Positions 1 through 64,000 of a stretch of 64,000 nucleotides of DNA are shown in pieces (position 1 is the first letter of the stretch; each line of letters begins with the position of its first letter). Origin of the DNA: Gemmatimonadota bacterium (lineage in GTDB: Bacteria; Gemmatimonadota; Gemmatimonadetes; Gemmatimonadales; Gemmatimonadaceae); contig JAHFCT010000006.1 in NCBI GenBank assembly GCA_023249375.1, positions 1-64,000 of the forward strand, read 5' to 3'. The position numbers and the translations under genes are program-made. Below the pieces are notes generated by a model. The model worked only from the letters and a program-made list of their open reading frames with translations, made no database searches and was not told where the DNA came from.

Positions 1-860
1 CGATCGCCGAAGCGGCCGCGAAGGATCTGGGCGTGACCTTCGCCGAGGGCAAGAAGCCGGCAGGCGCCCAGAAGCTCACCGCGCCGCGCATCGCGCTATT
101 TGATCGTTACGGCGGCCAGATGCCGTCGGGTCATACGCGCTGGCTGCTCGAGCAGTTCGGCATGCCCTACACCGATGTCTTCCCGCAGGAACTCGACGCG
201 GGCAACCTGCGCGCCAAGTACGACGTGATCGTCTTCCCCGACGGGTCGATCCCGGCGGCCGGCGGACGCGGCGGACGCGGCGGCGGATTCGGCGGCGGCG
301 GTCCCGACACCACCACGCTTCCGCCCGAACTCCGCAAGACCGTTGGCGCGGTCACGGTGGAAAAGACGGTCCCGCAGATCAAGGCCTTCATGGAAGCCGG
401 CGGCCGTGTCATCACCATCGGCTCGTCGACGTCGCTTGCGCAGCACATCGGTCTGCCGGTGGAGAGCTACCTCACGGAAGCGGGCAAGCCGCTGCCGCAG
501 GAGAAGTTCTACGTGCCGGGTTCCATCCTGAAGGCGACGTTCGATACGACCGCGATGGTCAGCAAGGGCATGGCGGCGCAGTCCAACGTCTTCTTCGACA
601 ACTCGCCGGTCTTCAAGCTCGGTCCCGATGCCGCATCGAAGGGTGTGAAGCGGATCGCCTGGTACGACAAGGCACCGCTGATCTCCGGCTGGGCGTGGGG
701 CGAGAACTATCTCGAAGGTGGCACGGCGATCGCCGAGGCAGCGGTCGGACAGGGGACGCTCTACCTGTTTGGCCCGGAGATCATGTTCCGCGCGCAGCCG
801 CACGGCACGTTCAAGCTGTTCTTCAACTCGCTGTACAGTGTGAAGGCGCCGATTCAATAA
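1..860 (+). CDS. C-terminal part of a secreted M14-family zinc carboxypeptidase-like protein (5' truncated)
   Basis: The reading frame is open from base 3, so the gene begins before the window. About 285 residues are visible. They resemble the C-terminal amidotransferase-like (GATase1 fold) half of large secreted M14 peptidases found in Gemmatimonadota. Visible signs are an alternating beta/alpha start (RIALFDRYGGQMPSGHTRW), a KYDVIVFPDG strand, a Gly/Arg-rich loop (GGRGGRGGGFGGGG) and GGRVITIGSSTSL. The zinc-binding M14 domain would lie upstream and is not seen, so the peptidase call rests on family resemblance only. The stop is followed five bases later by repeat A1. A stand-alone ThuA/GATase-like protein is the alternative. 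Confidence 0.55.
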   Translation, partial: IAEAAAKDLGVTFAEGKKPAGAQKLTAPRIALFDRYGGQMPSGHTRWLLEQFGMPYTDVFPQELDAGNLRAKYDVIVFPDGSIPAAGGRGGRGGGFGGGGPDTTTLPPELRKTVGAVTVEKTVPQIKAFMEAGGRVITIGSSTSLAQHIGLPVESYLTEAGKPLPQEKFYVPGSILKATFDTTAMVSKGMAAQSNVFFDNSPVFKLGPDAASKGVKRIAWYDKAPLISGWAWGENYLEGGTAIAEAAVGQGTLYLFGPEIMFRAQPHGTFKLFFNSLYSVKAPIQ

Positions 861-864
861 CGAC

Positions 865-1026
865 ATTGAGGACAGGGATCACGGATTTCGATCCGTGATC
901 TCGATTCAGGAATCTGATGGCGATGCATCGAAGGGCGGTTGATCCGGCTGCCAAGCCGATCAATCGCCCTTCGTGTTCCTAAGTCCCAATCCTGAATCGT
1001 GATCCGTGATCTCTGTCCTCAATCGT
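865..1026. repeat. Class A inverted repeat, copy A1, around a terminator-like hairpin
   Basis: The outer arms are inverted copies: ATTGAGGACAG then GATCACGGAT on the left (865-888), answered by ATCCGTGATC and CTGTCCTCAAT on the right (about 1000-1023). The left arm also holds its own small palindrome (ATCACGGATTTCGATCCGTGAT). In the centre, 931-971 forms a strong stem, AAGGGCG with CGCCCTT, extended inward through GTTGATC/GATCAAT and GGC/GCC. It begins right after the upstream stop codon, so it can serve as a transcription terminator. It shares arm words with copy A2 at 44803-44946, while the two central hairpins are unrelated. Confidence 0.75.
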
Positions 1027-1140
1027 GCGTCCTCCGACGTTGCCGTCGTCCGTACCGCATGCTACGCTCTCAATGGCCTTCGAGACCCCACCAGCCTCCA
1101 TCTCTCGCGGGCGATCACGTCTTCTGGCTGAGCGATTCCG

Positions 1141-2229
1141 ATGGTGCCGCAGCGCAAGACCCTGATTACGCACCGGTCCGCCCGCCGGAACTCCGCGGGC
1201 GAGCTCATGGCGCCACTCGGGCGCATGTACCTCTGGTTTCCCACCGAGCAGGCGATGGCCCGCGTGGTCCAGTTGCTCCGCCAGCACACGCTCGACTTCG
1301 AGTCGGCTGAAGGCGACGCGCTCGTCGTTGAAGTCGAATGGTCGGTGCTGCGCGACATCGTGGGGCCGATGCGGCGCTTGCTCACGCACGGCGAAGCCGA
1401 TGACACGCGCGTGCTCTACAAGCCCGCCGGCGGCGCGCTTTCCATCAGCGACTTCCCGACCGTCAAGTCCTACTCGCAGTTTGCCCTCGTCAGCCAGAGC
1501 ACCTGGCTGCGCGAACTGCTCGACGCGCGGCGCTACGCCAGCGTGCTGCAGCCCATCGTCCACGCCAGCACGCCCGACATCATCTTCGGCCGTGAGGCGC
1601 TGCTGCGCGGTGTCGAACGCGACGGCGGCGTGGTGCATGCGCACTACCTCTTCGAAGTGGCGCGCGGCTGCGGCATGCTCGCCGAACTCGACCTCGCCGC
1701 CCGCGACTCGGCGATCGACACGATGATGCGCGGGGCCTACCCCGAGGCGCTCTTCCTCAACCTGACGCCCAGCGCCATCGACGATCCGCTCGCCACGCTC
1801 GCGCACACCGTGGACCAGATCGACCGCCTCAGGCTCGCGCACGAGCGCGTCGTCTTCGAAGTCGTGGAGAGCGAGCACGCGCCCGATGTGGTGCACCTGC
1901 GCGGACTGCTCGCCACCTATCGCGACGCGGGCTTCCGTGTCGCGCTCGACGACGTCGGCGCCGGGTACTCGTCGCTCAACCGCCTGCACCAGTTGCGCCC
2001 GGACTTCATCAAGCTCGACATGGATCTCGTGCGGGGCGTGGACCGCGATCCATACAAGGCGCTGATCGCGCGCAAGACCATCGAGATCGCCACCGAACTC
2101 GGCATCGAGACCATCGCCGAGGGCGTCGAGACCGATGGCGAACTGGCCTGGGCGCAGTCGCACGGCGCGGCCTACGTGCAGGGCTATGCCACCGGCAGGC
2201 CGAGCGATCCCGTCTTCGGCCAAACCTGA
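1141..2229 (+). CDS. EAL-domain cyclic-di-GMP phosphodiesterase with an unassigned N-terminal domain
   Basis: Predicted cytoplasmic enzyme of 362 residues that would linearise cyclic di-GMP. The EAL domain spans about residues 130-355 and keeps the usual metal and catalytic positions: EALLR (152-156), NLTP (207-210), FEVVESE (239-245), DDVGAGYSSL (270-279), IKLD (290-293), AEGVET (326-331) and GYATGRP (348-354). These predict activity. Residues 25-115 form a separate domain with no motif I recognise, perhaps a sensor. There is no membrane segment or GGDEF domain. A later ATG at 1207 is possible as the start; neither has a clear Shine-Dalgarno site. The gene stands alone, downstream of repeat A1. 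Confidence 0.88.
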   Translation: MVPQRKTLITHRSARRNSAGELMAPLGRMYLWFPTEQAMARVVQLLRQHTLDFESAEGDALVVEVEWSVLRDIVGPMRRLLTHGEADDTRVLYKPAGGALSISDFPTVKSYSQFALVSQSTWLRELLDARRYASVLQPIVHASTPDIIFGREALLRGVERDGGVVHAHYLFEVARGCGMLAELDLAARDSAIDTMMRGAYPEALFLNLTPSAIDDPLATLAHTVDQIDRLRLAHERVVFEVVESEHAPDVVHLRGLLATYRDAGFRVALDDVGAGYSSLNRLHQLRPDFIKLDMDLVRGVDRDPYKALIARKTIEIATELGIETIAEGVETDGELAWAQSHGAAYVQGYATGRPSDPVFGQT

Positions 2230-2294
2230 TCGCAGCGAAACCTTCAGGGGGCGCCGCGCCGTAAGGCGAGTGTCCCCAACGCGGAGCGGCGCCG

Positions 2295-2510
2295 ATGTTC
2301 GCCTTGTTCGCCCGATTGTTCGTCCTGCGCCCGCTGCTTGGCGTGGCGATACTCGGCATTCCGGTACTCGCACTCATCGCCATCGGGCTGGTGACGATCA
2401 CCGTGCTGAAGCTGCTCTTCTTCGTCGTGCTGCCCATCGCGCTGGTTGTTTGGCTCGTCAAGCGCGTGCTCAAGCCGCATGACGACATGGCGTCCGCACC
2501 CAGCGAGTAA
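2295..2510 (+). CDS. Small hydrophobic membrane protein (71 aa)
   Basis: A 71-residue protein almost wholly made of hydrophobic residues between positions 3 and 57. This is enough for two short membrane helices or one long bent one, followed by a charged tail (KRVLKPHDDMASAPSE). The upstream AGCGG lies at a plausible distance for weak ribosome binding. It sits between the EAL gene and the membrane protein/symporter pair on the same strand. I do not recognise the family. Its composition argues for a real gene: opposite frames are arginine-rich shadows, and codon third positions are GC-rich as in the neighbours. Confidence 0.6.
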   Translation: MFALFARLFVLRPLLGVAILGIPVLALIAIGLVTITVLKLLFFVVLPIALVVWLVKRVLKPHDDMASAPSE

Positions 2511-2627
2511 GCGCAGGAGTTGCCGCGGCGCCACCGCCCGATCGGGCGGCGGCGCCGTCGTGCTAATGGTGCACGCTGGGGTGAGTTCCGCGGACGTGGC
2601 GCAGTCGCGATCTTCCACGCTCCCCCG

Positions 2628-3131
2628 ATGACCACGCGCCCCGCCCTCCTCGCCCTCGTGCTGTCGTGCACCGCCATTGCGGGGGCGTACCTGCTGGCAT
2701 TCCTCCCCGGTGGCGCGCCGCCGATCGCGGCGTGGGGCTTGGCCATCGGCAGTGCCGGTGTGCTCGCCTCGATGATGGCGCTCGGCGCCGCTCGTGGCGG
2801 CCGGCTGCGCCCGATGGCGACTCTCGCCAGCGTGCTGACGTTCCTCGTGGTGAGCGGAGGGTTCGGCCTGGCGCTGCTGCTCCCCGCCAATGAGGGCAGG
2901 GACGCGGTCATCGTGCTCGGGTTCCCGCTGCGCACCGCCATCGTGCTGTACGTCGTGGGACTCGTGCCGCTCCTCTTTCTTCCGGCACTGTACGCGGCCT
3001 CGTTCGACGCCGACACGCTGAGCGATGGCGATCTCGAGCGCGTGCGGCTCGCCAGCGCTGAGGGTACGGGCGCGGAGCGCGCTGACGCCGAGCGCGCGAG
3101 CGCGGAGCGCGCTGCGTTGGAGCGAGAATGA
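2628..3131 (+). CDS. Four-helix membrane protein upstream of, and overlapping, a solute symporter gene
   Basis: Start chosen at the ATG encoding MTTRPALLALVLS; the in-frame extension back to 2520 is arginine-rich and non-coding in character. The 167 residues hold four hydrophobic segments (about 6-25, 31-50, 58-80 and 95-118), then a charged tail made of near-repeats of an Ala-Glu-Arg-Ala unit (about 143-166). The stop overlaps the next start as ATGA, so translation is coupled to the sodium:solute symporter gene. This arrangement suggests a small accessory subunit of the transporter, like the small partner proteins of some symporters. That role is inference from position; no family motif was seen. 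Confidence 0.6.
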   Translation: MTTRPALLALVLSCTAIAGAYLLAFLPGGAPPIAAWGLAIGSAGVLASMMALGAARGGRLRPMATLASVLTFLVVSGGFGLALLLPANEGRDAVIVLGFPLRTAIVLYVVGLVPLLFLPALYAASFDADTLSDGDLERVRLASAEGTGAERADAERASAERAALERE

Positions 3132-4639
3132 CAGTCGGCCAGGCGCTCCTGCAAGCGGCGCCGGCGGCGCTGCGTCATCCTGCCATCATCGGCACGGCAC
3201 TCGTCTACTTCGTGGTCGTGGGCGCCATCGGCATCTGGGCGACGCGCCGCACGAAGAGCGCGGGCGATTTCTTTATTGCGGGCAAGGGGATTGGCGTGGT
3301 CACGCTGGCCATCGCCGCGATGGCGAGCACGCTCTCGGGCTTCGCGTTCATCGGCGGGCCGGGCCTCGTCTACTCCGTGGGCACGGGCGCCGTGTTCATC
3401 GTGCTGTCAGCGTCCATCACAAACACCCTTGGCGCGTGGGTGCTCGCCAAGCGCATGCGACTGCTCGGCGAGGCGCGCGGGCTCATCACCGTGCCCGATG
3501 CCATCGGCGCGCGGTTCCGATCGCCCGCGGCGCAGGGACTGAGCGCCATCGCCATGCTCGTGGCCATCATCGGCTACATGGCGACGAACTTCCTCGCGCT
3601 CGGCCTTGTGATCGACGCGATGTTCGGCACAGGACTGTCGCTCGGCATCTGGCTGGCCATGCTCGTCACGCTCTCGTACACCGTGACGGGCGGCATTCTG
3701 GCCGGCGTGTACACCGACTTGTTTGAGGGGCTCGTGAAGACGGCGGCCTCGGTGACCGTCTTCTACTACGTCCTCACGGCGAGCGGCGGACTCACGGGAA
3801 TTTCGCGGGCGATTGGCGCGGTTGATGACGCATTCATGGGTCCGTGGGGCAAGATGCCGGCGATGTCGGCCCTGTCGCTCTTCTTCGTCTTCGGCCTCGG
3901 CTCGCTCGGGCAGCCGCACGTGGCGCACAAGTTCTACATGCTGCGCGATCCGCGCAGGCTCAAGTGGTATCCCCTGCTGATGAGCGCGGCGATGGCGCTG
4001 ACGCTGCTGCTGTTTGTCGGCGTGGGGATGGCGGTGCGGGCGCAGGTCGCACTCGGTGCGATGCCGCCTTTGGCGCGGGCCGACGATGCCACGCCCGCGT
4101 TCGTGCTTGGGTTTACGCCCAGTGCCGTGGCAGGTCTGGTTTTCTCGGGCGTCATCGCCGCGGGGATGAGCACGGTGAACTCGTTCATGAACATCGGCGC
4201 CGCGGCCATCACGCACGATCTGCCGCGCGCGCTCGGCCGTCGTGTGGACAACGAGCTGCGTTGGGGACGCGCGTGGACGCTCGTGCTGTCGATTGCCGCA
4301 GCGCTGCTGGCGCAGGTGTCGGGCACGCTCGTCGCCTTTCTCGGGATCTTCGGCTACGGCCTCTTCGCGGCGACGCTGGTACCGTCGCTGGCTATCGGCC
4401 TCAACTGGAAAGGTGCGACGCGAGAAGGGGCGATTGCTTCCATCGCGACCGGCCTGGTGCTCACGCTCGCGCTCGAGACGCTGGGCTACTTCAAGGTGTT
4501 TTCGCTGCCGGCCGGTGTGACGGTGAGCGGCATGTCGCTGCTGCTTTCGCTGCTCGTCTTCTTCGTCGTGTCGTGGACAACCCGGGCGCGGGCCGCAGAG
4601 CAGCTGGATGCGGATGTGCGTGTGGTCATGGAGATCTGA
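3128..4639 (+). CDS. Sodium:solute symporter (SSS family)
   Basis: A 503-residue inner-membrane protein with about thirteen hydrophobic segments. The N-terminal part is typical of the SSS/SSF family: TRRTKSAGDFFIAGKGIG just after helix 1 and MASTLSGFAFIGGPGLVY in the next, the usual Na-binding region. Later come GGILAGVYTDLFEG and GLVFSGVIAAGMSTVNSFMN, both characteristic. Length fits the family (450-550). The substrate cannot be read from the sequence; organic acids, sugars or amino acids are all possible. It is translationally coupled to the membrane protein upstream and followed by a strong hairpin terminator. Confidence 0.85.
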   Translation: MTVGQALLQAAPAALRHPAIIGTALVYFVVVGAIGIWATRRTKSAGDFFIAGKGIGVVTLAIAAMASTLSGFAFIGGPGLVYSVGTGAVFIVLSASITNTLGAWVLAKRMRLLGEARGLITVPDAIGARFRSPAAQGLSAIAMLVAIIGYMATNFLALGLVIDAMFGTGLSLGIWLAMLVTLSYTVTGGILAGVYTDLFEGLVKTAASVTVFYYVLTASGGLTGISRAIGAVDDAFMGPWGKMPAMSALSLFFVFGLGSLGQPHVAHKFYMLRDPRRLKWYPLLMSAAMALTLLLFVGVGMAVRAQVALGAMPPLARADDATPAFVLGFTPSAVAGLVFSGVIAAGMSTVNSFMNIGAAAITHDLPRALGRRVDNELRWGRAWTLVLSIAAALLAQVSGTLVAFLGIFGYGLFAATLVPSLAIGLNWKGATREGAIASIATGLVLTLALETLGYFKVFSLPAGVTVSGMSLLLSLLVFFVVSWTTRARAAEQLDADVRVVMEI

Positions 4640-4648
4640 GTGCAAGAA

Positions 4649-4678
4649 ACCGCGAACAAACAATAGTTTGTTCGCGGT
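4649..4678. terminator. Perfect 13-bp hairpin between convergent genes
   Basis: ACCGCGAACAAAC (4649-4661), loop AATA, then GTTTGTTCGCGGT (4666-4678). It lies ten bases after the symporter stop and before the convergent acyl-CoA dehydrogenase stop at 4717. The following 4680-4712 is very AT-rich (TATATAAC, GATATATATA), which is unusual here and would favour transcript release. The symmetry lets it act in both directions. Confidence 0.75.
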
Positions 4679-4716
4679 ATGTAAATCATTATTATATAAC
4701 GATATATATACGCTGT

Positions 4717-5886
4717 CTACTTGAGCACGGCTTTCGCTATTGTCTGCAGCTGCATGTTGCTCGTCCCTTCGTAAATAGCGCCGATCTTGGCGTCGCGGTA
4801 GAACTTCTCCACCGGATAGTCCTTGGTGTAGCCGTAGCCGCCAAGCAGTTCAACTGCCAGGGAAGAGACGCGTTCGCAGACCTGTGACGCGTAGAGCTTG
4901 GCCATCGCGCCGGTCACGGCAATGTCGAGCCCCGCTTCCTTCTGGCGCGTGGCGTTGTAGACCAGCAGCCGCGCGGCCTCGAGTTCGGTGGCGGCCTGCG
5001 CCACCTGGAACTGGACGCCCTGGAACTCTCGCAGCGCCCGGCCGAACTGCTGCCGTTCCTTCAGGTAGGCCACGGCACAATCAAGCGCGCCCGCCGCGTT
5101 GCCGATCATCTGTGCGCCGATGCCAATGCGCCCCTCGTTGAGCGTCTCGATGGCAATCTTGTAGCCGTTGCCCACGGTGCCGAGCAGGTTCGCCGCCGGC
5201 ACCGGCACGTTGTCGAAGATCAGTTCCGTCGTGCTCGACGCGCGGATGCCGAGCTTGTCTTCCTTCTTGCCGACGGAAAAGCCGCTGAAGCTGCGTTCGA
5301 CGATGAACGCGGTGACGCCCTTGTAGCCCTTGGACGGATCGACCGTCGCAAACACGACGAAGAACTCCGCCTCGGCGCCGTTGGTGATCCACATCTTGCG
5401 ACCGTTGAGCACCCACGATCCGTCACCCTGCGGCGTGGCGCGCGTCTGCATGGCAAAGGCATCGCTCCCTGAGGACGCCTCGGAAAGCGCGTACGCGCCC
5501 ACCATGTCGCTGCAGAGCCGCGGCAGGTAGCGCGCCTTCTGTTCCTCGGTGGCGTACGTGAGCATCGGGTAAAGGACGAGCGTGTTCTGCACGTCCACCA
5601 TGATCGCGGCCGCGGCGTCGACCTTGCTGATCTCCTCGACGGCAATGGTCACCATCATGAGCGAACCGCCGGCGCCGCCGTACTGCTCGGGCACTTGAAT
5701 GCCCATCAGGCCGAGTTCGAAGTACTTCGGGATCAGCGTCGGGTCGAGCTTGGCGGCGCGCTCCATCTCCGGCACGCGCGGTCGCACTTCACCGTTGGTG
5801 AAGTCGGCGACGGCATCGCGAAACGCAATTTCGTCGTCCGTGAACGTGGTCAGCGGGGGGCGCTGGGCAGCGGAGTCGTTGGTCAT
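4717..5886 (-). CDS. Acyl-CoA dehydrogenase, short/branched-chain type
   Basis: A 389-residue cytoplasmic FAD enzyme introducing the alpha-beta double bond into acyl-CoA, feeding electrons to ETF. All three domains are present: helical N-domain (15-130), beta domain with the FAD/substrate segment YALSEASSGSDAFAMQTRA and KMWITNGAEAEFFVVFA (135-245), and helical C-domain (250-389). The catalytic base sits in AIYEGTSNMQ (Glu373), the position used by short and branched-chain members. Length is normal. It is monocistronic; a probable leaderless promoter abuts the ATG. Substrate could be butyryl-, 2-methylbutyryl- or isobutyryl-CoA; the sequence does not decide. Confidence 0.92.
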   Translation of the reverse strand: MTNDSAAQRPPLTTFTDDEIAFRDAVADFTNGEVRPRVPEMERAAKLDPTLIPKYFELGLMGIQVPEQYGGAGGSLMMVTIAVEEISKVDAAAAIMVDVQNTLVLYPMLTYATEEQKARYLPRLCSDMVGAYALSEASSGSDAFAMQTRATPQGDGSWVLNGRKMWITNGAEAEFFVVFATVDPSKGYKGVTAFIVERSFSGFSVGKKEDKLGIRASSTTELIFDNVPVPAANLLGTVGNGYKIAIETLNEGRIGIGAQMIGNAAGALDCAVAYLKERQQFGRALREFQGVQFQVAQAATELEAARLLVYNATRQKEAGLDIAVTGAMAKLYASQVCERVSSLAVELLGGYGYTKDYPVEKFYRDAKIGAIYEGTSNMQLQTIAKAVLK

Positions 5887-5898
5887 CCGTAGAACCTA
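5887..5898 (-). promoter_or_regulatory. Probable leaderless -10 element of the acyl-CoA dehydrogenase gene
   Basis: Read on the minus strand, TAGGTT (5898-5893) is followed by six bases (CTACGG) and then the ATG. A TAnnnT box ending six or seven bases before the start codon places the transcript start at the ATG itself. No Shine-Dalgarno sequence is present. The same layout recurs at several other starts in the window. Confidence 0.45.
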
Positions 5899-5927
5899 AC
5901 GCGGCTGGGCGCCCGCCCCAACCAGCG

Positions 5928-7448
5928 CTACTTCTTCCGCATCCGCTGCACGCGGACCTTGGTCCAGACCACCACCGCCGCGCAGTCCTGCCCCCCCGTC
6001 GTGAACTCCGCCGGCTTCACCGTGCCGCCGTACACCTCGATTGCCGCGACTTCGTTTGGCTGGAGGAACGAGTCGAGGTCGTTGGCCTCGAGCTGGCGCC
6101 ACGGCGCGCCGTCGACGAAGACCGTGACGCAGCTGCCGGCTCCCGTAGCGCCGCGCGTCGCGACGAGCTGCAGGTTGTTGTTGCTGCCAGATTCCACGCG
6201 GATGCCCGGCACGGTCCGCAGCAGGTCGGTGAAATGCGAAGCATCCCGGCGCTCGATGAGGTCGGTGTCGAGAAACGTCCCGCCCAATCCGCCTCGTTTG
6301 CGCTCGGTGAAGCCGACCTTCTGCAATCCGTCCTCTCGCGCCGAGATGATTTCAACCGGTGCGAGTTCCGTGACGGCGCCGCCAATCATCACGGTGACAC
6401 GCGCCGGCGACAGCGCGGACAACTCGACCGGATACTCGATTGGACGGAATCCGATCTTGCGTACGACGAGCGACTGCGTTCCCGAAGGAAGCGAATCGAG
6501 AAAGAACTCGCCGCTGCCGCGCGTCACCGTGGCCATGCTGAACCCCATCAGCCCGACGCGCGCGCCTCCGACCGCCATCCCACCCGCGCTCAACACGCGT
6601 CCCGACGCGCGCGCCAGATAGCGCGGGCCCTGCGCTCCCGCACTGTCGGTGCCGCGCAGCGCAGCGACGCTCAGGCTGCGCAGCGAGAGCAATCCAGCGG
6701 ACTGCGTGACCGCCACCTCGGCCGTGGCGTCGCCTTCCTTGCGCTGCGCCTGCAGCTTGCCGTCGAACGCTTCGGGCAGGCCGCAGAGGCGATACGTGCC
6801 GTCCTTGTCCACCGTGGTCGAGCGAATGCGCGGTGTCTTCTTCATCAAGCCGCGCGCCTGCAGGCCGAGCACGTCCGGATCGTACCAGACCACGGACACG
6901 CGTGCGCCGGGGATTGACTCGCCAGTGTCCGGATCACGCACACGCCCTACGAGCGCACCCGGGCCAAGCGCTCGTCGCGCGGCCGGGCACAAGTGCGCGA
7001 TGAGCGTCTCGCCCCCGGGCACCGCCAGCACCGCATGCGACGTGTCGCCCTTCACGAAGGTGATCGTATCGGACGCGAGCGAAATGCCGATGGTGTCGAG
7101 CACGGGATGATCGATGCCCAGCCGATATCGCCCCGGCGGAATGCTGTCGATGATGAAATGGCCGAGCGAGTCGGCGACGCCATGTCGCACGGTGCCTTCG
7201 ACGGTCACCACCGCGCCGGAAAGTGGCTGGCTGTGCAGCGAGTCGACGGCCATGCCGTCGAGGACGGCGAACGGCGATCGGGCCGCAAAGAGGGGGAGCG
7301 CCGGCGGACGTCTGGCCGTGTCTGGCTTGGCGGTCTCCTTAGGGGCCGCCGGTTTGGCCGGCAGCCTCGTTTGCACGCGCTGCGCGAACGCCGGCGTGGC
7401 GACGGGAAGCAGCCCCGCGAGGAGAACCGACAGTCGAAGCAGGCGCAT
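5928..7448 (-). CDS. Exported carboxypeptidase-regulatory-like protein with a TonB-plug-like C-terminus
   Basis: A 506-residue protein with a clear signal peptide (residues 1-22, ending PAFA-QR). Carboxypeptidase regulatory-like beta-sandwich units follow: FAVLDGMAVDSLHSQPLSGA at about 60, GRVRDPDTGESIPGARVSV at about 165, and SGRVLSAGGMAVGGARVGL at about 285. The last 120 residues look like a TonB-receptor plug (ASHFTDLLRTVPGIRVESG, then GSCVTVFVDGAPWRQLEAND and IEVYGG). The transmembrane barrel is absent, so this is not a complete TonB-dependent receptor. Such proteins are common in Gemmatimonadota, with unknown function. A near relative lies at 10178-11344 on the other strand. Confidence 0.78.
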   Translation of the reverse strand: MRLLRLSVLLAGLLPVATPAFAQRVQTRLPAKPAAPKETAKPDTARRPPALPLFAARSPFAVLDGMAVDSLHSQPLSGAVVTVEGTVRHGVADSLGHFIIDSIPPGRYRLGIDHPVLDTIGISLASDTITFVKGDTSHAVLAVPGGETLIAHLCPAARRALGPGALVGRVRDPDTGESIPGARVSVVWYDPDVLGLQARGLMKKTPRIRSTTVDKDGTYRLCGLPEAFDGKLQAQRKEGDATAEVAVTQSAGLLSLRSLSVAALRGTDSAGAQGPRYLARASGRVLSAGGMAVGGARVGLMGFSMATVTRGSGEFFLDSLPSGTQSLVVRKIGFRPIEYPVELSALSPARVTVMIGGAVTELAPVEIISAREDGLQKVGFTERKRGGLGGTFLDTDLIERRDASHFTDLLRTVPGIRVESGSNNNLQLVATRGATGAGSCVTVFVDGAPWRQLEANDLDSFLQPNEVAAIEVYGGTVKPAEFTTGGQDCAAVVVWTKVRVQRMRKK

Positions 7449-7461
7449 GGAGGGAAATATA
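7449..7461 (-). promoter_or_regulatory. Probable leaderless -10 element of the plug-like protein gene
   Basis: On the minus strand TATATT (7461-7456) is separated from the ATG by exactly seven bases (TCCCTCC). This is the spacing expected when transcription starts at the A of the start codon. There is no purine-rich ribosome-binding site. Confidence 0.5.
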
Positions 7462-7484
7462 GAGCGGGTGCAAAACTGGCAGCA

Positions 7485-9977
7485 CTAGAACGTGCCGCGG
7501 TGCGTGGACGACCAGCGCGTGGCACCCTCGCTGCACAGCGGCTGACCATTAGAGCCGTTCAACGCTAGCGACCACGTGCCACTGGCGTTGCTGGCGATGG
7601 CGGCGGCAGCGGGGAATCCACCGACGCCACTCAGGTCGGGCATGTCGAGCACCAGTGCCCCCGATCCGAGCGAAGCCACCGACGCCGTCACGGTCGACGT
7701 GTGAGTGCCTCCAACGTAGCGAAGCGTCACGGTGCTGCCGGCACTTGCGACGGCGGTCGCATCGAGCTGGGCCTGCAGTCGCTTGTACGGACCGGCGATC
7801 GGCTGGACGGTCGGTGCGACGACGGCGGGCAGCGCGACGCTTCGCGGCAGCAGGCTGTGGAAGCTCACGCTCGCGGTACGTGCACCATGGCCCGCGCCGC
7901 CGCCAGAGGCGATCTCGAGCAGATGATAGTCATCGGCGCGCTGGTTGACCGTTGGCACACCGTAGATGAACGTCGCCAGGTTGCCCGCGGTCGCGCCGAA
8001 TCCCACCTTCCGCAGCTCAGCAGGCGTGCAGGCGCTGCCGCTGAGGTAGCTCATGGTCACAACGCCGCTGTCGCCCGCGAGCCCGCCGACGCCGAGCGAT
8101 GCGATGGCCGGGGCGAACGAGTTGGGGCCGACGATGCTGACGAGGCCAACCGACTCACCGGCGAGAAGGTTCAGGTCTCGCGTCAGCGCGTAACGGTATC
8201 CACCTTGCTGCGTCGTGCCGGTGCCAATGAGATCATGCGTGCCATCGCGAACGCCTGTGATGGTGAAGTCAGGCGCCGCCTGCGTCGAGACAGCGCTGCC
8301 GCCACCCATCTGCCACGTGAACACCTCGATTGGCCCGGCGTGCTGCGCTGATCCCCGAACGGATTTGGTTGAAGGCGGCGCGCCTGTGCAGAGCACGATC
8401 GGCGCCGCCGACAGCTCGCTGAACGTGCCGTAGCGAACCACGAGTCCTTCGCTCGGCGTGCTGTACGCGAAGCCGGCGCGATCTGTCGACACGGTGAACT
8501 GGTACATACCCTGCGTACCCACGACCGGCGTCCACGGTCCCGTGCCGTCTTGCATCGCGACCCATTGTGGCGACGCGCACGCCGACCAGTCGAGCACGAC
8601 GCTGGCACTCGCTCCACTCGAAGGACCGACCGTGATGGTGACGGTGCCAGCGATTGGATCAAGCGCGGGTGTGCCCGCGCCGCCCGCGGGAAGCGCGATC
8701 GCGCGCACCGTCGCCGAGTAGCTGCCGGGCGCCACACTGCGGTCGACCGCGACGGTCAGCACCGTGCTGTTGCCGGTCAGGCTGGACTGTGCCGCCGAGA
8801 TGCTCACGCCGCTGGTGCTACTCGATGCTTCGATGTTCACGACGCCGGTGAACGCGGTGCGAGCGAGCGTGAGAGCCAGCGTCGCCATTGAACCAGGGTT
8901 CACGGTAACGAGCGGCGGCGACAAGGTCATGGCCACGCGCGACTCGAGGATTCGCAATTGCAGCTGCACGGCGGCGTCGCCGAGCCGCTGGCTGCGGCCG
9001 CGCAGCGTCACGATGAATGTTCCCGTGGGCGCGGCGGCGCCGACGGCAAACGTCACCGTGGCGCTAGCCTCCGAGCCGCTTCCGCCCTGAAACGACGCCG
9101 ACACATTGGCCGGAAGCCCCTCGGCGGAAAAGGCGAGCGCGTCGCCGCTGCCAAAACGATTGATAAGGATGTCCCGCGAGACAACCGATGCCTGCGCCGT
9201 CTCCGCCTCGCTCGTCAGGAGCTGCAGCGAGTCGGCAGGAACGACGAGCGTCAGCGCCGCGAGGCGATCGGGTGCGCCGGCACTCGATCCACGCAGCGAC
9301 ACCGCATACGTGCCCGGCGCTACACTCGGTGCGACGCTGATCGTTGCACTGGCGTTCGATCCGCTCACGGGGTTTGCCGAAATGACCGCGGTAATCCCCG
9401 CGGGGCCGATGAGCGAGAGCGTCACCGGATCGGGGGCGTTGACGCGGGCGATCGCGATGCCCAGCGGTGCGCCGCCGCCGCGGATGATGGTGAGCGTCTG
9501 GTCGGAGAGCGTGAGCGTGATCGCGGGGACGGCGGTGACCTGGATGGTGAGCGATGCACTCGCGGCGCCGTTGTTGCCGCCTGTGCCGCGCACCGTCACT
9601 GCGTACGAGCCGGCCGGCACACCAGCGCCCACCGTCACGGTGACGGTCGACGTTGACACCGTACCGGTTGCCACCGCGGGACCGATGGTCACGTCGACGT
9701 TCGGCGGGACGTCCGTTACGGAGAGTGCAATGTCCCCTTGGAAGCCGCCGAGCCGAGTGACCGCCACCGACGCCGTCGCCGTGCCTCCTTGTGGCACCGT
9801 GACGCTGGTCGGCTGGATGGCCGCGGCGAGTTGCGTCTCCGGCGTGTGCGTTCCCTCGATGACGCGGTCGAGGTTGCACGCCGCCACTGCCCCGGAGGCG
9901 GCGCACGCCGCGAAGAAGGTCCACCGCAGCGAGGCACGGTTGTGCGAGGTCACGATCACAATCTCGGCCGGCGACAC
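7485..9977 (-). CDS. Large lipoprotein with tandem Ig-like repeats
   Basis: An 830-residue surface protein. A hydrophobic N-terminus ends in a lipobox-like ASGAVAAC (Cys34), so membrane anchoring by lipidation is likely. Residues 50-430 hold four bacterial Ig-like units of about 95 residues. Each opens with a hydrophobic TVPQGG-type turn and closes with a conserved G-x-Y-x-V-x-V-R-G strand (GSYAVTVRGTGG, GTYAVSLRGSS, GTFIVTLRGRS, GSYSATVRAI). The remaining 400 residues are beta-rich, without a recognised domain. Start is GTG at 9977; a later GTG in the same frame is possible. It lies between two plug-like proteins, 36 bases upstream of one of them. Adhesion or a matrix role is possible but unproven. 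Confidence 0.72.
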   Translation of the reverse strand: MSPAEIVIVTSHNRASLRWTFFAACAASGAVAACNLDRVIEGTHTPETQLAAAIQPTSVTVPQGGTATASVAVTRLGGFQGDIALSVTDVPPNVDVTIGPAVATGTVSTSTVTVTVGAGVPAGSYAVTVRGTGGNNGAASASLTIQVTAVPAITLTLSDQTLTIIRGGGAPLGIAIARVNAPDPVTLSLIGPAGITAVISANPVSGSNASATISVAPSVAPGTYAVSLRGSSAGAPDRLAALTLVVPADSLQLLTSEAETAQASVVSRDILINRFGSGDALAFSAEGLPANVSASFQGGSGSEASATVTFAVGAAAPTGTFIVTLRGRSQRLGDAAVQLQLRILESRVAMTLSPPLVTVNPGSMATLALTLARTAFTGVVNIEASSSTSGVSISAAQSSLTGNSTVLTVAVDRSVAPGSYSATVRAIALPAGGAGTPALDPIAGTVTITVGPSSGASASVVLDWSACASPQWVAMQDGTGPWTPVVGTQGMYQFTVSTDRAGFAYSTPSEGLVVRYGTFSELSAAPIVLCTGAPPSTKSVRGSAQHAGPIEVFTWQMGGGSAVSTQAAPDFTITGVRDGTHDLIGTGTTQQGGYRYALTRDLNLLAGESVGLVSIVGPNSFAPAIASLGVGGLAGDSGVVTMSYLSGSACTPAELRKVGFGATAGNLATFIYGVPTVNQRADDYHLLEIASGGGAGHGARTASVSFHSLLPRSVALPAVVAPTVQPIAGPYKRLQAQLDATAVASAGSTVTLRYVGGTHTSTVTASVASLGSGALVLDMPDLSGVGGFPAAAAIASNASGTWSLALNGSNGQPLCSEGATRWSSTHRGTF

Positions 9978-10060
9978 GCGCGGAGCAACCGTGGGGTATC
10001 GGATGTGCGCAGTCGAGCCGCCCCCTCGTGCTCGTGAGGTCGCGTGCGCGCGAGGTTGTT

Positions 10061-10110
10061 GCGTGCGTCGCTAGGTCGCCTGCGTGCCTCGCTAGGTCGC
10101 CTGCGTGCGC
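10061..10110. repeat. 21-bp tandem repeat in a divergent intergenic region
   Basis: Two near-identical 21-base units (10061-10081 and 10082-10102), differing at one base and built on CGCTAGGTCGCCTGCGTGC, then the beginning of a third. They lie between the divergent starts of the Ig-like lipoprotein and the next gene, where they could affect either promoter. There are too few units, and they are directly adjacent, so this is not a CRISPR. Confidence 0.7.
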
Positions 10111-10177
10111 CGTTGCCGCTTGCCTGCTTTGCGGCGGCGTCCAATATTCTGCCTTCCACGTCCCCCGAGAAACGTCG

Positions 10178-11344
10178 ATGCTCACGCGCACCGTTTTCAG
10201 TCGCCTTCGGCGCACGAGGGCGCTCGCCCCGCTCGCATTGTTGGCGACGCTCGCTCCCGGGCGGGCGGCATCGCAGGGCGCCCCGGCCTCACTCGCGGGA
10301 GTCGTGCGGGACTCTTCGGGCGTCCCGGTGGGCAAAGCCGAAGTGGTGCTGCTGCAGGGCGGCGTCGAGTTGCGTCGCCTCATCGTCGACGAGGGCGGCC
10401 ACTTTGTGATGCTCGATGTCCAGCCGGGAACGTATGTGGCCTGGGTGCGCCGCATGGGCTTTGCCAGCGCGGAGTACAACTGGGCCGCCGCCGCCGGCAG
10501 GCGCGACTCGGTCACCGCCATGTTGCGCGTCATCCCGCACGGGCTCGATGCCGTCGTCGTGCGCGCTCGCGAAGACAAGGACATGAAAGGCTCGGCGCAG
10601 ATCCTCGGACTCGTGGTAGACACCGAGGGCCGGCCGCTGGCCGAGGCAAACGTGGAGCTCGTCGGTGCCGATCGCGCCGGCGAGACGCTCGAGAACGGCG
10701 GCTTCCTCTTCCGGCCGCTCCCCATCGGGCCGTACGTCGTTCGCGTACGCAAGCTCGGCTACGTTCCCCAGAGCGTGACGATGCAGTTGCAGGTCGCCGA
10801 GGAGCGCGAGGTCGTCATCCGGATGCATCCGCTGATGGGCAATCTGGCGACGGTGAACGTCGTCGCGTCCAGCGGATTCGACGCGCGCGCCGAGCGCGCC
10901 CTCAAGGACCTCGACGCGCGGCTGCGCTGGCGCAGCGCGCGCGACCTGGTGATGGGGCCCAACGAGCTGAAGCGCTTCGCGGGGCAGTCGCTCGAGTGGA
11001 TAAACCGCGCCACGGGAGTGGCGCAGCGCACGCAGTTCAGGATGCGTGGCGTGAAGAGCCTCAGCAGAGTTGGCGGCTCGGCAGGCACGGGCGTGTCCGG
11101 ACGCACGGGCGTGCAGACGCTTGGCGCCGAGGGCGATGCCTGCATTCTCGAGAACGGCACGCGATTCGTGCGGCAGCCGCTCTGGACGTATCAGGTGCAG
11201 GACATCGAACTGCTTGAGGTCTACGATTCGTACGGCGACGACACGCGCACCGTGGATACGTACATGACCGGCCGTTGCATGCGCGGTCCCGACGGAACGC
11301 ATCCTATATGGTATGTCGTCTGGCTGCGGGGACGCGAGCGCTGA
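10178..11344 (+). CDS. Exported carboxypeptidase-regulatory-like protein, short plug-like form
   Basis: Start set at the ATG of MLTRTVFSRLRRTR, because a signal peptide follows at once (hydrophobic ALAPLALLATLAPG, cleavage near AASQ). The open frame back to 10028 has no signal and crosses the tandem repeat. The 388 residues contain two carboxypeptidase regulatory-like units (LAGVVRDSSGVPVGKAEVVL at about 38 and ILGLVVDTEGRPLAEANVEL at about 143). They end in a plug-like segment with a single Cys pair (DACILENGTR and GRCMRG). No beta barrel follows. It resembles the product of 5928-7448; both flank the Ig-like lipoprotein. Function unknown; cell-envelope location is inferred. Confidence 0.68.
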   Translation: MLTRTVFSRLRRTRALAPLALLATLAPGRAASQGAPASLAGVVRDSSGVPVGKAEVVLLQGGVELRRLIVDEGGHFVMLDVQPGTYVAWVRRMGFASAEYNWAAAAGRRDSVTAMLRVIPHGLDAVVVRAREDKDMKGSAQILGLVVDTEGRPLAEANVELVGADRAGETLENGGFLFRPLPIGPYVVRVRKLGYVPQSVTMQLQVAEEREVVIRMHPLMGNLATVNVVASSGFDARAERALKDLDARLRWRSARDLVMGPNELKRFAGQSLEWINRATGVAQRTQFRMRGVKSLSRVGGSAGTGVSGRTGVQTLGAEGDACILENGTRFVRQPLWTYQVQDIELLEVYDSYGDDTRTVDTYMTGRCMRGPDGTHPIWYVVWLRGRER

Positions 11345-11374
11345 AAATGCATGGGGGCTGAAGCGGGTTCTACA

Positions 11375-11411
11375 GACTACCGCTGAGGCAGATTCGACGG
11401 ATCAGTACGGA
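11375..11411. repeat. Degraded single arm of the R repeat family
   Basis: GACTACCGCTGAGGCAGA followed by TTCGACGGATCAGTACGGA aligns with the left arm of intact R copies (GACTACCACGGATGACACGG, then ATTGAACGGAT and AACACGGA). No matching right arm is found nearby. It sits in the 90-base gap between convergent genes and looks like a remnant. Confidence 0.35.
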
Positions 11412-11434
11412 GAGCTCGAACTCCCGGTGACGCC

Positions 11435-12559
11435 TTACGCCGTCGCGCCGCGGGCGGCGACCGGCCAGAGACACTCCACACGTCCATCGCGCACACCGAC
11501 ATACCAGTCGTACAGGTCAACCGTGGGATCACAGTGTCCCGGCACCAGCCGCAGCTTTTCCCCGAGTACCGGCATCGTGGATTCGCTGGCGACGTCGAGC
11601 TTGCCATGCTCATCCGAGAAGTTCACGTACTCAAGATCCGGCTTGCCCCACACGGTGGGCAAGCCTGAGTCCATCGACACCGCCTTTGCCCCGGCGTCGA
11701 GCACTGCTCGCCCCGACTGCGGTGCGCTCATCACCGTCGAGAGCACAAACAGCGCGTGGCGGAACGTGCTCACGGGCTGGCCTGCGGCGTCCAGGTTCCG
11801 CGCGTAGTCGGCGTCCATGAAGAGGTAGCTCCCCGCCTGGATCTCGGTGAGTGCGCGCGCGGCCATTTCGAGTTCGAATGTCCCCGTGCCGGCACCGCCG
11901 ACCAGCGGACACGCAAGGCCGTGCGCGTGCAGCGCGTCAAGCGTGCGGTGCACGGCATCCGCCGCCGCCGTGCTGAGCGCCTGGCGCTCGGTGACGGTGC
12001 GGCGGTGCTGCGCGCTGCCCTGATACGCCTGCAGTCCGCCGAAGATGAGATGCTTGGACGTCGCAATGGTCTTGGCGAGCGCCGCCGCCGCGGGACCCGG
12101 CTCGATGCCGCAGCGCGCGCCGCCGACGTCGATTTCTACCAGCACCGTCATCCGCCGACCCGATGCCGCCGCGGCCTGCTCGATCCACGCGATCTGCGCG
12201 GCATCGTCGACGCAGACGGCGACCTTTGCGACCGCCGATAACGCGCAGAGTCGCGCGAGCTTTGTTGCGCCGACGATCTCGTTGCTGACGAGGATGTCGG
12301 GTATGCCGCCCCACGCCAACACCTCCGCCTCCGCGACCTTCTGCACGCAGCTTCCCACCGCGCCGCGCGCCATTTGCATCTTGGCGATCACGGGCGACTT
12401 ATGCGTCTTGGCGTGCGGACGCAGCTTGACGCCGGCGGCTGACACCAGTGCCGTCATGTGATCGAGGTTGTATTCGAACGCGTCGAGATCAATCACCAGG
12501 GCGGGCGTGTCGATCTCGTCCTCACGCATGCCGGGAACGGCCGGGGGAGTCTGCAGCAT
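11435..12559 (-). CDS. DSD1-family PLP enzyme (D-threonine aldolase / D-serine dehydratase-like)
   Basis: A 374-residue fold-type III PLP enzyme. The N-terminal alanine-racemase-like barrel carries the PLP lysine in RPHAKTHK (Lys51). The C-terminal beta domain ends with PGHCDPTVDLYDWYVG, whose His342 and Cys343 match the metal-binding pair of this family. DTPALVIDLDAFEYNLDHM near the start is also typical. Members cleave D-threonine or D-3-hydroxyaspartate to glycine plus aldehyde, or deaminate D-serine; sequence alone does not choose. It lies 72 bases downstream of the methionine operon on the same strand, so read-through is possible. Confidence 0.85.
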   Translation of the reverse strand: MLQTPPAVPGMREDEIDTPALVIDLDAFEYNLDHMTALVSAAGVKLRPHAKTHKSPVIAKMQMARGAVGSCVQKVAEAEVLAWGGIPDILVSNEIVGATKLARLCALSAVAKVAVCVDDAAQIAWIEQAAAASGRRMTVLVEIDVGGARCGIEPGPAAAALAKTIATSKHLIFGGLQAYQGSAQHRRTVTERQALSTAAADAVHRTLDALHAHGLACPLVGGAGTGTFELEMAARALTEIQAGSYLFMDADYARNLDAAGQPVSTFRHALFVLSTVMSAPQSGRAVLDAGAKAVSMDSGLPTVWGKPDLEYVNFSDEHGKLDVASESTMPVLGEKLRLVPGHCDPTVDLYDWYVGVRDGRVECLWPVAARGATA

Positions 12560-12631
12560 CAGATTGGCTCGGGATGGGGGAGCCGCTCGGATAGTATCGT
12601 GCGCGGTGGAACTGGTGTCGAGTGCGACCGC

Positions 12632-14509
12632 CTACGCGCGAAACACTTCCAGCGCCAGTTCCACTTTCCCGAACGGCGCCGATACCTGCACACCCTGCAC
12701 CGATGGCCGCACGCGCTCGAGCATCTCGCGCGCAATCGCGATCCCCTCGGCTACCGCGTGATCCTTGGACTTGTCGCTCGCGCGCCGCATGCGTTCAATC
12801 ACCGAGTCGGGCACGGTGACGCCGGGCACTTCGTTGGCGAGGAACTCGGCGTTGCGCGCCGAGACCAGCGGCCAAATGCCGGCCACCACCGGTATGCGCG
12901 TGCCGTCGATGCGCTTCAGAAACGACTCAAGCTGTGCCGTGTCGAACACGGGCTGCGTGACCGCGAACTCGGCGCCGGCCTCGACCTTCCACGCGAAGCG
13001 CTTGAGTTCGTGGTCGACGTCGATGGCCACCGGGTTCACGCCAACACCAATGACGTAGCGCGTCGGCGCGCCAATGCTGTTGCCGCCCGGATCGACGCCG
13101 TGATTCAGCCGGCTCACCAGGTTCGTGAGTCCGATGGCGTCGATATCGAACACCGCGGTGGCGTCAGGATACGGTCCCATCTTGGGCGGATCGCCCGTGA
13201 TGAGCAGCACGTTGTGCAAGCCGAGCGCTGACGCGCCGAGCAAGTCGGAAAGCATGCCGAGCAGGTTGCGATCGCGGCAGGCGTAGTGCGTCACCGTCTC
13301 GATGCCGCACTGCTGCTCGATGAGCACGCTCGTGGCGATCGCGCTCATGCGGCTCTGCGCGCGCGGCCCATCGGGGACGTTCACCGCGTCGACGCCAGCG
13401 TCCTTCAGCTTGCGCACCTCATTCAGCATTCTCGACGGATCAACACCTCGCGGCGGCACGATTTCCACGCTCGACACAAACTCGCCGGCAGCGAGCTTGC
13501 GTCCCCAGTGCGACCGATCGGCCAGCGCCACGGGCTGCACCGCGTGCGACTCGTGGTGCACCGTCACCTTCGAGAAGCGGCCGCCGCCTGCCGACTGTTC
13601 CACCGTGGCGTGACGCGGCACGAGCGGACGCACGCCGTCCACCATCGCGCGAATGTGATCGGGGGTCGTGCCGCAGCAACCGCCGACGACGCGCACACCG
13701 GCTTGGATCAGGTGGCGCGCGTAGTTCGCCATGTACTCGGGGTTGGCCATGTACATCACGCGCCCGCCAACATCGCGAGGCATGCCGGCGTTGGGCATGG
13801 CCGAGATCTTCTTGGACGTCACCGGCGCCATGCGCTCAACGGCCTCGAGAATCGTCTGCGGCCCCACCGAGCAGTTGAGCCCGATGATGTCGGCGCCGCT
13901 CGCCTCCAGTGCTTCGGCCACTTCCTCGGGTGGGACGCCGAACGACGTGACGCCATCGTTGCCCACGGTCATCTGTGCAATTACCGGCAGCGAAGCGTCC
14001 ACCGATCGCGCGGCCTTCACCGCCTGCGTGATCTCGTCGAGATCACTGAACGTCTCGAGAATGAAGCAGTCCACGCCGCCCTCGCGCAGCGCGCGCATCT
14101 GCTCGGCGAAGAACTCCTGCGCCTCGTCACGCGAGGTCGGCCCATACGGCTCGATGCGCACGCCGAGCGGTCCCACGGCACCGGCAACCAGCGCGTGATC
14201 GCCCGCTGCTTCGCGCGCCAGCGTGGCGGCCGCGATGTTGAAGTCGCGCACGTGCGCCTCGAGTCCGTAGTGCTGCAGCTTCGGCCGGTTGGCGCCGAAG
14301 GAGTTGGTCTCGAGCAGTTCCGCCCCGGCGCGCACGTAGTCGGCGTGGATGCCGCGCACGAGGTCAGGCTGTCGAACGTTGAGTTCGTCGTAGCACTGAT
14401 TGATAAAGACGCCCTTGGCATAGAGCATCGTTCCCATGGCCCCGTCGGCAATGACCACCTGCTCGGGATCAAGCAGGCGTTGCTTCAACTCGTCGCGCGT
14501 CGCGCTCAT
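12632..14509 (-). CDS. Bifunctional homocysteine S-methyltransferase / methylenetetrahydrofolate reductase
   Basis: A 625-residue fusion. Residues 1-300 form a homocysteine methyltransferase barrel with the zinc ligands in GLNCSVG (Cys213) and GGCCGTT (Cys278, Cys279). Residues 330-625 form a MetF-like flavoprotein reductase (FVSSVEIVPPRGVDPSRML, then LLITGDPPKMGPYPDATAVF). The same fusion is known as YitJ-type. It would make 5-methyl-THF for methionine synthesis and may itself methylate homocysteine. The start ATG overlaps the metH stop as ATGA, which fixes the start; the open frame upstream is a shadow of metH. Translational coupling with metH supports joint function. Confidence 0.92.
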   Translation of the reverse strand: MSATRDELKQRLLDPEQVVIADGAMGTMLYAKGVFINQCYDELNVRQPDLVRGIHADYVRAGAELLETNSFGANRPKLQHYGLEAHVRDFNIAAATLAREAAGDHALVAGAVGPLGVRIEPYGPTSRDEAQEFFAEQMRALREGGVDCFILETFSDLDEITQAVKAARSVDASLPVIAQMTVGNDGVTSFGVPPEEVAEALEASGADIIGLNCSVGPQTILEAVERMAPVTSKKISAMPNAGMPRDVGGRVMYMANPEYMANYARHLIQAGVRVVGGCCGTTPDHIRAMVDGVRPLVPRHATVEQSAGGGRFSKVTVHHESHAVQPVALADRSHWGRKLAAGEFVSSVEIVPPRGVDPSRMLNEVRKLKDAGVDAVNVPDGPRAQSRMSAIATSVLIEQQCGIETVTHYACRDRNLLGMLSDLLGASALGLHNVLLITGDPPKMGPYPDATAVFDIDAIGLTNLVSRLNHGVDPGGNSIGAPTRYVIGVGVNPVAIDVDHELKRFAWKVEAGAEFAVTQPVFDTAQLESFLKRIDGTRIPVVAGIWPLVSARNAEFLANEVPGVTVPDSVIERMRRASDKSKDHAVAEGIAIAREMLERVRPSVQGVQVSAPFGKVELALEVFRA

Positions 14510-17500
14510 GAAGCCTCCGCCGCGGTGCGCACCGCGTAGTACTTGCACTCGGGGTGATGCAGGACAATTGCCGCCGTGCTTTGTTCGGGCACGAGTTGGA
14601 ACGACTCGGTGAGCGTCAGGCCGAGCGCCTGTTCCGCCGGGAGCAATCGGAAGAGCGGTGCGTGATCGTCGAGGTCGGGGCAGGCGCCGTAGCCCCACGA
14701 GTAGCGCTTGCCCTGCTCGGCGGCGACGCCAAGCTCGCGTCGAATGCGCGCGTGCATCCACTGCGCCGTGGCCTCGGCGGCCTCGACCGCGATGCCGTGC
14801 ACGAGGAACGCCTCGCTGTATTCGCCCGCGCCCTGAAGCTGCGCAAAGCGTTCCGACGCCGCCTGACCGACGGTCACCACTTGCAGCGCGATGACATCCA
14901 CGTCGTCGCTCGCGAGCGGGCGCACGTAGTCGGCGAGGCACAGCCGCTCGCGTCCGGCCTGCCGCGGGAATTCAAACCGCGCAATCTCACGGCGGGCGCC
15001 GCCGTCGCTCTCGAACGCCGCGGGGTCATACAGGACAATCGCGTTGCCGTCGGCCTGCGCCGGGAAGTAGCCATACACCGCCTGCGGCTGCAGCCAGCCA
15101 TCGCGTATCGACTCGGCCTCGAGTCGTGTGCGCGCCGGTTCGAACTCCTCGCGCACGATCTTGTCGAATGCGTCACCTGAGCCGCGCCCACCCCACTGCA
15201 GACGGTAGAGTTCGTCGAGGTCAAGAAGCGCAAGCACTTCACCGAGAGGAATGTCGCGCAGCACGCGCGGACCAAAGAACGGCGCGCGCGGAATGGCAAC
15301 ATCCGCGCGCACGTCGCTGCGATCTCCGCCGCGCTCGCCGGCGCGCACGTCCTTGCCGACGTTCGTGTGCAGGAAGACGTCGTTGCGCGCGTCGTCGAGC
15401 AGTTTCTTCGTGAAATCGCCGCGCGCGGCGGGATCCTGGAGGCGGTCCATCGTCTCGAGCCCTTCGAACGCGTCCTTGCAGTAGAAGACGCCTGACTCGT
15501 AGGCGCGCTCGCCGTCGACGAACATCGCACGGCGCCCGAAGCGCCGATTGATCGCCGCGCCGCCAATGAGCACGGGAATCTGCATGCCACGGCGATCGAG
15601 TTCCTGCACGCAGAGCGGCATCTGCTTGGACGTGCTCACGAGCAGGGCGCTGAGCCCGATGGCATCGGCCTTCAATTCAATCGCCTTGTCGACGATGGTG
15701 TTGACGGGCACCTGCTTGCCGAGGTCGTGCACCGTGTAGCCGTTATTGGCGAGGATCGTGTTTACCAGCGACTTGCCGATGTCGTGGACGTCGCCGTAGA
15801 CCGTGGCGAGCACCACCGTCCCCTTGGTGTAGCCCTCCTGCCGCTCGAGGAACTGCTCGAGGTGCTTTACCGCCCGCTTCATTACCTCGGCGCTCTGCAG
15901 CACGAACGGAAGGATGAGTTCGCCCGACCCGAACTTGTCGCCGACTTCCTTCATGGCGGGGAGGAGCACCTCGTTGAGCACGCGCACCGGATGCTCGCGC
16001 ACCTGGGCGGCATCGAGCGCATCTTCGATCCCTTCCTTCTTGCGGTGCACCACCATCCAGTGCACGCGCTGCTCGGGCGTCATCCCCTCGGTCGGATCCG
16101 CCTTTTCATTCGCCTGTCGTCCGCCGTCTGCGCTCTGCGAGAAGTGTTCGATGAGCTTCTGCAGCGCATCCGCGCGGCGGTTGAAGATCAAGTCGTCGGC
16201 GAGGGCGCGCTCAGCGGCGGGGATCTCGGCGTACGGCGTGATATGCGCGGGGTTCACGATGGCGGCGTCGAGCCCGGCCTGCACGCAATGGTGGAGGAAG
16301 ACCGAGTTGAGCACGCCACGAGCTTCAGGTGCCAGACCGAACGACACATTGCTTACGCCGAGAATCGTGAGCACGCCGGGCAGTGCCGTCTTAATCGCCC
16401 GGATGCCGTCGATCGTCTCGTGCGCCGAGTCGATCCACTCCGCGTCGCCGGTGGCGAGCGTGAAAGTGAGCGCGTCAAAGACGAGATCGTCGGGCGACAT
16501 GCCGTACTCGCCGACGACGATGTCGTGGATCTTGCGCGCCACCTCGAGCTTGCGTGCCGCCGTGCGCGCCATCCCCTGCTCGTCGATCGTGAGCGCGACG
16601 AGCGCCGCGCCGTGCTTCTTGGCGATCGGCACCACGCTTTCAATGCGCTTGCGGCCGTTCTCCATGTTGATGGAGTTCACGAGCGCGCGCCCCGGGACGT
16701 GCTCGAGTGCGCGCGCGATGACGTCGGGCTCGGTGGAGTCGATCATCAGCGGCGTTTCCACCGACTGCGACAGCAGCCGCACCACTTTCTCCATCTGGTC
16801 GGCTTCGTCGGCGCGCTCGGTGACCGCCACGCAGACGTCCAGCACGTGCGCGCCGCCGTCCACCTGCTCGCGCGCGACTTCGAGAATTCCCTCGTAGTCA
16901 TCGGCGAGCAGTAAACGTTTCACTTTGCGAGAACCCTGCGCGTTCACTCGTTCACCGACGAGCAGCGGCGCCGGATCCTGATGCATCGTGATGGCACGCA
17001 TTGCCGACGACACGCGCGGGATGGCGTGCGCCGTACGGGCGGCCGCCGGAGTGCCAGCGCGCACCGCGCGCACCACGGCCTCGAGGTGAGCCGGCGTGGT
17101 GCCGCAGCAGCCGCCCACCACGCGCACGCCGAACTGTTGCACGAACTCCCGAAGTGCCTCGGCCATCGGTGCCGGCTCGAGCGGATAGATCGCGTCGCCG
17201 GTGCCGGTGTTGAGCGGCAGGCCCGCGTTCGGAATGCAGCTGATGGGGCGTGTGGAGTGCTCGGTGAGCCAGCGCACCGGTTCGCGCATGTGCTCGGGGC
17301 CCGTGGAGCAGTTGAGGCCGATCACGTGCACCGGGAGCGACTCGAGCGTCGTCATCGCGCTGGCGATGTCGGTGCCCAGCAGCATGCGTCCGCTCGTGTC
17401 GAGCGTCACCTGCGCCTGCACCGGCAGGCGACGGCCGAGTTCGGCGAACAACTGCTCAAAGCCGGCGATGGCCGCCTTCACTTCAAGGATGTCCTGCGAC

Positions 17501-18018
17501 GTTTCGACGAGAAGGACGTCAACACCGCCTTCTACGAGGTACTTCGCCTGCCAGTAGTACTGCTCGGCGAGCGCCTCGAAGGTGATGTTCGAGAGTGCGG
17601 GATCGCTGGAACTTGGAAGCATGCCCGTTGGGCCAATAGACCCGGCGACGAAGCGCGGATGTTCGAGCGTGGCGAACTTGTCGCACGCTTCGCGCGCGAT
17701 CGTGGCGGCCGCGATGTTGATCGCGCGCGCCTTCTCCTTGAGCCCCCACTCCCCGAGCCGCCGCGGCGTGCTCTGGAACGTGCACGTCTCGACGACGTCG
17801 CAGCCGACCGCGAGAAACGACTCGTGGATCGAACGCACCACGTCGGGGCGAGTCAGCACGAGATGATCGTTGCATCCCTCGAGCGATCCGCCCCCGTAGT
17901 CCTCCGCGGTCAGATGGAACCGCTGGATGCTCGTCCCCATCGCGCCGTCAAAGACGAGGACGCGATCGCCGAGCGCATCGAGATAGCGCGACTGGACGGT
18001 GGGCGGGGAATGGGGCAT
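14506..18018 (-). CDS. metH: Cobalamin-dependent methionine synthase
   Basis: A 1170-residue cytoplasmic enzyme transferring methyl from 5-methyl-THF to homocysteine through cobalamin. Domains in order: homocysteine-binding barrel (10-320; zinc ligands Cys237, Cys304, Cys305), pterin-binding barrel (about 345-620; LLVGERVNAQGSRKVKRLL), helical cap (about 640-730), B12 domain with VYGDVHDIGKSLV (axial ligand His745), and the reactivation domain (about 900-1165; RYSWGYGACPDL). All parts of full-length MetH are present. ATG 18018 is preferred because a TTG start at 18087 would read through a hairpin-rich leader. A low-conservation linker near residue 630 (SADGGRQANEKADPTEG) separates pterin and cap domains. 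Confidence 0.95.
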   Translation of the reverse strand: MPHSPPTVQSRYLDALGDRVLVFDGAMGTSIQRFHLTAEDYGGGSLEGCNDHLVLTRPDVVRSIHESFLAVGCDVVETCTFQSTPRRLGEWGLKEKARAINIAAATIAREACDKFATLEHPRFVAGSIGPTGMLPSSSDPALSNITFEALAEQYYWQAKYLVEGGVDVLLVETSQDILEVKAAIAGFEQLFAELGRRLPVQAQVTLDTSGRMLLGTDIASAMTTLESLPVHVIGLNCSTGPEHMREPVRWLTEHSTRPISCIPNAGLPLNTGTGDAIYPLEPAPMAEALREFVQQFGVRVVGGCCGTTPAHLEAVVRAVRAGTPAAARTAHAIPRVSSAMRAITMHQDPAPLLVGERVNAQGSRKVKRLLLADDYEGILEVAREQVDGGAHVLDVCVAVTERADEADQMEKVVRLLSQSVETPLMIDSTEPDVIARALEHVPGRALVNSINMENGRKRIESVVPIAKKHGAALVALTIDEQGMARTAARKLEVARKIHDIVVGEYGMSPDDLVFDALTFTLATGDAEWIDSAHETIDGIRAIKTALPGVLTILGVSNVSFGLAPEARGVLNSVFLHHCVQAGLDAAIVNPAHITPYAEIPAAERALADDLIFNRRADALQKLIEHFSQSADGGRQANEKADPTEGMTPEQRVHWMVVHRKKEGIEDALDAAQVREHPVRVLNEVLLPAMKEVGDKFGSGELILPFVLQSAEVMKRAVKHLEQFLERQEGYTKGTVVLATVYGDVHDIGKSLVNTILANNGYTVHDLGKQVPVNTIVDKAIELKADAIGLSALLVSTSKQMPLCVQELDRRGMQIPVLIGGAAINRRFGRRAMFVDGERAYESGVFYCKDAFEGLETMDRLQDPAARGDFTKKLLDDARNDVFLHTNVGKDVRAGERGGDRSDVRADVAIPRAPFFGPRVLRDIPLGEVLALLDLDELYRLQWGGRGSGDAFDKIVREEFEPARTRLEAESIRDGWLQPQAVYGYFPAQADGNAIVLYDPAAFESDGGARREIARFEFPRQAGRERLCLADYVRPLASDDVDVIALQVVTVGQAASERFAQLQGAGEYSEAFLVHGIAVEAAEATAQWMHARIRRELGVAAEQGKRYSWGYGACPDLDDHAPLFRLLPAEQALGLTLTESFQLVPEQSTAAIVLHHPECKYYAVRTAAEAS

Positions 18019-18075
18019 CTGAGGGAGCGGAAGCGCGGGAGAGGGGCGACGCAGCGAGGACGGACGGGCAGAATG

Positions 18076-18120
18076 AAAAACGCCCAAGGCGACGGGGCGC
18101 CCAGGGCTGGCGCTTTAGCG
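18076..18120 (-). promoter_or_regulatory. Hairpin-rich leader with a terminator-like stem upstream of metH
   Basis: Read on the minus strand, three stems follow each other: CGCTAAAGCG (18120-18111), then GCGCCAG paired with CTGGGCGC (18113-18097), then CGCCC paired with GGGCG followed by five T (18099-18076). The second and third stems share bases 18099-18097, so they exclude each other as in an attenuator. It lies about 60 bases before the metH start. It could equally be the terminator of the yggT operon upstream. I could not match it to a known SAM, SAH or cobalamin riboswitch. Confidence 0.35.
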
Positions 18121-18256
18121 AAGGATTAACGTGGCCGCAATTTGCCCAAAATCGCCACGTGGTACGGTTGTGTTTCTAATGATGGCTTGGGGCCGAGTTG
18201 AATTGCAAGGGAACGGCGACAGCTGGTACAACGGCAACCACAACGACAACTGACTA

Positions 18257-18393
18257 CCACGGATGGACACGGATTGAACGGATCGCCACGGATCAAACAA
18301 CGAAAAGGGGAACCACGCGCGTGCCGCGACGCCGTACTCGCCAACTGCGGAAGCGATCCGCGCCTATCCGTGCAGTCTCCGTGTCATCCGTGG
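18257..18393. repeat. R-family inverted repeat, copy R1 (long central region)
   Basis: Left arm CCACGGATGGACACGGAT, then TGAACGGATCGCCACGGATC; right arm GATCCG, TATCCG, and CTCCGTGTCATCCGTGG. Preceded by CAACGACAACTGACTA, the flank also seen at R2. At 137 bp it is longer than other copies, because its centre is unrelated to theirs. It fills the non-coding stretch between metH and the gene at 18433; nothing else was recognised in 18121-18432. Confidence 0.75.
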
Positions 18394-18432
18394 AAAGCCG
18401 TTGCCGGATGACTCACGCCGCACGAATGCGAG

Positions 18433-18837
18433 TTAGACGCCCGGGCGCGACTCCGGCGGTGTCACGGATGCGCTGTCGCGCCCTGTATGGTGTGCTCGCG
18501 CTGCAACATGCGCGGCGAGCGCCGTCAGTCGCGCGCGCTCCAGCGGGAGGCGCAGTTCAGCGAGCACGGCGCGCCGCACCGGCGCTGGCAGCGGCGTTGC
18601 AGGATCACCGTAGACGATGAGCGCGCCGCCGGGGGCAAGTCCCATGCTTCGCGCATCGGCGACCGTCGCGAGCAGCGCGCGGTCGCATACGACCAGCAGC
18701 GGCGGTGCTGCCGCCGCCACAAACAACGATTCGGCGACCGATGCCGCGGTGAGCACATGGTGGCCAGCCGCGGCCAGCGCCTGGGCGATGCCTTCGAGCA
18801 GCGCCGCATCGGCGCCAATGAGCAGAATAGCGGCCAC
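18433..18837 (-). CDS. Degenerate receiver-domain-like protein
   Basis: About 134 residues. Start uncertain: a GTG at 18837 places the protein start directly before the first beta strand (VAAILLIGADAALLEGI) and 26 bases after the yggU stop. The longer frame to 18957 overlaps yggU and is basic and disordered. The fold pattern is that of a response-regulator receiver, with LLVVCDRALL supplying the phospho-acceptor-like Asp. The acidic pair is reduced to one Asp and no conserved Lys is evident. It may be a pseudo-receiver. It is the last gene of the yggT-yggU run. Low confidence in function. Confidence 0.45.
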   Translation of the reverse strand: MAAILLIGADAALLEGIAQALAAAGHHVLTAASVAESLFVAAAAPPLLVVCDRALLATVADARSMGLAPGGALIVYGDPATPLPAPVRRAVLAELRLPLERARLTALAAHVAARAHHTGRDSASVTPPESRPGV

Positions 18838-18862
18838 GGTCAGCCGGTCCGGTGGCGAATGG

Positions 18863-19162
18863 TCATGAAGAAGTTGTGAGCAGCAACGCCAGCGCCGCGG
18901 GTGCGGCAATTCCATCGACGTCCACGAGCTTGTGACGGCCGCTGTGTCCCGCCGCAATGTGCACGGCGCGCGGCGGCACGCCGAGCGCGCCGGCGATCAC
19001 GGCGACCACCGCATCATTGGCGGCGCCCTCCACCGGCGGCGCCTGCACGCGCACGCGGAGCGCATCGCCATGCGTGCCGTCGATCCCAGGTTTCTTCGCG
19101 CGCGGCTGCACATGCACCGCAAAGCGCACGCCCTCACCGCGCGGGCTCACCGTGAATGCCAT
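18863..19162 (-). CDS. yggU: DUF167 / YggU family protein
   Basis: A 99-residue protein of the DUF167 family, with the hallmark core VHVQPRAKKPGIDGTHGDAL, RVQAPPVEGAANDAV and HSGRHKLVDVDG. The fold is known from E. coli YggU; biochemical role unknown. The start is fixed by TGATG overlap with the end of yggT. Pairing of yggT and yggU is widely conserved in bacteria and supports both calls. Confidence 0.85.
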   Translation of the reverse strand: MAFTVSPRGEGVRFAVHVQPRAKKPGIDGTHGDALRVRVQAPPVEGAANDAVVAVIAGALGVPPRAVHIAAGHSGRHKLVDVDGIAAPAALALLLTTSS

Positions 19163-19752
19163 CACGCCAGCCGCGACAGGAAACCCTGCACGACGCCGAG
19201 CAGGATGTAGGCGATGAGCGGCGTGATGTCGATCATCCCGACGAGCGGGATGATGCCGCGGAGCGGGCGCAGGTACCACTCGGTGAGCGCGTACGCGGCG
19301 CGCACGTACCACGCGAACGGCGATGGCCGCACCCACGACAGCAGCACGCGCACGATGAGCGCCATGCGCAGCACGGCAAAGGTCCACGAGATCGCCAACT
19401 GATACATGCCCGAGACGCCGCCGTTCATCATCGCGGCGGCGATCGCCGCCTGCTCGCGCACGAAGTCCAGCAGGCTCAGCAGCATGATGCCGGCCAGCAC
19501 GACGACGACCAGCGTCCACCACGGCGCCGCCGCGGGATTGCCGCCGGCGCGCAGGAGGCGCCGTTCCACGGGGGCGATGAACGGCCGGATGTTCGAGCGC
19601 AGGAATCGGGCAAACGCCCCGTGCGGATTCAGGCGGCGCACGCGCACCATCCAGTCGAGCACGCAGAAGATCGCGACCACGACGGCGAAGGCGAAGAAGC
19701 CTCCGCGCAGGGCGGAAATGACATAGTCGAGGCCGTACAGCAGCGCGCTCAC
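19162..19752 (-). CDS. yggT: YggT family membrane protein
   Basis: A 196-residue inner-membrane protein with two YGGT units. The first (residues 1-100) has ILDW-like FCVLDWMVRVRRLNPHGAF and FLRSNIRPFIAPVERRLL. The second (120-196) has RVLLSWVRPSPFAWYVRA and YLRPLRGIIPLVGMIDITP. About four hydrophobic segments are present. GTG is the likely start, directly after the TTTTCACT stretch. Family members are linked to osmotic tolerance and to cell-envelope or division-plane functions, but the mechanism is not settled. First gene of a short operon with yggU. Confidence 0.85.
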   Translation of the reverse strand: MSALLYGLDYVISALRGGFFAFAVVVAIFCVLDWMVRVRRLNPHGAFARFLRSNIRPFIAPVERRLLRAGGNPAAAPWWTLVVVVLAGIMLLSLLDFVREQAAIAAAMMNGGVSGMYQLAISWTFAVLRMALIVRVLLSWVRPSPFAWYVRAAYALTEWYLRPLRGIIPLVGMIDITPLIAYILLGVVQGFLSRLA

Positions 19753-19794
19753 AGTGAAAATTTGCGCGCGCGCGCGCCAATCAACAAGCGGCCA

Positions 19795-21387
19795 TCAGAC
19801 CTTGCGCGACGGCGCGAAGACGAGTCGCAGCACCTTCGGCAGGGCGCGCGCACGCTGCAGCAGCGAGGCGCTGTGTCCGGCACAGAGGAACGCGTCGATC
19901 TCCTCGCGGTGCGCGCGCCCGTAGCCAAACCACCACGGTTGGCGCCACGACTGGAACCAGTCCACGGCAATCGCCTTGGTGCGCACGCACTCTTGCAGAC
20001 CAAGATCACCGTGCACCTTCCCGAGTCCGCTCGCCTTGAATCCGCCGTGCGGCACGTCGCTGATCCCGGCAGACGTACACGCATCGTTGATCAGCACCGA
20101 TCCCGCCTGGAGCCGCTGCGCGACGGCGATGCCGCGATTCACGTCGCCAGTCCACACGCTCGCCGACAGCCCTTGCGTCGTGTCGTTGGCGCGCGCGATC
20201 GCCTCGTCGACGTCCCGCACCTTCGTGACGGGAAGCAGCGGGCCAAATGTCTCCTCCGTCATCGGCCGGCTGTCCGCCGGAACATCCACGAGAATCGTCG
20301 GCGGGAAATAACAGTCGCCCTCCGGGGCATCGAGCCGGAGCGCTTCGCGCGCGCCGCGTGCCATCGCATCAGCGTGCTGCGCGGCGATCGTCGCGCGCTG
20401 CTCGGGGCGTATCATCGGGCCGACGTCCGTGTCATCGGCCGTGCCGGGGCCCACCTTGAGCTGGCGCACCGCCGCGGTGAGTGCGGCAAGAAAATCGTCG
20501 TACACCGCCGCTTCCACGAACACACGCTTGGCCGCCACGCACGTCTGTCCCGCGTTCGAAAAGCGTCCCCACGCGATGCCGCTCGCAGCGTGCTGGAGGT
20601 CGGCGTCCGCAAGCACGATGGCCGGATCGCTGCCGCCCAGCTCGAGTGCGCACGGAATGAGGCGCTGCGCGCACGCCATCGCGACCTTGCGGCCGGTGGC
20701 CTCCGAACCGGTGAAGAACACCTTGTCGACTTCCGCGCACAGCGCCGCGCCCGTCGCCCCCGCGCCGTGCACCACTTGATACACGTCCCGCGGCACGCCG
20801 GCGTCGTGCAGGCACTCCTTCACCAACTCGGCGATGCCCGGCGTCCACTCGCTCGGCTTGTTCACCACCGCGTTGCCGCAGAGGAGCGCCGGAAGCGCCG
20901 AACTGAGCGGAAGGAACATCGGATAGTTCCACGGCGAAATGACGCCGACCACGCCGAAGGGCTCCTTGACCAGCGTGACGCGTTTGCGCCAGGCGGCGAG
21001 CATGTGGCTGCGCCGCCACCGCGCGCGCAGAAATCGTGGCGCGGCGTCGGCGAAGTGATCAGCGAGGGCGAGCGTCACGCCCACGTCGACGCCGAGCGCT
21101 TCCCCGACGGGCTTGCCGTTCTCGCGCGAGACGATCAGCGCCGCTTCCGCGCGGCGCTCCAGCAGCTTCTGCGTGAAGGCCCGCACGGCGTCGGCGCGCA
21201 TCTGCGCGGGTCGCGCCGCCCAGTCCGCCTGCGCCGTGCGAGCGCGGGCCACGGCCTCACGAATGTCGGCTGAGTCGGCCACCGGATAGCGCTGCCAGAC
21301 CTCGCCGGTGGCCGGATCGCGGGACTCCGGCAGTCGGTCCGAGGGCGCGGCGAACGGGGCGGGGGCGTCGGCGGTGAGACTGGTCAC
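19795..21387 (-). CDS. Aldehyde dehydrogenase
   Basis: A 530-residue NAD(P)-dependent aldehyde dehydrogenase. Catalytic residues are present: Cys283 in NAGQTCVAAKR and Glu249 in ALELGGSDP. The cofactor segment VVGVISPWNYPMFLPLSSAL and FFTGSEATGRKVA are typical. The final 45 residues extend beyond the usual end, with aromatic and basic content (WFQSWRQPWWFGYGRAHREE). This resembles the tail of fatty-aldehyde-type members and could mean membrane contact. It is transcribed toward yggT with a 42-base gap but lacks a functional link. Substrate not readable from sequence; an oxidation of succinate semialdehyde or fatty aldehyde is possible. Confidence 0.9.
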   Translation of the reverse strand: MTSLTADAPAPFAAPSDRLPESRDPATGEVWQRYPVADSADIREAVARARTAQADWAARPAQMRADAVRAFTQKLLERRAEAALIVSRENGKPVGEALGVDVGVTLALADHFADAAPRFLRARWRRSHMLAAWRKRVTLVKEPFGVVGVISPWNYPMFLPLSSALPALLCGNAVVNKPSEWTPGIAELVKECLHDAGVPRDVYQVVHGAGATGAALCAEVDKVFFTGSEATGRKVAMACAQRLIPCALELGGSDPAIVLADADLQHAASGIAWGRFSNAGQTCVAAKRVFVEAAVYDDFLAALTAAVRQLKVGPGTADDTDVGPMIRPEQRATIAAQHADAMARGAREALRLDAPEGDCYFPPTILVDVPADSRPMTEETFGPLLPVTKVRDVDEAIARANDTTQGLSASVWTGDVNRGIAVAQRLQAGSVLINDACTSAGISDVPHGGFKASGLGKVHGDLGLQECVRTKAIAVDWFQSWRQPWWFGYGRAHREEIDAFLCAGHSASLLQRARALPKVLRLVFAPSRKV

Positions 21388-21481
21388 GAACTAATCCCGG
21401 ACGAAGGGTGTCTGACAGAATGACACGGTGGGGCAACGGCCGCCAGCCGATACTCGATAGCAGCGTGCTGCTGACGGAGCG

Positions 21482-21511
21482 TTGACCATCGGCTGTGACG
21501 CCGAATAGCAC
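21482..21511 (+). promoter_or_regulatory. Weak candidate promoter for the ECF sigma operon
   Basis: TTGACC (21482-21487), an 18-base spacer, then TAGCAC (21506-21511), in the 300-base gap between the divergent aldehyde dehydrogenase and sigma genes. The -10 match is poor. An autoregulated ECF-type promoter is equally likely and has no consensus I can test here. Apart from this I see nothing in the gap. Confidence 0.22.
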
Positions 21512-21686
21512 TGGCGGGTATGTGCAAGTGTAGCCGTTGGCGATGAGATGTGATGCCTGCTGTCTGAGCTTATCCGTAAGATGTTGCGCTACAACAAGTT
21601 GCTAGCTTCCGGTGGTGCGCGCTGGCGTTGGTGCGGCGATCACATCGGGTTTGGGCTCGTTGAAGGTTCTCTCGAAGCGGAGAGCG

Positions 21687-22316
21687 ATGTCATCGCGATC
21701 ACGGCGTACAGGAGCGGTAGCGAGGGAGGAGTCGCCCAAGGTATTGTGGGCTATCCAACCCGCCGACCCGATCCCTGTGCGACCGAGTACCGACATCGAT
21801 CCCGCCATCCCGTTGCGAGCGCGCAGTGGGGATGCCGCGGCGTTTGCTGCGCTCGTGGAGTTCTTCCATGTGCGATGCATGCGATACGCGCGGTACATGC
21901 TGGGTGACGAAGAAGATGCAGAAGAGGCGGTGCAGGACACGTTTCTGAGAGTGTACGACCACCTCGAGCAGTTCCGGCCGGATGCACGGTTTGAGCCTTG
22001 GCTCTTCCGGATTCTGGCCAACCGGTGCCGGACGGTGCGGGACCGGCGGCGCCGGCGGGAATCGCTGGTGACCACGGGCGAGCTGCCTGCGGTCGCGGCG
22101 GCATCAACGGAGATATCGCGGGACTTCCTGGAAGAGGTGGAGGCGGCGCTCGAAGACCTCCCCACCGAGCAGCGGGAAGCGTTCCTGCTGCGGCACGTGG
22201 AAGATCTGTCGTACGAGGACATGGCGGTCATTACCGGGGTGCGGCTCTCCGCACTTCGCATGCGGGTGAAGCGCGCGTGTGACACGCTGCGCACCCGGCT
22301 GCAACAGGAGATGTGA
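21687..22316 (+). CDS. ECF-type RNA polymerase sigma factor
   Basis: Start placed at ATG 21687 (209 residues); the frame is open to 21612 and the exact start is uncertain. Region 2 spans about residues 50-115 (RYARYMLGDEEDAEEAVQDT, then FRPDARFEPWLFRILANRC). Region 4 is the helix-turn-helix at the end (EDLPTEQREAFLLRHVEDLS, then AVITGVRLSALRMRVKRA). No extra C-terminal domain. The next gene begins one base after the stop and encodes a single-pass membrane protein with a cytoplasmic N-terminus, the usual arrangement for an anti-sigma factor. The stimulus is unknown. Confidence 0.9.
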   Translation: MSSRSRRTGAVAREESPKVLWAIQPADPIPVRPSTDIDPAIPLRARSGDAAAFAALVEFFHVRCMRYARYMLGDEEDAEEAVQDTFLRVYDHLEQFRPDARFEPWLFRILANRCRTVRDRRRRRESLVTTGELPAVAAASTEISRDFLEEVEAALEDLPTEQREAFLLRHVEDLSYEDMAVITGVRLSALRMRVKRACDTLRTRLQQEM

Positions 22317-22317
22317 C

Positions 22318-22902
22318 GTGGACGTCGAACGCGATGAACTGATTGAGCGGGCCACCGCGACGCTGCAGCGGCGGCAGACACCGAATCCGCGCGTGGTCTC
22401 GCGGATTCTTGGGGTGGTCGATGGGCGACCGCGCCGCTGGTGGCGCGCGGTCACGTGGCCATCGACGCCGTTCTCGCTCGCGGCCACCGCCACGCTGGCC
22501 GCCGCGGGTCTGCTGCTCGGGTTCCTGTCGCGCGAAGCCGCCGACGGGCCGTTCCGCGCCGCGCCCGACGTCAATGTCCCCGGCGCGCAGATGTTGCCGG
22601 TGGTCCCGGCGTCCCGCACTGGCGAGGCGATGCCGGTGCCGGTGCAGTTCACGCTGCGCGGCGTGCGCGCCTCGCAGGTTGCGCTGGTGGGTGACTTCAA
22701 TGGCTGGTCGCAGACGGCGACGCCGCTCGAACCCGGTACGTCGGCGGATACGTGGAGCGTGACCGTACCGCTGTCGGCGGGACGCCATCAGTACGCATTC
22801 GTGGTGGACGGCAGGACCTGGATGACGGATCCTCGTGCGCAAAGGGCGCAAGATCTGGACTTCGGGCGTGAAAACTCCGTACTTATCGTGCAGGCACCGT
22901 AA
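22318..22902 (+). CDS. Putative membrane anti-sigma factor with a CBM48/AMPK-type glycogen-binding domain
   Basis: GTG start, one base after the sigma stop (194 residues). The cytoplasmic N-terminus (1-48; ERDELIERATATLQRRQTPN) precedes one membrane helix (about 52-70, FSLAATATLAAAGLLLGFL). The exported part ends in an AMPK/CBM48-like beta sandwich (about 105-194). Its hallmark turn is VALVGDFNGWSQTATPL, followed by WSVTVPLSAGRHQYAFVVDG and WMTDPRA. The domain normally binds glycogen or related alpha-glucans. Gene order suggests an anti-sigma role, with the glucan-like domain as sensor. No zinc-finger anti-sigma motif was seen, so the role is inferred. The stop overlaps the next start as TAATG. 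Confidence 0.72.
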   Translation: MDVERDELIERATATLQRRQTPNPRVVSRILGVVDGRPRRWWRAVTWPSTPFSLAATATLAAAGLLLGFLSREAADGPFRAAPDVNVPGAQMLPVVPASRTGEAMPVPVQFTLRGVRASQVALVGDFNGWSQTATPLEPGTSADTWSVTVPLSAGRHQYAFVVDGRTWMTDPRAQRAQDLDFGRENSVLIVQAP

Positions 22903-23540
22903 TGACACTTCGCCGTTTGTTCCTCATCCCGCTTGCGTCCGTCGCCGCCGTCACTGCGGCGCAGGCGCAGGTTGCGCGCCTCGACGCCTCTGCGGACGCT
23001 GGACTCCGCCGCGCCGTCGAGCGTGAGTTCATGGCCGCTCGGGCCATCGGACTTCCCGCGAGCCTGCTGATTGCCAAGGCCAACGAGGGGATCGCCAAGC
23101 GGGCCACGCCGAAGCGCATTACCGATGCCGTCGCCGCCCTTGGAAAGCGGCTGCAGGTTGCGCGCGACCAGCTCGCGCCCAACCCAAGCGAGGACGAGAT
23201 TGCTGCCGGCGCCGACGCGCTCTACGTCGGTGTCCCCGCGCCCATCCTGAAAAAGATGCGCGCGGCGTGGCCCACCCGGTCATTGGCACTCCCCCTCGGC
23301 GTGCTCACTGAGCTCGTCGCGAAGGGACTGTCGCCGGAACGCGCTGCCCAGACGGTCACTGACCTGATGACACGCGGAGCCACCAACGTGCAGCTCTACG
23401 CGCTCGCGCAGTCGGTCCAAGGCGACGTCGCCGCCGGCTGGGCGCCGGAAGCTGCACTCGATTTGCGCGCCCGCGGGGTGATGTCGCTCCTGCCACCTGC
23501 CCCCGCCGCGTCCGCGTTCACCAATCCGCGGAGGCCGTGA
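22902..23540 (+). CDS. Exported protein of unknown function in the ECF sigma operon
   Basis: A 212-residue protein with a signal peptide (residues 1-22, cleavage after AQA). The mature part is helical, alanine-rich, with no cysteine. It repeats short motifs such as LIAKANEGIAKRATPKRI and LVAKGLSPERAAQTVTDLMT, suggesting a periplasmic helical-bundle protein. It has no recognised domain. The start overlaps the stop of the putative anti-sigma factor, and the barrel protein follows 10 bases later, so all four genes should be co-expressed. Confidence 0.65.
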   Translation: MTLRRLFLIPLASVAAVTAAQAQVARLDASADAGLRRAVEREFMAARAIGLPASLLIAKANEGIAKRATPKRITDAVAALGKRLQVARDQLAPNPSEDEIAAGADALYVGVPAPILKKMRAAWPTRSLALPLGVLTELVAKGLSPERAAQTVTDLMTRGATNVQLYALAQSVQGDVAAGWAPEAALDLRARGVMSLLPPAPAASAFTNPRRP

Positions 23541-23550
23541 TACCCATGCG

Positions 23551-24696
23551 ATGAGGGGTCCCGTTGCCGCTTGCTTGCTGATCGCCGCGATGCGCAGTGC
23601 GGCGGCGCAGGCCCCTGATGAGTTTCGCGTGGAAGCGGGTGTCGCCGAGGTGCGGCAGGCCGGGAACCGGTCCCGTACCGCGGGCCTGGCGGGCCTTACA
23701 TGGCGCCGAACGCAGGAACGGCTGACGACGACGGCCAGCGGGTCGGTCACGGCCGCCAATGATTCCATTGACACGGCGCAGGGACTGCTGGCGCTTCGCT
23801 ACCGGTTCAACCGGTTTCCGCACTGGCACGTCGAATCCGGCGTGGCGGGTGCGCTCTTTGGCTTGACGTCGCTGACCGGCGGCGGCAATGTCGCCGGCTT
23901 CACGCGCGTGCAGCACTCGTACGGACCGCGCGGGGTGTGGGCCGGCGGCGCGTCCGGCTTGACGAATCGCAAGGCGAACAGCATGCAGTCGTCGGCGTTC
24001 GATGTGGGCGCCTGGGGCGAGTTCAAGCGAACGTCGGGGTCTCTGGCCGCTGTGGTAACACGTTCATACGACGCCGATCTGCTGGCCGCGAGCAGTTTGC
24101 CGTCGCGGCGTCCGGTCGGCGTGTACATGGTGCGCGACGCGACGCTCACGCTGCAGCAGACCTTTGCCGCGCTCGATTTCGCCGCCATCGGCACCGTGCG
24201 CGGCGGTGAAGGCGTGACGGCAAGGGTCAACGATCGGGCCCTGATGCTCGCGGCGGCGTTCTATCTGTCGCCCGTCGTGGCGTTGACCGTGTCGGGTGGG
24301 CGCCAGCTGGCCGATCCGCTGCGCGCCCTGCCCGATGCGAGATTCCTCGCCGCCTCCGTGCGCGTGCTCTTTCTGCGGCGTGATCCGGCGGTGCTCAACA
24401 TCGACCGCTATGGCGCGATCGCGCTCATGAAGGCCGCACCGGACGGCGGCGCCACCGTGACGATTCGCGTGCTCGCCAACGCGTCCGCGCGCGTCGAAGC
24501 CTATGGCACGTTCAGCGGGTGGCAGCCGGTGCGCATGCAGTGGGTGCTCGACGCGTGGGAGCTTCAGGTGCACGTGCCGCCCGGACCACAGCGCGTCGCG
24601 GTGCGCATCAACGGCAGCCAGTGGCGCGCACCGGCGAACCTGACCAAGGTGACGGACGAGTTTGGCGGCGAAGCGGGGCTCCTTGTGGTGCCGTGA
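23551..24696 (+). CDS. Outer-membrane barrel-like protein with a C-terminal CBM48-like domain
   Basis: A 381-residue exported protein (signal peptide 1-20, cleavage near AAAQ-AP). Residues 25-280 show alternating amphipathic strands typical of an outer-membrane barrel (LTTTASGSVTAANDSIDTAQ, GLLALRYRFNRFPHWHVESG, LAAVVTRSYDADLLAASSL). Residues 295-381 form a second glycogen-binding-like sandwich: VTIRVLANASARVEAYGTFS, GWQPVRMQWVLDAWELQVHV, then RVAVRINGSQW. This is the fourth gene of the sigma operon, and its last domain mirrors that of the putative anti-sigma factor. The likely role is envelope sensing or polysaccharide contact. Fold calls are by pattern, not by search. Confidence 0.62.
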   Translation: MRGPVAACLLIAAMRSAAAQAPDEFRVEAGVAEVRQAGNRSRTAGLAGLTWRRTQERLTTTASGSVTAANDSIDTAQGLLALRYRFNRFPHWHVESGVAGALFGLTSLTGGGNVAGFTRVQHSYGPRGVWAGGASGLTNRKANSMQSSAFDVGAWGEFKRTSGSLAAVVTRSYDADLLAASSLPSRRPVGVYMVRDATLTLQQTFAALDFAAIGTVRGGEGVTARVNDRALMLAAAFYLSPVVALTVSGGRQLADPLRALPDARFLAASVRVLFLRRDPAVLNIDRYGAIALMKAAPDGGATVTIRVLANASARVEAYGTFSGWQPVRMQWVLDAWELQVHVPPGPQRVAVRINGSQWRAPANLTKVTDEFGGEAGLLVVP

Positions 24697-24755
24697 GCTC
24701 GTGTGGTTTGCAGGGTGCAACCAGAACGGCAACGACAACGACAACGACAACTGAC

Positions 24756-24863
24756 TACCACAGATCACACGGATCGGACGGATTCGCACGGATCAAACTT
24801 GGAGGGAACCCGCAGGAGCAGGATCCGTGTTCATCCGAGTCCATCCGTTCAATCCGCGGTAGG
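24756..24863. repeat. R-family inverted repeat, copy R2
   Basis: Left arm begins CTACCACAGATCACACGGAT and continues GGACGGATTCGCACGGATC. Right arm reads GATCCGTGTTCATCCGAG, TCCATCCGTTCAATCCGCGG, TAG. It is preceded by a short tandem run of CAACGA units (24731-24752), the same flank as R1. Length 108 bp. It lies in the 317-base gap between the sigma operon and the aminotransferase; between it and 24990 I see nothing else. Confidence 0.85.
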
Positions 24864-24990
24864 CTGTTGCAGTAGCAGGTGACGTACATACTTGAGGGCA
24901 TTTCACGAGCCTCTTCTGGCGTTCGGGGCCGACAGCCGCATATTTGCACCACCTGCGGATGCCCGTCCCCCGGACGTCTCGTGTTTTCCG

Positions 24991-25013
24991 TCCACCGTCT
25001 ACCATCTGCCTCT
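24991..25013 (+). repeat. Short dispersed TACCATCTGCC repeat abutting a start codon
   Basis: TCCACCGTCTACCATCTGCC, then TCT and the ATG. It matches 62773-62795 in 20 of the first 22 bases. TACCAT (25000-25005) also fits the TAnnnT box, eight bases before the ATG, so the repeat may supply a leaderless promoter for the aminotransferase. No Shine-Dalgarno sequence is visible. Confidence 0.45.
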
Positions 25014-26303
25014 ATGGAACGCCGCCAATTTCTCAGCGGTCTCGCCGCCGCCGGTGTCACGCTCCCCGCGTTTCGCGCGAATGCCATGGAGCAGCTCTTC
25101 AAGGCGAATGTGATCGCCGGCACGCGTGCTCCGGCCGCCCTTGCCGACGACGAACTCTACTGGGCGCAGATCCAGCGCGCATTCGACGCCGACCGCACGA
25201 TGATCAACCTGAACAACGGGGGGATCTCGCCGACGCCGTCGCACGTGCTCGAGCAGATGATCCGCGACCTGAAGTTCACCAACGAATTGCCGGTGGAGCA
25301 CATGTGGCGCGTGCTCGAGCCGCGCATGGAAAGCACGCGGCGCGATCTCGCTCGCGACTTTGGCTGTGATCCGGACGAAATGGCGGTCGTTCGCAACGCC
25401 TCCGAGGCCAACGAGACCATGATCTTCGGCCTCGACCTCAAGCGCGGCGACGAGGTGATCGTCACCAACCAGAACTACCCGCGGATGATCACGTCGTGGC
25501 AGCAGCGCGAGCGCCGCGAAGGGATCGTGCTCAAGCAGGTCTCGTTCAAAGTGCCGCCGCCGAGTGACCAGTACATCGTGGATCAGTTCAAGGCCGCGAT
25601 CACGCCGCGCACCAAGGTCATTGAAGTCACGCACATCACCAATCTCACGGGGCAGATTCTCCCCGTGCGGCAGATCGTGCAGATGGCGCGCCCGCTGGGC
25701 ATCGAAGTGTTCGTGGACGGCGCGCACGCCTTCAACCATTTCCCGTTCACGCGCGATGCGCTCGACTGCGACTACTACGGCACGTCGCTGCACAAATGGA
25801 CGCACGCGCCGATCGGCACGGGCTTCCTCTACGTGCGCAAGGCAAAGATCGGGCAGCTCTGGTCGCTGATGGGGTCCACCGAAGGGAATCACGCGAACAT
25901 CCGCAAGTACGAGGAAATCGGCACGCATCCTCAGGCGAACTTCAACGCCGTCTCGGCGGCGCTGGCGTTCAGCCGCGGCATTGGCGCCGATCGCAAGATC
26001 GCGCGCCTGCGCTATCTGCGTGACCGGTGGGCCAAGCGTCTGCTGGCGTCGAGCGATCGCGTGAAGGTGCTGACGCCGCTCGACAATGACCGCGCGGGAG
26101 CCATTTGCCTCTTCAGCGTTGACGGCATCGATCCGGGCAAACTCGGCGGCTGGCTGCTCGACAAGTACAAGGTTGTGACGACACCGATCGGACATCCCGA
26201 GTTCAGCGGCATTCGGATCACGCCGAGCGTGTACACCAGCGTGGATGAGATCGATACGTTCGGCGACGCGGTGCTGAAGGCGATTGCGAAGGGCATCGCG
26301 TAG
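25014..26303 (+). CDS. Class V aminotransferase-fold PLP enzyme with a Tat signal
   Basis: Start at the ATG of MERRQFLSGLAAAG, a twin-arginine-type leader, so export across the inner membrane is likely. The open frame upstream runs through repeat R2 and is rejected. The 429 residues follow the isopenicillin-N-epimerase/cysteine-desulfurase-like fold. They have NNGGISPTPSHVLEQM near the start, NASEANETMIFGLDLKRGDE, and VFVDGAHAFNHF. The PLP lysine is in SLHKWTHAPIGTGF (Lys261). No cysteine-desulfurase catalytic Cys loop is evident. Exported PLP enzymes of this type are common in Gemmatimonadota and relatives; the substrate is unknown. Confidence 0.85.
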   Translation: MERRQFLSGLAAAGVTLPAFRANAMEQLFKANVIAGTRAPAALADDELYWAQIQRAFDADRTMINLNNGGISPTPSHVLEQMIRDLKFTNELPVEHMWRVLEPRMESTRRDLARDFGCDPDEMAVVRNASEANETMIFGLDLKRGDEVIVTNQNYPRMITSWQQRERREGIVLKQVSFKVPPPSDQYIVDQFKAAITPRTKVIEVTHITNLTGQILPVRQIVQMARPLGIEVFVDGAHAFNHFPFTRDALDCDYYGTSLHKWTHAPIGTGFLYVRKAKIGQLWSLMGSTEGNHANIRKYEEIGTHPQANFNAVSAALAFSRGIGADRKIARLRYLRDRWAKRLLASSDRVKVLTPLDNDRAGAICLFSVDGIDPGKLGGWLLDKYKVVTTPIGHPEFSGIRITPSVYTSVDEIDTFGDAVLKAIAKGIA

Positions 26304-26413
26304 CAGTCAGGCGTGGTGGACGACAAGTGGTGGACGGGCCGCCTCGCGGCGTCCGTTTCCGTTGTAGGTTTTGCGCGCAGAGCGTCTCCGGTCGTGCGTG
26401 GTGCACACACTGT

Positions 26414-26505
26414 CCACGGATGATCCGGACGTTCACGGACGAACACGGATGCCGCGATGGGATTATCCCGATTGAGCCAGGTGCGCGTCGTCCGTTAGAT
26501 CCGTG
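26414..26505. repeat. Degraded R-family inverted repeat, copy R3
   Basis: Left arm CCACGGATGATCCGGACG, then TTCACGGACGAACACGGAT; right side only GTCCGTTAGATCCGTG. Arm words match other R copies, but spacing is disturbed and the far end is lost. It occupies the 255-base gap between the aminotransferase and EVE-protein genes, in which no gene was found. Confidence 0.5.
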
Positions 26506-26558
26506 TATTTCGTCGGTCGTCCGCAACACGGTGTTGTTCACCAATGCCAGGGTATCCG

Positions 26559-27293
26559 ATGGCTGCGAAGAAGAAGCCCTCTGCGAAGAAGAAGTTGGCG
26601 GCAAACAAAGCGCCGGCTCTGAAGAAGAAGCCGGCGGCAACGAAGGCGCCGGCTCTGAAGAAGAAGCCGGCGGCAACGAAGGCGCCGGCTCTGAAGAAGA
26701 AGACGGCTCTGAAGAAGAGACCGACCGCCGCACGGAGGCCGGCAGCAAAGCCCGCACTCGAGGCATCGCAGTTTGCGACGAAGGACGGCGGGCCGTGGGG
26801 CAAGTGCTTCCTGCCGCGCATCGATGGCGAGCGGCGCTGCTGGCTGGTGAAGTCCGAACCTGAAACGTTCTCATGGGACGATCTGCTCGCGTCGCCGAAT
26901 GGAACGACGCACTGGGACGGCGTGCGCAACTTCGCGGCGCGGAATTTTCTGCGCGACGGCATGCGGGTGGGTGATCAGGTGTTCTTCTATCATTCGAGCT
27001 CGGAGCCCGCGGCGATTGTCGGCGTCTGCGACGTTGCGCACGCGCCGTATCCTGATCCCACGGCGTTTGATCCGGCGCATCCGGGATTCGATGAGGCGTC
27101 GTCGCTTGCGGCTCCCACCTGGTTCGTCGTGGACATTCGCGCGGTGGAATCGCTCAAACGTCCGGTCACGCTTGCCATGATCAAGAAAGAGAAGACGCTG
27201 GCGCAGATGGCGCTGCTGCGCATCGGCCGGCTGTCGGTGACGCCGGTGACCGCGGCGGAGTGGAAGACGATCATTGGCATGTCGCAGGGCTGA
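26559..27293 (+). CDS. EVE-domain protein with an N-terminal histone-H1-like Lys/Ala/Pro tail
   Basis: Start at 26559 (MAAKKKPSAKKK), preceded by AGGG seven bases upstream; ATG 26544 is in frame and possible. Residues 1-65 are a lysine, alanine and proline repeat region (KKPAATKAPALKK repeated), like the tails of bacterial H1-type nucleoid proteins. Residues 95-244 are an EVE domain (PUA-like fold): RCWLVKSEPETFSWDDLL, THWDGVRNFAARNFLRDGM and GDQVFFYHSSSEPAAIVGVC. EVE domains recognise modified bases in DNA or RNA, so this could be a DNA-bound reader of methylated cytosine. The next gene starts five bases after the stop. Confidence 0.85.
   Translation: MAAKKKPSAKKKLAANKAPALKKKPAATKAPALKKKPAATKAPALKKKTALKKRPTAARRPAAKPALEASQFATKDGGPWGKCFLPRIDGERRCWLVKSEPETFSWDDLLASPNGTTHWDGVRNFAARNFLRDGMRVGDQVFFYHSSSEPAAIVGVCDVAHAPYPDPTAFDPAHPGFDEASSLAAPTWFVVDIRAVESLKRPVTLAMIKKEKTLAQMALLRIGRLSVTPVTAAEWKTIIGMSQG
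26585..26692. repeat. 36-bp tandem repeat coding the basic tail
   Basis: Three directly adjacent 36-base units starting GAAGAAGAAG and ending GCGCCGGCTCT: 26585-26620, 26621-26656 and 26657-26692, with a shortened fourth. Units two and three are identical and unit one has a few changes. This points to recent duplication by slippage, so tail length is likely variable between strains. Confidence 0.85.
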
Positions 27294-27297
27294 GCAC

Positions 27298-30048
27298 ATG
27301 TTCGCGGGTCGCCGCGGGATCGCATGGGTGTTGCCGCTGATGCTCGCGGGCGCGGCGTCGCTGTCCGCTCAAGAGCCGACGCGGGCTCCATCGCAGGCGC
27401 CGGCGCCGATGCGCGCACGGGAACAACGGCCAGGCGCCCGTCCGGCGCCGTGGATGGACTCGCGGATTGCCGCCGCCAAGCGCGCGCAGCTGCTGCTCGC
27501 CCGGATGAACCTCGACGAGAAGTTCTGGCAGCTCTTCATGATCCCCGGCGATCCCGTGCGCGACACCGCGGCCTTTGCCCACGGGGCGTACGGTGTGCAG
27601 CTGCTCGACCTGCGCGGCGAGGCGCACCCGGTGGAGAGCCGGTGGGCCGCGGCGGCTCGCGCCGATTCGGTGCAGCGCTTCTTCGTCGAGCGCACCCGCC
27701 TCGGCATACCGGCGATTCTCTTTGAAGAAGGCGTGCACGGACTCATGCAGCAGGGCGCGACGGCGTTTCCGCAGGCCATCGCGCTGGCGGCGACGTTCGA
27801 TACGGCGCTCGTCGGAAGCATCGCGCGCGAGATCGCAGAGCAGTCGCGCGAACGCGGCGTGCGGCAGCTGCTGTCGCCGGTGATCAATCTGGCGCGTGAC
27901 CCGCGATGGGGGCGCGTGGAAGAGACATACGGCGAAGACGCGCAGCTGAGCAGCGCCATGGGCGTGGCGTTCGTTCGCGCGCTCGAGCAGGCGGGCGTCG
28001 TGGCGACGCCCAAGCACTTCGTCGCCAACTACGGCGACGGCGGCCGCGATTCCTACCCGATTGCACTCGACCGTGCGACACTCACGGACCTCTACTTTCC
28101 GCCATTCCGCGCCGCCATCGCCAACGGCGGCGCGCGATCGATCATGGCGTCGTACAACAGCGTGAACGGGCTGCCGGCATCCGCGAGCGCCGACCTGCTC
28201 ACCCGCACACTGCGCGGCGAATGGAAATTTGGCGGTGTCGTCGTCGCCGACCAAGGCGGCGTGGGCGGCGCCAATGTCCTGCACCACACGGCGTCGGACT
28301 ACGCCGACGCGACCGTGCGCGCGATGCGCGCCGGACTCGACGTGATCTTTCAAGGAAGCGCACCAGACGCCCGCCTGTTCTGGCCGGCGTTCCGCGACGG
28401 CAAGGTGCCGCGCGCCGTCGTGGACACCGCGGTGCTTCGCGTGTTGCGCCTGAAGTTCGCGCTCGGGCTCTTCGACCATCCGTATGTCTCCGATCCCGCG
28501 CGTGATCCGCAGCGCGCCGAGCCGGAGCGACGCGCGGCCCAGACAGATCTCGCGCGCGCTGCCGCCGAAGGTTCCATCGTACTCCTCCGCAACGAGCACG
28601 CCGGGCTGCCGTGGCGCGACGACGTCGCGCGCATCGCGGTCATCGGCGAAGGCGCCGACTCGATTCCGCTTGGCGGATACAGCGTTCGCCCGCAGCACAT
28701 GCGCTCGCTGATCGACGAGCTGAACGCGCGTCGGCCGGGAATGGACACGGTGCTCCATGCGCCGGGGCCTGGGCTCGGCAAGCCCATCTGGGGCGTCGTC
28801 GATCGGAGCGCACTCGCGCACGACTCGCTTGGCGCGGCGACGCTGGGATTGCGCGCCGAGTATTTCGCGACGGGCACAGTGGAAGGCGCGCCCGCGTCGG
28901 TGCGTGTGGACGGCGGCGTCGATTTCAACTGGACGTTCATGCGCCCGACACGCGGACTGGGCACCGACTGGTATTCCGTACGGTGGACCGGATCGGTGAA
29001 CGTGCCCGCCGGCGACAGCGTGCGCGTGGCCGTCGAGGGGGACGACGGCTATCGGCTCTGGCTGGACGGTGCGCTGGTCGTGGATGCGAATCGGAAGGTG
29101 TCGTACGGCGTGCGTGCGGCACCCGGCCGGCTCTCCCCCGGGCGTCATGCGCTGCGCCTCGAATACCGGCAGACCACCGGGACCGGGCGCATTCGCCTGC
29201 TCTGGGACAAGCACTCGGCTGAAGCGGCACGTGCCCAAGCGGCGCACCTCGACGCGGCGGTTGCCATTGCGCGCCGCGCCGACGTGGCGCTGATCACGGT
29301 CGGCGTGGATGAAGGAGAGTTTCGTGATCGCTCGTCGTTGCACCTGCCTGGCCGGCAGGAAGAACTGATCGAGCGAGTGGCGAGTACGGGCACGCCGGTG
29401 GTCGTTGTGGTGTTCGCGGGCGGAGCGGTGATCACCTCGCCGTGGATGGAACGCGTTGGGGCAGTGCTGTATGCGTTCTATCCGGGAGAGGCGGGCGCCG
29501 AGGCCATCGCGAAGGTGTTGTTCGGCAAGGTGAACCCGTCGGGACGGATGCCGTACACCGTGCCACGCTTCGAGGGACAGTTGCCGCTGGTGTACGATCA
29601 CCTGCCCACCGGACGCGGCGACGATTATGTGGACCTCACCGGCCAGCCGCTCTTTCCGTTTGGCTTCGGGCTGTCGTACACGGAGTTCTCGTATCGCGAC
29701 CTCACGTTGTCGCGGCCAGTCATGTCGTCCGCAGACACGGTGCACGTGCGGATGCTGGTCAAGAACGTCGGCATGCGGGCGGGGTTTGAAGTTGTTCAGC
29801 TCTACGTGCGCCACGTCACGGCACCTACGGCGCAGCCAGTGCTGGCGCTGCGCGACTTTGCGCGCGTGTGGTTGAATGCGGGCGAGGAGCGGGCGGTTGA
29901 GTTTGCGCTGCCGGCCGGTGCGCTGGCCGTGCGCGATGAGAGCGGTCGCGTGGTGCTCACCGACGGGGAGGTCACGCTGTACGTTGGGGCGTCATCGCGC
30001 GACATTCGCCTGCGCACGACGTTGCAGACACAAGGAGCCCGGAAGTGA
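27298..30048 (+). CDS. GH3 family beta-glycosidase with an inserted PA14 domain
   Basis: A 916-residue exported enzyme (signal peptide about 1-26, ASLSAQEP). The GH3 N-domain covers 45-335, with the nucleophile in VVVADQGGVGG (Asp318). The second domain (about 425-760) is interrupted by a PA14 domain at 518-640 (GLRAEYFATGTVEGAP, AVEGDDGYRLWLDGALVV). It resumes with ADVALITVGVDEGEFRDRSS and GRQEELIERVASTG. A fibronectin-III-like domain ends the protein (FGFGLSYTEFSYRDLTLS). Likely beta-glucosidase or beta-xylosidase acting on oligosaccharides. Start ATG 27298 lies five bases after the EVE gene; its stop overlaps the next start (GTGA). Confidence 0.93.
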   Translation: MFAGRRGIAWVLPLMLAGAASLSAQEPTRAPSQAPAPMRAREQRPGARPAPWMDSRIAAAKRAQLLLARMNLDEKFWQLFMIPGDPVRDTAAFAHGAYGVQLLDLRGEAHPVESRWAAAARADSVQRFFVERTRLGIPAILFEEGVHGLMQQGATAFPQAIALAATFDTALVGSIAREIAEQSRERGVRQLLSPVINLARDPRWGRVEETYGEDAQLSSAMGVAFVRALEQAGVVATPKHFVANYGDGGRDSYPIALDRATLTDLYFPPFRAAIANGGARSIMASYNSVNGLPASASADLLTRTLRGEWKFGGVVVADQGGVGGANVLHHTASDYADATVRAMRAGLDVIFQGSAPDARLFWPAFRDGKVPRAVVDTAVLRVLRLKFALGLFDHPYVSDPARDPQRAEPERRAAQTDLARAAAEGSIVLLRNEHAGLPWRDDVARIAVIGEGADSIPLGGYSVRPQHMRSLIDELNARRPGMDTVLHAPGPGLGKPIWGVVDRSALAHDSLGAATLGLRAEYFATGTVEGAPASVRVDGGVDFNWTFMRPTRGLGTDWYSVRWTGSVNVPAGDSVRVAVEGDDGYRLWLDGALVVDANRKVSYGVRAAPGRLSPGRHALRLEYRQTTGTGRIRLLWDKHSAEAARAQAAHLDAAVAIARRADVALITVGVDEGEFRDRSSLHLPGRQEELIERVASTGTPVVVVVFAGGAVITSPWMERVGAVLYAFYPGEAGAEAIAKVLFGKVNPSGRMPYTVPRFEGQLPLVYDHLPTGRGDDYVDLTGQPLFPFGFGLSYTEFSYRDLTLSRPVMSSADTVHVRMLVKNVGMRAGFEVVQLYVRHVTAPTAQPVLALRDFARVWLNAGEERAVEFALPAGALAVRDESGRVVLTDGEVTLYVGASSRDIRLRTTLQTQGARK

Positions 30049-31487
30049 GTGATGAACATGCGCCAGGTGGAGTGACCCGCCGGGACTTTGCCGCGATGCT
30101 TGCGGGATCGGCGTTCGCGGCTGCCGGTGCACGCGCGGCGTTCGCACGCACGGCCGACTGGCCCGCGGGAAGCGAATTGTCGCGCGGCGCCTTACCGTTC
30201 GCGCGGCCGCACCCGACACCGTCGCAGCTCGCGTGGCAGCGAGACGAGTTCGCCATCTTCCTGCACTTCGGGGTGAACACCTTCACCGATCGCGAGTGGG
30301 GTGACGGCAAGGAAGATCCGGTGATCTTCAACCTCACGGCGCTCGACGCGCGGCAGTGGGCGCGGACTGCGCGGGAAGCGGGAGCGCGCAGCGTCATTCT
30401 CACGGCGAAACACCACGACGGCTTCTGCCTGTGGCCCACGAAGACGACGTCGCATTCGGTGGCGAGCAGTCCGTGGCGGGGTGGCAAGGGTGATGTGGTG
30501 CGCGAGTTCGTTGATGCGGCACGTGCCGAGAAGCTGCGCGTCGGGCTGTATTGCTCGCCGTGGGATCGCAACGCCGCCGTCTATGGCGATTCGCCGAAGT
30601 ACAACGATTTCTACATCGCGCAGCTCACGGAACTGCTCACGCAGTACGGTGAGATCGCCGAGGTATGGTTTGACGGCGCCAACGGCGAAGGGCCGAACGG
30701 GCGCAAGCAGCTGTACGACTGGCCGCGCATCTGGGGCACCGTGCGACGGCTCCAGCCATCGGCGGTGATCTTCTCCGACGCGGGGCCGGACATTCGCTGG
30801 ATTGGCAACGAGAGCGGCTCGGCAGGCGATCCGAACTGGTCCACGGTCGATCCGTCCATCGTCACCGCACCGGGCGTTGACGGCCCGGAGATCATTCGCT
30901 CGCTGCAGCACGGCGATCGCGAGGGGACGGTGTGGCGTCCTGGAGAAACCGACGTCTCCATTCGGCCGGGGTGGTTCTATCACGCCGCTGATGACGCCAA
31001 AGTGAAATCCGTTGACGCGCTGGTGCGCATCTGGTTCTCGTCCGTTGGACGAAACAGCAAGCTGCTGCTGAACGTGCCGCCCAACCGCGAAGGGCGGCTC
31101 GCCGACGTCGATGTGAAGCGGCTGCTGGAGTTCAAGGAGGCGCGAGACCACTTGTTCGCGCACGAACTGCCCCGGCTCGGCTTTGGCTGGAAGATCGGCC
31201 CCGGGCGTCGTATCGAGGGGATGGCCGCGCTGCCACAGCCGACCGCGATCGGTGTGATTCGGCTGTCCGAGCGCATTCAGGAAGGACAGCAGGTCGCCAA
31301 GTATCGTGTTGAGGGTGACACGGGAGACGGCGTCTGGCGATTGCTCACGCGCGGTGAGACGATCGGTTACTGCAAGCTTGATCGCGTGCCGCCCGTTGGC
31401 CGCGTGGCACGGCTGCGCATTACCGTTGATGAGTTCGCCGAGACGATTGCGAGCATCGGTGTGCGCATTTTTCCGGCGGATTCGTAA
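30045..31487 (+). CDS. Tat-exported GH29 alpha-L-fucosidase
   Basis: A 480-residue enzyme with a twin-arginine leader (VTRRDFAAMLAGSAFAAAG). The GH29 barrel shows FLHFGVNTFTDREWG, VILTAKHHDGFCLWPTKTTS and the nucleophile in AEVWFDGANGEG (Asp210), followed by WSTVDPS and NVPPNREG. The C-terminal 120 residues form a beta domain. The compact catalytic layout fits the GH29-B group, which prefers branched alpha-1,3/4 fucosides; that subgroup call is tentative. The GTG start overlaps the GH3 stop, so both glycosidases are co-translated. Together they suggest stepwise removal of fucose and beta-linked sugars from a plant, algal or host-type glycan. Confidence 0.9.
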   Translation: MSDEHAPGGVTRRDFAAMLAGSAFAAAGARAAFARTADWPAGSELSRGALPFARPHPTPSQLAWQRDEFAIFLHFGVNTFTDREWGDGKEDPVIFNLTALDARQWARTAREAGARSVILTAKHHDGFCLWPTKTTSHSVASSPWRGGKGDVVREFVDAARAEKLRVGLYCSPWDRNAAVYGDSPKYNDFYIAQLTELLTQYGEIAEVWFDGANGEGPNGRKQLYDWPRIWGTVRRLQPSAVIFSDAGPDIRWIGNESGSAGDPNWSTVDPSIVTAPGVDGPEIIRSLQHGDREGTVWRPGETDVSIRPGWFYHAADDAKVKSVDALVRIWFSSVGRNSKLLLNVPPNREGRLADVDVKRLLEFKEARDHLFAHELPRLGFGWKIGPGRRIEGMAALPQPTAIGVIRLSERIQEGQQVAKYRVEGDTGDGVWRLLTRGETIGYCKLDRVPPVGRVARLRITVDEFAETIASIGVRIFPADS

Positions 31488-31523
31488 GTTCAAGCATTCC
31501 GGCCCCCCGCTGCGTTTCTCCAG

Positions 31524-31547
31524 TGTCCGCGTTCATCTGCACGCGGC
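31524..31547. repeat. Degraded single arm of the R repeat family
   Basis: TGTCCGCGTTCATCTGCAC resembles the right-arm words TCCGTGTTCATCCGTGC of intact R copies. There is no partner arm in the 78-base gap between the fucosidase and M14 peptidase genes. Probably a remnant; the match is short. Confidence 0.3.
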
Positions 31548-31565
31548 GGTGACCACCCGTTCCGG

Positions 31566-33476
31566 ATGTCCATCATGACTCTGCGTTCAGCTGGGATTCT
31601 CGCGGTCGCGCTCAGCGTGGCTGCGTCGGGCGCTGCCGCTCAGCGCGGCTTCCCTCGCAATGAAGGCCCGTCGGGCCCGCCGAAAGTTCTCATCGTCCCG
31701 GGCGTGCGTTCCGGGACGAGCGAATTCCTGCTTGCGAACTACCCCGAGACGAAACCACTCGTCGCCGGCCAGATGGACTTCAAGCACTACCACACCAGCG
31801 TCGAGATCGAGGAGTGGCTGCGGAAGTGGGCCAAGGACCACCCCGATTTTGTGGATCTCACCTCGGTGGGGAAGAGCTTCGGCGGCCGTGACATCTGGCA
31901 GTTGACGCTGACCAACAAGAAGACGGGCAAGGACACCGACAAGCCCGCGGCATGGTTCGAGGGCGGCCGCCACTCGGGTGAGATCACCGGCACGGAGAGC
32001 GCGCTGTTTCTCGCGTGGCACCTGATCGAGAACTACGGCAAGGATGCCGAGATCACCAAGCTGCTCGACACGCGCGCGGTGTACATCAAGCCGATGAACA
32101 ACCCGGACGGTTCCGACATGTACCGGCTGACCGCGCAGTCGAACCGGAGCACCGTGCGTCCGTTCGACGACGACGGGGACGGCCTGCTGGATGAGGACCC
32201 GCCCGAGGACATCGACGGCGACGGCTACATCATGCAGATGCGCAAGTACGTTGGGCCCGGCAAGGGAGACGCCATCAAGGACACGCTCGACAAGTCCGGG
32301 CGCCTCATGCGGCGCGTCGGCGCCGGGAAGGGCGACTACCTGCTGCTGGCAGAAGGGATCGACAACGATGGCGACGGGCGCGTGAATGAGGACGGCATCG
32401 GCGGGCTCGATCTGCACCGCAACTATCCCGAGAACTGGCGTCCGATGCGCGAGGCGACGGGCCGCGGCTACACGCAGGGCGGTTCCGGCGAATATCCGCT
32501 CTCCGAAACGGAGACGCGCGCGGTGGTGCTCTTCCTGCTGTCGCACCCGAACGTCGGCGTCGCGAACTCGATGGACACCGCCGTGCCGATGATGCTCCGC
32601 GCGCCGTCGACCTGCGAAGAGACGGAGTGCATGTACCCGGCGGACCTCAGGTTCTATCAGCACTTCGATTCCGTCGGCATCGCCAAGACCAACTATCCGT
32701 GGGCGGGCGATGTGTATCGCACCTACGCCACGCGCGGCGGCATCAATCCGATCACGGGCGATTCGGCGCGTCCCGAGCCGCTGTTCGGCCACGGTCCTGA
32801 TTTTGGCTACTTCCAGTACGGCGCCATCTGGTACGGCGACGAGATCTGGAACGGCGGGCGCGAGAAGGACTACAACAAGGACGGACGCGTCGATGAGTAT
32901 GAAGTGCTGCGTTTCTGCGATGAGGAATACGCGGGCAAGTGCTTCAAGCCGTGGACGAAGTTCAACGCCGGCGGCACGCTCGGTGAAGTCGAACTCGGCG
33001 GGATGAACCCGAAGTTCTGGTCGCAGAACCCCCCAGCCGAGTGGCTGGAGAAATGGGCGCGGAACGAGGCGATGTTCAACCTGTATCTCGCGCAGTCGCT
33101 GCCATCGGTGGAGATCGTGAGTGTCACGTCGGCGCTGGTGAAGCCGCTCAAGCCGGCGAAGGGTGCGAAGGTCGTGAGCGATTCGGCGACGCACGAGGTG
33201 AAGGTGACGCTCCGCAACAGCGGGCGGCTGCCCACCGCGCTTGAGATGGCGAAGCGCGTGAAGATCGTGCGCTCCGACATGATCTCGCTGCGCGCGGGAA
33301 GCGCGAACACCAGGCTGATCGGCCGCGCCCCCGAGTTCTGGCTGAACGGCGGCGAGACGAAGGTGATCACGCTGCGCGTGAAGGCGGGCCCGTCGGCCGA
33401 GGACCGAAAGCTCACCCTTCACTACACGAGCACGCGCGGCGGACTTGCGGACGCGGTGCATCAGATCGCGCCCTGA
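31566..33476 (+). CDS. Secreted M14-family zinc carboxypeptidase
   Basis: A 636-residue exported peptidase (signal peptide about 1-25, SGAAAQ). Zinc ligands are seen in GGRHSGEITGTES (His136, Glu139) and GLDLHRNYP (His284). The usual MNNPDGSDMYR segment lies between them, and a conserved ETETRAVVLFL follows. Between the ligands it carries calcium-binding-like acidic loops (DDDGDGLLDEDPPEDIDGDG, then DNDGDGRVNEDG), and a third at NKDGRVDEYE. The final 130 residues form a beta-rich domain. It should release C-terminal residues from extracellular peptides. ATG 31575 is an alternative start. A strong terminator follows. Confidence 0.9.
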   Translation: MSIMTLRSAGILAVALSVAASGAAAQRGFPRNEGPSGPPKVLIVPGVRSGTSEFLLANYPETKPLVAGQMDFKHYHTSVEIEEWLRKWAKDHPDFVDLTSVGKSFGGRDIWQLTLTNKKTGKDTDKPAAWFEGGRHSGEITGTESALFLAWHLIENYGKDAEITKLLDTRAVYIKPMNNPDGSDMYRLTAQSNRSTVRPFDDDGDGLLDEDPPEDIDGDGYIMQMRKYVGPGKGDAIKDTLDKSGRLMRRVGAGKGDYLLLAEGIDNDGDGRVNEDGIGGLDLHRNYPENWRPMREATGRGYTQGGSGEYPLSETETRAVVLFLLSHPNVGVANSMDTAVPMMLRAPSTCEETECMYPADLRFYQHFDSVGIAKTNYPWAGDVYRTYATRGGINPITGDSARPEPLFGHGPDFGYFQYGAIWYGDEIWNGGREKDYNKDGRVDEYEVLRFCDEEYAGKCFKPWTKFNAGGTLGEVELGGMNPKFWSQNPPAEWLEKWARNEAMFNLYLAQSLPSVEIVSVTSALVKPLKPAKGAKVVSDSATHEVKVTLRNSGRLPTALEMAKRVKIVRSDMISLRAGSANTRLIGRAPEFWLNGGETKVITLRVKAGPSAEDRKLTLHYTSTRGGLADAVHQIAP

Positions 33477-33498
33477 GCGCGCGCAACCCGCGAAACAA

Positions 33499-33529
33499 GC
33501 GCCCCGCGACGGATGACGTCGCGGGGCGC
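33499..33529. terminator. Perfect 12-bp GC hairpin between convergent genes
   Basis: GCGCCCCGCGAC (33499-33510), loop GGATGAC, GTCGCGGGGCGC (33518-33529), then ATTGTT. It sits in the 76-base gap between the convergent M14 peptidase and histidine kinase genes and can serve both. Confidence 0.75.
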
Positions 33530-33552
33530 ATTGTTCGGCGTTCTGTGCGGCG

Positions 33553-35592
33553 CTAGCGATCCATGGCAATCGCGGCGGGCGGCGCATCGGCCGTCGGGCA
33601 CAGGTTACTCAGCATCTCGAGCAAGACCGTCGGGTTGATCGGTTTCTCGATGAATTCGTTCATGCCCGCCTCGAGGCAGCGGTGGCGGTCCGACCCGGCG
33701 GCGTGTCCCGTCAGCGCGATCACCGGCACAGATGGGAACCCGGCGGAACGGAGCGCGCGCGTCGCGTCCAGTCCATCCATGCCAGGCATCTCGACGTCCA
33801 TGAAGATCGCGTCGAACGCCGGACTTGCCGAGATGACGCTGTTGAAGGCGGTCTGTCCGTCCGATGCCGTCGTGACGGTGCATCCGGCGTTCGCCAGCAC
33901 CGCCTTCGCGACCGCCTGATTGACGGGATTGTCATCCGCGACGAGCACGTGCAGACCGCGGACGCGGCGGCGCACTTCGGCGTGACGATCGGCGTTCGAT
34001 GGCTCCGCCGCCACCGCCGCAGGCTCGACCGAAATACGAGGCAGCGAGACACGAAACGTCGAACCGCTTCCGGGCGTGCTCTCGACCTCGATTGCACCGT
34101 GATGCGCCTCGACGAACTCCTTGACGATTGTCATGCCGAGTCCGGTGCTCGCCTCACCGGCGGTTCCCGGTCGCGAGAGGCGAGAGAATCGGTCAAAGAG
34201 GTGGGGCAGCGAGTCGGCGGCGATGCCGACGCCCGAGTCGATGACGCTGACGATCACCTGCTTGTCGCGGACCGCGACATCCACCTGCACGGTGCCGCCG
34301 ATCGGCGTGAACTTGATGGCGTTGCTCAGCAGGTTGTTGAAGACGCGCATGAGGGACGAACCATCGCCGGCCACGGTAGTCGACGTGGCAGGCTTCGTGA
34401 ACGTGATGGACTGCCGCTTGTGCTGAGCCAAATGCCGCAGCGCGGCGACGCTGCGACGAGCGACCTCCGCGACGTCGAGCGGGGTCAGCGTCAGGTGGGC
34501 GCGGCCGGCATCGTGCTTCGCGAGCGAGAGGATATCCTCGACCAGCGACAGGAGCATCTGTCCCGATTGCTTGATCAACGTCAGGTTCTCCTGCTCGGCG
34601 GGTGCGCGATCGCCGGTGAGCAACAGGTGCTCGGCGAAGCCCATGATGCCGCTCAGCGGCGACCGCATGTCGTGCGACAGCGTCGCCAGCATGTCGTTCT
34701 GCCACTGCAAATTGGCGCGCTGATGATTGAGGGCGTGGATCAGCCGCTGGGCAATTTGCGCCCGTTCGATGTGCTGCACGACGCGCGCGATCAGCTCTTC
34801 GTGAATGAAGGGCTTGGCGAGGCAGTCGGTGGCGCCGGCATGGAATGCGTCGAGGCGCTGTGCCTGGCCGGCACTCGTCAGGAAGACCACGGGCAGTTCG
34901 GTGAGCCCCAGCTCGCGCCGAATGCGGCGGCAGAGGGAGAGACCATCGAGTCCGCGCATCTCGATATTGGTGATGACGAGGTTGATCTCCGTCGTCCGAT
35001 TGCAGAGCAGTTCGAAGGCGCGCAGTCCGTCCTCGGCCTCATGCACCTGCACGCCTTCGCTGCGGAGCGCCTTGCCGACGATCGTCCGAACGACGCGGCT
35101 CTCATCGACGAGGAGCACCTGCACATTTCGCAGCCGGTCGCCCGGCGACAGGATCTGCCGCACGCGGCGCGCCAGGGCACCCGCTTCGAACTTCTTGTGC
35201 ACAAAATCCAGCGCGCCGAGTTCAAAGCCACGGCGCCGGTCGTCCAGCGTGTCGCTGCCGGTGAAGAAGACGACGGGGACGCGCTCGTCGGGCAGATGCC
35301 GAAAGCGATGGCGGAAGTCGTCGCTGTACAACCGCTCGCACGTTGAGAATCCGTCGAGCTCCGGCATCTCCACATCGAGCACGACGAGATCCGGCGTGAA
35401 TCCACGTTCCACGCAATCGAGCGCCTCGCGCCCGTCGCCCGCTTCCGCAATCTCATAGCCGTCGGGCTCGAGTTCGCGCCTGACAATACGCCGGCTGGTC
35501 GCGCTATCGTCAACGATGAGCACGCGCTTGGGTATGACGTGTGGCACCCGTGACTCGGCGGCCAGCGCGGGGTCCAGAGCGGATATGGGCAT
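33553..35592 (-). CDS. Hybrid histidine kinase, REC-REC-HisKA-HATPase-REC
   Basis: Start at ATG 35592 (MPISALDP; 679 residues); ATG 35616 is in frame. It is cytoplasmic, with no membrane segment. REC1 (about 20-145) has VLIVDDS and VVLDVEMPE (Asp73). REC2 (about 155-270) has LLVDES, but ITNIEMRG puts Asn where the phospho-acceptor Asp belongs. HisKA carries SHDMRSPLSGIMGF (His307). HATPase boxes are NNLLSNAIKFTP, VIDSGVGI and STGLGMTIVKEF. REC3 (about 545-660) has FMDVEMPGMDGLDA. It would act as a phosphorelay hub receiving signals from other kinases. No dedicated output regulator is adjacent. Nothing notable was seen in 35617-35768 upstream. Confidence 0.92.
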   Translation of the reverse strand: MPISALDPALAAESRVPHVIPKRVLIVDDSATSRRIVRRELEPDGYEIAEAGDGREALDCVERGFTPDLVVLDVEMPELDGFSTCERLYSDDFRHRFRHLPDERVPVVFFTGSDTLDDRRRGFELGALDFVHKKFEAGALARRVRQILSPGDRLRNVQVLLVDESRVVRTIVGKALRSEGVQVHEAEDGLRAFELLCNRTTEINLVITNIEMRGLDGLSLCRRIRRELGLTELPVVFLTSAGQAQRLDAFHAGATDCLAKPFIHEELIARVVQHIERAQIAQRLIHALNHQRANLQWQNDMLATLSHDMRSPLSGIMGFAEHLLLTGDRAPAEQENLTLIKQSGQMLLSLVEDILSLAKHDAGRAHLTLTPLDVAEVARRSVAALRHLAQHKRQSITFTKPATSTTVAGDGSSLMRVFNNLLSNAIKFTPIGGTVQVDVAVRDKQVIVSVIDSGVGIAADSLPHLFDRFSRLSRPGTAGEASTGLGMTIVKEFVEAHHGAIEVESTPGSGSTFRVSLPRISVEPAAVAAEPSNADRHAEVRRRVRGLHVLVADDNPVNQAVAKAVLANAGCTVTTASDGQTAFNSVISASPAFDAIFMDVEMPGMDGLDATRALRSAGFPSVPVIALTGHAAGSDRHRCLEAGMNEFIEKPINPTVLLEMLSNLCPTADAPPAAIAMDR

Positions 35593-35768
35593 TCGCGCGC
35601 CCCTCGCGGGCGCCATGGAGGCTCAAGGAAAGAACGGGGAGCGCCTCAGCGCGCACCTCGCCATTCTCAGATATCGGCAGATCGGGCCAGTGCTTGAGTC
35701 GGGCAGCAACATCCTCGAAATCCGAGTTCTCCTATCGGATTGAACGCCCCGATCAGGTAGCCGCTATC

Positions 35769-37247
35769 TCACCTCATCTCGCTCTCAATGACCCCGGCCA
35801 GCGGCGCAATGCCATCGGCGAATCGCTCGAGATCCGCCCACTTCGTGCGGTGGTTCGTGATGCACGTGCGAATGACGTACCGCCCGTTCACCATGGAACC
35901 GCTCGGCACCGCGAGCCCGGATTCCTGAATGCGGAGCAGCAACTCGCGGTTCAGCGCATCGCACTGCTCACCCGTGAAACCCGCGGGCACCCAGCGCCAG
36001 CAGACGATGTTGAGCGGCACGGGCGCGCTGATTGCGATGCCGGGCACGCGCGCGATGCGTTCGCCGAACGCGCGCGCCTGCATCACGTTTTGCTCGATGA
36101 TGGCGCCGATGGCATCCACGCCGTGCGCCTTGAACGACATCCACGCCTTGAGCGCCTTGAAGCCGCGCGTCAACTCGGGTCCGCGGTCGGCAAAGGTGAG
36201 GCCGCCGGCAATCACGCCGCGCCCTTCGTCGCGCAGGTAGCTCGGCGTGAGAGAGAACGCCGCGCGCTGCTGCTCCGCATCACGCACGAGCACACAGGCG
36301 ATCTCGAATGGCAGGAACCCCCACTTGTGCAAATCGAGCGCAATGGAGTCCGCGCGCTCCATGCCCTTCACGATCGGAGCGAGCGCGGGCGACAGCCGGG
36401 CGAGTGCGCCGAACGCGCCATCGACGTGAAACCACAGATCTTCAGCCGCGGCGAGATCGGCGAGGGCATCGAGGTCGTCCGTCGCGCCGCAGTTCACGGT
36501 GCCGGCGGAGCCGATGACGCAGATGGGACGCAGTCCTGCGGATCGGTCCGTCGCGATCATCGCGCGCATCGCCGCGACGTCGACCTCAAAGGCATCATCC
36601 ACCGGCACCTTGCGCAGCGATTCGCTGCCCAGCCCGAGCAGTTCGAGACACTTCTGCGCCCAGCTGTGCACCTCGTGTGAGGCGTAGACGGCGAGGCGCG
36701 GCCCGCCGAGCGCGCCGAGCGTGCGCACGTCGAAGCCCGCCTTGGCGTGGCGCGCGACGGCGAGTCCCAGATAGTTGGCCATCGTGCCGCCGCTCATCAG
36801 CAACCCGCCGCTCGCCGCGGGCAGTCCCATCAACTCGGCGAGCCACGCGATGACGCGTTCTTCGACGAGCCGCCCCGCGTCGTTGAATCCGGCGAGGTGC
36901 GCGTTCATGCCCGACGCGAGCATGTCCGCCATCATGCCGAGCGGTGTGCCGTTGCCCTGCACCCAGCCAAAGAAGCGCGGGCTGCGCGAGCCGTTGGAGT
37001 AGGGGAGCACGTGTGTGAGAAACTGGTCGTACACCGCCGCTTCACCTTGCGGTGTGCGCGGCACGCGTTCGGCGGCGATGGTCGTTCGCACGTCCGGCGG
37101 CACCGGTGTCCACGCTGGCCGCTCGTGCAAGGTGCTGATGAAGTCGAGCGAGTCGTCCACCATCCGGTGGGCGAGCGCGCGAAACGCGTCCCAGTCCTGC
37201 GGGTCGAGTGTCGCGTCGGTGCGGGCGTGCGGCGGTGTGGAGGGCAT
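35769..37247 (-). CDS. PLP-dependent group II amino-acid decarboxylase (aromatic-L-amino-acid decarboxylase-like)
   Basis: A 492-residue fold-type I PLP enzyme. The cofactor lysine is in LHKWGFLPFEIACVLVRD (Lys308); HVDGAFGALARLSP precedes it, and GVVQGNGTP-like GWVQGNGTPLGMMADML and LLMSGGTMANYLGL occur earlier. These match the group that decarboxylates tryptophan, DOPA, tyrosine or glutamate, and related aldehyde synthases. Substrate cannot be read directly. It is monocistronic, starting from a probable leaderless promoter, and diverges from the tricorn protease gene with R4 between them. Confidence 0.87.
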   Translation of the reverse strand: MPSTPPHARTDATLDPQDWDAFRALAHRMVDDSLDFISTLHERPAWTPVPPDVRTTIAAERVPRTPQGEAAVYDQFLTHVLPYSNGSRSPRFFGWVQGNGTPLGMMADMLASGMNAHLAGFNDAGRLVEERVIAWLAELMGLPAASGGLLMSGGTMANYLGLAVARHAKAGFDVRTLGALGGPRLAVYASHEVHSWAQKCLELLGLGSESLRKVPVDDAFEVDVAAMRAMIATDRSAGLRPICVIGSAGTVNCGATDDLDALADLAAAEDLWFHVDGAFGALARLSPALAPIVKGMERADSIALDLHKWGFLPFEIACVLVRDAEQQRAAFSLTPSYLRDEGRGVIAGGLTFADRGPELTRGFKALKAWMSFKAHGVDAIGAIIEQNVMQARAFGERIARVPGIAISAPVPLNIVCWRWVPAGFTGEQCDALNRELLLRIQESGLAVPSGSMVNGRYVIRTCITNHRTKWADLERFADGIAPLAGVIESEMR

Positions 37248-37259
37248 GTCCGGAGATTA
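37248..37259 (-). promoter_or_regulatory. Probable leaderless -10 element of the decarboxylase gene
   Basis: On the minus strand TAATCT (37259-37254) is followed by six bases (CCGGAC) and the ATG. The spacing matches that at the acyl-CoA dehydrogenase gene. No ribosome-binding site fits in between. Confidence 0.45.
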
Positions 37260-37340
37260 GTGCCACGCGCCGCCGTGCACTATCGGTCTGGCAGTCGCCG
37301 CCGCGGGCTGAGTACGCAGGCGCCCGCCAACAACAACTGC

Positions 37341-37448
37341 TTACCACGGATGACACGGATTGAACGGATGAACACGGATCCTGCTTGGGAGGAACCCCTC
37401 AAGGCAGGATCCGTGTTCATCCGTGCCCATCCGAACGATCCGTGGTAA
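37341..37448. repeat. R-family inverted repeat, copy R4 (best preserved)
   Basis: 108 bp. Left arm TTACCACGGATGACACGGAT, TGAACGGATGAACACGGATC, CTGC. Right arm GCAG, GATCCGTGTTCATCCGTGCC, CATCCGAACGATCCGTGGTAA. Ends pair exactly (TTACCACGG with CCGTGGTAA). The centre (TTGGGAGG, AA, CCCCTCAA) can fold on itself. It lies between divergent genes and occupies a third of the 322-base gap; the rest shows no gene. Confidence 0.93.
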
Positions 37449-37569
37449 TCAGTAAGTCGCACGGTACAAACCAAATGAAACCCTAGCCGCTCTTGAGCCA
37501 ACGCGCGAAGATAGAGCGGTTCGCCCCCGTTGCTGCCCGCCTGCGCACGCCACCCCAGCCTCGACTTCC

Positions 37570-40500
37570 ATGCCCCGTTTTCGCGCCGCTTGGCTTCTCC
37601 CGAGCTTCTGCCTCGCCGCTGCGCTGCCAGCGCAAACGAGAATGCTGCGTTCTCCCTCGGTAAGCGCGCGGCACATCGCGTTCGCGTACGCGCAGAACAT
37701 CTGGGTCGTCGACCGAACGGGCGGCGCCGCGCGGCGCCTCACGAGCTTCCAGGGCGAAACGCAGAATCCCAAGCTCTCGCCGGACGGCGCGCTCGTGGCG
37801 TTCAGCGCGGAGTACGGCGGCAACACCGATGTGTACGTCGTGCCCGTCGACGGCGGTACGCCCAAGCGCCTCACGTGGAACTCCGCGCCCGACATGGTGC
37901 AGGGGTGGACGCCCGACGGCAAGGCGGTGCTCTTCTCATCCACGCGCGAGACGTTCGGTCCATCGGCGACTCCCAAGTTCTACACGGTGCCCGCGGACGG
38001 CGGACCCGAATTGTTTCTCAACATCAGTCGCGGCTACCAAGGGCGCATCGCGCCGGATGGCAAGCGCATTGCCTACCGGATGAACAACAGCTGGGACGAG
38101 GAGCGCCGCAACTACCGCGGCGGGCAGAACCGCCCCATCTGGATTGCCGACCTGAAGACGCTCGACGTCGAGACGCCACCGTGGAAGGACTCCAAGGACA
38201 TGGAACCCGCGTGGATCGGCGACGTCGTGTACTTCATTTCCGACCGTGACGGCGTGGCGAACGTCTGGTCGTACGACACGAAGACCAAGAAGCTCGCGCA
38301 GGCCACCGACTACTCGGACTTCGACGTCAAGACACTCGACGCCGGCGCCGGCGTGGTGGTGTTCGAGCAGGCCGGGTACATCCACGAGCTCGATGCCAAG
38401 ACGGGCAAGGAACATCGCGTCAACATCACGGCCACCGGTGATTTCCCGTGGATGATGCCGGCGTGGAAGGACGTTGGCGGACGCATCGCCAGCATGGCGA
38501 TCAGCCCCACCGGCAAGCGCGCGGCCGTCGAGGCGCGCGGCGAAATCTTCACGATTCCGGCGGAGAAGGGCGACGTGCGCAACATCGCGCCGTCGAGCGG
38601 GTCGGCCGAACGGGATCCGGCGTGGAGCCCGGACGGCAAGTCGCTCTCGTACTTCAGCGACAAGAGCGGCGAGTACAAGCTGTACATCGCACCGGCGGAT
38701 GGGCTGACGCCACCGCGCGAAATCACGCTGCCAAACCACAAGCACTACTACACGCCGGCGTGGTCGCCTGACGGCAAGCGCATTCTGTACACCGACACCG
38801 ATCTCAAGCTGTGGGTGCTGGACGTCGCGAGCGGGCAGGCGAAGGTGATGGGCGATGATCCGTGGATGGTGCCGACGCGCACGATGAATCCGGTGTGGAG
38901 TCCCGATTCGAAGTGGATCGCCTATGTGCGCCACCTCAACTCGCTGTACAAGCAGATTGTCGCCGTCAACGTCGAGACTGGAACCGCGAAGCCGGTGACG
39001 GATGGTCTGTCGGACGCGTCGTGGCCGGCGTGGGATGCGAGCGGCAAGTACCTCTGGTTCCTCGCGTCCACCGACTTCGGCCTGAAGTCGCAGTGGCTCG
39101 ACATGACGAACTATCCGTTCGAGACGACGTACGGACTTTACTTCGCCATTCTCGCCAAGAACGAAGCAACGCCGCTGCTCCCAGAGAGCGACGATGAGAC
39201 GGGCGCTCCGGCCGCTCCGAACGCGGCGCGCGTCGCGCGCGCCGGTGATGCCGCGGCCTCCGACGCCGCTCCCGCCGCTGCCGCATCGGTTCCTGCACGT
39301 GCCGCCGTGAGTGTGACCATCGACTTCGAAGGGCTCGCCTCACGCATCATCAGCGTGCCGGGCGTCGCGACGCGCAGTTACACTCGGCTTCAAGCGGGCA
39401 CCGCGGGCACCGTCTTCCTCAGCGAAGCCGTGCCGGCCTCCGGCACGAGCGGTGCAGGCGGCGGACAGACGGTGCACCGCTACCAGCTGCGTGACCGCCG
39501 GGCGAGTGTATTTCTGAGCGGTGTCGCCGACTTTGACGTTAGCCGCGATGGGCGCAAGCTGCTTTATCGCGGCAGTGGCATTGGCGGTGGTGGCGGTGCA
39601 GTCGGTGGCCCCGCGGCCGCGGGTCCATCGCTCTTCATCGTGGACGCGGCCGGTGCGCCGCCGCAGGCAGGCGCGGGCCGGCTGAATGCAACGCTGCGCG
39701 CGTGGATCGACCCGAAGCTCGAGTTCCAGCAGATCTTCAACGAAGGGTGGCGCAACCAGCGCGACTTCCTGTACGTGCCGAACATGCACGGCGCCGACTG
39801 GCCGAAGATGCGCGCGATGTACGGCGCGCTGGTGCCGTTCGTCAATCATCGCAGCGACCTGAACTACGTGATCGACATGATGGGGTCGGAAATCGCGATC
39901 GGTCACTCGTATGTGCGCGGCGGGGATATGCCCGCGGTGCCCGCGAATACCGGCGGGCAGCTTGGCGCCGATTTCGCTCTCGACCAGGGGCGCTACCGCA
40001 TCACGCGCATCTACGACAACGAGAGCTGGAACACCGATCTGCGCGCGCCGCTCGCCGTACCGGGCGTCGACGTGCGCGTGGGCGACTATCTGATCGCGGT
40101 GAACGGCGAAGAGCTGCGCGTTCCCGACAACCTCTATCGACTGCTCGATGGCACGGCGGGCCGCCAGACCGTGCTGACCGTCAACGACCGGCCGGTTGCC
40201 GACGGGGCGCGCCGCGCCACGGTTATTCCCGTGGCGAACGACCAGGGCCTTCGGGCGCGCGCCTGGGTGGAGCACAATCGCCGAGTGGTTGATTCGCTGT
40301 CACACGGCAAGCTGGCGTACGTGCATCTGCCCAACACCGGGCAGCCCGGGTACAGCAGCTTCAACCGATACTACTTCGCGCAGCAGGACAAGCAGGGCGC
40401 CATCATCGACGAGCGATACAACGGCGGTGGCTCCGCCGCCGACTACATCATTGACGTGCTCCAGCGCGACTTCGACGGCTATTTCAACAACGTCGCCGGC

Positions 40501-40938
40501 GATCGCGTCCCCTTCACGAGTCCCGCGGCCGGCATCTGGGGGCCAAAGGTGATGATTATCAACGAGCAGGCCGGCTCGGGCGGCGACTTGATGCCGTGGA
40601 TGTTCCATCATCGCAAGATTGGCACGCTCGTCGGCAAGCGCACGTGGGGCGGCCTCGTGCACACCGCCGACACGCCGGGATTCATCGATGGCGGCTCGAT
40701 GATTGCGCCGCGCGGCGGTTTCTTCCGCCGCGACAATCAGTGGGATGTCGAGAACGTGGGACAGGCGCCGGACATCGATGTCGAGAACTTCCCCAAGGAC
40801 GTCGCCAGCGGGCACGACCCGCAGCTCGAGCGCGCCGTGCAGGAAGCGCTCAAGCAGCTCGAGGCGAAGCCCGTGCAGCGCGCCATGAAGGAACCGCCGG
40901 CCCCGACGTGGGGCAAGCGCGTGAAGCCAATGCCTTGA
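37570..40938 (+). CDS. Tricorn protease homologue (S41 family), exported
   Basis: A 1122-residue protein with a signal peptide (1-22, ALPAQ). Residues 30-500 are beta-propeller blades of the PD40/WD40-like type (NPKLSPDGALVAFSAEYGG, DPAWSPDGKSLSYFSDKSGE, YTPAWSPDGKRILYTDTD). An Ala-rich linker follows (about 540-580), then the C1 domain, a PDZ domain (about 820-900, VPGVDVRVGDYLIAVNGEEL) and the S41 core with catalytic Ser1003 in EQAGSGGDLMPW. This matches tricorn, which trims peptides released by larger proteases. Location outside the cytoplasm is predicted. Likely scavenges peptides together with the M14 peptidases of this window. Confidence 0.93.
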   Translation: MPRFRAAWLLPSFCLAAALPAQTRMLRSPSVSARHIAFAYAQNIWVVDRTGGAARRLTSFQGETQNPKLSPDGALVAFSAEYGGNTDVYVVPVDGGTPKRLTWNSAPDMVQGWTPDGKAVLFSSTRETFGPSATPKFYTVPADGGPELFLNISRGYQGRIAPDGKRIAYRMNNSWDEERRNYRGGQNRPIWIADLKTLDVETPPWKDSKDMEPAWIGDVVYFISDRDGVANVWSYDTKTKKLAQATDYSDFDVKTLDAGAGVVVFEQAGYIHELDAKTGKEHRVNITATGDFPWMMPAWKDVGGRIASMAISPTGKRAAVEARGEIFTIPAEKGDVRNIAPSSGSAERDPAWSPDGKSLSYFSDKSGEYKLYIAPADGLTPPREITLPNHKHYYTPAWSPDGKRILYTDTDLKLWVLDVASGQAKVMGDDPWMVPTRTMNPVWSPDSKWIAYVRHLNSLYKQIVAVNVETGTAKPVTDGLSDASWPAWDASGKYLWFLASTDFGLKSQWLDMTNYPFETTYGLYFAILAKNEATPLLPESDDETGAPAAPNAARVARAGDAAASDAAPAAAASVPARAAVSVTIDFEGLASRIISVPGVATRSYTRLQAGTAGTVFLSEAVPASGTSGAGGGQTVHRYQLRDRRASVFLSGVADFDVSRDGRKLLYRGSGIGGGGGAVGGPAAAGPSLFIVDAAGAPPQAGAGRLNATLRAWIDPKLEFQQIFNEGWRNQRDFLYVPNMHGADWPKMRAMYGALVPFVNHRSDLNYVIDMMGSEIAIGHSYVRGGDMPAVPANTGGQLGADFALDQGRYRITRIYDNESWNTDLRAPLAVPGVDVRVGDYLIAVNGEELRVPDNLYRLLDGTAGRQTVLTVNDRPVADGARRATVIPVANDQGLRARAWVEHNRRVVDSLSHGKLAYVHLPNTGQPGYSSFNRYYFAQQDKQGAIIDERYNGGGSAADYIIDVLQRDFDGYFNNVAGDRVPFTSPAAGIWGPKVMIINEQAGSGGDLMPWMFHHRKIGTLVGKRTWGGLVHTADTPGFIDGGSMIAPRGGFFRRDNQWDVENVGQAPDIDVENFPKDVASGHDPQLERAVQEALKQLEAKPVQRAMKEPPAPTWGKRVKPMP

Positions 40939-40968
40939 GCTCCGGCTGCGGGCAGGACACGGCACTGC

Positions 40969-41078
40969 TTAACTCGGATGACACCGATTGAACGAATGAA
41001 CACCGATCCTGCACCGCCGGGGTTACCCCAACGAGCAGGATCCGTGTTCATCCGTGCCCATCCGAATCATCCCAGGAA
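40969..41078. repeat. R-family inverted repeat, copy R5 (left arm decayed)
   Basis: The right arm is intact (GCAGGATCCGTGTTCATCCG, TGCCCATCCGAAT), but the left arm carries several changes of CGGAT to CGAT or GAAT (ACACCGATTGAACGAATG). The outer ends no longer pair. The central hairpin GGGG (41019-41022), TTA, CCCC (41026-41029) is kept. About 110 bp, in the 219-base gap between two + strand genes. Confidence 0.8.
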
Positions 41079-41157
41079 CTCAGTTGCAGTTCCTCTCAAA
41101 TCACGCGAAGCTTGAGAGGCAGGCCGCCGCGCCACGCGACGTACTGCATTCAAAGCC

Positions 41158-42390
41158 GTGCCACCAACACTCAGACTTCGCGCATCGCTGCTCCTCGTGA
41201 GCGCGATGGCGTGCTCCTCCGCGGGTGCGCCCGACGGGCTCGGTACGCCGATCACGTCCATTGGATCGGCGCCCGATACCACCGTCGCGGTGATCGCTCC
41301 TGGCGTCACGCACTATCGATTCACCGACAAGTCCGGGCCGTGGGAAGTGAACTTCGTGCGCGTCGATCTCCGGCGCACCGACCTGATGCTGCGGCACGTG
41401 CGCGCGCTCGATCAGCTGCGCGGTCGCGAAAAGCCGAGCAGCATGGCGCGCCGCATCAGCAGTCCCGGTGTTGCCGCACTCGTCGCCGTGAACGCCGACT
41501 TCTTCCAGACCAGCGGCGAGAACGAAAACAACCAGGTGCTCGACGGTGAGTGGTGGAAAGGTCTCAAGGTCACCGACTCGGGCTTCGACACGTTTGACAA
41601 CGTGCACGCGCAGTTTGCGATGGACGCCGCCAATCATCCCTGTTTGGATCGTTACGCGCTCGACGCAACAGCATGGGTGCGCGGTGTTGCCATGCCAGTG
41701 ACCAACCTGAACTTCAGCGCCGCGGGCACGGCCGAGCAGACGGTGCTGTTCACGCCGCGCTTCGGAACGACTACAACGCGCGACACCACGCGCTCCGCCG
41801 CGGAAGCACCGCTGCGTCTCGCGGGGCGGCGCGGCGACACGCTGGTCTACGTGCGCCGCGGCGTCGTCGCGAACGCGAGCGGGTCCGCCATTCCCTCCGA
41901 CGGTGCCATCTTCGCCGCCTACGGACTCGGCAGTCGACTGCACGACGTGCAAGCGATCGCCGACGGTGACACCGTGAAGATTCTGCTCGCGACGCTGCCG
42001 CGCCTTCCCAAGAACGCCGCACCATCGCTGATCGTCGGCGGCTGGCCGCGCATTCTCAGCGACGGCGTGATCGTCGCCGCCAACTCGGCCGCCCTCGAGG
42101 GCACCATCGCGGCAAACGCCGAGGTGCGGCACCCGCGCACGGCGGTTGGATTCTCCCGCGACAGCACCACGCTGCTCCTGCTCGTCGTGGACGGACGCTC
42201 CGAGCAAAGCGTCGGCATGACCATCGTCGAACTCGCGACGCTCATGCGCCAGCTCGGTGCCTGGCACGCGCTCAACTTTGACGGCGGCGGTTCAACCAGC
42301 ATGGTGATCAACGGCGCCGTGGTGAACACGCCGAGTGATCCGACCGGTGAACGCGAAGTGGGCGACGCGCTGCTGGTGATCAGGAAGTAG
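41158..42390 (+). CDS. Phosphodiester glycosidase (NAGPA-like) lipoprotein
   Basis: A 410-residue lipoprotein: the leader ends LLLVSAMAC with Cys19 as the lipidated residue. The NAGPA domain (about 100-405) shows AALVAVNADFFQTSGE and TAVGFSRDSTTLLLLVVDGR. It ends with the hallmark LNFDGGGSTSMVINGAVVN and GDALLVI. The family removes GlcNAc from phosphodiester-linked sugars in animals; bacterial members probably act on phosphodiester-linked envelope glycans. Start is GTG. An Asn/Gln-rich loop with one Cys occurs near residue 160. It stands alone between R5 and a convergent transporter. Confidence 0.85.
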   Translation: MPPTLRLRASLLLVSAMACSSAGAPDGLGTPITSIGSAPDTTVAVIAPGVTHYRFTDKSGPWEVNFVRVDLRRTDLMLRHVRALDQLRGREKPSSMARRISSPGVAALVAVNADFFQTSGENENNQVLDGEWWKGLKVTDSGFDTFDNVHAQFAMDAANHPCLDRYALDATAWVRGVAMPVTNLNFSAAGTAEQTVLFTPRFGTTTTRDTTRSAAEAPLRLAGRRGDTLVYVRRGVVANASGSAIPSDGAIFAAYGLGSRLHDVQAIADGDTVKILLATLPRLPKNAAPSLIVGGWPRILSDGVIVAANSAALEGTIAANAEVRHPRTAVGFSRDSTTLLLLVVDGRSEQSVGMTIVELATLMRQLGAWHALNFDGGGSTSMVINGAVVNTPSDPTGEREVGDALLVIRK

Positions 42391-42402
42391 CGCGCGGCGG
42401 CG

Positions 42403-43218
42403 CTACGCCGACAACCGCTCGATCAACATCCACGCGCCGCTGCCAATGCCAATGCCGATGATCGCGCGCCGCACCCAATGCTGGCCGACGCGCTGGGCCA
42501 GCCGCGCGCCAATCATGCCGCCGAGTGCGGCGCCGACCGCCATCGTGAGCGCGATCGGCCAGTGCACAATGCCGCTCACCGCGAAGATGAGCACCGCCAC
42601 GAGGTTGATGTTGAGGCCGCCCCAGTTCTTGAGACCATTCATCGTGTGAATGTTCGTGAGCCCCATCATGCCAAGTGCGGCGAGCATCAGGATGCCCGCG
42701 CCCGCACCGAAATAGCCGCCGTAAATGGCGACGAAGTACTGGTAGATCAGGTAGCCGGTCGGCGGCGGCGGAAGTTCGGCGCCGTCCGCGACCGCGATGG
42801 CGTGCCCCACGGCCCATCGCATCATCGGTCCTTGCAGCACGAAAAGCAGCGTGGCGCCCCAAATCAGCCACGGTACGCTGTCGGCGAATTTCCGTTCCGG
42901 TGTGCAGAGAAGGAGGACAGCACCGGTGATGCCACCAAGCAGGCTTGGCAGCGCCCAACGGATGGTCCACGAGCGTGCGCCCCGCAGGGAATCGCGGTAG
43001 CTCCAGAAGCTCGTCAGCGTCCCTGGCCAGAGGGCAACCGTGCTTGTGGCGTTCGCCATGAGAGGCGGAACGCCAATGCCGATCAGGGCGGGGAAGGTGA
43101 GCAGCGTGCCGCCGCCGGCGATGGCGTTGACGATTCCGCCGCCCATCGCGGCGAGCGCCACGAGGGCCAGGCGCATCGGTTCGAGCGCGGGAACGTCAGT
43201 CGGATTGAGGATGGCCAT
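42403..43218 (-). CDS. TauE/SafE family permease (sulfite/organosulfonate export type)
   Basis: Start at MAILNPTDVPALEP (ATG 43218); 271 residues with about eight membrane helices. The duplicated TauE/SafE pattern is seen: MGGGIVNAIAGGGTLLTFPA in the first half and GGYFGAGAGILMLAALGMMG in the second, each in the early part of a four-helix unit. Family members move sulfite, sulfoacetate or related anions; the actual substrate here is unknown. Convergent with the NAGPA gene, 12 bases apart. Confidence 0.88.
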   Translation of the reverse strand: MAILNPTDVPALEPMRLALVALAAMGGGIVNAIAGGGTLLTFPALIGIGVPPLMANATSTVALWPGTLTSFWSYRDSLRGARSWTIRWALPSLLGGITGAVLLLCTPERKFADSVPWLIWGATLLFVLQGPMMRWAVGHAIAVADGAELPPPPTGYLIYQYFVAIYGGYFGAGAGILMLAALGMMGLTNIHTMNGLKNWGGLNINLVAVLIFAVSGIVHWPIALTMAVGAALGGMIGARLAQRVGQHWVRRAIIGIGIGSGAWMLIERLSA

Positions 43219-43453
43219 GTCGGGTAAGTTGCGCCTCCCTTGGGCGCTTCCCACTGGTAACGTTCTGCCCGTGCGCGCCGTTCATAGTAGGGCATTGCGC
43301 GCCAATGCAGTAGCTTTTTCTGTTGCATGCACGATGCTCGTGTACGTGCTCGCCGGGGATTGGCCGTCATGGCCCGCCCCTCTCTCACTGACTGAAATCG
43401 TGCCGGACGAGTGTTCCGCTGCGGTTTCACCATTCGAGTTCTGGTAGACGACC

Positions 43454-44797
43454 ATGTCTGGTTCGACCGATGCGGCCAAGGGGCCGCCCGCTGGAGATCA
43501 TCTGGAGATCAAGGACTCGCGCACCGGCAAGGTGTACTACGCCCCGATCACCGATGAGACCATTCGCACTGCCGACCTGAAGCAGATCAAGGTCAATGCC
43601 GACGACTTCGGCATCATGGGCTACGATCCGGCGTTCATGAACACCGCCTCGTGCCGTTCGGCGATCACCTTCATCGATGGCGACAAGGGTATCCTCCGCT
43701 ATCGCGGTTATCCCATTGAGCAGCTGGCCGAGAAGGCGAGCTTCCTTGAGGTGGCATGGCTGCTGCGGCACGGCGAGCTGCCGACGCAGCAGGAGTACGA
43801 CCAGTTCGTCGCCAACATCACGTATCACACGTACGTGCACGAGAACATCAAGCAGTTCCTCACCGGGTTCCGCTATGACGCGCACCCGATGTCGATGCTC
43901 GCGGCCGGCGTGTCGGCCCTCTCGTCGTTCTATCCCACGGCGAAGTCGATCCACGATCCGGTGGAGCGCGACATCGCCTACATCCGCCTGCTGGCGAAGA
44001 TGCCCACCATCGCGGCGTTTGCGTATCGTCACGTGAAGGGGCTGCCGCTTGTCTACCCTGACAACTCGCTGCCCTACACCGAGAACTTCCTCTCGATGAT
44101 CGCGCGCATGTCGGAGCCGAAGTACGAGGCGAATCCTGTCTTCGCCCGTGCCATCGACGTGCTCTTCATCCTCCACGCCGACCACGAGCAGAACTGCTCG
44201 ACCAACGCCGTGCGCGCCGTCGGCTCGTCGCACGTCGATCCGTACTCGGCCGTCTCGGCCGGCATCAACGCGCTCTACGGCCCGCTGCATGGCGGCGCCA
44301 ACGAGGCGGTGCTGCGCATGCTCGAGGAGATCGGCCACCCGAGCAACATCCCGGCGTTCATCGAGAACGTGAAGAGCGGCAAGGGCGAGTCGCGGCTGAT
44401 GGGCTTCGGCCACCGCGTCTACAAGAGCTACGACCCGCGCGCCAAGATCGTGAAGGGGCTCTGCGACCAGGTGCTCAAGATCTCGGGCATGACGAAGGAC
44501 ATGGAAATTGCACTCGAACTCGAGCGCATCGCGCTCAGCGATGAGTACTTCATCAAGCGCAAGCTCTATCCGAACGTCGACTTCTACACCGGGCTCATCT
44601 ATCGCGCGCTGCACTTCCCCACGGACTACTTCACGGTGCTGTTCGCGATTGCGCGCACGGCGGGGTGGATGTCGCAGTGGGAGGAGTTGCTGCTCGACAA
44701 GGAGCAGAAGATCGCCCGTCCGCGGCAGATCTACACCGGCTACCAGGAGCGGCCGTACAAGTCGGCACTGAACTACACGCACAAGATTACCAAGTAG
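43454..44797 (+). CDS. gltA: Citrate synthase
   Basis: A 447-residue enzyme joining oxaloacetate and acetyl-CoA, the entry to the TCA cycle. Catalytic residues are present: His241 in LHADHEQNCSTNA, His279 in YGPLHGGANEA and Asp327 in VYKSYDPRAK, with GFGHR (His320) binding oxaloacetate. The length and N-terminal segment IKVNADDFGIMGYDPAF with ILRYRGYPIEQLAE indicate the longer Si-type, hexameric form of Gram-negative bacteria, which is often NADH-sensitive. Monocistronic; repeat A2 starts six bases after the stop and contains a terminator-like hairpin. Confidence 0.96.
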   Translation: MSGSTDAAKGPPAGDHLEIKDSRTGKVYYAPITDETIRTADLKQIKVNADDFGIMGYDPAFMNTASCRSAITFIDGDKGILRYRGYPIEQLAEKASFLEVAWLLRHGELPTQQEYDQFVANITYHTYVHENIKQFLTGFRYDAHPMSMLAAGVSALSSFYPTAKSIHDPVERDIAYIRLLAKMPTIAAFAYRHVKGLPLVYPDNSLPYTENFLSMIARMSEPKYEANPVFARAIDVLFILHADHEQNCSTNAVRAVGSSHVDPYSAVSAGINALYGPLHGGANEAVLRMLEEIGHPSNIPAFIENVKSGKGESRLMGFGHRVYKSYDPRAKIVKGLCDQVLKISGMTKDMEIALELERIALSDEYFIKRKLYPNVDFYTGLIYRALHFPTDYFTVLFAIARTAGWMSQWEELLLDKEQKIARPRQIYTGYQERPYKSALNYTHKITK

Positions 44798-44802
44798 ACG
44801 CA

Positions 44803-44946
44803 GGACACGGATCACGGATTTCGATCCCGGATATCGATTCCGGAATCCGAGCAACGATGGGGGGCGCCGGTTTAACGGCGCCCCCTATTGCATCGGAATC
44901 TGAATCCGCAATCGTCGTCCGTTATCGCAATCCGTGATCCGTGTCC
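44803..44946. repeat. Class A inverted repeat, copy A2, around a terminator hairpin
   Basis: Outer arms are perfect over 18 bases: GGACACGGATCACGGATT (44803-44820) and AATCCGTGATCCGTGTCC (44929-44946). Inner arms keep ATTCCGGAATC/GGAATCTGAATCC pairing. The centre is a 10-bp stem, GGGGGCGCCG (44860-44869) with CGGCGCCCCC (44876-44885). It lies between the convergent gltA and mutY genes. Its right end (44922-44946) is also the last coding part of mutY. Confidence 0.85.
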
Positions 44947-45731
44947 GGATGCGCCGAGGCGCAGCCTCGGCGTACCGGACATCGCTCGCAATGCGCCACC
45001 CGCGCCGTGCACACCAACGCGCCCAGTTCCATCAGCGCCTGATTGTGCACCCACACCGCGCGCCCCGTGCGCGGCAGAATCCCTTCGGCAATCTCCCAGA
45101 GCCGCGTGAGATCGCGCGCGCGCTTGGGGTGCAGCCTTGGCGCAAAGTAGCGTTGCAACACGCGCGCGACGTTTGTGTCTACCAGCGCGGCGCGCCGCTC
45201 GTACGCGAAGCTCGCCACGGCACCCGCGGTGTACGCGCCCACGCCCGGCAGCGCGCGCAGCGCCGCGGGATCCGCCGGGAGCGCCCCGTCGTACACGGCC
45301 GCCTCCTCGCGCACCACGCGGCGCGCCAACTTGTGCAGGTTGCGCGCCCGGGCGTAGTAGCCGAGCCCGCGCCACTGCGCGAGCACCTGCGATTCGCGTG
45401 CCGAAGCCAGCGCGCCAAGGTCGGGAAATCGCGCGATAAAGCGCTCGTAGAAGTCGAGGACCCGCGACACCTGCGTCTGCTGCAGCATCAGCTCAGAGAC
45501 GAGAATGCGGTAGGCATCGCGCGTCTCGCGCCACGGTAGCGCCCGCGCATTGCGGCGAAACCACGCGCGCAACCGTCGCGAGAACTCGCGGGCGTCGGTC
45601 GCCGCAGGCAGCGCGGCCGCGAGTGCAGCGCGCGAAGCATTCGGATGTCGCGAAGCATGCGGAGCTCGCGGAGCTGGTGTGCGTACACCACGCACGTGCG
45701 TGCGCTTGACCGCGGAACGAGGGGGCGCCAT
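44922..45731 (-). CDS. mutY: A/G-specific adenine glycosylase, short form without the NUDIX-like domain
   Basis: A 269-residue DNA repair enzyme that removes adenine mispaired with 8-oxoguanine. The helix-hairpin-helix (LPGVGAYTAGAVASFAY) and catalytic Asp (ALVDTNVARVL) are present. SELMLQQTQVSRV holds the active-site Glu, and the 4Fe-4S ligands are Cys241, Cys248, Cys251 and Cys257 with normal spacing. The protein stops 12 residues after the last cysteine. The C-terminal domain that reads 8-oxoguanine in typical 350-residue MutY is absent, and the tail HPDTDHGLR is encoded by repeat A2. The N-terminal 45 residues are a basic, alanine-rich extension. Confidence 0.88.
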   Translation of the reverse strand: MAPPRSAVKRTHVRGVRTPAPRAPHASRHPNASRAALAAALPAATDAREFSRRLRAWFRRNARALPWRETRDAYRILVSELMLQQTQVSRVLDFYERFIARFPDLGALASARESQVLAQWRGLGYYARARNLHKLARRVVREEAAVYDGALPADPAALRALPGVGAYTAGAVASFAYERRAALVDTNVARVLQRYFAPRLHPKRARDLTRLWEIAEGILPRTGRAVWVHNQALMELGALVCTARVAHCERCPVRRGCASAHPDTDHGLR

Positions 45732-45744
45732 GCGCGGAAAGCTA
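45732..45744 (-). promoter_or_regulatory. Probable leaderless -10 element of mutY
   Basis: On the minus strand TAGCTT (45744-45739) is separated from the ATG by seven bases (TCCGCGC). There is no purine-rich ribosome-binding site before the ATG. Confidence 0.45.
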
Positions 45745-45828
45745 AGGGCGCGCGCCGTCGCTGTCTCGGCGCCCGCGTTTGGTTAGGTTCCATCGACACT
45801 ACGACGGTGGCGTCGCCCTACCTCTGCA

Positions 45829-45879
45829 CGACACCGTGCCCCTTCCCGTGCACCCGACAGTGCCCCTTCCCGTGCCCTC
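45829..45879. repeat. Two-unit direct repeat before the TRIC channel gene
   Basis: CGACACCGTGCCCCTTCCCG (45829-45848) is repeated almost exactly as CGACAGTGCCCCTTCCCGTG (45855-45874), unit about 26 bases. It directly precedes the GTG start at 45883 in the gap between divergent genes, where it could affect promoter or translation. Confidence 0.6.
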
Positions 45880-45882
45880 GCC

Positions 45883-46650
45883 GTGAGTCTCCCCCATGGC
45901 CTAACCCCCGTTCTCGTCTTCGAGATCATCGCTGTCGTCCTCGCCGCGTTGTCGGCGATGATCACGGCGGCCAAGAAGAACCTCGATTTCGTCGGGACCT
46001 TCGCGCTCGCGGTGGTCACGTCATTCGGCGGAGGCACCATTCGCGACGTGCTGCTCGACCGGCGGCCGTTCTTCTGGGTCTCGCGGTGGGAATACCTCGT
46101 CGTCATCTTCGCGCTCTGCCTGCCGTTCGTATACAGCCGGCGCGTCCACGATTGGTCGCGCCGGCTGGTGGCGCGCGGTGAGTTCGTCGACGCGCTCGGA
46201 CTCGGCTTCTTCACCGTCGTCGGCGTCACGCTCGCGCAGCAGGCGCATCTGCCGGCCGCGGTAGCCGTGCTGATGGGCGTGATCACCGCCACGGGCGGAG
46301 GGGTGCTGCGAGACTTGCTGATCAACGAGATCCCGGTCGTCTTCAGGCACGGCGAGACGCTCTACACGACGTCCGCATTTGCCGGCGCGATTGTCTTCCT
46401 CGTGGTGCAGCGCCTGCACAGTCCGAGCGCGGTCATTTCGTCAGTCGCGGTGGCCGTCGGGCTCAGACTCTACAGCGTCTGGGCGGGGGCAAGCCTGCCG
46501 CGCCCGCACTGGATTTCCACGGGCACGCATCGGGTGCCAACCGCGGAGCACCCCACGCGGCCGTCGTCGGGGGACAATCGGCCGGTCGGTCGCACGGATG
46601 ATCGCACGGCGTTGACGAAGGACGCTCCGAGCGTGCCACCGTCCGACTGA
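45883..46650 (+). CDS. Trimeric intracellular cation (TRIC) channel family protein
   Basis: A 255-residue inner-membrane protein made of two related halves, each with three helices. The glycine-rich signature appears twice: TSFGGGTIRDVLLDRRPFFW (about 48-67) and TATGGGVLRDLLINEIP (about 130-146). These are the ion-path motifs of bacterial TRIC (formerly UPF0126) channels. The last 55 residues are polar, proline-rich and probably disordered, longer than in typical members. The start is a GTG. It ends four bases before the convergent nickel transporter gene. Confidence 0.9.
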   Translation: MSLPHGLTPVLVFEIIAVVLAALSAMITAAKKNLDFVGTFALAVVTSFGGGTIRDVLLDRRPFFWVSRWEYLVVIFALCLPFVYSRRVHDWSRRLVARGEFVDALGLGFFTVVGVTLAQQAHLPAAVAVLMGVITATGGGVLRDLLINEIPVVFRHGETLYTTSAFAGAIVFLVVQRLHSPSAVISSVAVAVGLRLYSVWAGASLPRPHWISTGTHRVPTAEHPTRPSSGDNRPVGRTDDRTALTKDAPSVPPSD

Positions 46651-46653
46651 CGG

Positions 46654-47310
46654 CTACTTCGGGCTCCACGTCGGCGCCGCCGACAGCAGTCCGCCACCCA
46701 CAATGATCTCGCGGGCGAGCAGCAATCCAAACGCGAGACTGAGCGCCCCCGCCGCGAGGCGAATGCCGCCGTGCAGCTTGGCGACGCGCTCGCTGGCGTA
46801 CATCGCGGGCGCGGCAATGAGCACCGTGACGAGCATCATTCCGGCGATGGTGCCGATGCCAAAGACGAGCAGGTAGGCGAGCGCCCACGCGGTTTGCGGA
46901 ATGGCGGTCAGCACGAGAATGGCGACGGCCGCCGATCCCGCGAGGCCATGCACCGTGCCGATCAGCAGCGGCCGGCGAGAATCAAACTCGTGGGTGTGGC
47001 CGTGCGCATGCACCGGCGCGTCGGTTCGCAGATTGCTGAAGCCGAGCACGATCAGCATGATCGCCACGCCAAACTCCAGCGCGAGCCCGAGGCGTGGCGG
47101 AATGACGAGCCGAAACGCGATGATCGCGCCGCCGACCGTGAAGACGGTGATCGTATGCCCGATGCCCCAGAGCACTCCGATCCACGCGGCACGCTTCAGC
47201 GTGCGCTCCCGGGCCACGATGGCGGTCACGGCAACCACGTGGTCGGCATCCGTGGCGTGCCGCAGCCCGAGCAGAAAACCGAGCAGCGCCGCCGAGAGCG
47301 CAGAGAACAT
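46654..47310 (-). CDS. NiCoT/UreH-type nickel-cobalt transporter
   Basis: A 218-residue protein with about six membrane helices. The first helix carries the metal-binding signature of nickel/cobalt transporters, GLRHATDADHVVAVTAIV (His18, Asp21, Asp23, His24), and the second has GIGHTITVFTVGG. A histidine-rich loop HAHGHTHEF (about residues 100-108) separates the two halves, and GTVHGLAGSAAV opens the second. It is shorter than classic NiCoT proteins and closer to UreH-like forms. Likely imports or exports Ni or Co; no urease or hydrogenase genes lie nearby, though MetH needs cobalamin. Confidence 0.82.
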   Translation of the reverse strand: MFSALSAALLGFLLGLRHATDADHVVAVTAIVARERTLKRAAWIGVLWGIGHTITVFTVGGAIIAFRLVIPPRLGLALEFGVAIMLIVLGFSNLRTDAPVHAHGHTHEFDSRRPLLIGTVHGLAGSAAVAILVLTAIPQTAWALAYLLVFGIGTIAGMMLVTVLIAAPAMYASERVAKLHGGIRLAAGALSLAFGLLLAREIIVGGGLLSAAPTWSPK

Positions 47311-47323
47311 GCGTAGAAGCTTA
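47311..47323 (-). promoter_or_regulatory. Probable leaderless -10 element of the nickel transporter gene
   Basis: On the minus strand TAAGCT (47323-47318) is followed by seven bases (TCTACGC) and the ATG. The layout is identical to those of mutY and the gene starting at 7448. Confidence 0.45.
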
Positions 47324-47358
47324 CCGCGCGGCGCAAAGCAGGGTCAAGCGCGGCGCGC

Positions 47359-48639
47359 CTACCGCACGGTCTTCGTCTTCCGCCGCAGAAAATCCATCAG
47401 CACAAACTGGCCGAGCGACATCGTATTCGTGAAATACGCCCGCCCGCGGCAGATGCGCGACACCATCTTCACGAACTCCACTAGCGCCGGATCGCGCGCG
47501 AGCATGAACGTGTTGATCACGATGCCCGACCGTCGGCACTCGGTGACCTCCTTGAGCGTCTCGTGCAGCACGAAGGCATCGAGCCCCATCGAGTTCTTGT
47601 AGATGCGGCCGTCCTCCATCGTCAAGGCGCTCGGTTTTCCGTCGGTGATCATCACGATCTGGCGCATGTCCTTGCGCTGCGCGAGCAGCAGACGGCGCGC
47701 AAGCTTCAGCCCTTCCGCCGTGTTCGTGTGAAACGGCCCCACCTGCGCGGTCGCCAGCGCTTCGATGGGAATCTGCTCGGCGGAATCGTGGAAGAGCACC
47801 GTCTGAAGCGTGTCGCCGGGAAACTGAGTGCGGATCAGGTGCGTGAGGGCGAGCGCCACCTTCTTGGCCGGCGTGAAGCGGTCCTCGCCGTACAGGATCA
47901 TCGAGTGCGAGCAGTCGAGCATCAGCACCGTGGCGCACGACGACCGGTGCTCCGTTTGGTGCACCATCAAGTCGGGATAGTCGATGTCGAGCGGTACGTC
48001 GAGCGAGCCGGTGCGCGTGAGGGTGTTGAGCAGCGTCGCATTGACGTCGAGATTCATCGCGTCGCCGAACTCGTACGCGCGGCTCGCGGCGTCCGCCTCG
48101 ATGCCGGTGGCGAGGTGCGGCGTGTCGTGGCTGCCAAACGACGACTTGCCGACGCCCTGCAGCAAGTGCTTGAGCGCCTTGTAGCCGAGAAAGTCGATGC
48201 CCTTGCTCGTGAGCTGAAACTGCACGTCGCGCGCGGCGGCACGGGCCAACCCGCCGGGGCCGGTAACGGCCTGATGCCCAGCCGGCATCTGCGGCGCCTG
48301 ATCGAGCTTGAGCAGCCCCTCGTCGATGAGACGCTGGACGATGCGATCGAGCAGCTCGGCGAGCTTGGATTCTGAGATCTCGTCGCCGTCGCCGCGAAGC
48401 GCCTCAAGCATCTCAGGCGTAAACTGTCCGCCCTGAATGAGCGCATCGAGGATCGCCTGGCGCAGCGCGTCGAGCGATTTGTCCGCCGCCTCGCCTGTTT
48501 CACCCCAGAACGGATGCTCCTGCGGCCCGCCGGCGAAGCCGGATTGAAGCAAGAAATCCGCGAGCTGATCGAGCAGCGACTGCAGGTCGAGCTGATCGGC
48601 CGCTTCGGGGCTGAACTTCGAATAGGTGTGGAACCGCAT
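47359..48639 (-). CDS. von Willebrand factor A (vWA) domain protein
   Basis: Start at ATG 48639 ([12 protein letters not shown]), which has GGAGG at a good distance; an upstream in-frame start at 48663 is less likely. The 426 residues have a helical, acidic N-terminal half. The vWA domain (about 235-426) carries the metal site LDCSHSM (Asp242, Ser244, Ser246) and [17 protein letters not shown]. Cytoplasmic. Proteins of this form pair with MoxR/magnesium-chelatase-like AAA+ ATPases, such as that at 50171. Together they act as metal-insertion or protein-remodelling machines. Here the pair is split by an MFS gene and repeat R6. Confidence 0.85.
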
Positions 48640-48742
48640 GGGGGGCCTCCGCCGCTCAATCAACAGCCAGCGCGCGCATTCGGCAAACCCCTCTCGCGTC
48701 GGCGGAGTTCCCGAATGTCGCGGCGGGAACCGCTTCTACTGA

Positions 48743-48849
48743 CTACCACGGATGACACGGAGGTCACGGATAAACACGGATCACTCGTTGGGGGAACGCC
48801 CAAACGCCTGATCCGTGTCCATCCGTTCAATCCGTCTCATCCGTGGTAG
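48743..48849. repeat. R-family inverted repeat, copy R6
   Basis: 107 bp. Left arm CTACCACGGATGACACGG, then AGGTCACGGATAAACACGGA; right arm GATCCGTGTCCATCCGTT, then CAATCCGTCTCATCCGTGG, TAG. Ends pair exactly (CTACCACGG with CCGTGGTAG). The centre has TTGGG (48788-48792) paired with CCCAA (48799-48803). It lies in the 292-base gap between divergent vWA and MFS genes; no other feature was found there. Confidence 0.92.
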
Positions 48850-48931
48850 TCCGTAGAACTTGCCGACAGGCCGAACTCACAGTCGGCGCCAAGACTTACC
48901 CCGCAAGCGTGCCAACGGCGATCTTTCACGG

Positions 48932-50158
48932 ATGTCCGCCCGCGACTCGTCGATCAATCCGTTCCGCATCCTCGAGAAGTCCAAGAACTTCCGGATCTTC
49001 TTCGCGGGACAGACGACGTCGCTGATCGGCACCTGGATGCAGCAGGTGGCGCAGGGGTGGCTGGCGCTGCAGCTCTCCAACGACGCTTTTCTCGTCGGCG
49101 TCGTCGCCGCCGCGGGCACGCTTCCCATTCTCGTGCTCTCGCTGCCGGGCGGTCTGGTCGCCGACCGGTTTCGTCGGCTGCGCGTGGTCGCCATCGCGCA
49201 GTCATTGCTGCTGGCCGAGGCGATCCTCCTCTGGTGGTTTACGTGGTCAGGCCACATGACCATCAATTGGCTCATCGCCATCGCGTTGCTGGGCGGCATC
49301 ATCTCCGCGTTCGAGATTCCGGCGCGCCAGTCGCTCTTCGTCGAGCTCGTCGGCAAGGACCACGTGCTCGACGCCATCGCCCTCAACTCCAGCGGCTTCA
49401 ACCTCGCACGCATCGCGGGTCCGTCGCTTGCCGCCATCGTCATCGCGCGCTTTGGGCTCTCGTGGTGCTTTGGCATCAATGCCATCTCGTATCTCGCCGT
49501 CTTGCTCAGTCTCGCGCTCATCCGCCTTCCGCATCTGACAGTGGCGCCGGCGGGCCGGCCGCTGCACGCACTCGGCGAAGCGTTTACGCACGTGCGCACA
49601 CATCGGCTCACGTCGGTGCTGATGCGCGTGGTGGCGGTGTACTCATTGCTCGGCATTCCGGTGCTGACGCTGCTGCCCGTGCTCGCGCGCGACGTGCTTG
49701 GGCTCGGCGCCGGCGGCTATGGGGCGCTCATGACGTGCGTCGGCGTTGGCGCGTTGCTCGGCGCCCTCAGCATCGCCGCGGCCGGCCAGCGTCTCCACCG
49801 GCACCGCGCGCTGATGGTTACCTCGCTCGCGTTCCCCGCGCTGCTCGTGCTCGTCAGCCTGTCGCGCGCTGAGGTGTTCACCGGACTGCTGCTCTTCGGC
49901 GTCGGCGCCTGCATGGTGGTCAACAGCGCGGTGATCAATGGCATGCTGCAGGCCGCCGCGCCCGATGCGCTGCGCGGCCGAGTGATTTCGATCTATGTTG
50001 CGGTGTATATCGGCACCAACCCCATCGGCTCTTTCGTCAGCGGCGCCATCGCGCGTCTCTACGGAAGCGCGTGGGCCATCGGCGGCATGGCGGCGCTCAT
50101 GGGCATGTTCGGCATCTGGGCCATTCGGCGCTATCCGGAGTTGCGGCACGGCGCGTAG
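48932..50158 (+). CDS. MFS exporter (MFS_3 / EntS-like)
   Basis: Start at ATG 48932 (MSARDSSINPFRIL); 408 residues with about eleven or twelve helices. FRIFFAGQTTSLIGTWMQQV and AQGWLALQLSNDAFLVGVV at the start, LPGGLVADRFRRLRVV after helix 2, and ISAFEIPARQSLFVELVGKD are typical of the MFS_3 exporters. That group includes the enterobactin exporter EntS. The substrate is unknown; a siderophore or drug is possible. It lies on the opposite strand between the vWA gene and its AAA+ partner, converging with the latter at 13 bases. Confidence 0.88.
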   Translation: MSARDSSINPFRILEKSKNFRIFFAGQTTSLIGTWMQQVAQGWLALQLSNDAFLVGVVAAAGTLPILVLSLPGGLVADRFRRLRVVAIAQSLLLAEAILLWWFTWSGHMTINWLIAIALLGGIISAFEIPARQSLFVELVGKDHVLDAIALNSSGFNLARIAGPSLAAIVIARFGLSWCFGINAISYLAVLLSLALIRLPHLTVAPAGRPLHALGEAFTHVRTHRLTSVLMRVVAVYSLLGIPVLTLLPVLARDVLGLGAGGYGALMTCVGVGALLGALSIAAAGQRLHRHRALMVTSLAFPALLVLVSLSRAEVFTGLLLFGVGACMVVNSAVINGMLQAAAPDALRGRVISIYVAVYIGTNPIGSFVSGAIARLYGSAWAIGGMAALMGMFGIWAIRRYPELRHGA

Positions 50159-50170
50159 CGCGCAGGCGCG

Positions 50171-51634
50171 CTATCGCTCGTCGTCCTCCACGCCGCCGCG
50201 TCGGCGCCGCGTCTCTCGCTCCGCGGCGCCGTAGCGGCCGCTCTCCGATCGCGACAGCTTGCGGCGCGCCACCAGCGACTCGAGCACCAGCTCGCACGAC
50301 ACCGCAAACGCCGCATCGTCACCCGGCGGGGCAAGCCCCATGTCCTTCACGAAGCCGCCGAGTCCGGGCACGGAGTCAAACGCGGTGCGCAGTGCGGCGG
50401 TAGGTACTTCATCGGTCACCTGCAAGGCGGCGCCGGCATCGAACCACATCACCACGTCGTCCATCGCGGCCGGACCGACCAGATCGCGCAGCGTCGCGTC
50501 GGCCGCCCGCCGTATGAGTTCGCGCGCCAGCGCCGCGCCGCCGAGCAGTTCGCCCTCATACTCGAGCTCGAGTTTGCCCGTGATCGCCGGCAGCGCGGCG
50601 TAGAGATCGGCGAGCCGCGGCGTGATGCGCGCTTCGCCCGCGAGCACCGCGCGGCGTTCGGCGTTCGAGATCACGTTTTCGAGCACGGTGATCGGCAGCC
50701 GCTGCGACACGCCCGACCGGTGATCGATGCGCCGGTCCTTTCGCGCTTCGAACGCAACGCGTTCAATCACTTCGGCGACCATCGGCACGAGATCAAGCGG
50801 CCGGCCGTCACGCGCCGTCCACGCCTCCTGTTTCGTGATCGCCATGCCAAGCTCCACCTTCTCCGGATAGTGCGTGAGAATCTCGCTGCCAATCCGGTCC
50901 TTCAACGGCGTGATGATCTTGCCGCGCGCCGTGTAGTCCTCGGGATTCGCCGTGAAGCACAGCAGGACGTCGAGGGCCAGCCGCACGGGATATCCCTTGA
51001 TCTGCACATCGCCTTCCTGCATCACGTTGAACAGGCCCACCTGCACCTTGCCGGCCAAGTCGGGCAGTTCGTTCAGTGCGAAGATGCCGCGGTTGGCGCG
51101 CGGCAGCATGCCGTAGTGCATCGTCAGCTCATCGGCGAGCAGGTGGCCGCCGCGCGCCGCGCGAATGGGGTCGACGTCGCCAATCAGATCGGCCACCGTC
51201 ACGTCAGGCGTCGCCAGCTTTTCGACATAACGCTGATCGCGTCCCACCCACGCGATTGGCGTGTCGTCGCCCGCCTCGGCGATGAGGTTGCGCGCAAAAC
51301 GCGACACGGGGGCGAACGGCGAATCGTTGATCTCGCTGCCGGCCACGACGGGGATGGCATCATCCAGGAGCGTCGTCAGGGCGCGCAGGATGCGGCTCTT
51401 CGCCTGCCCACGAAGGCCGAGGAGAATGAAGTGATGCCGCGACAGCAGGGCATTCACGAGATGCGGCACCACCGTATCCTCGTATCCCATCACGCCCGGC
51501 AGCAGCGGGCCGCCGGCAGCCAATCGCGCCAGCAGGTTGCCGCGGATCTCGTCCTTGACGGAGCGCCTGGCGCGTGCGGACTCACCGAGGGGGGATGACT
51601 TGAGGGCGCCGAGTGTCTGGGGGAGCTGGGTCAC
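50171..51634 (-). CDS. MoxR/magnesium-chelatase-type AAA+ ATPase
   Basis: GTG start at 51634, overlapping the stop of the GxxExxY gene (GTGA); the longer frame to 51676 is less likely. 487 residues. Walker A is the variant GLRGQAKS (73-80) and Walker B is FALNELP (185-191), with ANRGIFALNE before it. A second helical domain follows, and the last 60 residues are charged. It resembles the BchI-like ATPases that work with vWA partners to insert metals or open protein complexes. The natural partner is the vWA gene at 47359, now 1.5 kb away. Translational coupling to the nuclease-like gene is notable. Confidence 0.85.
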   Translation of the reverse strand: MTQLPQTLGALKSSPLGESARARRSVKDEIRGNLLARLAAGGPLLPGVMGYEDTVVPHLVNALLSRHHFILLGLRGQAKSRILRALTTLLDDAIPVVAGSEINDSPFAPVSRFARNLIAEAGDDTPIAWVGRDQRYVEKLATPDVTVADLIGDVDPIRAARGGHLLADELTMHYGMLPRANRGIFALNELPDLAGKVQVGLFNVMQEGDVQIKGYPVRLALDVLLCFTANPEDYTARGKIITPLKDRIGSEILTHYPEKVELGMAITKQEAWTARDGRPLDLVPMVAEVIERVAFEARKDRRIDHRSGVSQRLPITVLENVISNAERRAVLAGEARITPRLADLYAALPAITGKLELEYEGELLGGAALARELIRRAADATLRDLVGPAAMDDVVMWFDAGAALQVTDEVPTAALRTAFDSVPGLGGFVKDMGLAPPGDDAAFAVSCELVLESLVARRKLSRSESGRYGAAERETRRRRGGVEDDER

Positions 51635-52071
51635 TTCATGAGTCTCGTGTAGGGGGCTTCGATGTCGGCGTGGCAATGAAGCGCCTGGTTCGCCAGCGGG
51701 CCAACCAGGCGGCGATAACTCGGCCTCGGTCCAAAGTTCACGAGCAGGCCAACGGGCAGGTTGGCCGCCCGAAGGTAATTGATCAACTGCGCCTCGTGCG
51801 ATCCTCCGAGTTGATCGACGGCCTTCACCTCGACGACTACCCGCCGGTCGACAATGAGGTCCGCACGGAACTCCCCGACCAGCTGTCGCTCAAACATGAC
51901 GTGGAGCGCGACCTCGCGCAGAACCTCGCGCCCCGTGCGTTCCAGCGTGTTGCCCAGCGCCCGGTGATAGACGGATTCCAGGAATCCGTATCCAAGCCGG
52001 TTGTACACGTAGTAGAACGCGCCAATGATGACGCGCGTCGTCTCGTAAGCCGGCAGGTGCTCTTCCGCCAT
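51631..52071 (-). CDS. GxxExxY-family PD-(D/E)XK nuclease-like protein
   Basis: 146 residues from ATG 52071. The name-giving motif is GFLESVY (Gly29, Glu32, Tyr35). The PD-(D/E)XK-type core follows as FRADLIVDRRVVVEVKAV (Asp71, Glu81, Lys83), then HEAQLINYLRAANLPVGLLV. These are the acidic/lysine residues of that nuclease superfamily. No biochemical activity is established for the family as far as I know. Usual length is about 125; the extra C-terminus overlaps the AAA+ gene start. The open frame extends upstream into repeat R7, but that extension is repeat translation and is excluded. R7 lies 103 bases upstream. Confidence 0.88.
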   Translation of the reverse strand: MAEEHLPAYETTRVIIGAFYYVYNRLGYGFLESVYHRALGNTLERTGREVLREVALHVMFERQLVGEFRADLIVDRRVVVEVKAVDQLGGSHEAQLINYLRAANLPVGLLVNFGPRPSYRRLVGPLANQALHCHADIEAPYTRLMK

Positions 52072-52173
52072 TCTTGCTGTCCATGATGGTTCGTGACCAG
52101 TCGAATCATCTGGGGCGGACGGCCACCGTGCATCACCGTTCCGTTCTCTCTCGGGGCAGGAAACTGCAACTGA

Positions 52174-52281
52174 CTTCCACGGATGACACGGATCAAACGG
52201 ATCAACACGGATCAGGCCATGGAAGAATCCATGAGAGCAGTATCCGTGTGCATCCGTGCCCATCCGTTCAATCCGTGGAAG
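52174..52281. repeat. R-family inverted repeat, copy R7, upstream of the GxxExxY gene
   Basis: 108 bp. Left arm CTTCCACGGATGACACGGAT, then CAAACGGATCAACACGGATC; right arm ATCCGTGTGCATCCGTGCC, then CATCCGTTCAATCCGTGGAAG. Its ends (CTTCCACGG with CCGTGGAAG) differ from R4 and R6 on both sides at once. The centre is CATGGA (52218-52223), AGAA, TCCATG (52228-52233). It occupies the gap between the GxxExxY and oxidoreductase genes. Confidence 0.93.
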
Positions 52282-52318
52282 GCAGTAGGACCAGCCTAGT
52301 CACCGATGCCAGCGACGC

Positions 52319-54451
52319 CTACACGACTGCGGTCACCTCAACCAGATTGTCGTAGAACACCGGCCCCGCGCCCATGTCCGTCGTCCGCTGGGACGTCGTC
52401 TCGTTCGCGTTGTGGCCGTCGCTCGTGAGCTTGCCCCACCAAATGCTCGGCGCCCAGACCACGCCGGCGCGCACCGAATCCGCCACGCGCGCTCTCGCGC
52501 TGAACGCGCCGCGGTCGTTGAACACGACCACCATCGCACCGGCCTCAATGCCGCGCGAGGCCGCGTCCTGCGGGTGGAGCGTGAGCTCCGGTTCCGCGTC
52601 CTTGCGCAGCGACGCGACATTCACAAAGGTCGAGTTGAGGAACTGGTGCCGCGGCGACGAGATCAGCGTCAGGGGGAACCGCTCCGCGAGATCGGGGACC
52701 GACTCCGGATACTCGTGCGGCGGCGTGAACGCCGGTAGCGGGTCCAGCCCCATCGACTCCATGCGCGCCGAATAGAACTCGCACTTGCCGCTCGGCGTCA
52801 GGAATCCGCCGTCGGCATACGGGAGATACGGCGTCGGTACGTTGAGCCGCACCCAGCCGCGCTCCATGAGCGCGTCGTAGGTGACCGTGGTCATCTTCTC
52901 GTCGGTCGTGTCCAGCGCCTGCCGCAGCAATGCGTCGTCATCATCCGCGAGACACGCGTTTGCGAGTTCCATGTGGGACGCGATCTCGCGGAAGATCTGT
53001 GTGTTGGGCTTGCATTCACCCAGTGGCGCGATGGCGGGGCGGTTCAGTGTGGCGTAGTGATGCCCGTACGCGAAGTGCACGTCGAGATGCTCCAGCTGCG
53101 TCGTCGCCGGCAGCACGTAGTCAGCGTAATCGGCGGTATCCGTCTGGAAATGTTCGAGCACCACCGTGAACAGATCCGTGCGCCGCAGCCCCGTGAGCAC
53201 GCGGTTGCGATCCGGCGCCACCGCGGCGGGATTCGAGTTGTAGACGATCAGCGCCCGCACCGGCGGCCCGCCGACTCCCGCGTCGGGCAGCGTGAGCGCA
53301 TCCCCCAGCCGGATCATGTTGATGGTGCGCACCGCGGGCGATAGCTCCGGCCGCTCGAGCGCCGCGGTGTTGTACTTGAAGTTCGCGCTCGTCGAGAGCT
53401 GCACGCCGCCCCCCGCGCGCCGCCAATGGCCCGTCACCGCAGGCAGGCACGCAATCGTCCGCACCGCCATCGCGCCGCCGCCGTGCCGCTGCAGTCCGTA
53501 GTTGATGCGCAGGAACGCCGACGTCGCGCGTCCGTACTCGCGCGCCAGCTCAATGATGCGGGCCGCGGGAATGCCGGTCAGCGACGCCGCGCGCTCCGGC
53601 GGATAGTCGTTAAGCCGCTGACGCAACTCGTCAACGCCAATTGTGTGCCGGGCGATGAAGTCGTCATCCTGCAGGCCTTCGGCGAAGATCACGTGCATCA
53701 TGGCGAGCGCCAGCGCGGCATCGGTGCCCGGTCGGATCGGAATCCACTCGTCGCACTGATCGGCGGTGCGCGTGCGAATGGGATCAATGCAGAGCACGCG
53801 GGCGCCCTGGTCCTTCGCCTGGCGCACGAAGGGCCACAGGTGCGGATTCGCGGTGAGCGTGTTCGTGCCCCACAGCACCACGAGGTCGCTCGACGGAATG
53901 CCCTCCGCGTCAGCGCCGACGTTGGCACCCACGGTCATCCTCATGCCCCACGCACCAGCGGTGCTGCAGATCGTGCGGTCAAGCTTTGACGCGCCGAGTG
54001 CGTGAAAGAACCGACGGTCCATCGACTGACCCTGCAGCATGCCCATGGTGCCGGCGTACGAATAGGGCAGGATCGACTGCGCGCCGTCGGTGCTTGCCGC
54101 GATCTCGCGCAGCCGCACGGCGATATCCCGCAGCGCTTCGTCCCAGCTGACGCGCACAAACTCGCCGCGTCCTTTTCTTCCAACGCGCTTCAGCGGGTGC
54201 AGCAGCCGGTCCGCGTGATAGGTGCGCTCGAGGTAGCGATTGACCTTCGCACAGAGAAACCCGGCCGTGAACGGATGCTCCGGGTCGCCCTGCACGCGCA
54301 CCGCGCGGCCGTTTTCGACGGTCGTGAGCATCGCGCAGGTGTCGGGGCAGTCGTGCGGGCAGCCGCCCCGGACGACGTGAACGGCGGACTCGGACAATTC
54401 AGTGCGTCCTCGAAACGGTGCTGAAACGCAGATGTCAGGGGAATCCTGCAT
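52319..54451 (-). CDS. Molybdopterin oxidoreductase of the DMSO-reductase/formate-dehydrogenase family
   Basis: A 710-residue enzyme with bis-MGD molybdenum and one 4Fe-4S cluster. Cluster ligands are Cys31, Cys35, Cys39 and Cys67 (GGCPHDCPDTCAML and GFLCAK). Family segments follow: AGAWGMRMTVGANVGADAEG, LVVLWGTNTLTANPHLW and VLPATTQLEHLDVHFAYGHH. The C-terminal MGD-binding domain includes LHPQDAASRGIEAGAMVVVF. The metal ligand cannot be assigned with certainty; CSTAGAW lies where Cys, Ser or Asp is found in relatives. There is no signal peptide and no partner subunit nearby. Substrate unknown. The initial ATG overlaps a TATTAT box, so the true start may be slightly later. Confidence 0.86.
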   Translation of the reverse strand: MQDSPDICVSAPFRGRTELSESAVHVVRGGCPHDCPDTCAMLTTVENGRAVRVQGDPEHPFTAGFLCAKVNRYLERTYHADRLLHPLKRVGRKGRGEFVRVSWDEALRDIAVRLREIAASTDGAQSILPYSYAGTMGMLQGQSMDRRFFHALGASKLDRTICSTAGAWGMRMTVGANVGADAEGIPSSDLVVLWGTNTLTANPHLWPFVRQAKDQGARVLCIDPIRTRTADQCDEWIPIRPGTDAALALAMMHVIFAEGLQDDDFIARHTIGVDELRQRLNDYPPERAASLTGIPAARIIELAREYGRATSAFLRINYGLQRHGGGAMAVRTIACLPAVTGHWRRAGGGVQLSTSANFKYNTAALERPELSPAVRTINMIRLGDALTLPDAGVGGPPVRALIVYNSNPAAVAPDRNRVLTGLRRTDLFTVVLEHFQTDTADYADYVLPATTQLEHLDVHFAYGHHYATLNRPAIAPLGECKPNTQIFREIASHMELANACLADDDDALLRQALDTTDEKMTTVTYDALMERGWVRLNVPTPYLPYADGGFLTPSGKCEFYSARMESMGLDPLPAFTPPHEYPESVPDLAERFPLTLISSPRHQFLNSTFVNVASLRKDAEPELTLHPQDAASRGIEAGAMVVVFNDRGAFSARARVADSVRAGVVWAPSIWWGKLTSDGHNANETTSQRTTDMGAGPVFYDNLVEVTAVV

Positions 54452-54663
54452 AATATGCGGTAGTCCCCCCTTACGTCAGGCGGCTCCGATGTAGGGCTTG
54501 GCGCAACTGGTTGCGCGTGCGGCAGTTACATCGTATCTTCAGGTGCTAGACTTCGGGGCAGTTGGAGGCGCGACGGGACCGCGTGTTTCAACAACCGGAG
54601 GCGGAGCAGAACGAGTCTAAGGACATCGGTGATTGCCGTCTGGGCGAGTCAGTGCCGCGTGTC

Positions 54664-54691
54664 TTGACGATGCGTCCATTCTCCGTAAATT
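54664..54691 (+). promoter_or_regulatory. Sigma-70-type promoter of the small lipoprotein gene
   Basis: TTGACG (54664-54669), a 16-base spacer, then TAAATT (54686-54691). This is the clearest -35/-10 pair in the window, 77 bases before the ATG at 54769. The rest of the 317-base gap (54452-54768) shows no gene. Confidence 0.55.
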
Positions 54692-54768
54692 CAGCGCGTT
54701 CGAGCACTGCGTACCAAGGCGCAGTCTCGCGCTGTGCCTTTTTCGTCCCTCCTTTGGAGATCATCTCA

Positions 54769-54978
54769 ATGAAGCGCATTGCCCTCGTCGCTGCTGTGCT
54801 CGTTCTCGCCGCTTGCGCCAAGAAGGAAGAGGCCGCTCCGGCCGCTGATGCCGCCGCTCCGGCCGCTGCTCCGGCTGCTGCGATGGACACCACCAAGAAG
54901 GACACGACGGCTGCCGCTCCGGCCGCCGCCCCGGCTGCTGCGCCGGCCGCCGCTCCGGCTGCCGCCAAGAAGCCGTAA
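54769..54978 (+). CDS. Small Ala/Pro-rich lipoprotein (69 aa)
   Basis: Leader MKRIALVAAVLVLAAC carries a perfect lipobox (LAAC, Cys16). The mature part is low-complexity: KKEEAAPAAD, long runs of Ala-Pro-Ala, then DTTKKDTTAA and AAKKP. TGGAG stands upstream as a ribosome-binding site, and the promoter and terminator are both strong, so it is probably abundant. The longer open frame from 54562 lacks these signals and is rejected. It resembles short Ala/Pro/Lys lipoproteins of the envelope; a spacer or tether role is only a guess. Confidence 0.75.
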   Translation: MKRIALVAAVLVLAACAKKEEAAPAADAAAPAAAPAAAMDTTKKDTTAAAPAAAPAAAPAAAPAAAKKP

Positions 54979-54998
54979 TCAGGTTTCTAGCTGAACGA

Positions 54999-55026
54999 CG
55001 CGGGCGCGACGAAAGTCGCGCCCGCG
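54999..55026 (+). terminator. Rho-independent-type terminator with a GAAA loop
   Basis: CGCGGGCGCGAC (54999-55010), loop GAAA, GTCGCGCCCGCG (55015-55026), then TTCGTTTG. A 12-bp perfect stem, 20 bases after the lipoprotein stop. Confidence 0.85.
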
Positions 55027-55176
55027 TTCGTTTGCGGCCATGTGCCGTCGCACGGACGCCGCACGGCCCCGCCGCGCGCGCGTGACACCGCGCCGCTCTA
55101 CCCACTGGCACGCACGCGCAAACGTGGCCATTGTCAGGACAATCGCAGGCCGACTGCCTTCTCACGTGAGCCCCCC

Positions 55177-55662
55177 ATGCCCATCACGCTGACGATTAAC
55201 GGCGCGCCCGTCACCGTCGACGCCCCACCCGAGATGCCGCTCCTGTGGGTGCTGCGCGACCACCTCAATCTCAAGGGCACGAAGTTCGGCTGCGGCATCG
55301 CCAACTGCGGCGCGTGCACGGTGCACATCGACGGTGCGCCGGAACGCAGCTGCTCGGTGCGCATCTCCGAGGTCGCCGGCCAGCACGTCACGACCATCGA
55401 AGGCCTGTCCGCCGACGGCACGCACCCGCTGCAACTCGCGTGGGATGAGATCGACGTTCCGCAATGCGGCTACTGCCAAGCCGGACAGATCATGGCGGCC
55501 GCCGCCCTGCTCAAGTCGAAGAAGAACCCCACGGACGCCGACATCGACGCGGCGATGGACAACATCTGCCGCTGCGGCACGTACAATCGCATTCGACAGG
55601 CCATCCACCGCGCGGCAACGCTTCCGACGCCGGCCGGCGCCGCGCGCGACGGGGAGGTGTAA
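55177..55662 (+). CDS. 2Fe-2S subunit of an isoquinoline 1-oxidoreductase-like molybdenum hydroxylase
   Basis: Start at ATG 55177 ([15 protein letters not shown]); the upstream frame lacks coding character. 161 residues with both expected clusters: Cys39, Cys44, Cys47 and Cys59 ([19 protein letters not shown]) for the plant-type cluster, and Cys97, Cys100, Cys131 and Cys133 ([21 protein letters not shown]) for the second. It passes electrons from the molybdenum subunit encoded three bases downstream. The protein itself has no export signal, so it may travel with the Tat-bearing large subunit. Confidence 0.92.
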
Positions 55663-55665
55663 CCG

Positions 55666-57822
55666 GTGACCGCCTCGTGCAACGTCCATCGCCGCTCGTT
55701 CCTGCAAACCGTCGCCGTCGCTGGCGGCGCCCTGATGCTCGGCTCATTCGCCGCGCCGGCTGACGCCGACGCGCTCGAACCGCTTGCCGATGATGCGTTC
55801 GTCCCCAATGCGTTCATCACGATTGCGCCAGACGGCACCATCACGATCATCGCCAAGAACCCCGAGGAGGGCCAAGGGGTCAAGCAGTCGCTGCCGATGA
55901 TCATCGCCGAGGAACTCGATGTGGATTGGTCGCAGGTAACCGTGGTGCAGGCCGACAGCGACGAAGCGAAGTACGGACGACAGTTCGCCGGCGGGTCGCT
56001 GAGCACGCCCATGAACTACGACAATCACCGCCGACTCGGTGCCGCCGCGCGCGCGATGCTCGTCGCGGCCGCCGCGAAAACGTGGAATGCGCCGGTCGGT
56101 GAACTGACAACATCCAAGGCCGCCGTCTCGCACAATCCATCAGGCCGCCGCGCGAGCTACGCATCGCTCGCCAGCGTCGCCGCCACGATGCCCGTGCCGG
56201 ACCTCGCGAGCGTCACGCTCAAGGACCCGACGACTTTCCGCCTGCTCGGCAAGCGCGTCCCCGGTCTCGACAACAAGAAGATCGTCACTGGCAAGCCACT
56301 CTTCGGCATCGACGTGATGGTGCCCGGCATGCGGCACGCGGTGTTCGAGAAGTGCCCCGTCTTTGGCGGCAAGGTCGCGAGCGCCAACCTCGATGTCATC
56401 CTCAAACAGCGCGGCGTCACGCACGCGTTCGTGGTGAATGGCGTCGGCACTGCGCTCGATGGGCTGATACCCGGCGTGGCCATCGTGGCCGACACGTGGT
56501 ATAACGCCAAGACCGCGCGCGAGAAACTGCAGGTGACGTGGGAGGAAGGCGCCACCGCGCAGCAATCGAGTGCCTGGTTTGCGCAGACGGCCAAGGCGCT
56601 CAGCGCCAAGCCGGCCGACCGTGTGGTGCGCAAGGACGGCGACGTCGATGCCGCGTTCGCATCAGCCACCAAGGTGGTTGAAGCGGCGTACTTCTACCCG
56701 TTCATCTCGCACGCCACGCTCGAGCCGCAGAACTGCACGGCGCATTTCAAGGACGGCAAGCTCGAGATCTGGGCGCCCACGCAGATGCCGCAGCCGGGGC
56801 GCAATCTGGTGAGCAAAACGATGGAGATTGCGCCCGAAAATATCACCATTCATCTCACGCGCATCGGTGGCGGCTTTGGCCGCCGGCTCAAGAACGACTA
56901 CATGGTGGAAGCGGCGTGGATCTCGCGCGTGGTCAACGCGCCGGTGAAACTGCTGTGGACGCGCGAAGATGACATGCGCCACGGGCACTATCGGCCCGCG
57001 GGCTTCCATTTCTTCAAAGGCGCGGTCGATGCCAGCGGTCGCGTGACGGCGTGGAAGGATCGAGTTGTCGTCGAACCGTACATGCGTGTTGGCGAGTGGC
57101 CAGGCCGGTTCGTCGCGAACTATCAGCTCGAAGTATCGGACTTGCCGCACGGCATTCCGACGGGCGCGATGCGCGCACCCGGCAGCAACGGCATTGCCTT
57201 TGCCATCCAGTCGTTCGTGGATGAACTGGCGCACGCCGCGGGCAAGGATCCGTTGCAGTTCCGCATCGACCTGATGACGCCGGCCGTATCGCAGGCGCAG
57301 GGTGACGCCTTCAACGCCGACCGCGCGCGCGGCGTGCTTGAACTGGTGCGCGAGAAGTCGGGGTGGGGAAAGTCGCTGCCCAAGGGACGCGGAATGGGCG
57401 TCGCGTTCCACTTCAGTCACTCCGGCTACTTCGCCGAAGTCGTGGACGCATCCGTCAGCGCCAAGGGCGAGGTGACCGTGCACAAGGCGTGGGTCGCGGC
57501 CGATGTCGGTGCGCAGATCACCAACCTCAGCGGCGCCGAGAATCAGTGCCAGGGTTCGTGCATCGATGGCGTGTCGCAGGCGCTCGGCCAGGAGATTACC
57601 ATCGATCGCGGACGCGCGGTGCAGGCGAACTTCGACGTCTATCCGCTGCTGCGCATGCCGCGGTCGTTCCCCGTTGAGGTGCATTTCCGTACGACGGAGT
57701 TTCCGCCGTCGGGGCTGGGTGAGCCGGCGCTTCCGCCGGTGATTCCCGCGCTCACCAACGCCATCTTCGCGGCAACAGGGAAGCGCATTCGCTCGCTGCC
57801 TATCGGCAATCAACTCGCGTAA
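55666..57822 (+). CDS. Molybdenum-binding subunit of an isoquinoline 1-oxidoreductase-like hydroxylase
   Basis: A 718-residue catalytic subunit starting with GTG. A twin-arginine leader (VHRRSFLQTVAVAGGALML) predicts periplasmic location. Molybdenum-site segments are NPEEGQGVKQSLPMIIAEEL, GGGFGRRLKNDYMVEAAWIS, GAMRAPGSNGIAF and GLGEPALPPVIPALTNAIF. The last holds the base Glu686. Substrate may be an N-heterocycle or aldehyde. No cytochrome c gene or molybdenum-insertion chaperone follows. Three bases separate it from the 2Fe-2S gene. It converges with the SDR gene. Confidence 0.92.
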   Translation: MTASCNVHRRSFLQTVAVAGGALMLGSFAAPADADALEPLADDAFVPNAFITIAPDGTITIIAKNPEEGQGVKQSLPMIIAEELDVDWSQVTVVQADSDEAKYGRQFAGGSLSTPMNYDNHRRLGAAARAMLVAAAAKTWNAPVGELTTSKAAVSHNPSGRRASYASLASVAATMPVPDLASVTLKDPTTFRLLGKRVPGLDNKKIVTGKPLFGIDVMVPGMRHAVFEKCPVFGGKVASANLDVILKQRGVTHAFVVNGVGTALDGLIPGVAIVADTWYNAKTAREKLQVTWEEGATAQQSSAWFAQTAKALSAKPADRVVRKDGDVDAAFASATKVVEAAYFYPFISHATLEPQNCTAHFKDGKLEIWAPTQMPQPGRNLVSKTMEIAPENITIHLTRIGGGFGRRLKNDYMVEAAWISRVVNAPVKLLWTREDDMRHGHYRPAGFHFFKGAVDASGRVTAWKDRVVVEPYMRVGEWPGRFVANYQLEVSDLPHGIPTGAMRAPGSNGIAFAIQSFVDELAHAAGKDPLQFRIDLMTPAVSQAQGDAFNADRARGVLELVREKSGWGKSLPKGRGMGVAFHFSHSGYFAEVVDASVSAKGEVTVHKAWVAADVGAQITNLSGAENQCQGSCIDGVSQALGQEITIDRGRAVQANFDVYPLLRMPRSFPVEVHFRTTEFPPSGLGEPALPPVIPALTNAIFAATGKRIRSLPIGNQLA

Positions 57823-57841
57823 GACTGGCGAACCAGGCGCG

Positions 57842-58846
57842 CTAGCGCGAAGCAAGCACCCTGAACGCCTCGACAACGGCGGCGCGGGAATCGACGCTGC
57901 TCGTCCAGCCGAGTTCGCGGCGCGCGCGCTCGCTGGAAAACGGATTGTCGGCGAGCAGAAAGTCGAGCGACCGCGCGTTGAGCAACGCGGAGCCAGGAAT
58001 GCGCAGCGCGCGCAGCGCGGCGCCGAGCCCGCCCATGGCGCCTTGCGCCAGTGCGCCCGAGATCGGCAGCCAACGGGCGCGCCGGCCGAGCCCCTGTTGC
58101 GCGGCCTCGTAGAACTGGCTCACCGTGATCGGCGGGTCGTTGGTGACGTTGTACGCGCGGCCGCCCGCTATCTCGCTTGTCGCCGCGCGCACGGCGACGT
58201 CGGCGACGCTGCGCGCATGCACGATGGCGAGCACCGCGCGGCCCGCGCCGATGCGCGGCACGAGCGGCAGGCGCAGTATGCGAGCCACGCGCGGAACGAA
58301 CTGGCGATCACGTGGTCCATAGATGACGCACGGCCGCACCGCCGTGGCCCACACGTGACCCGCGCGGTGCGCGTCCATCACCAGCAACTCCGATTCGCGC
58401 TTGGAGCGTGCGTACCACGCGCCGTCGGGAATGGGGAGCAGCGGCTGAAGTTCCTGCAGGTCGCTCTCCTGCGACAGCGCATAGCGGCCGTCAGGTCCGT
58501 ACACCGCCACCGAACTCAAGTGCAGCAGTCGCGCACGTGTGCGTGCGGCCGCGTCCACGGCATTGCGCGTGCCGTCGATGTTCGGGGCGCGGTACGCCTC
58601 CCATCCGCCGCGCGGCGTGATCGCCGCCGCACAATGAAAAACGACATCTACTCCGTTCGCCGCGCGCGCAAACGCACTGGCATCCTGCGTGTCGCCATCG
58701 TGCAGTTCGACGCTCTGTGAAACGAGCCACGCGGCGCGCGCGCGGTTGCGCACGAGCGCGCGCAGATGCCAGCCGTCGCGCGTGAGCCGTTCCACAAGGT
58801 GCGACCCCACGAGGCCTGACGCCCCCGTGATAAGAGCGGACGTCAC
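57842..58846 (-). CDS. NAD-dependent epimerase/dehydratase (extended SDR)
   Basis: A 334-residue enzyme. The nucleotide-binding loop is ITGASGLVGSHL (Gly8, Gly11, Gly14). SSVAVYGPDG contributes the Ser, and Tyr145 and Lys149 (GAWYARSKRE) form the catalytic pair. LLHLSSVAVYGP and VRPCVIYGPRDRQFVPR are typical of 3-beta-hydroxysteroid-dehydrogenase-like members. Substrate unknown; a hydroxysteroid, hopanoid or nucleotide sugar are all possible. Its start overlaps the ygfZ stop (ATGA), making it the last gene of the glc operon. Confidence 0.85.
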   Translation of the reverse strand: MTSALITGASGLVGSHLVERLTRDGWHLRALVRNRARAAWLVSQSVELHDGDTQDASAFARAANGVDVVFHCAAAITPRGGWEAYRAPNIDGTRNAVDAAARTRARLLHLSSVAVYGPDGRYALSQESDLQELQPLLPIPDGAWYARSKRESELLVMDAHRAGHVWATAVRPCVIYGPRDRQFVPRVARILRLPLVPRIGAGRAVLAIVHARSVADVAVRAATSEIAGGRAYNVTNDPPITVSQFYEAAQQGLGRRARWLPISGALAQGAMGGLGAALRALRIPGSALLNARSLDFLLADNPFSSERARRELGWTSSVDSRAAVVEAFRVLASR

Positions 58847-59847
58847 GCCGGGAACGGGAGTGCGACGACCGTCGCCGTCGTGTCGCCCTCGACGGAGCGC
58901 ACGACGACCGCCGTGCCGGGCTCGATTTCGCGGCGCACCATCGCGAGGGCGATGGCGCCGAGTCGCGGCGAGAAGGCACGCGAGCGCACGCCGCCGACGT
59001 CGGCGTCCGCCGCGATGACGCGTGCATCCTCACCTGGCATGGAAGCAAGACGAAGGCCGCGCAGCAGCCGGTTCACGTGGCCGCGAAAGTGCAGGCGGGC
59101 GACGATTTCCTGCCCGGTGTAACAGCCCTTTGTGTATGAAATCGCATCGAGCGTGTCGAGCCCGGCTTCCTGCGTCAGCGTCTCATCGTCCATGTCCGTG
59201 CCCCACACCGGGCGTCCCGCCTCGATGCGCAGCACTTCGAGCGCCGCCGCCGCGGCAGGAGTAGCACCGGACGTGATGAGCGCGCCGCGCAGGGCGGCGG
59301 CAGCGCCGGCATCGACAAAACAGTCGAAGCCGTCGACCCCGAGGTCGGTGGCGCGCGCCACCATCACCGTGTGTGCACCGAACGGGACGTCGCAGTGTGC
59401 GTAGGGCGGCAGCAGGTCGAACGTCGCCGGCGAGCATTCGAGCGCGTGCGCGATCACCTGCCGTGCGTGCGGACCGGCCACTCCGATGCACGCCACGGCG
59501 CCGCTGACGTCCTCGTACTTCGCGAGCCGCGGATTCACGTACTTGCGCACCATCGCGACAAGACCGGCAGCCGCGTCCACGCCCGCATCCACGAGAAAGT
59601 CGCCCGTCATGCGACGAAAGATGCGCAGGTCGGCGATGACCTTGCCCTTGGCCGTCAATGCCGCTGCAAACTGCCCGTGCCCCGGTTGCAGCGCGAGCAC
59701 GTCGTTCGTCACCAGGCCGGTGAGCGTCTCCGCCGCCTGCGCGCCAGTGAACGTCATGCGCAGCCGGTCCGAACGATCCACCAGTCCCGCGTCGTCTCGA
59801 ACGAGATCGTACTCGGCTGTGCTGGGGTTGGCGATGCCCGCGCTCAT
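58843..59847 (-). CDS. ygfZ: Folate-binding YgfZ family protein
   Basis: A 334-residue protein related to the glycine-cleavage T-protein. The signature KGCYTGQE (240-247) with its key Cys242 identifies YgfZ, which supports repair or assembly of certain iron-sulfur enzymes using folate. GlcF and GlcD/E nearby need iron-sulfur clusters or flavin, so the position fits. The N-terminal half shows MTFTGAQAAETLTGLVTNDV, as in the family. It overlaps both neighbours as ATGA (HAD upstream, SDR downstream), so it is translated in tandem with them. Confidence 0.9.
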   Translation of the reverse strand: MSAGIANPSTAEYDLVRDDAGLVDRSDRLRMTFTGAQAAETLTGLVTNDVLALQPGHGQFAAALTAKGKVIADLRIFRRMTGDFLVDAGVDAAAGLVAMVRKYVNPRLAKYEDVSGAVACIGVAGPHARQVIAHALECSPATFDLLPPYAHCDVPFGAHTVMVARATDLGVDGFDCFVDAGAAAALRGALITSGATPAAAAALEVLRIEAGRPVWGTDMDDETLTQEAGLDTLDAISYTKGCYTGQEIVARLHFRGHVNRLLRGLRLASMPGEDARVIAADADVGGVRSRAFSPRLGAIALAMVRREIEPGTAVVVRSVEGDTTATVVALPFPA

Positions 59848-60521
59848 TGACGTCCCCCGCGCACCAGCGATCGCATCTCGTCGAACGTGAGTCCTGACAG
59901 CGTGGGATAGAACGCGTCAGCTTCCATGGCGTGATGCAGCGGCAGCGGCCCCACCGCCACGACACGAAGGCCCGCCTCGCGCGCGGCGCGGATGCCGGGG
60001 CGCGCGTCCTCGAACGTCAGGACCTCCGCGGCCCTGACGGGCGTGGTGCGCGAGAGTTTGTCGAGCGCCAGCAGGTACGGCGCGCCGGACGGTTTGCCTT
60101 CCACCTTGTCGTCGGCAGTCACCACGCACGTGAACGCATCGGCCAGATTCGCCAGCGTGCAGACGAAGTCCACATCGCGGCGGCTGGCACGCGTAACCAG
60201 CGCCAGCCGTGCCTGCGTGCGCAGGGCCTGCACCAGCGACAGACCGCCGGGTTGCATCAACAAACCTCGGCTGATGCGCTGACTGAATGCGCGCTCGGCG
60301 CGCAGGCGGGTCACTTCCGCCACGGTCGGATCATCGGGCGCGCCGAGCGCCCGCCGCGCGGCAAGCACCGCGGCTTCAACGCTGAGGCCGTGGCAATGCT
60401 CGGTCCACATCTCGTCGTCGAGCGACAGTCCGTCAACGAGTAGCGCCTCGCGCAGCGCCGCCGCGCGATGCGGCGTCGTGTCGGCGAGAATGCCCTCGAA
60501 CTCGAGAAGGACGACCTGCAT
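59844..60521 (-). CDS. HAD-superfamily protein with Glu replacing the nucleophile Asp
   Basis: A 225-residue HAD-IA-like protein. Motif I normally reads DxDGT; here it is VVLLEFEGILADT (Glu7, Glu9), so both catalytic aspartates are glutamate. Motif II is ALVTRAS, motif III holds the lysine in GKPSGAPYLLAL, and motif IV is TFEDARPGIRAAREAG. The cap is helical, and the rest of the fold looks intact. HAD phosphatases need Asp to form the phospho-enzyme, so this protein may lack phosphatase activity or have a different role. Start ATG follows the glcF stop directly; the stop overlaps ygfZ. Confidence 0.82.
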   Translation of the reverse strand: MQVVLLEFEGILADTTPHRAAALREALLVDGLSLDDEMWTEHCHGLSVEAAVLAARRALGAPDDPTVAEVTRLRAERAFSQRISRGLLMQPGGLSLVQALRTQARLALVTRASRRDVDFVCTLANLADAFTCVVTADDKVEGKPSGAPYLLALDKLSRTTPVRAAEVLTFEDARPGIRAAREAGLRVVAVGPLPLHHAMEADAFYPTLSGLTFDEMRSLVRGGRQ

Positions 60522-61826
60522 TCAGCCCTCCCGCTTCGCGTAGCTCTCGTCGAGCAGCTCGATGGGGTGGCGTGCCACTGCGCCGCGTCCCTCGCGCCAC
60601 AGCCCCGCTCCGATTTGCATCAGGCAACCCGGATTGCCGGTCGCCACCACCGGCGCATTCGTGGCGCTGATGCAGCGCATCTTGGCGGCGAGCACGCGCT
60701 CCGACACGTCGGGTTCAATGAGGTTGAAAATGCCCGCGCTGCCGCAGCACTGCTCGCGGTCGTCGAGCGGCACGTGCTCGAGCGACGGAATGGCGGCGAG
60801 TACCTGCAGCGGCGGCGCGCTCAGTTTCTGCGCGTGCTCCAGATGGCACGGTGCGTCGTACGTGATGCGGCGCGGCAGCGGCGCGCCGATGACCGGGCCC
60901 GCCTCGGCGAGCAGTTCGCTGGCGTCGCGCACCTTGGTGCTGAACGCCCTGGCGCGGTCGCGCCACGCGGGTTCGCTCGCGAGGAGTTGGCCGTATTCCT
61001 TCATCATCGCACCGCAGCCGGCGGAATTCGTCGCCACGAAGGTCGCGCCGCTCGCCTCGAACGCCGCGATGTTCGCGCGCGCCAGCTCGCGCGCCGTCGC
61101 GGCGTCACCCGCGTGGATGTGCAGCGCGCCGCAGCACTGTTGCCCCGGCGCTGCGCACAGCGAGTACCCGTTGGCGGCGAGCACGCGCTCGGTGGCGCGA
61201 TTCACTCCCGTGAACAGTCCCTCCATCACGCACCCATCGAGCGTCGCCACCGTTGCGCGCGTGCGCGCGGCGCGCGGCGTCCAATCAGGCGCCGCCGCGC
61301 GCGCCGTCGACGCGAGCATCGCGAACGGGAAGCCGAGCGCACCGGGCAGTCGCGCGAGTTCACCAGCGATGCCGGTGTCGCGCGCCATGCGGCCAAACCA
61401 GAGGGCGACACGCAGCACGCCGGGACGCGCAAAAACCCAGAGGATGGCGCGCGCCAGCAACGGCAACGGCTTTTTGGCCGCGAGCGTTTCACGCGCCGCC
61501 TCGAGGAGATGTCCGTACGGCACGCCGCTCGGGCAGGCTGATTCACAGCCGCGGCAGCCGAGGCAGCGGCTGAGATGCGTAGCAACATCGGGATCATCGA
61601 GCGCCACGCGGCCGTCGACGACGGCGCGCATCAGCACGAGCCGCCCGCGCGGCGAGTCGTTTTCGTCTTCGAGCGACAGGTAGGTCGGGCACGCCTGGAG
61701 GCAGAACCCGCAGTGGACGCAGCTATCGAGGCCAACACGCGCACGTTCCAGCGGCGTGGCGCCCGCGGCGGCGCAGGGGTGCTCGCTCGCGCCGGCGTGC
61801 GACAGGGGCGTGGCGACCGTGCTCAT
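60522..61826 (-). CDS. glcF: Glycolate oxidase iron-sulfur subunit
   Basis: 434 residues from ATG 61826; the longer frame is a shadow of glcE. It binds two 4Fe-4S clusters through CVHCGFCLQACP (Cys36, 39, 42, 46) and CLGCRGCESACP (Cys88, 91, 94, 98). Two CCG domains follow (GQQCCGALHIHAGD and EQCCGSAGIFNL), as in GlcF. It passes electrons from the GlcD/GlcE flavoprotein to the respiratory chain in oxidation of glycolate or D-lactate. The start overlaps the glcE stop (ATGA) and the HAD gene follows directly. Length is normal for the family. Confidence 0.93.
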   Translation of the reverse strand: MSTVATPLSHAGASEHPCAAAGATPLERARVGLDSCVHCGFCLQACPTYLSLEDENDSPRGRLVLMRAVVDGRVALDDPDVATHLSRCLGCRGCESACPSGVPYGHLLEAARETLAAKKPLPLLARAILWVFARPGVLRVALWFGRMARDTGIAGELARLPGALGFPFAMLASTARAAAPDWTPRAARTRATVATLDGCVMEGLFTGVNRATERVLAANGYSLCAAPGQQCCGALHIHAGDAATARELARANIAAFEASGATFVATNSAGCGAMMKEYGQLLASEPAWRDRARAFSTKVRDASELLAEAGPVIGAPLPRRITYDAPCHLEHAQKLSAPPLQVLAAIPSLEHVPLDDREQCCGSAGIFNLIEPDVSERVLAAKMRCISATNAPVVATGNPGCLMQIGAGLWREGRGAVARHPIELLDESYAKREG

Positions 61827-62692
61827 CCCATGATCCCGGGATTCAGAATATTCGCCGGGTCGAAAGCGTGTTTCACACCGGCGTCGAGCAGTCGCACCGC
61901 CTCGGCCATCGGAGCGCGCGCACGGAACGGACGCGTCGCCGCACGGATCTGCGCCCACCGCGCATCGTCCGCGCGTTCGGCATCGCCGACGGCTCGCAGC
62001 GCCGTGCGCGCCGCTTGCACGTACGCGGCGTTGCCGGCGATGCGCACGAGCAGTTGTCCGGCGAACTCTTCACACGCCATGGGTGGCGTGGCGCTCCGTC
62101 GCAGCGCGTGCCGCGCGGCGTCGGCGTGCGCCGCGCCCACCTCAACCACCCACGTCTCATCCACCGCCGGCCGCGCACGAAGCCGCAGGCTCACGCGTGT
62201 GATGGCGGCCAGCGAGCCCCACGCGCCGGTCATCAACCGCACGAGATCGAAGCCCGCAACATTCTTCACCACCTTTCCGCCCGGGCGCAGCACTTTGCCC
62301 GTGCCGTCAACGCATTCGAGGCCGAGCACGAGGTCACGCGGCAGTCCGAGCGCATGCGCATACGGACCCGGCGTGGCGGTGGCGATGGTTGCACCCACCG
62401 AACCATCGTCGGTGCCCCACGGCGAGAGCGGGCACCATTGGTTGTGTGCCGCGGTCACCGCGTCGAGTTCGGCGATCGTCGTCGCGGCACCGACGGTGAT
62501 CGTGAGATCGCCTGGCTCGTATTCCACAATGCCACTGAAGGCATCGAGTTGCAGGAGCTCGGCTGTTGCCTCAACTCGCGCACCGCCAGTGAGCCACGTG
62601 CCGCGAGCGACGAGGCGCAGCGCACCAGCGCATGCCGCCGCCTCGCTGACGACGGACGTCAACTCCGCCAACGACGATGGGCGCTGCGTCAT
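61823..62692 (-). CDS. glcE: Glycolate oxidase FAD-binding subunit
   Basis: 289 residues from ATG 62692, overlapping the glcD stop (ATGA). A shorter FAD_binding_4 protein: TVGAATTIAELDAVTAAHNQ, then the hinge SPWGTDDGSVGATIATATPG, LGLECVDGTGKVLRPGGKVV and KNVAGFDLVRLMTGAWGSLA. It ends with FDPANILNPGIMG. This is the usual form of GlcE, which lacks the C-terminal catalytic domain of GlcD and stabilises the complex. It lies between glcD and glcF in the expected order. Confidence 0.93.
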   Translation of the reverse strand: MTQRPSSLAELTSVVSEAAACAGALRLVARGTWLTGGARVEATAELLQLDAFSGIVEYEPGDLTITVGAATTIAELDAVTAAHNQWCPLSPWGTDDGSVGATIATATPGPYAHALGLPRDLVLGLECVDGTGKVLRPGGKVVKNVAGFDLVRLMTGAWGSLAAITRVSLRLRARPAVDETWVVEVGAAHADAARHALRRSATPPMACEEFAGQLLVRIAGNAAYVQAARTALRAVGDAERADDARWAQIRAATRPFRARAPMAEAVRLLDAGVKHAFDPANILNPGIMG

Positions 62693-64000
62693 GCGCGGCC
62701 GCCCCGATCGACAACGGTCGCCGCTTCTCGTAGTCCAGCGCCAGCCCCGCCGTCTCCCTCTACCATCTGCCCTCCACCATCTACCATCTGCCTGTTCGGC
62801 CTCCGCTCTCTGCAATACCGAACCGGCACGACCTTGCCGGGGTTCGCGCGGCGCGCCGGGTCAAAGACGTCACGCAACCGGCACATGCCGTCGAGCGTGT
62901 CGGCGGTGAACAGCGCATCCATGTAAGCGAGCTTGTCGAGCCCCACGCCGTGCTCGCCGGTGATCGTGCCGCCGGCGTCGATGCACGCCTGCATGATCTG
63001 CTTCATCGCGGCGTGCACCCGCTCCGACTCGGCGCGGTCCGACGCGTCATATGGAATATTGGGGTGCAGGTTGCCGTCACCCGCGTGGAAGACGTTGCAC
63101 ACACGCACGTTGTTCACCGCGCCAATCTCGGCGATGCGGGCAAGCAGCGACGGCAGTTTGGTGCGCGGCACCACCGCGTCCTGCACCACGAGATGCGGCG
63201 CGATGCGCCCCATCGCGCCAAACGCCTTCTTGCGCCCCTGCCACAGCTTGGCGCGCGCCGCCGGCTCGGTGGCGATGCGCACGTCGCGCGCGCCATGGGT
63301 GCGGCAGATGCCATCCACGGCCTGCACATCCTCATCCAGCCCGGCTGCGGCACCATCGACCTCAACGAGCAGGACGGCGGCCGCATCCGTGGGATAGCCC
63401 GCGGCGTAAATACTCGCTTCCACGGCGCCGACGGTCGCTTGATCCATCATCTCGAGCGCCGCCGGCAGGATACCAGTCGCGATGATGGCCGACACCGTCT
63501 GCGCCGCATCGTCGATGCTGGTGAAATCGGCGAGCAGCGTGACGACACGCTCCGGATTCGGCGTGAGCTTTACCGTGAGTTCGAGTGCGACGCCGAAGCA
63601 TCCCTCGCTGCCGACGAACGCGCCGAGCAAGTCGTAGCCGCCGTCATCGGCATCAAGCTCGACGACCGTGCCGTCGGGCAGCGCGACCTTGGCGGCGACC
63701 ACGTGATTGAGCGTGACGCCGTACTTGAGGCAATGCGGGCCGCCGGCATTCTCGGCGAGGTTGCCACCCAGCGTGCACGCCGTCTGGCTCGACGGATCGG
63801 GGGCGTAGTGCAGCGCGTGCTTTGTGGCGGCTTTCGTGAGCGTCGCATTCACCACACCCGGTTCGACGCGCGCGACGCGGCGCACCGGGTCGATGTCGAT
63901 AATGCGCTTGAGCCGCTGCAAGCCAAGCAGCACCGCGCCATCGGCGAGCGCGCCGCCGCTCAGGCCGGTGCCCGCGCCGCGCGGCACGAAGGGCACGCCG
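62689..64000 (-). CDS. glcD: Glycolate oxidase FAD subunit, N-terminus beyond the window
   Basis: The open frame runs to the right edge without a start, so about the first 60-80 residues are missing. Visible are PFVPRGAGTGLSGGALADGA (FAD hinge), YAPDPSSQTACTLGGNLAEN, DGGYDLLGAFVGSEGCFGVA, and VRVCNVFHAGDGNLHPNIPY. Then come TITGEHGVGLDKLAYMDAL and the usual end DPARRANPGKVVP. It oxidises glycolate or D-lactate. The family normally stops near NPGK; here 44 further residues (62692-62823) follow, containing VDGGGQMVEGDG coded by the TACCATCTGCC repeat. The stop overlaps glcE. Confidence 0.92.
   Translation of the reverse strand, partial: GVPFVPRGAGTGLSGGALADGAVLLGLQRLKRIIDIDPVRRVARVEPGVVNATLTKAATKHALHYAPDPSSQTACTLGGNLAENAGGPHCLKYGVTLNHVVAAKVALPDGTVVELDADDGGYDLLGAFVGSEGCFGVALELTVKLTPNPERVVTLLADFTSIDDAAQTVSAIIATGILPAALEMMDQATVGAVEASIYAAGYPTDAAAVLLVEVDGAAAGLDEDVQAVDGICRTHGARDVRIATEPAARAKLWQGRKKAFGAMGRIAPHLVVQDAVVPRTKLPSLLARIAEIGAVNNVRVCNVFHAGDGNLHPNIPYDASDRAESERVHAAMKQIMQACIDAGGTITGEHGVGLDKLAYMDALFTADTLDGMCRLRDVFDPARRANPGKVVPVRYCRERRPNRQMVDGGGQMVEGDGGAGAGLREAATVVDRGGRA
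62757..62816. repeat. TACCATCTGCC repeat cluster inside the glcD 3' end
   Basis: TACCATCTGCC occurs at 62761-62771 and again at 62782-62792, with CCTCCACCATC between them and CTCCGCTCTCTGCAAT after. TCCACCATCTACCATCTGCC (62773-62792) nearly matches 24991-25010. It encodes part of the glcD C-terminal tail on the other strand. Confidence 0.6.

Follow-up and report, generated by a model that had tools for sequence, protein, structure and literature searches.

The sigma-E/RseA/RseB system of E. coli joins an ECF sigma factor to a membrane anti-sigma factor, a soluble periplasmic partner and an outer-membrane barrel link, and CBM48 domains are absent from it. The FecI/FecR/FecA system resembles the predicted layout of the operon described below in its ECF sigma factor, in its membrane anti-sigma factor with a periplasmic C-terminus, and in the adjacent outer-membrane barrel with a periplasmic domain (PMC9249621). 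In Clostridium thermocellum, the anti-sigma factor RsgI has a C-terminal carbohydrate-binding module; likeness to SigI/RsgI extends to a putative anti-sigma factor with one membrane span, an external carbohydrate-binding module, and multiple paralogs, which in SigI/RsgI are for different ligands (PMC12203970). The sugar contacts of the CBM48 domain of AMPK, which in animals serves to sense glycogen, are W100, K126, W133, L146 and T148; glycogen binding is lost when these residues are mutated, and in a W100G/W133A double mutant both glycogen binding and sensing are lost (PMC2642990).

Gemmatimonadetes are common in soil and freshwater, and their signalling has been little studied. In this study, we examine a sigma factor operon from a 3.8 Mb genome with close relatives that bear the label Gemmatimonas or Gemmatimonadetes. 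The operon lies in a stretch of 64,000 nucleotides, referred to here in its entirety as the window. The gene set is class-wide in Gemmatimonadetes, often multi-copy and apparently autoregulated, which goes beyond the single operon first noted.

The operon and its gene products

Four plus-strand genes within 21687-24696 of the window encode, in order, a sigma factor, a CBM48 membrane protein, a helical protein and a beta barrel, and are separated by 1 nt, -1 nt (a TAATG overlap) and 10 nt. The close packing reported in the preliminary description is thus confirmed, and the observation holds more strongly than first stated; because the identical gene set recurs across the class, the operon is not a chance product. 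Genes for an aldehyde dehydrogenase and an aminotransferase flank the module in the genus, as they do in two further genera (L060, L061), and the neighbours vary across the order, which fits a self-contained unit. A gene for a secreted GH3-type glycosidase lies a few kb downstream of the operon (27274-30048, plus strand), and a counterpart lies in the flanks retrieved for 4 of the 10 same-genus loci, some of which were too short to tell.

Gene 1 (21687-22316) encodes a protein of 209 aa that matches Sigma70_r2 (E=3.6e-15) and r4_2 (E=4.2e-14) in Pfam, and TIGR02937 above its cut-off. Only Sigma70 regions 2 and 4 are present, which bears out the assignment as an ECF-type sigma factor. An N-terminal extension precedes residue ~45 and a TTG near 21744 is an alternative start; the ATG occupies a constant alignment position within the genus. 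In a tree of 61 module sigmas and 13 other sigma factors from the host genome, 59 of the 61 fall in one clade (support 0.90), separate from the other sigmas, and none of the CBM48, helical and barrel genes adjoins the closest other host sigma (C11:126639). In a study of ECF/anti-sigma coevolution, about 79% of Gemmatimonadetes ECFs were paired with class I anti-sigmas (PMC7406223), so the module may or may not belong to an already numbered ECF group.

The gene 2 product (22318-22902) has an N-terminus of ~50 residues, an Arg-rich flank and then one hydrophobic span at residues 52-70 (22471-22527); a span was detected in 56 of 59 gene 2 proteins. Beyond it, residues 107-192 (22636-22896) match AMPK1_CBM (PF16561, E=5.1e-12, 46.3 bits against a cut-off of 26.8), and PF02922 is matched at 32.6 bits against a cut-off of 22.4. 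All 25 relatives searched match both CBM48 models, and against the PDB the domain finds AMPK beta chains at E~1e-4. The protein is therefore, by predicted topology, the single-pass membrane protein with an exported CBM48-like domain that had been proposed. No Pfam anti-sigma model, class I or zinc, was matched in the cytosolic part of 25 gene 2 family members. Near-absolute adjacency to a sigma gene and an anti-sigma-like topology nevertheless make it a candidate membrane anti-sigma factor.

The gene 3 product (22902-23540) begins with an export signal that ends in A-Q, the Gln being invariant across the family, and continues into nine helices forming an all-helical fold (AF2, pLDDT 90.8), in agreement with its earlier description as an exported helical protein. 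It has no Pfam or NCBIfam match, and its model no PDB match at E<0.001. A search of 150 genomes of the phylum detected the family, which has no name as yet, in 97 of them, and it has so far been seen only in Gemmatimonadota. In modules L052 and L092, the barrel gene is followed by another helical paralog (6430-7218 and 6276-7070, respectively).

Gene 4 (23551-24696) is modelled as a signal helix, 14 beta strands (residues 24-276; 23620-24378) and a strand-rich C-terminal domain (residues 289-380; 24415-24690), with a pLDDT of 83.6 (AF2). The nearest solved folds found by Foldseek are the 14-strand porin OmpG (E=7e-8), CymA (E=3e-6) and other porins, and Porin_4 is matched by 3 of 50 relatives; the modelled resemblance to the carbohydrate porins OmpG and CymA is an architectural likeness only. 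No recognised plug domain was matched by Pfam in the protein or its relatives. The claim that this outer-membrane-like barrel ends in a CBM48-like domain stands for the family and for the 14-strand model, and falls short for the window's protein taken alone, which reaches no Pfam cut-off (CBM53, E=0.024, under cut-off). AMPK1_CBM is matched by 44 of 50 relatives (E<=0.1; the best match has 5e-11), and a PDB search with the family profile recovers the glycogen-binding domain of AMPK beta-1 at E=4.4e-7. For these reasons we consider the call right. The operon thus carries two CBM48 domains predicted to be exported, as originally noted.

Recurrence and promoter motif of the module

Of 60 genomes searched within the order, 52 contain gene 2 relatives, and a single genome has up to eight; the copy number of the module ranges from one to eight per genome. 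Among 60 loci fetched by the gene 2 match alone, a sigma gene of the same type is adjacent in 59, the helical protein is present in 56, the barrel with CBM48 in 55, and all four genes in 51. Gene order is variable, the barrel being last, first or divergent. Another 17 loci, from more distant genomes or families and found through the helical protein only, mostly include a sigma factor and a CBM48 membrane protein and often a barrel, in orders that include sigma-CBM-barrel-helical. Shuffled order with constant content points to a functional unit. Distribution beyond the phylum was followed by a gene 2 scan of genome contigs that reaches close relatives only; a verrucomicrobial match (L041) was rejected as a module, being an ordinary isoamylase-type CBM48.

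In the neighbour survey, no glycoside hydrolase or sugar transporter recurred beside the modules. The only recurring functional neighbours are DUF4382-like genes (PF14321 where tested), which lie beside about nine modules (L083, L085, L087, L090, L052, L004, L084, L092 and L094) and may encode an extra partner. The host has a second barrel-CBM48 and helical pair (L004 6492-9217; G000:C52, minus strand), which lacks sigma and anti-sigma genes and is followed by a DUF4382-like gene; a pair of this type is also present in another genome (G001, L214).

A conserved motif, TGTGAC-N15..17-GGGTAT, lies upstream of the sigma gene; in the genus it is strongly conserved as TGTGAC-N15/16-GGGTAT. The window's copy, TGTGAC-N16-GGGTAT at 21494-21521 on the plus strand, is the predicted operon promoter. 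In the genus the strict motif occurs once or twice per genome; 10 of 11 genomes have it at the operon, and a reversed-pattern control gave 0. Outside the genus, NGTGAC-N15-18-GGGTN precedes 23 of 50 module sigma genes, often 35-45 nt ahead of the start codon, as compared to a mean of 0.7 and a maximum of 3 in 100 dinucleotide shuffles. In four rearranged modules in which the barrel comes first (L062, L072, L073, L080), the motif is also found upstream of the barrel gene. The presence of the motif before sigma genes and, in rearranged modules, before barrel genes has autoregulation as its simplest reading, with each sigma factor driving transcription of the module that encodes it. Six sigma upstreams (L093, L094, L095, L096, L100, L089) have GTTACC and, ~17 nt later, GTCTCT/CTCTTTAG, seemingly in place of the TGTGAC motif, which suggests diverged promoter specificity among paralogous modules.

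In Bacteroidetes polysaccharide loci, sigma factors are found near SusC-like genes. For some other host sigma factors, SusC-like genes are likewise no more than a few kb away (G000:C5 15493-24626; G000:C45 2600-4826), and matches to the operon motif were found upstream of SusC-like transporter genes (L124/L139, L134, L131, L174; the genes include G000:C94, G005:C104 and G006:C125), a possible regulon link. A SusC/SusD regulon stays only a lead because several sites (L131, L146, L192, L193) are CRP-like palindromes, TGTGA-N6-TCACG, two of the loci were motif-selected, and the background set included operon promoters as contaminants.

The putative sugar site and possible modes of signalling

All module CBM48 copies, 59 from candidate anti-sigma factors and 56 from barrels, were aligned to the AMPK beta-1 sequence. 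The W100 position is Trp in every copy (59/59 and 56/56), and the W133 position in 48 of 59 anti-sigma copies and 56 of 56 barrel copies, so that the second Trp is absent from about a fifth of the former. Lys126 is lost in both copies, being mostly Ala in one and Asn or Ala in the other. Asn150 is kept in 36 of 59 anti-sigma copies and in none from barrels, which have Val or Ala there; the L146 position is mostly Phe, and T148 is not conserved. Correspondence with AMPK-beta therefore extends to both tryptophans and not to Lys126, and for Asn150 is partial in the anti-sigma copies and absent in the barrel copies. Because the Trp residues are retained in both copies, the aromatic platform seems to be under selection, yet the site differs from that of AMPK. 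Judged from these alignments, glucan binding by the module domains is plausible.

The reading that we prefer, at a probability of about 0.45, is that the module is a trans-envelope sigma/anti-sigma unit complete in itself, in which each of the two membranes bears a CBM48 acting as sugar sensor or coupling surface, and an alpha-glucan-type ligand releases the sigma factor. The gene 2 protein would hold the ECF sigma inactive at the inner membrane and show its CBM48 to the periplasm. The barrel would lie in the outer membrane, its C-terminal CBM48 placed in the periplasm because the strand number is even, and the soluble helical protein would sit between the barrel and the anti-sigma factor. The ligand, for which an alpha-glucan-type oligosaccharide is the likeliest candidate, would enter by way of the barrel, bind the CBM48 domains and alter the contact between barrel, helical protein and anti-sigma factor, and the freed sigma would then transcribe its own operon, barrel included. 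In a broader form of this reading, a change at the barrel could take the place of the sugar ligand. We infer the binding of sigma, the orientation of the gene 2 product, the periplasmic placement of the CBM48 domains, the identity of the ligand, the order of events and the release step. Arguing for this reading are the sigma adjacency in 59 of 60 loci, the full sets in 51 of 60, the sigma clade, the promoter motif, the membrane span and the retained tryptophans, as well as the precedent of carbohydrate-binding sensors on anti-sigma factors in Clostridium RsgI (PMC12203970). Weighing against it are the replaced Lys126, the Val or Ala at the Asn150 position of the barrel, the second Trp missing in about a fifth of anti-sigma copies, the cytosolic part of gene 2 without a known anti-sigma domain, the lack of sugar genes recurring near the modules, and the missing plug domain, which leaves the signalling route of the barrel unexplained. 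It is possible, with the odds leaning against it, that this is a new type of trans-envelope signalling, in which the matched CBM48 domains of the porin-like barrel and the anti-sigma factor recognise one common glucan, or one another, across the periplasm, with the new helical protein as go-between, giving up to eight parallel ligand-specific channels per genome.

The main alternative, a somewhat doubtful one in our estimate, is a sensor of envelope state. Here the CBM48 domains would be protein-docking modules, the barrel CBM48 and the helical protein would keep the CBM48 of the anti-sigma factor in an inactive state, and failed barrel assembly or outer-membrane damage would free the sigma factor, much as misfolded porins release sigma through RseA/RseB. 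The same domain type on both membranes, a helical protein predicted to be soluble and exported, a CBM48 site that is only partly conserved, and modules that are self-contained, with no recurring sugar genes, are all consistent with docking; however, the two tryptophans, surface-exposed in AMPK, are kept almost throughout both copies, a pattern that favours ligand stacking, and up to eight paralogous copies per genome suit many ligands better than a single stress.

It is unlikely that the barrel and helical protein are instead the output, such that the sigma factor answers another signal by making a sugar-grabbing porin and the anti-sigma CBM48 senses only free periplasmic glucan. The motif before barrel genes and the sigma-less barrel and helical pair elsewhere in the genome (L004 7248-9217) agree with an output role, which leaves unexplained why barrel, helical protein and anti-sigma factor stay together class-wide in shuffled orders. 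The lack of a recognised anti-sigma domain in the gene 2 N-terminus would also suit four genes that are merely co-transcribed, with gene 2 not an anti-sigma factor and sigma controlled by its expression level; the near-absolute sigma adjacency and anti-sigma-like topology make this very improbable.

Meaning of the module and comparison with known systems

On the preferred reading or its main rival, the module may serve the cell as a sensor of a sugar polymer or of envelope state. ECF signalling would gain a new type of input from a class-wide, multi-copy sigma module that includes a porin-like barrel, and the module allows one to test directly whether an AMPK-type glycogen domain is used as an exported bacterial sugar sensor. 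Related pairs of sigma factor and promoter are also available in the modules as a ready-made set.

The ECF sigma factor, CBM48 and the 14-strand barrel each belong to a known kind of part. The module itself is apparently undescribed: the preliminary description knew of no system with this four-gene layout, and none was found in the literature searched. The sigma-E/RseA/RseB system is alike in the predicted arrangement outlined at the start, whereas a barrel that belongs to the module, and CBM48, are found in the module only; assignment to this system was rejected, as genes 2 and 3 match neither the RseA nor the RseB families. FecA is a TonB-dependent transporter with a plug and an N-terminal signalling domain, in contrast to the 14-strand module barrel with its C-terminal CBM48 (PMC9249621), and placement with FecIRA was set aside because genes 2 and 4 and their relatives have no FecR, STN or plug match in Pfam. 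SigI/RsgI is Gram-positive, SigI is not an ECF factor, and RsgI, whose self-cleaving domain lies outside the membrane, carries CBM3, CBM42 or PA14 and not CBM48, and has no barrel or helical partner (PMC12203970); gene 2 and its relatives do not match the RsgI N-terminal and autocleaving domains, and this assignment was likewise rejected. With the AMPK beta domain (PMC2642990), the module CBM48 domains have in common the domain family and the two tryptophans that in AMPK stack on the sugar. The AMPK domain is cytosolic, whereas those of the module, which lack Lys126, are predicted to be exported and are carried by a candidate anti-sigma factor and a barrel.
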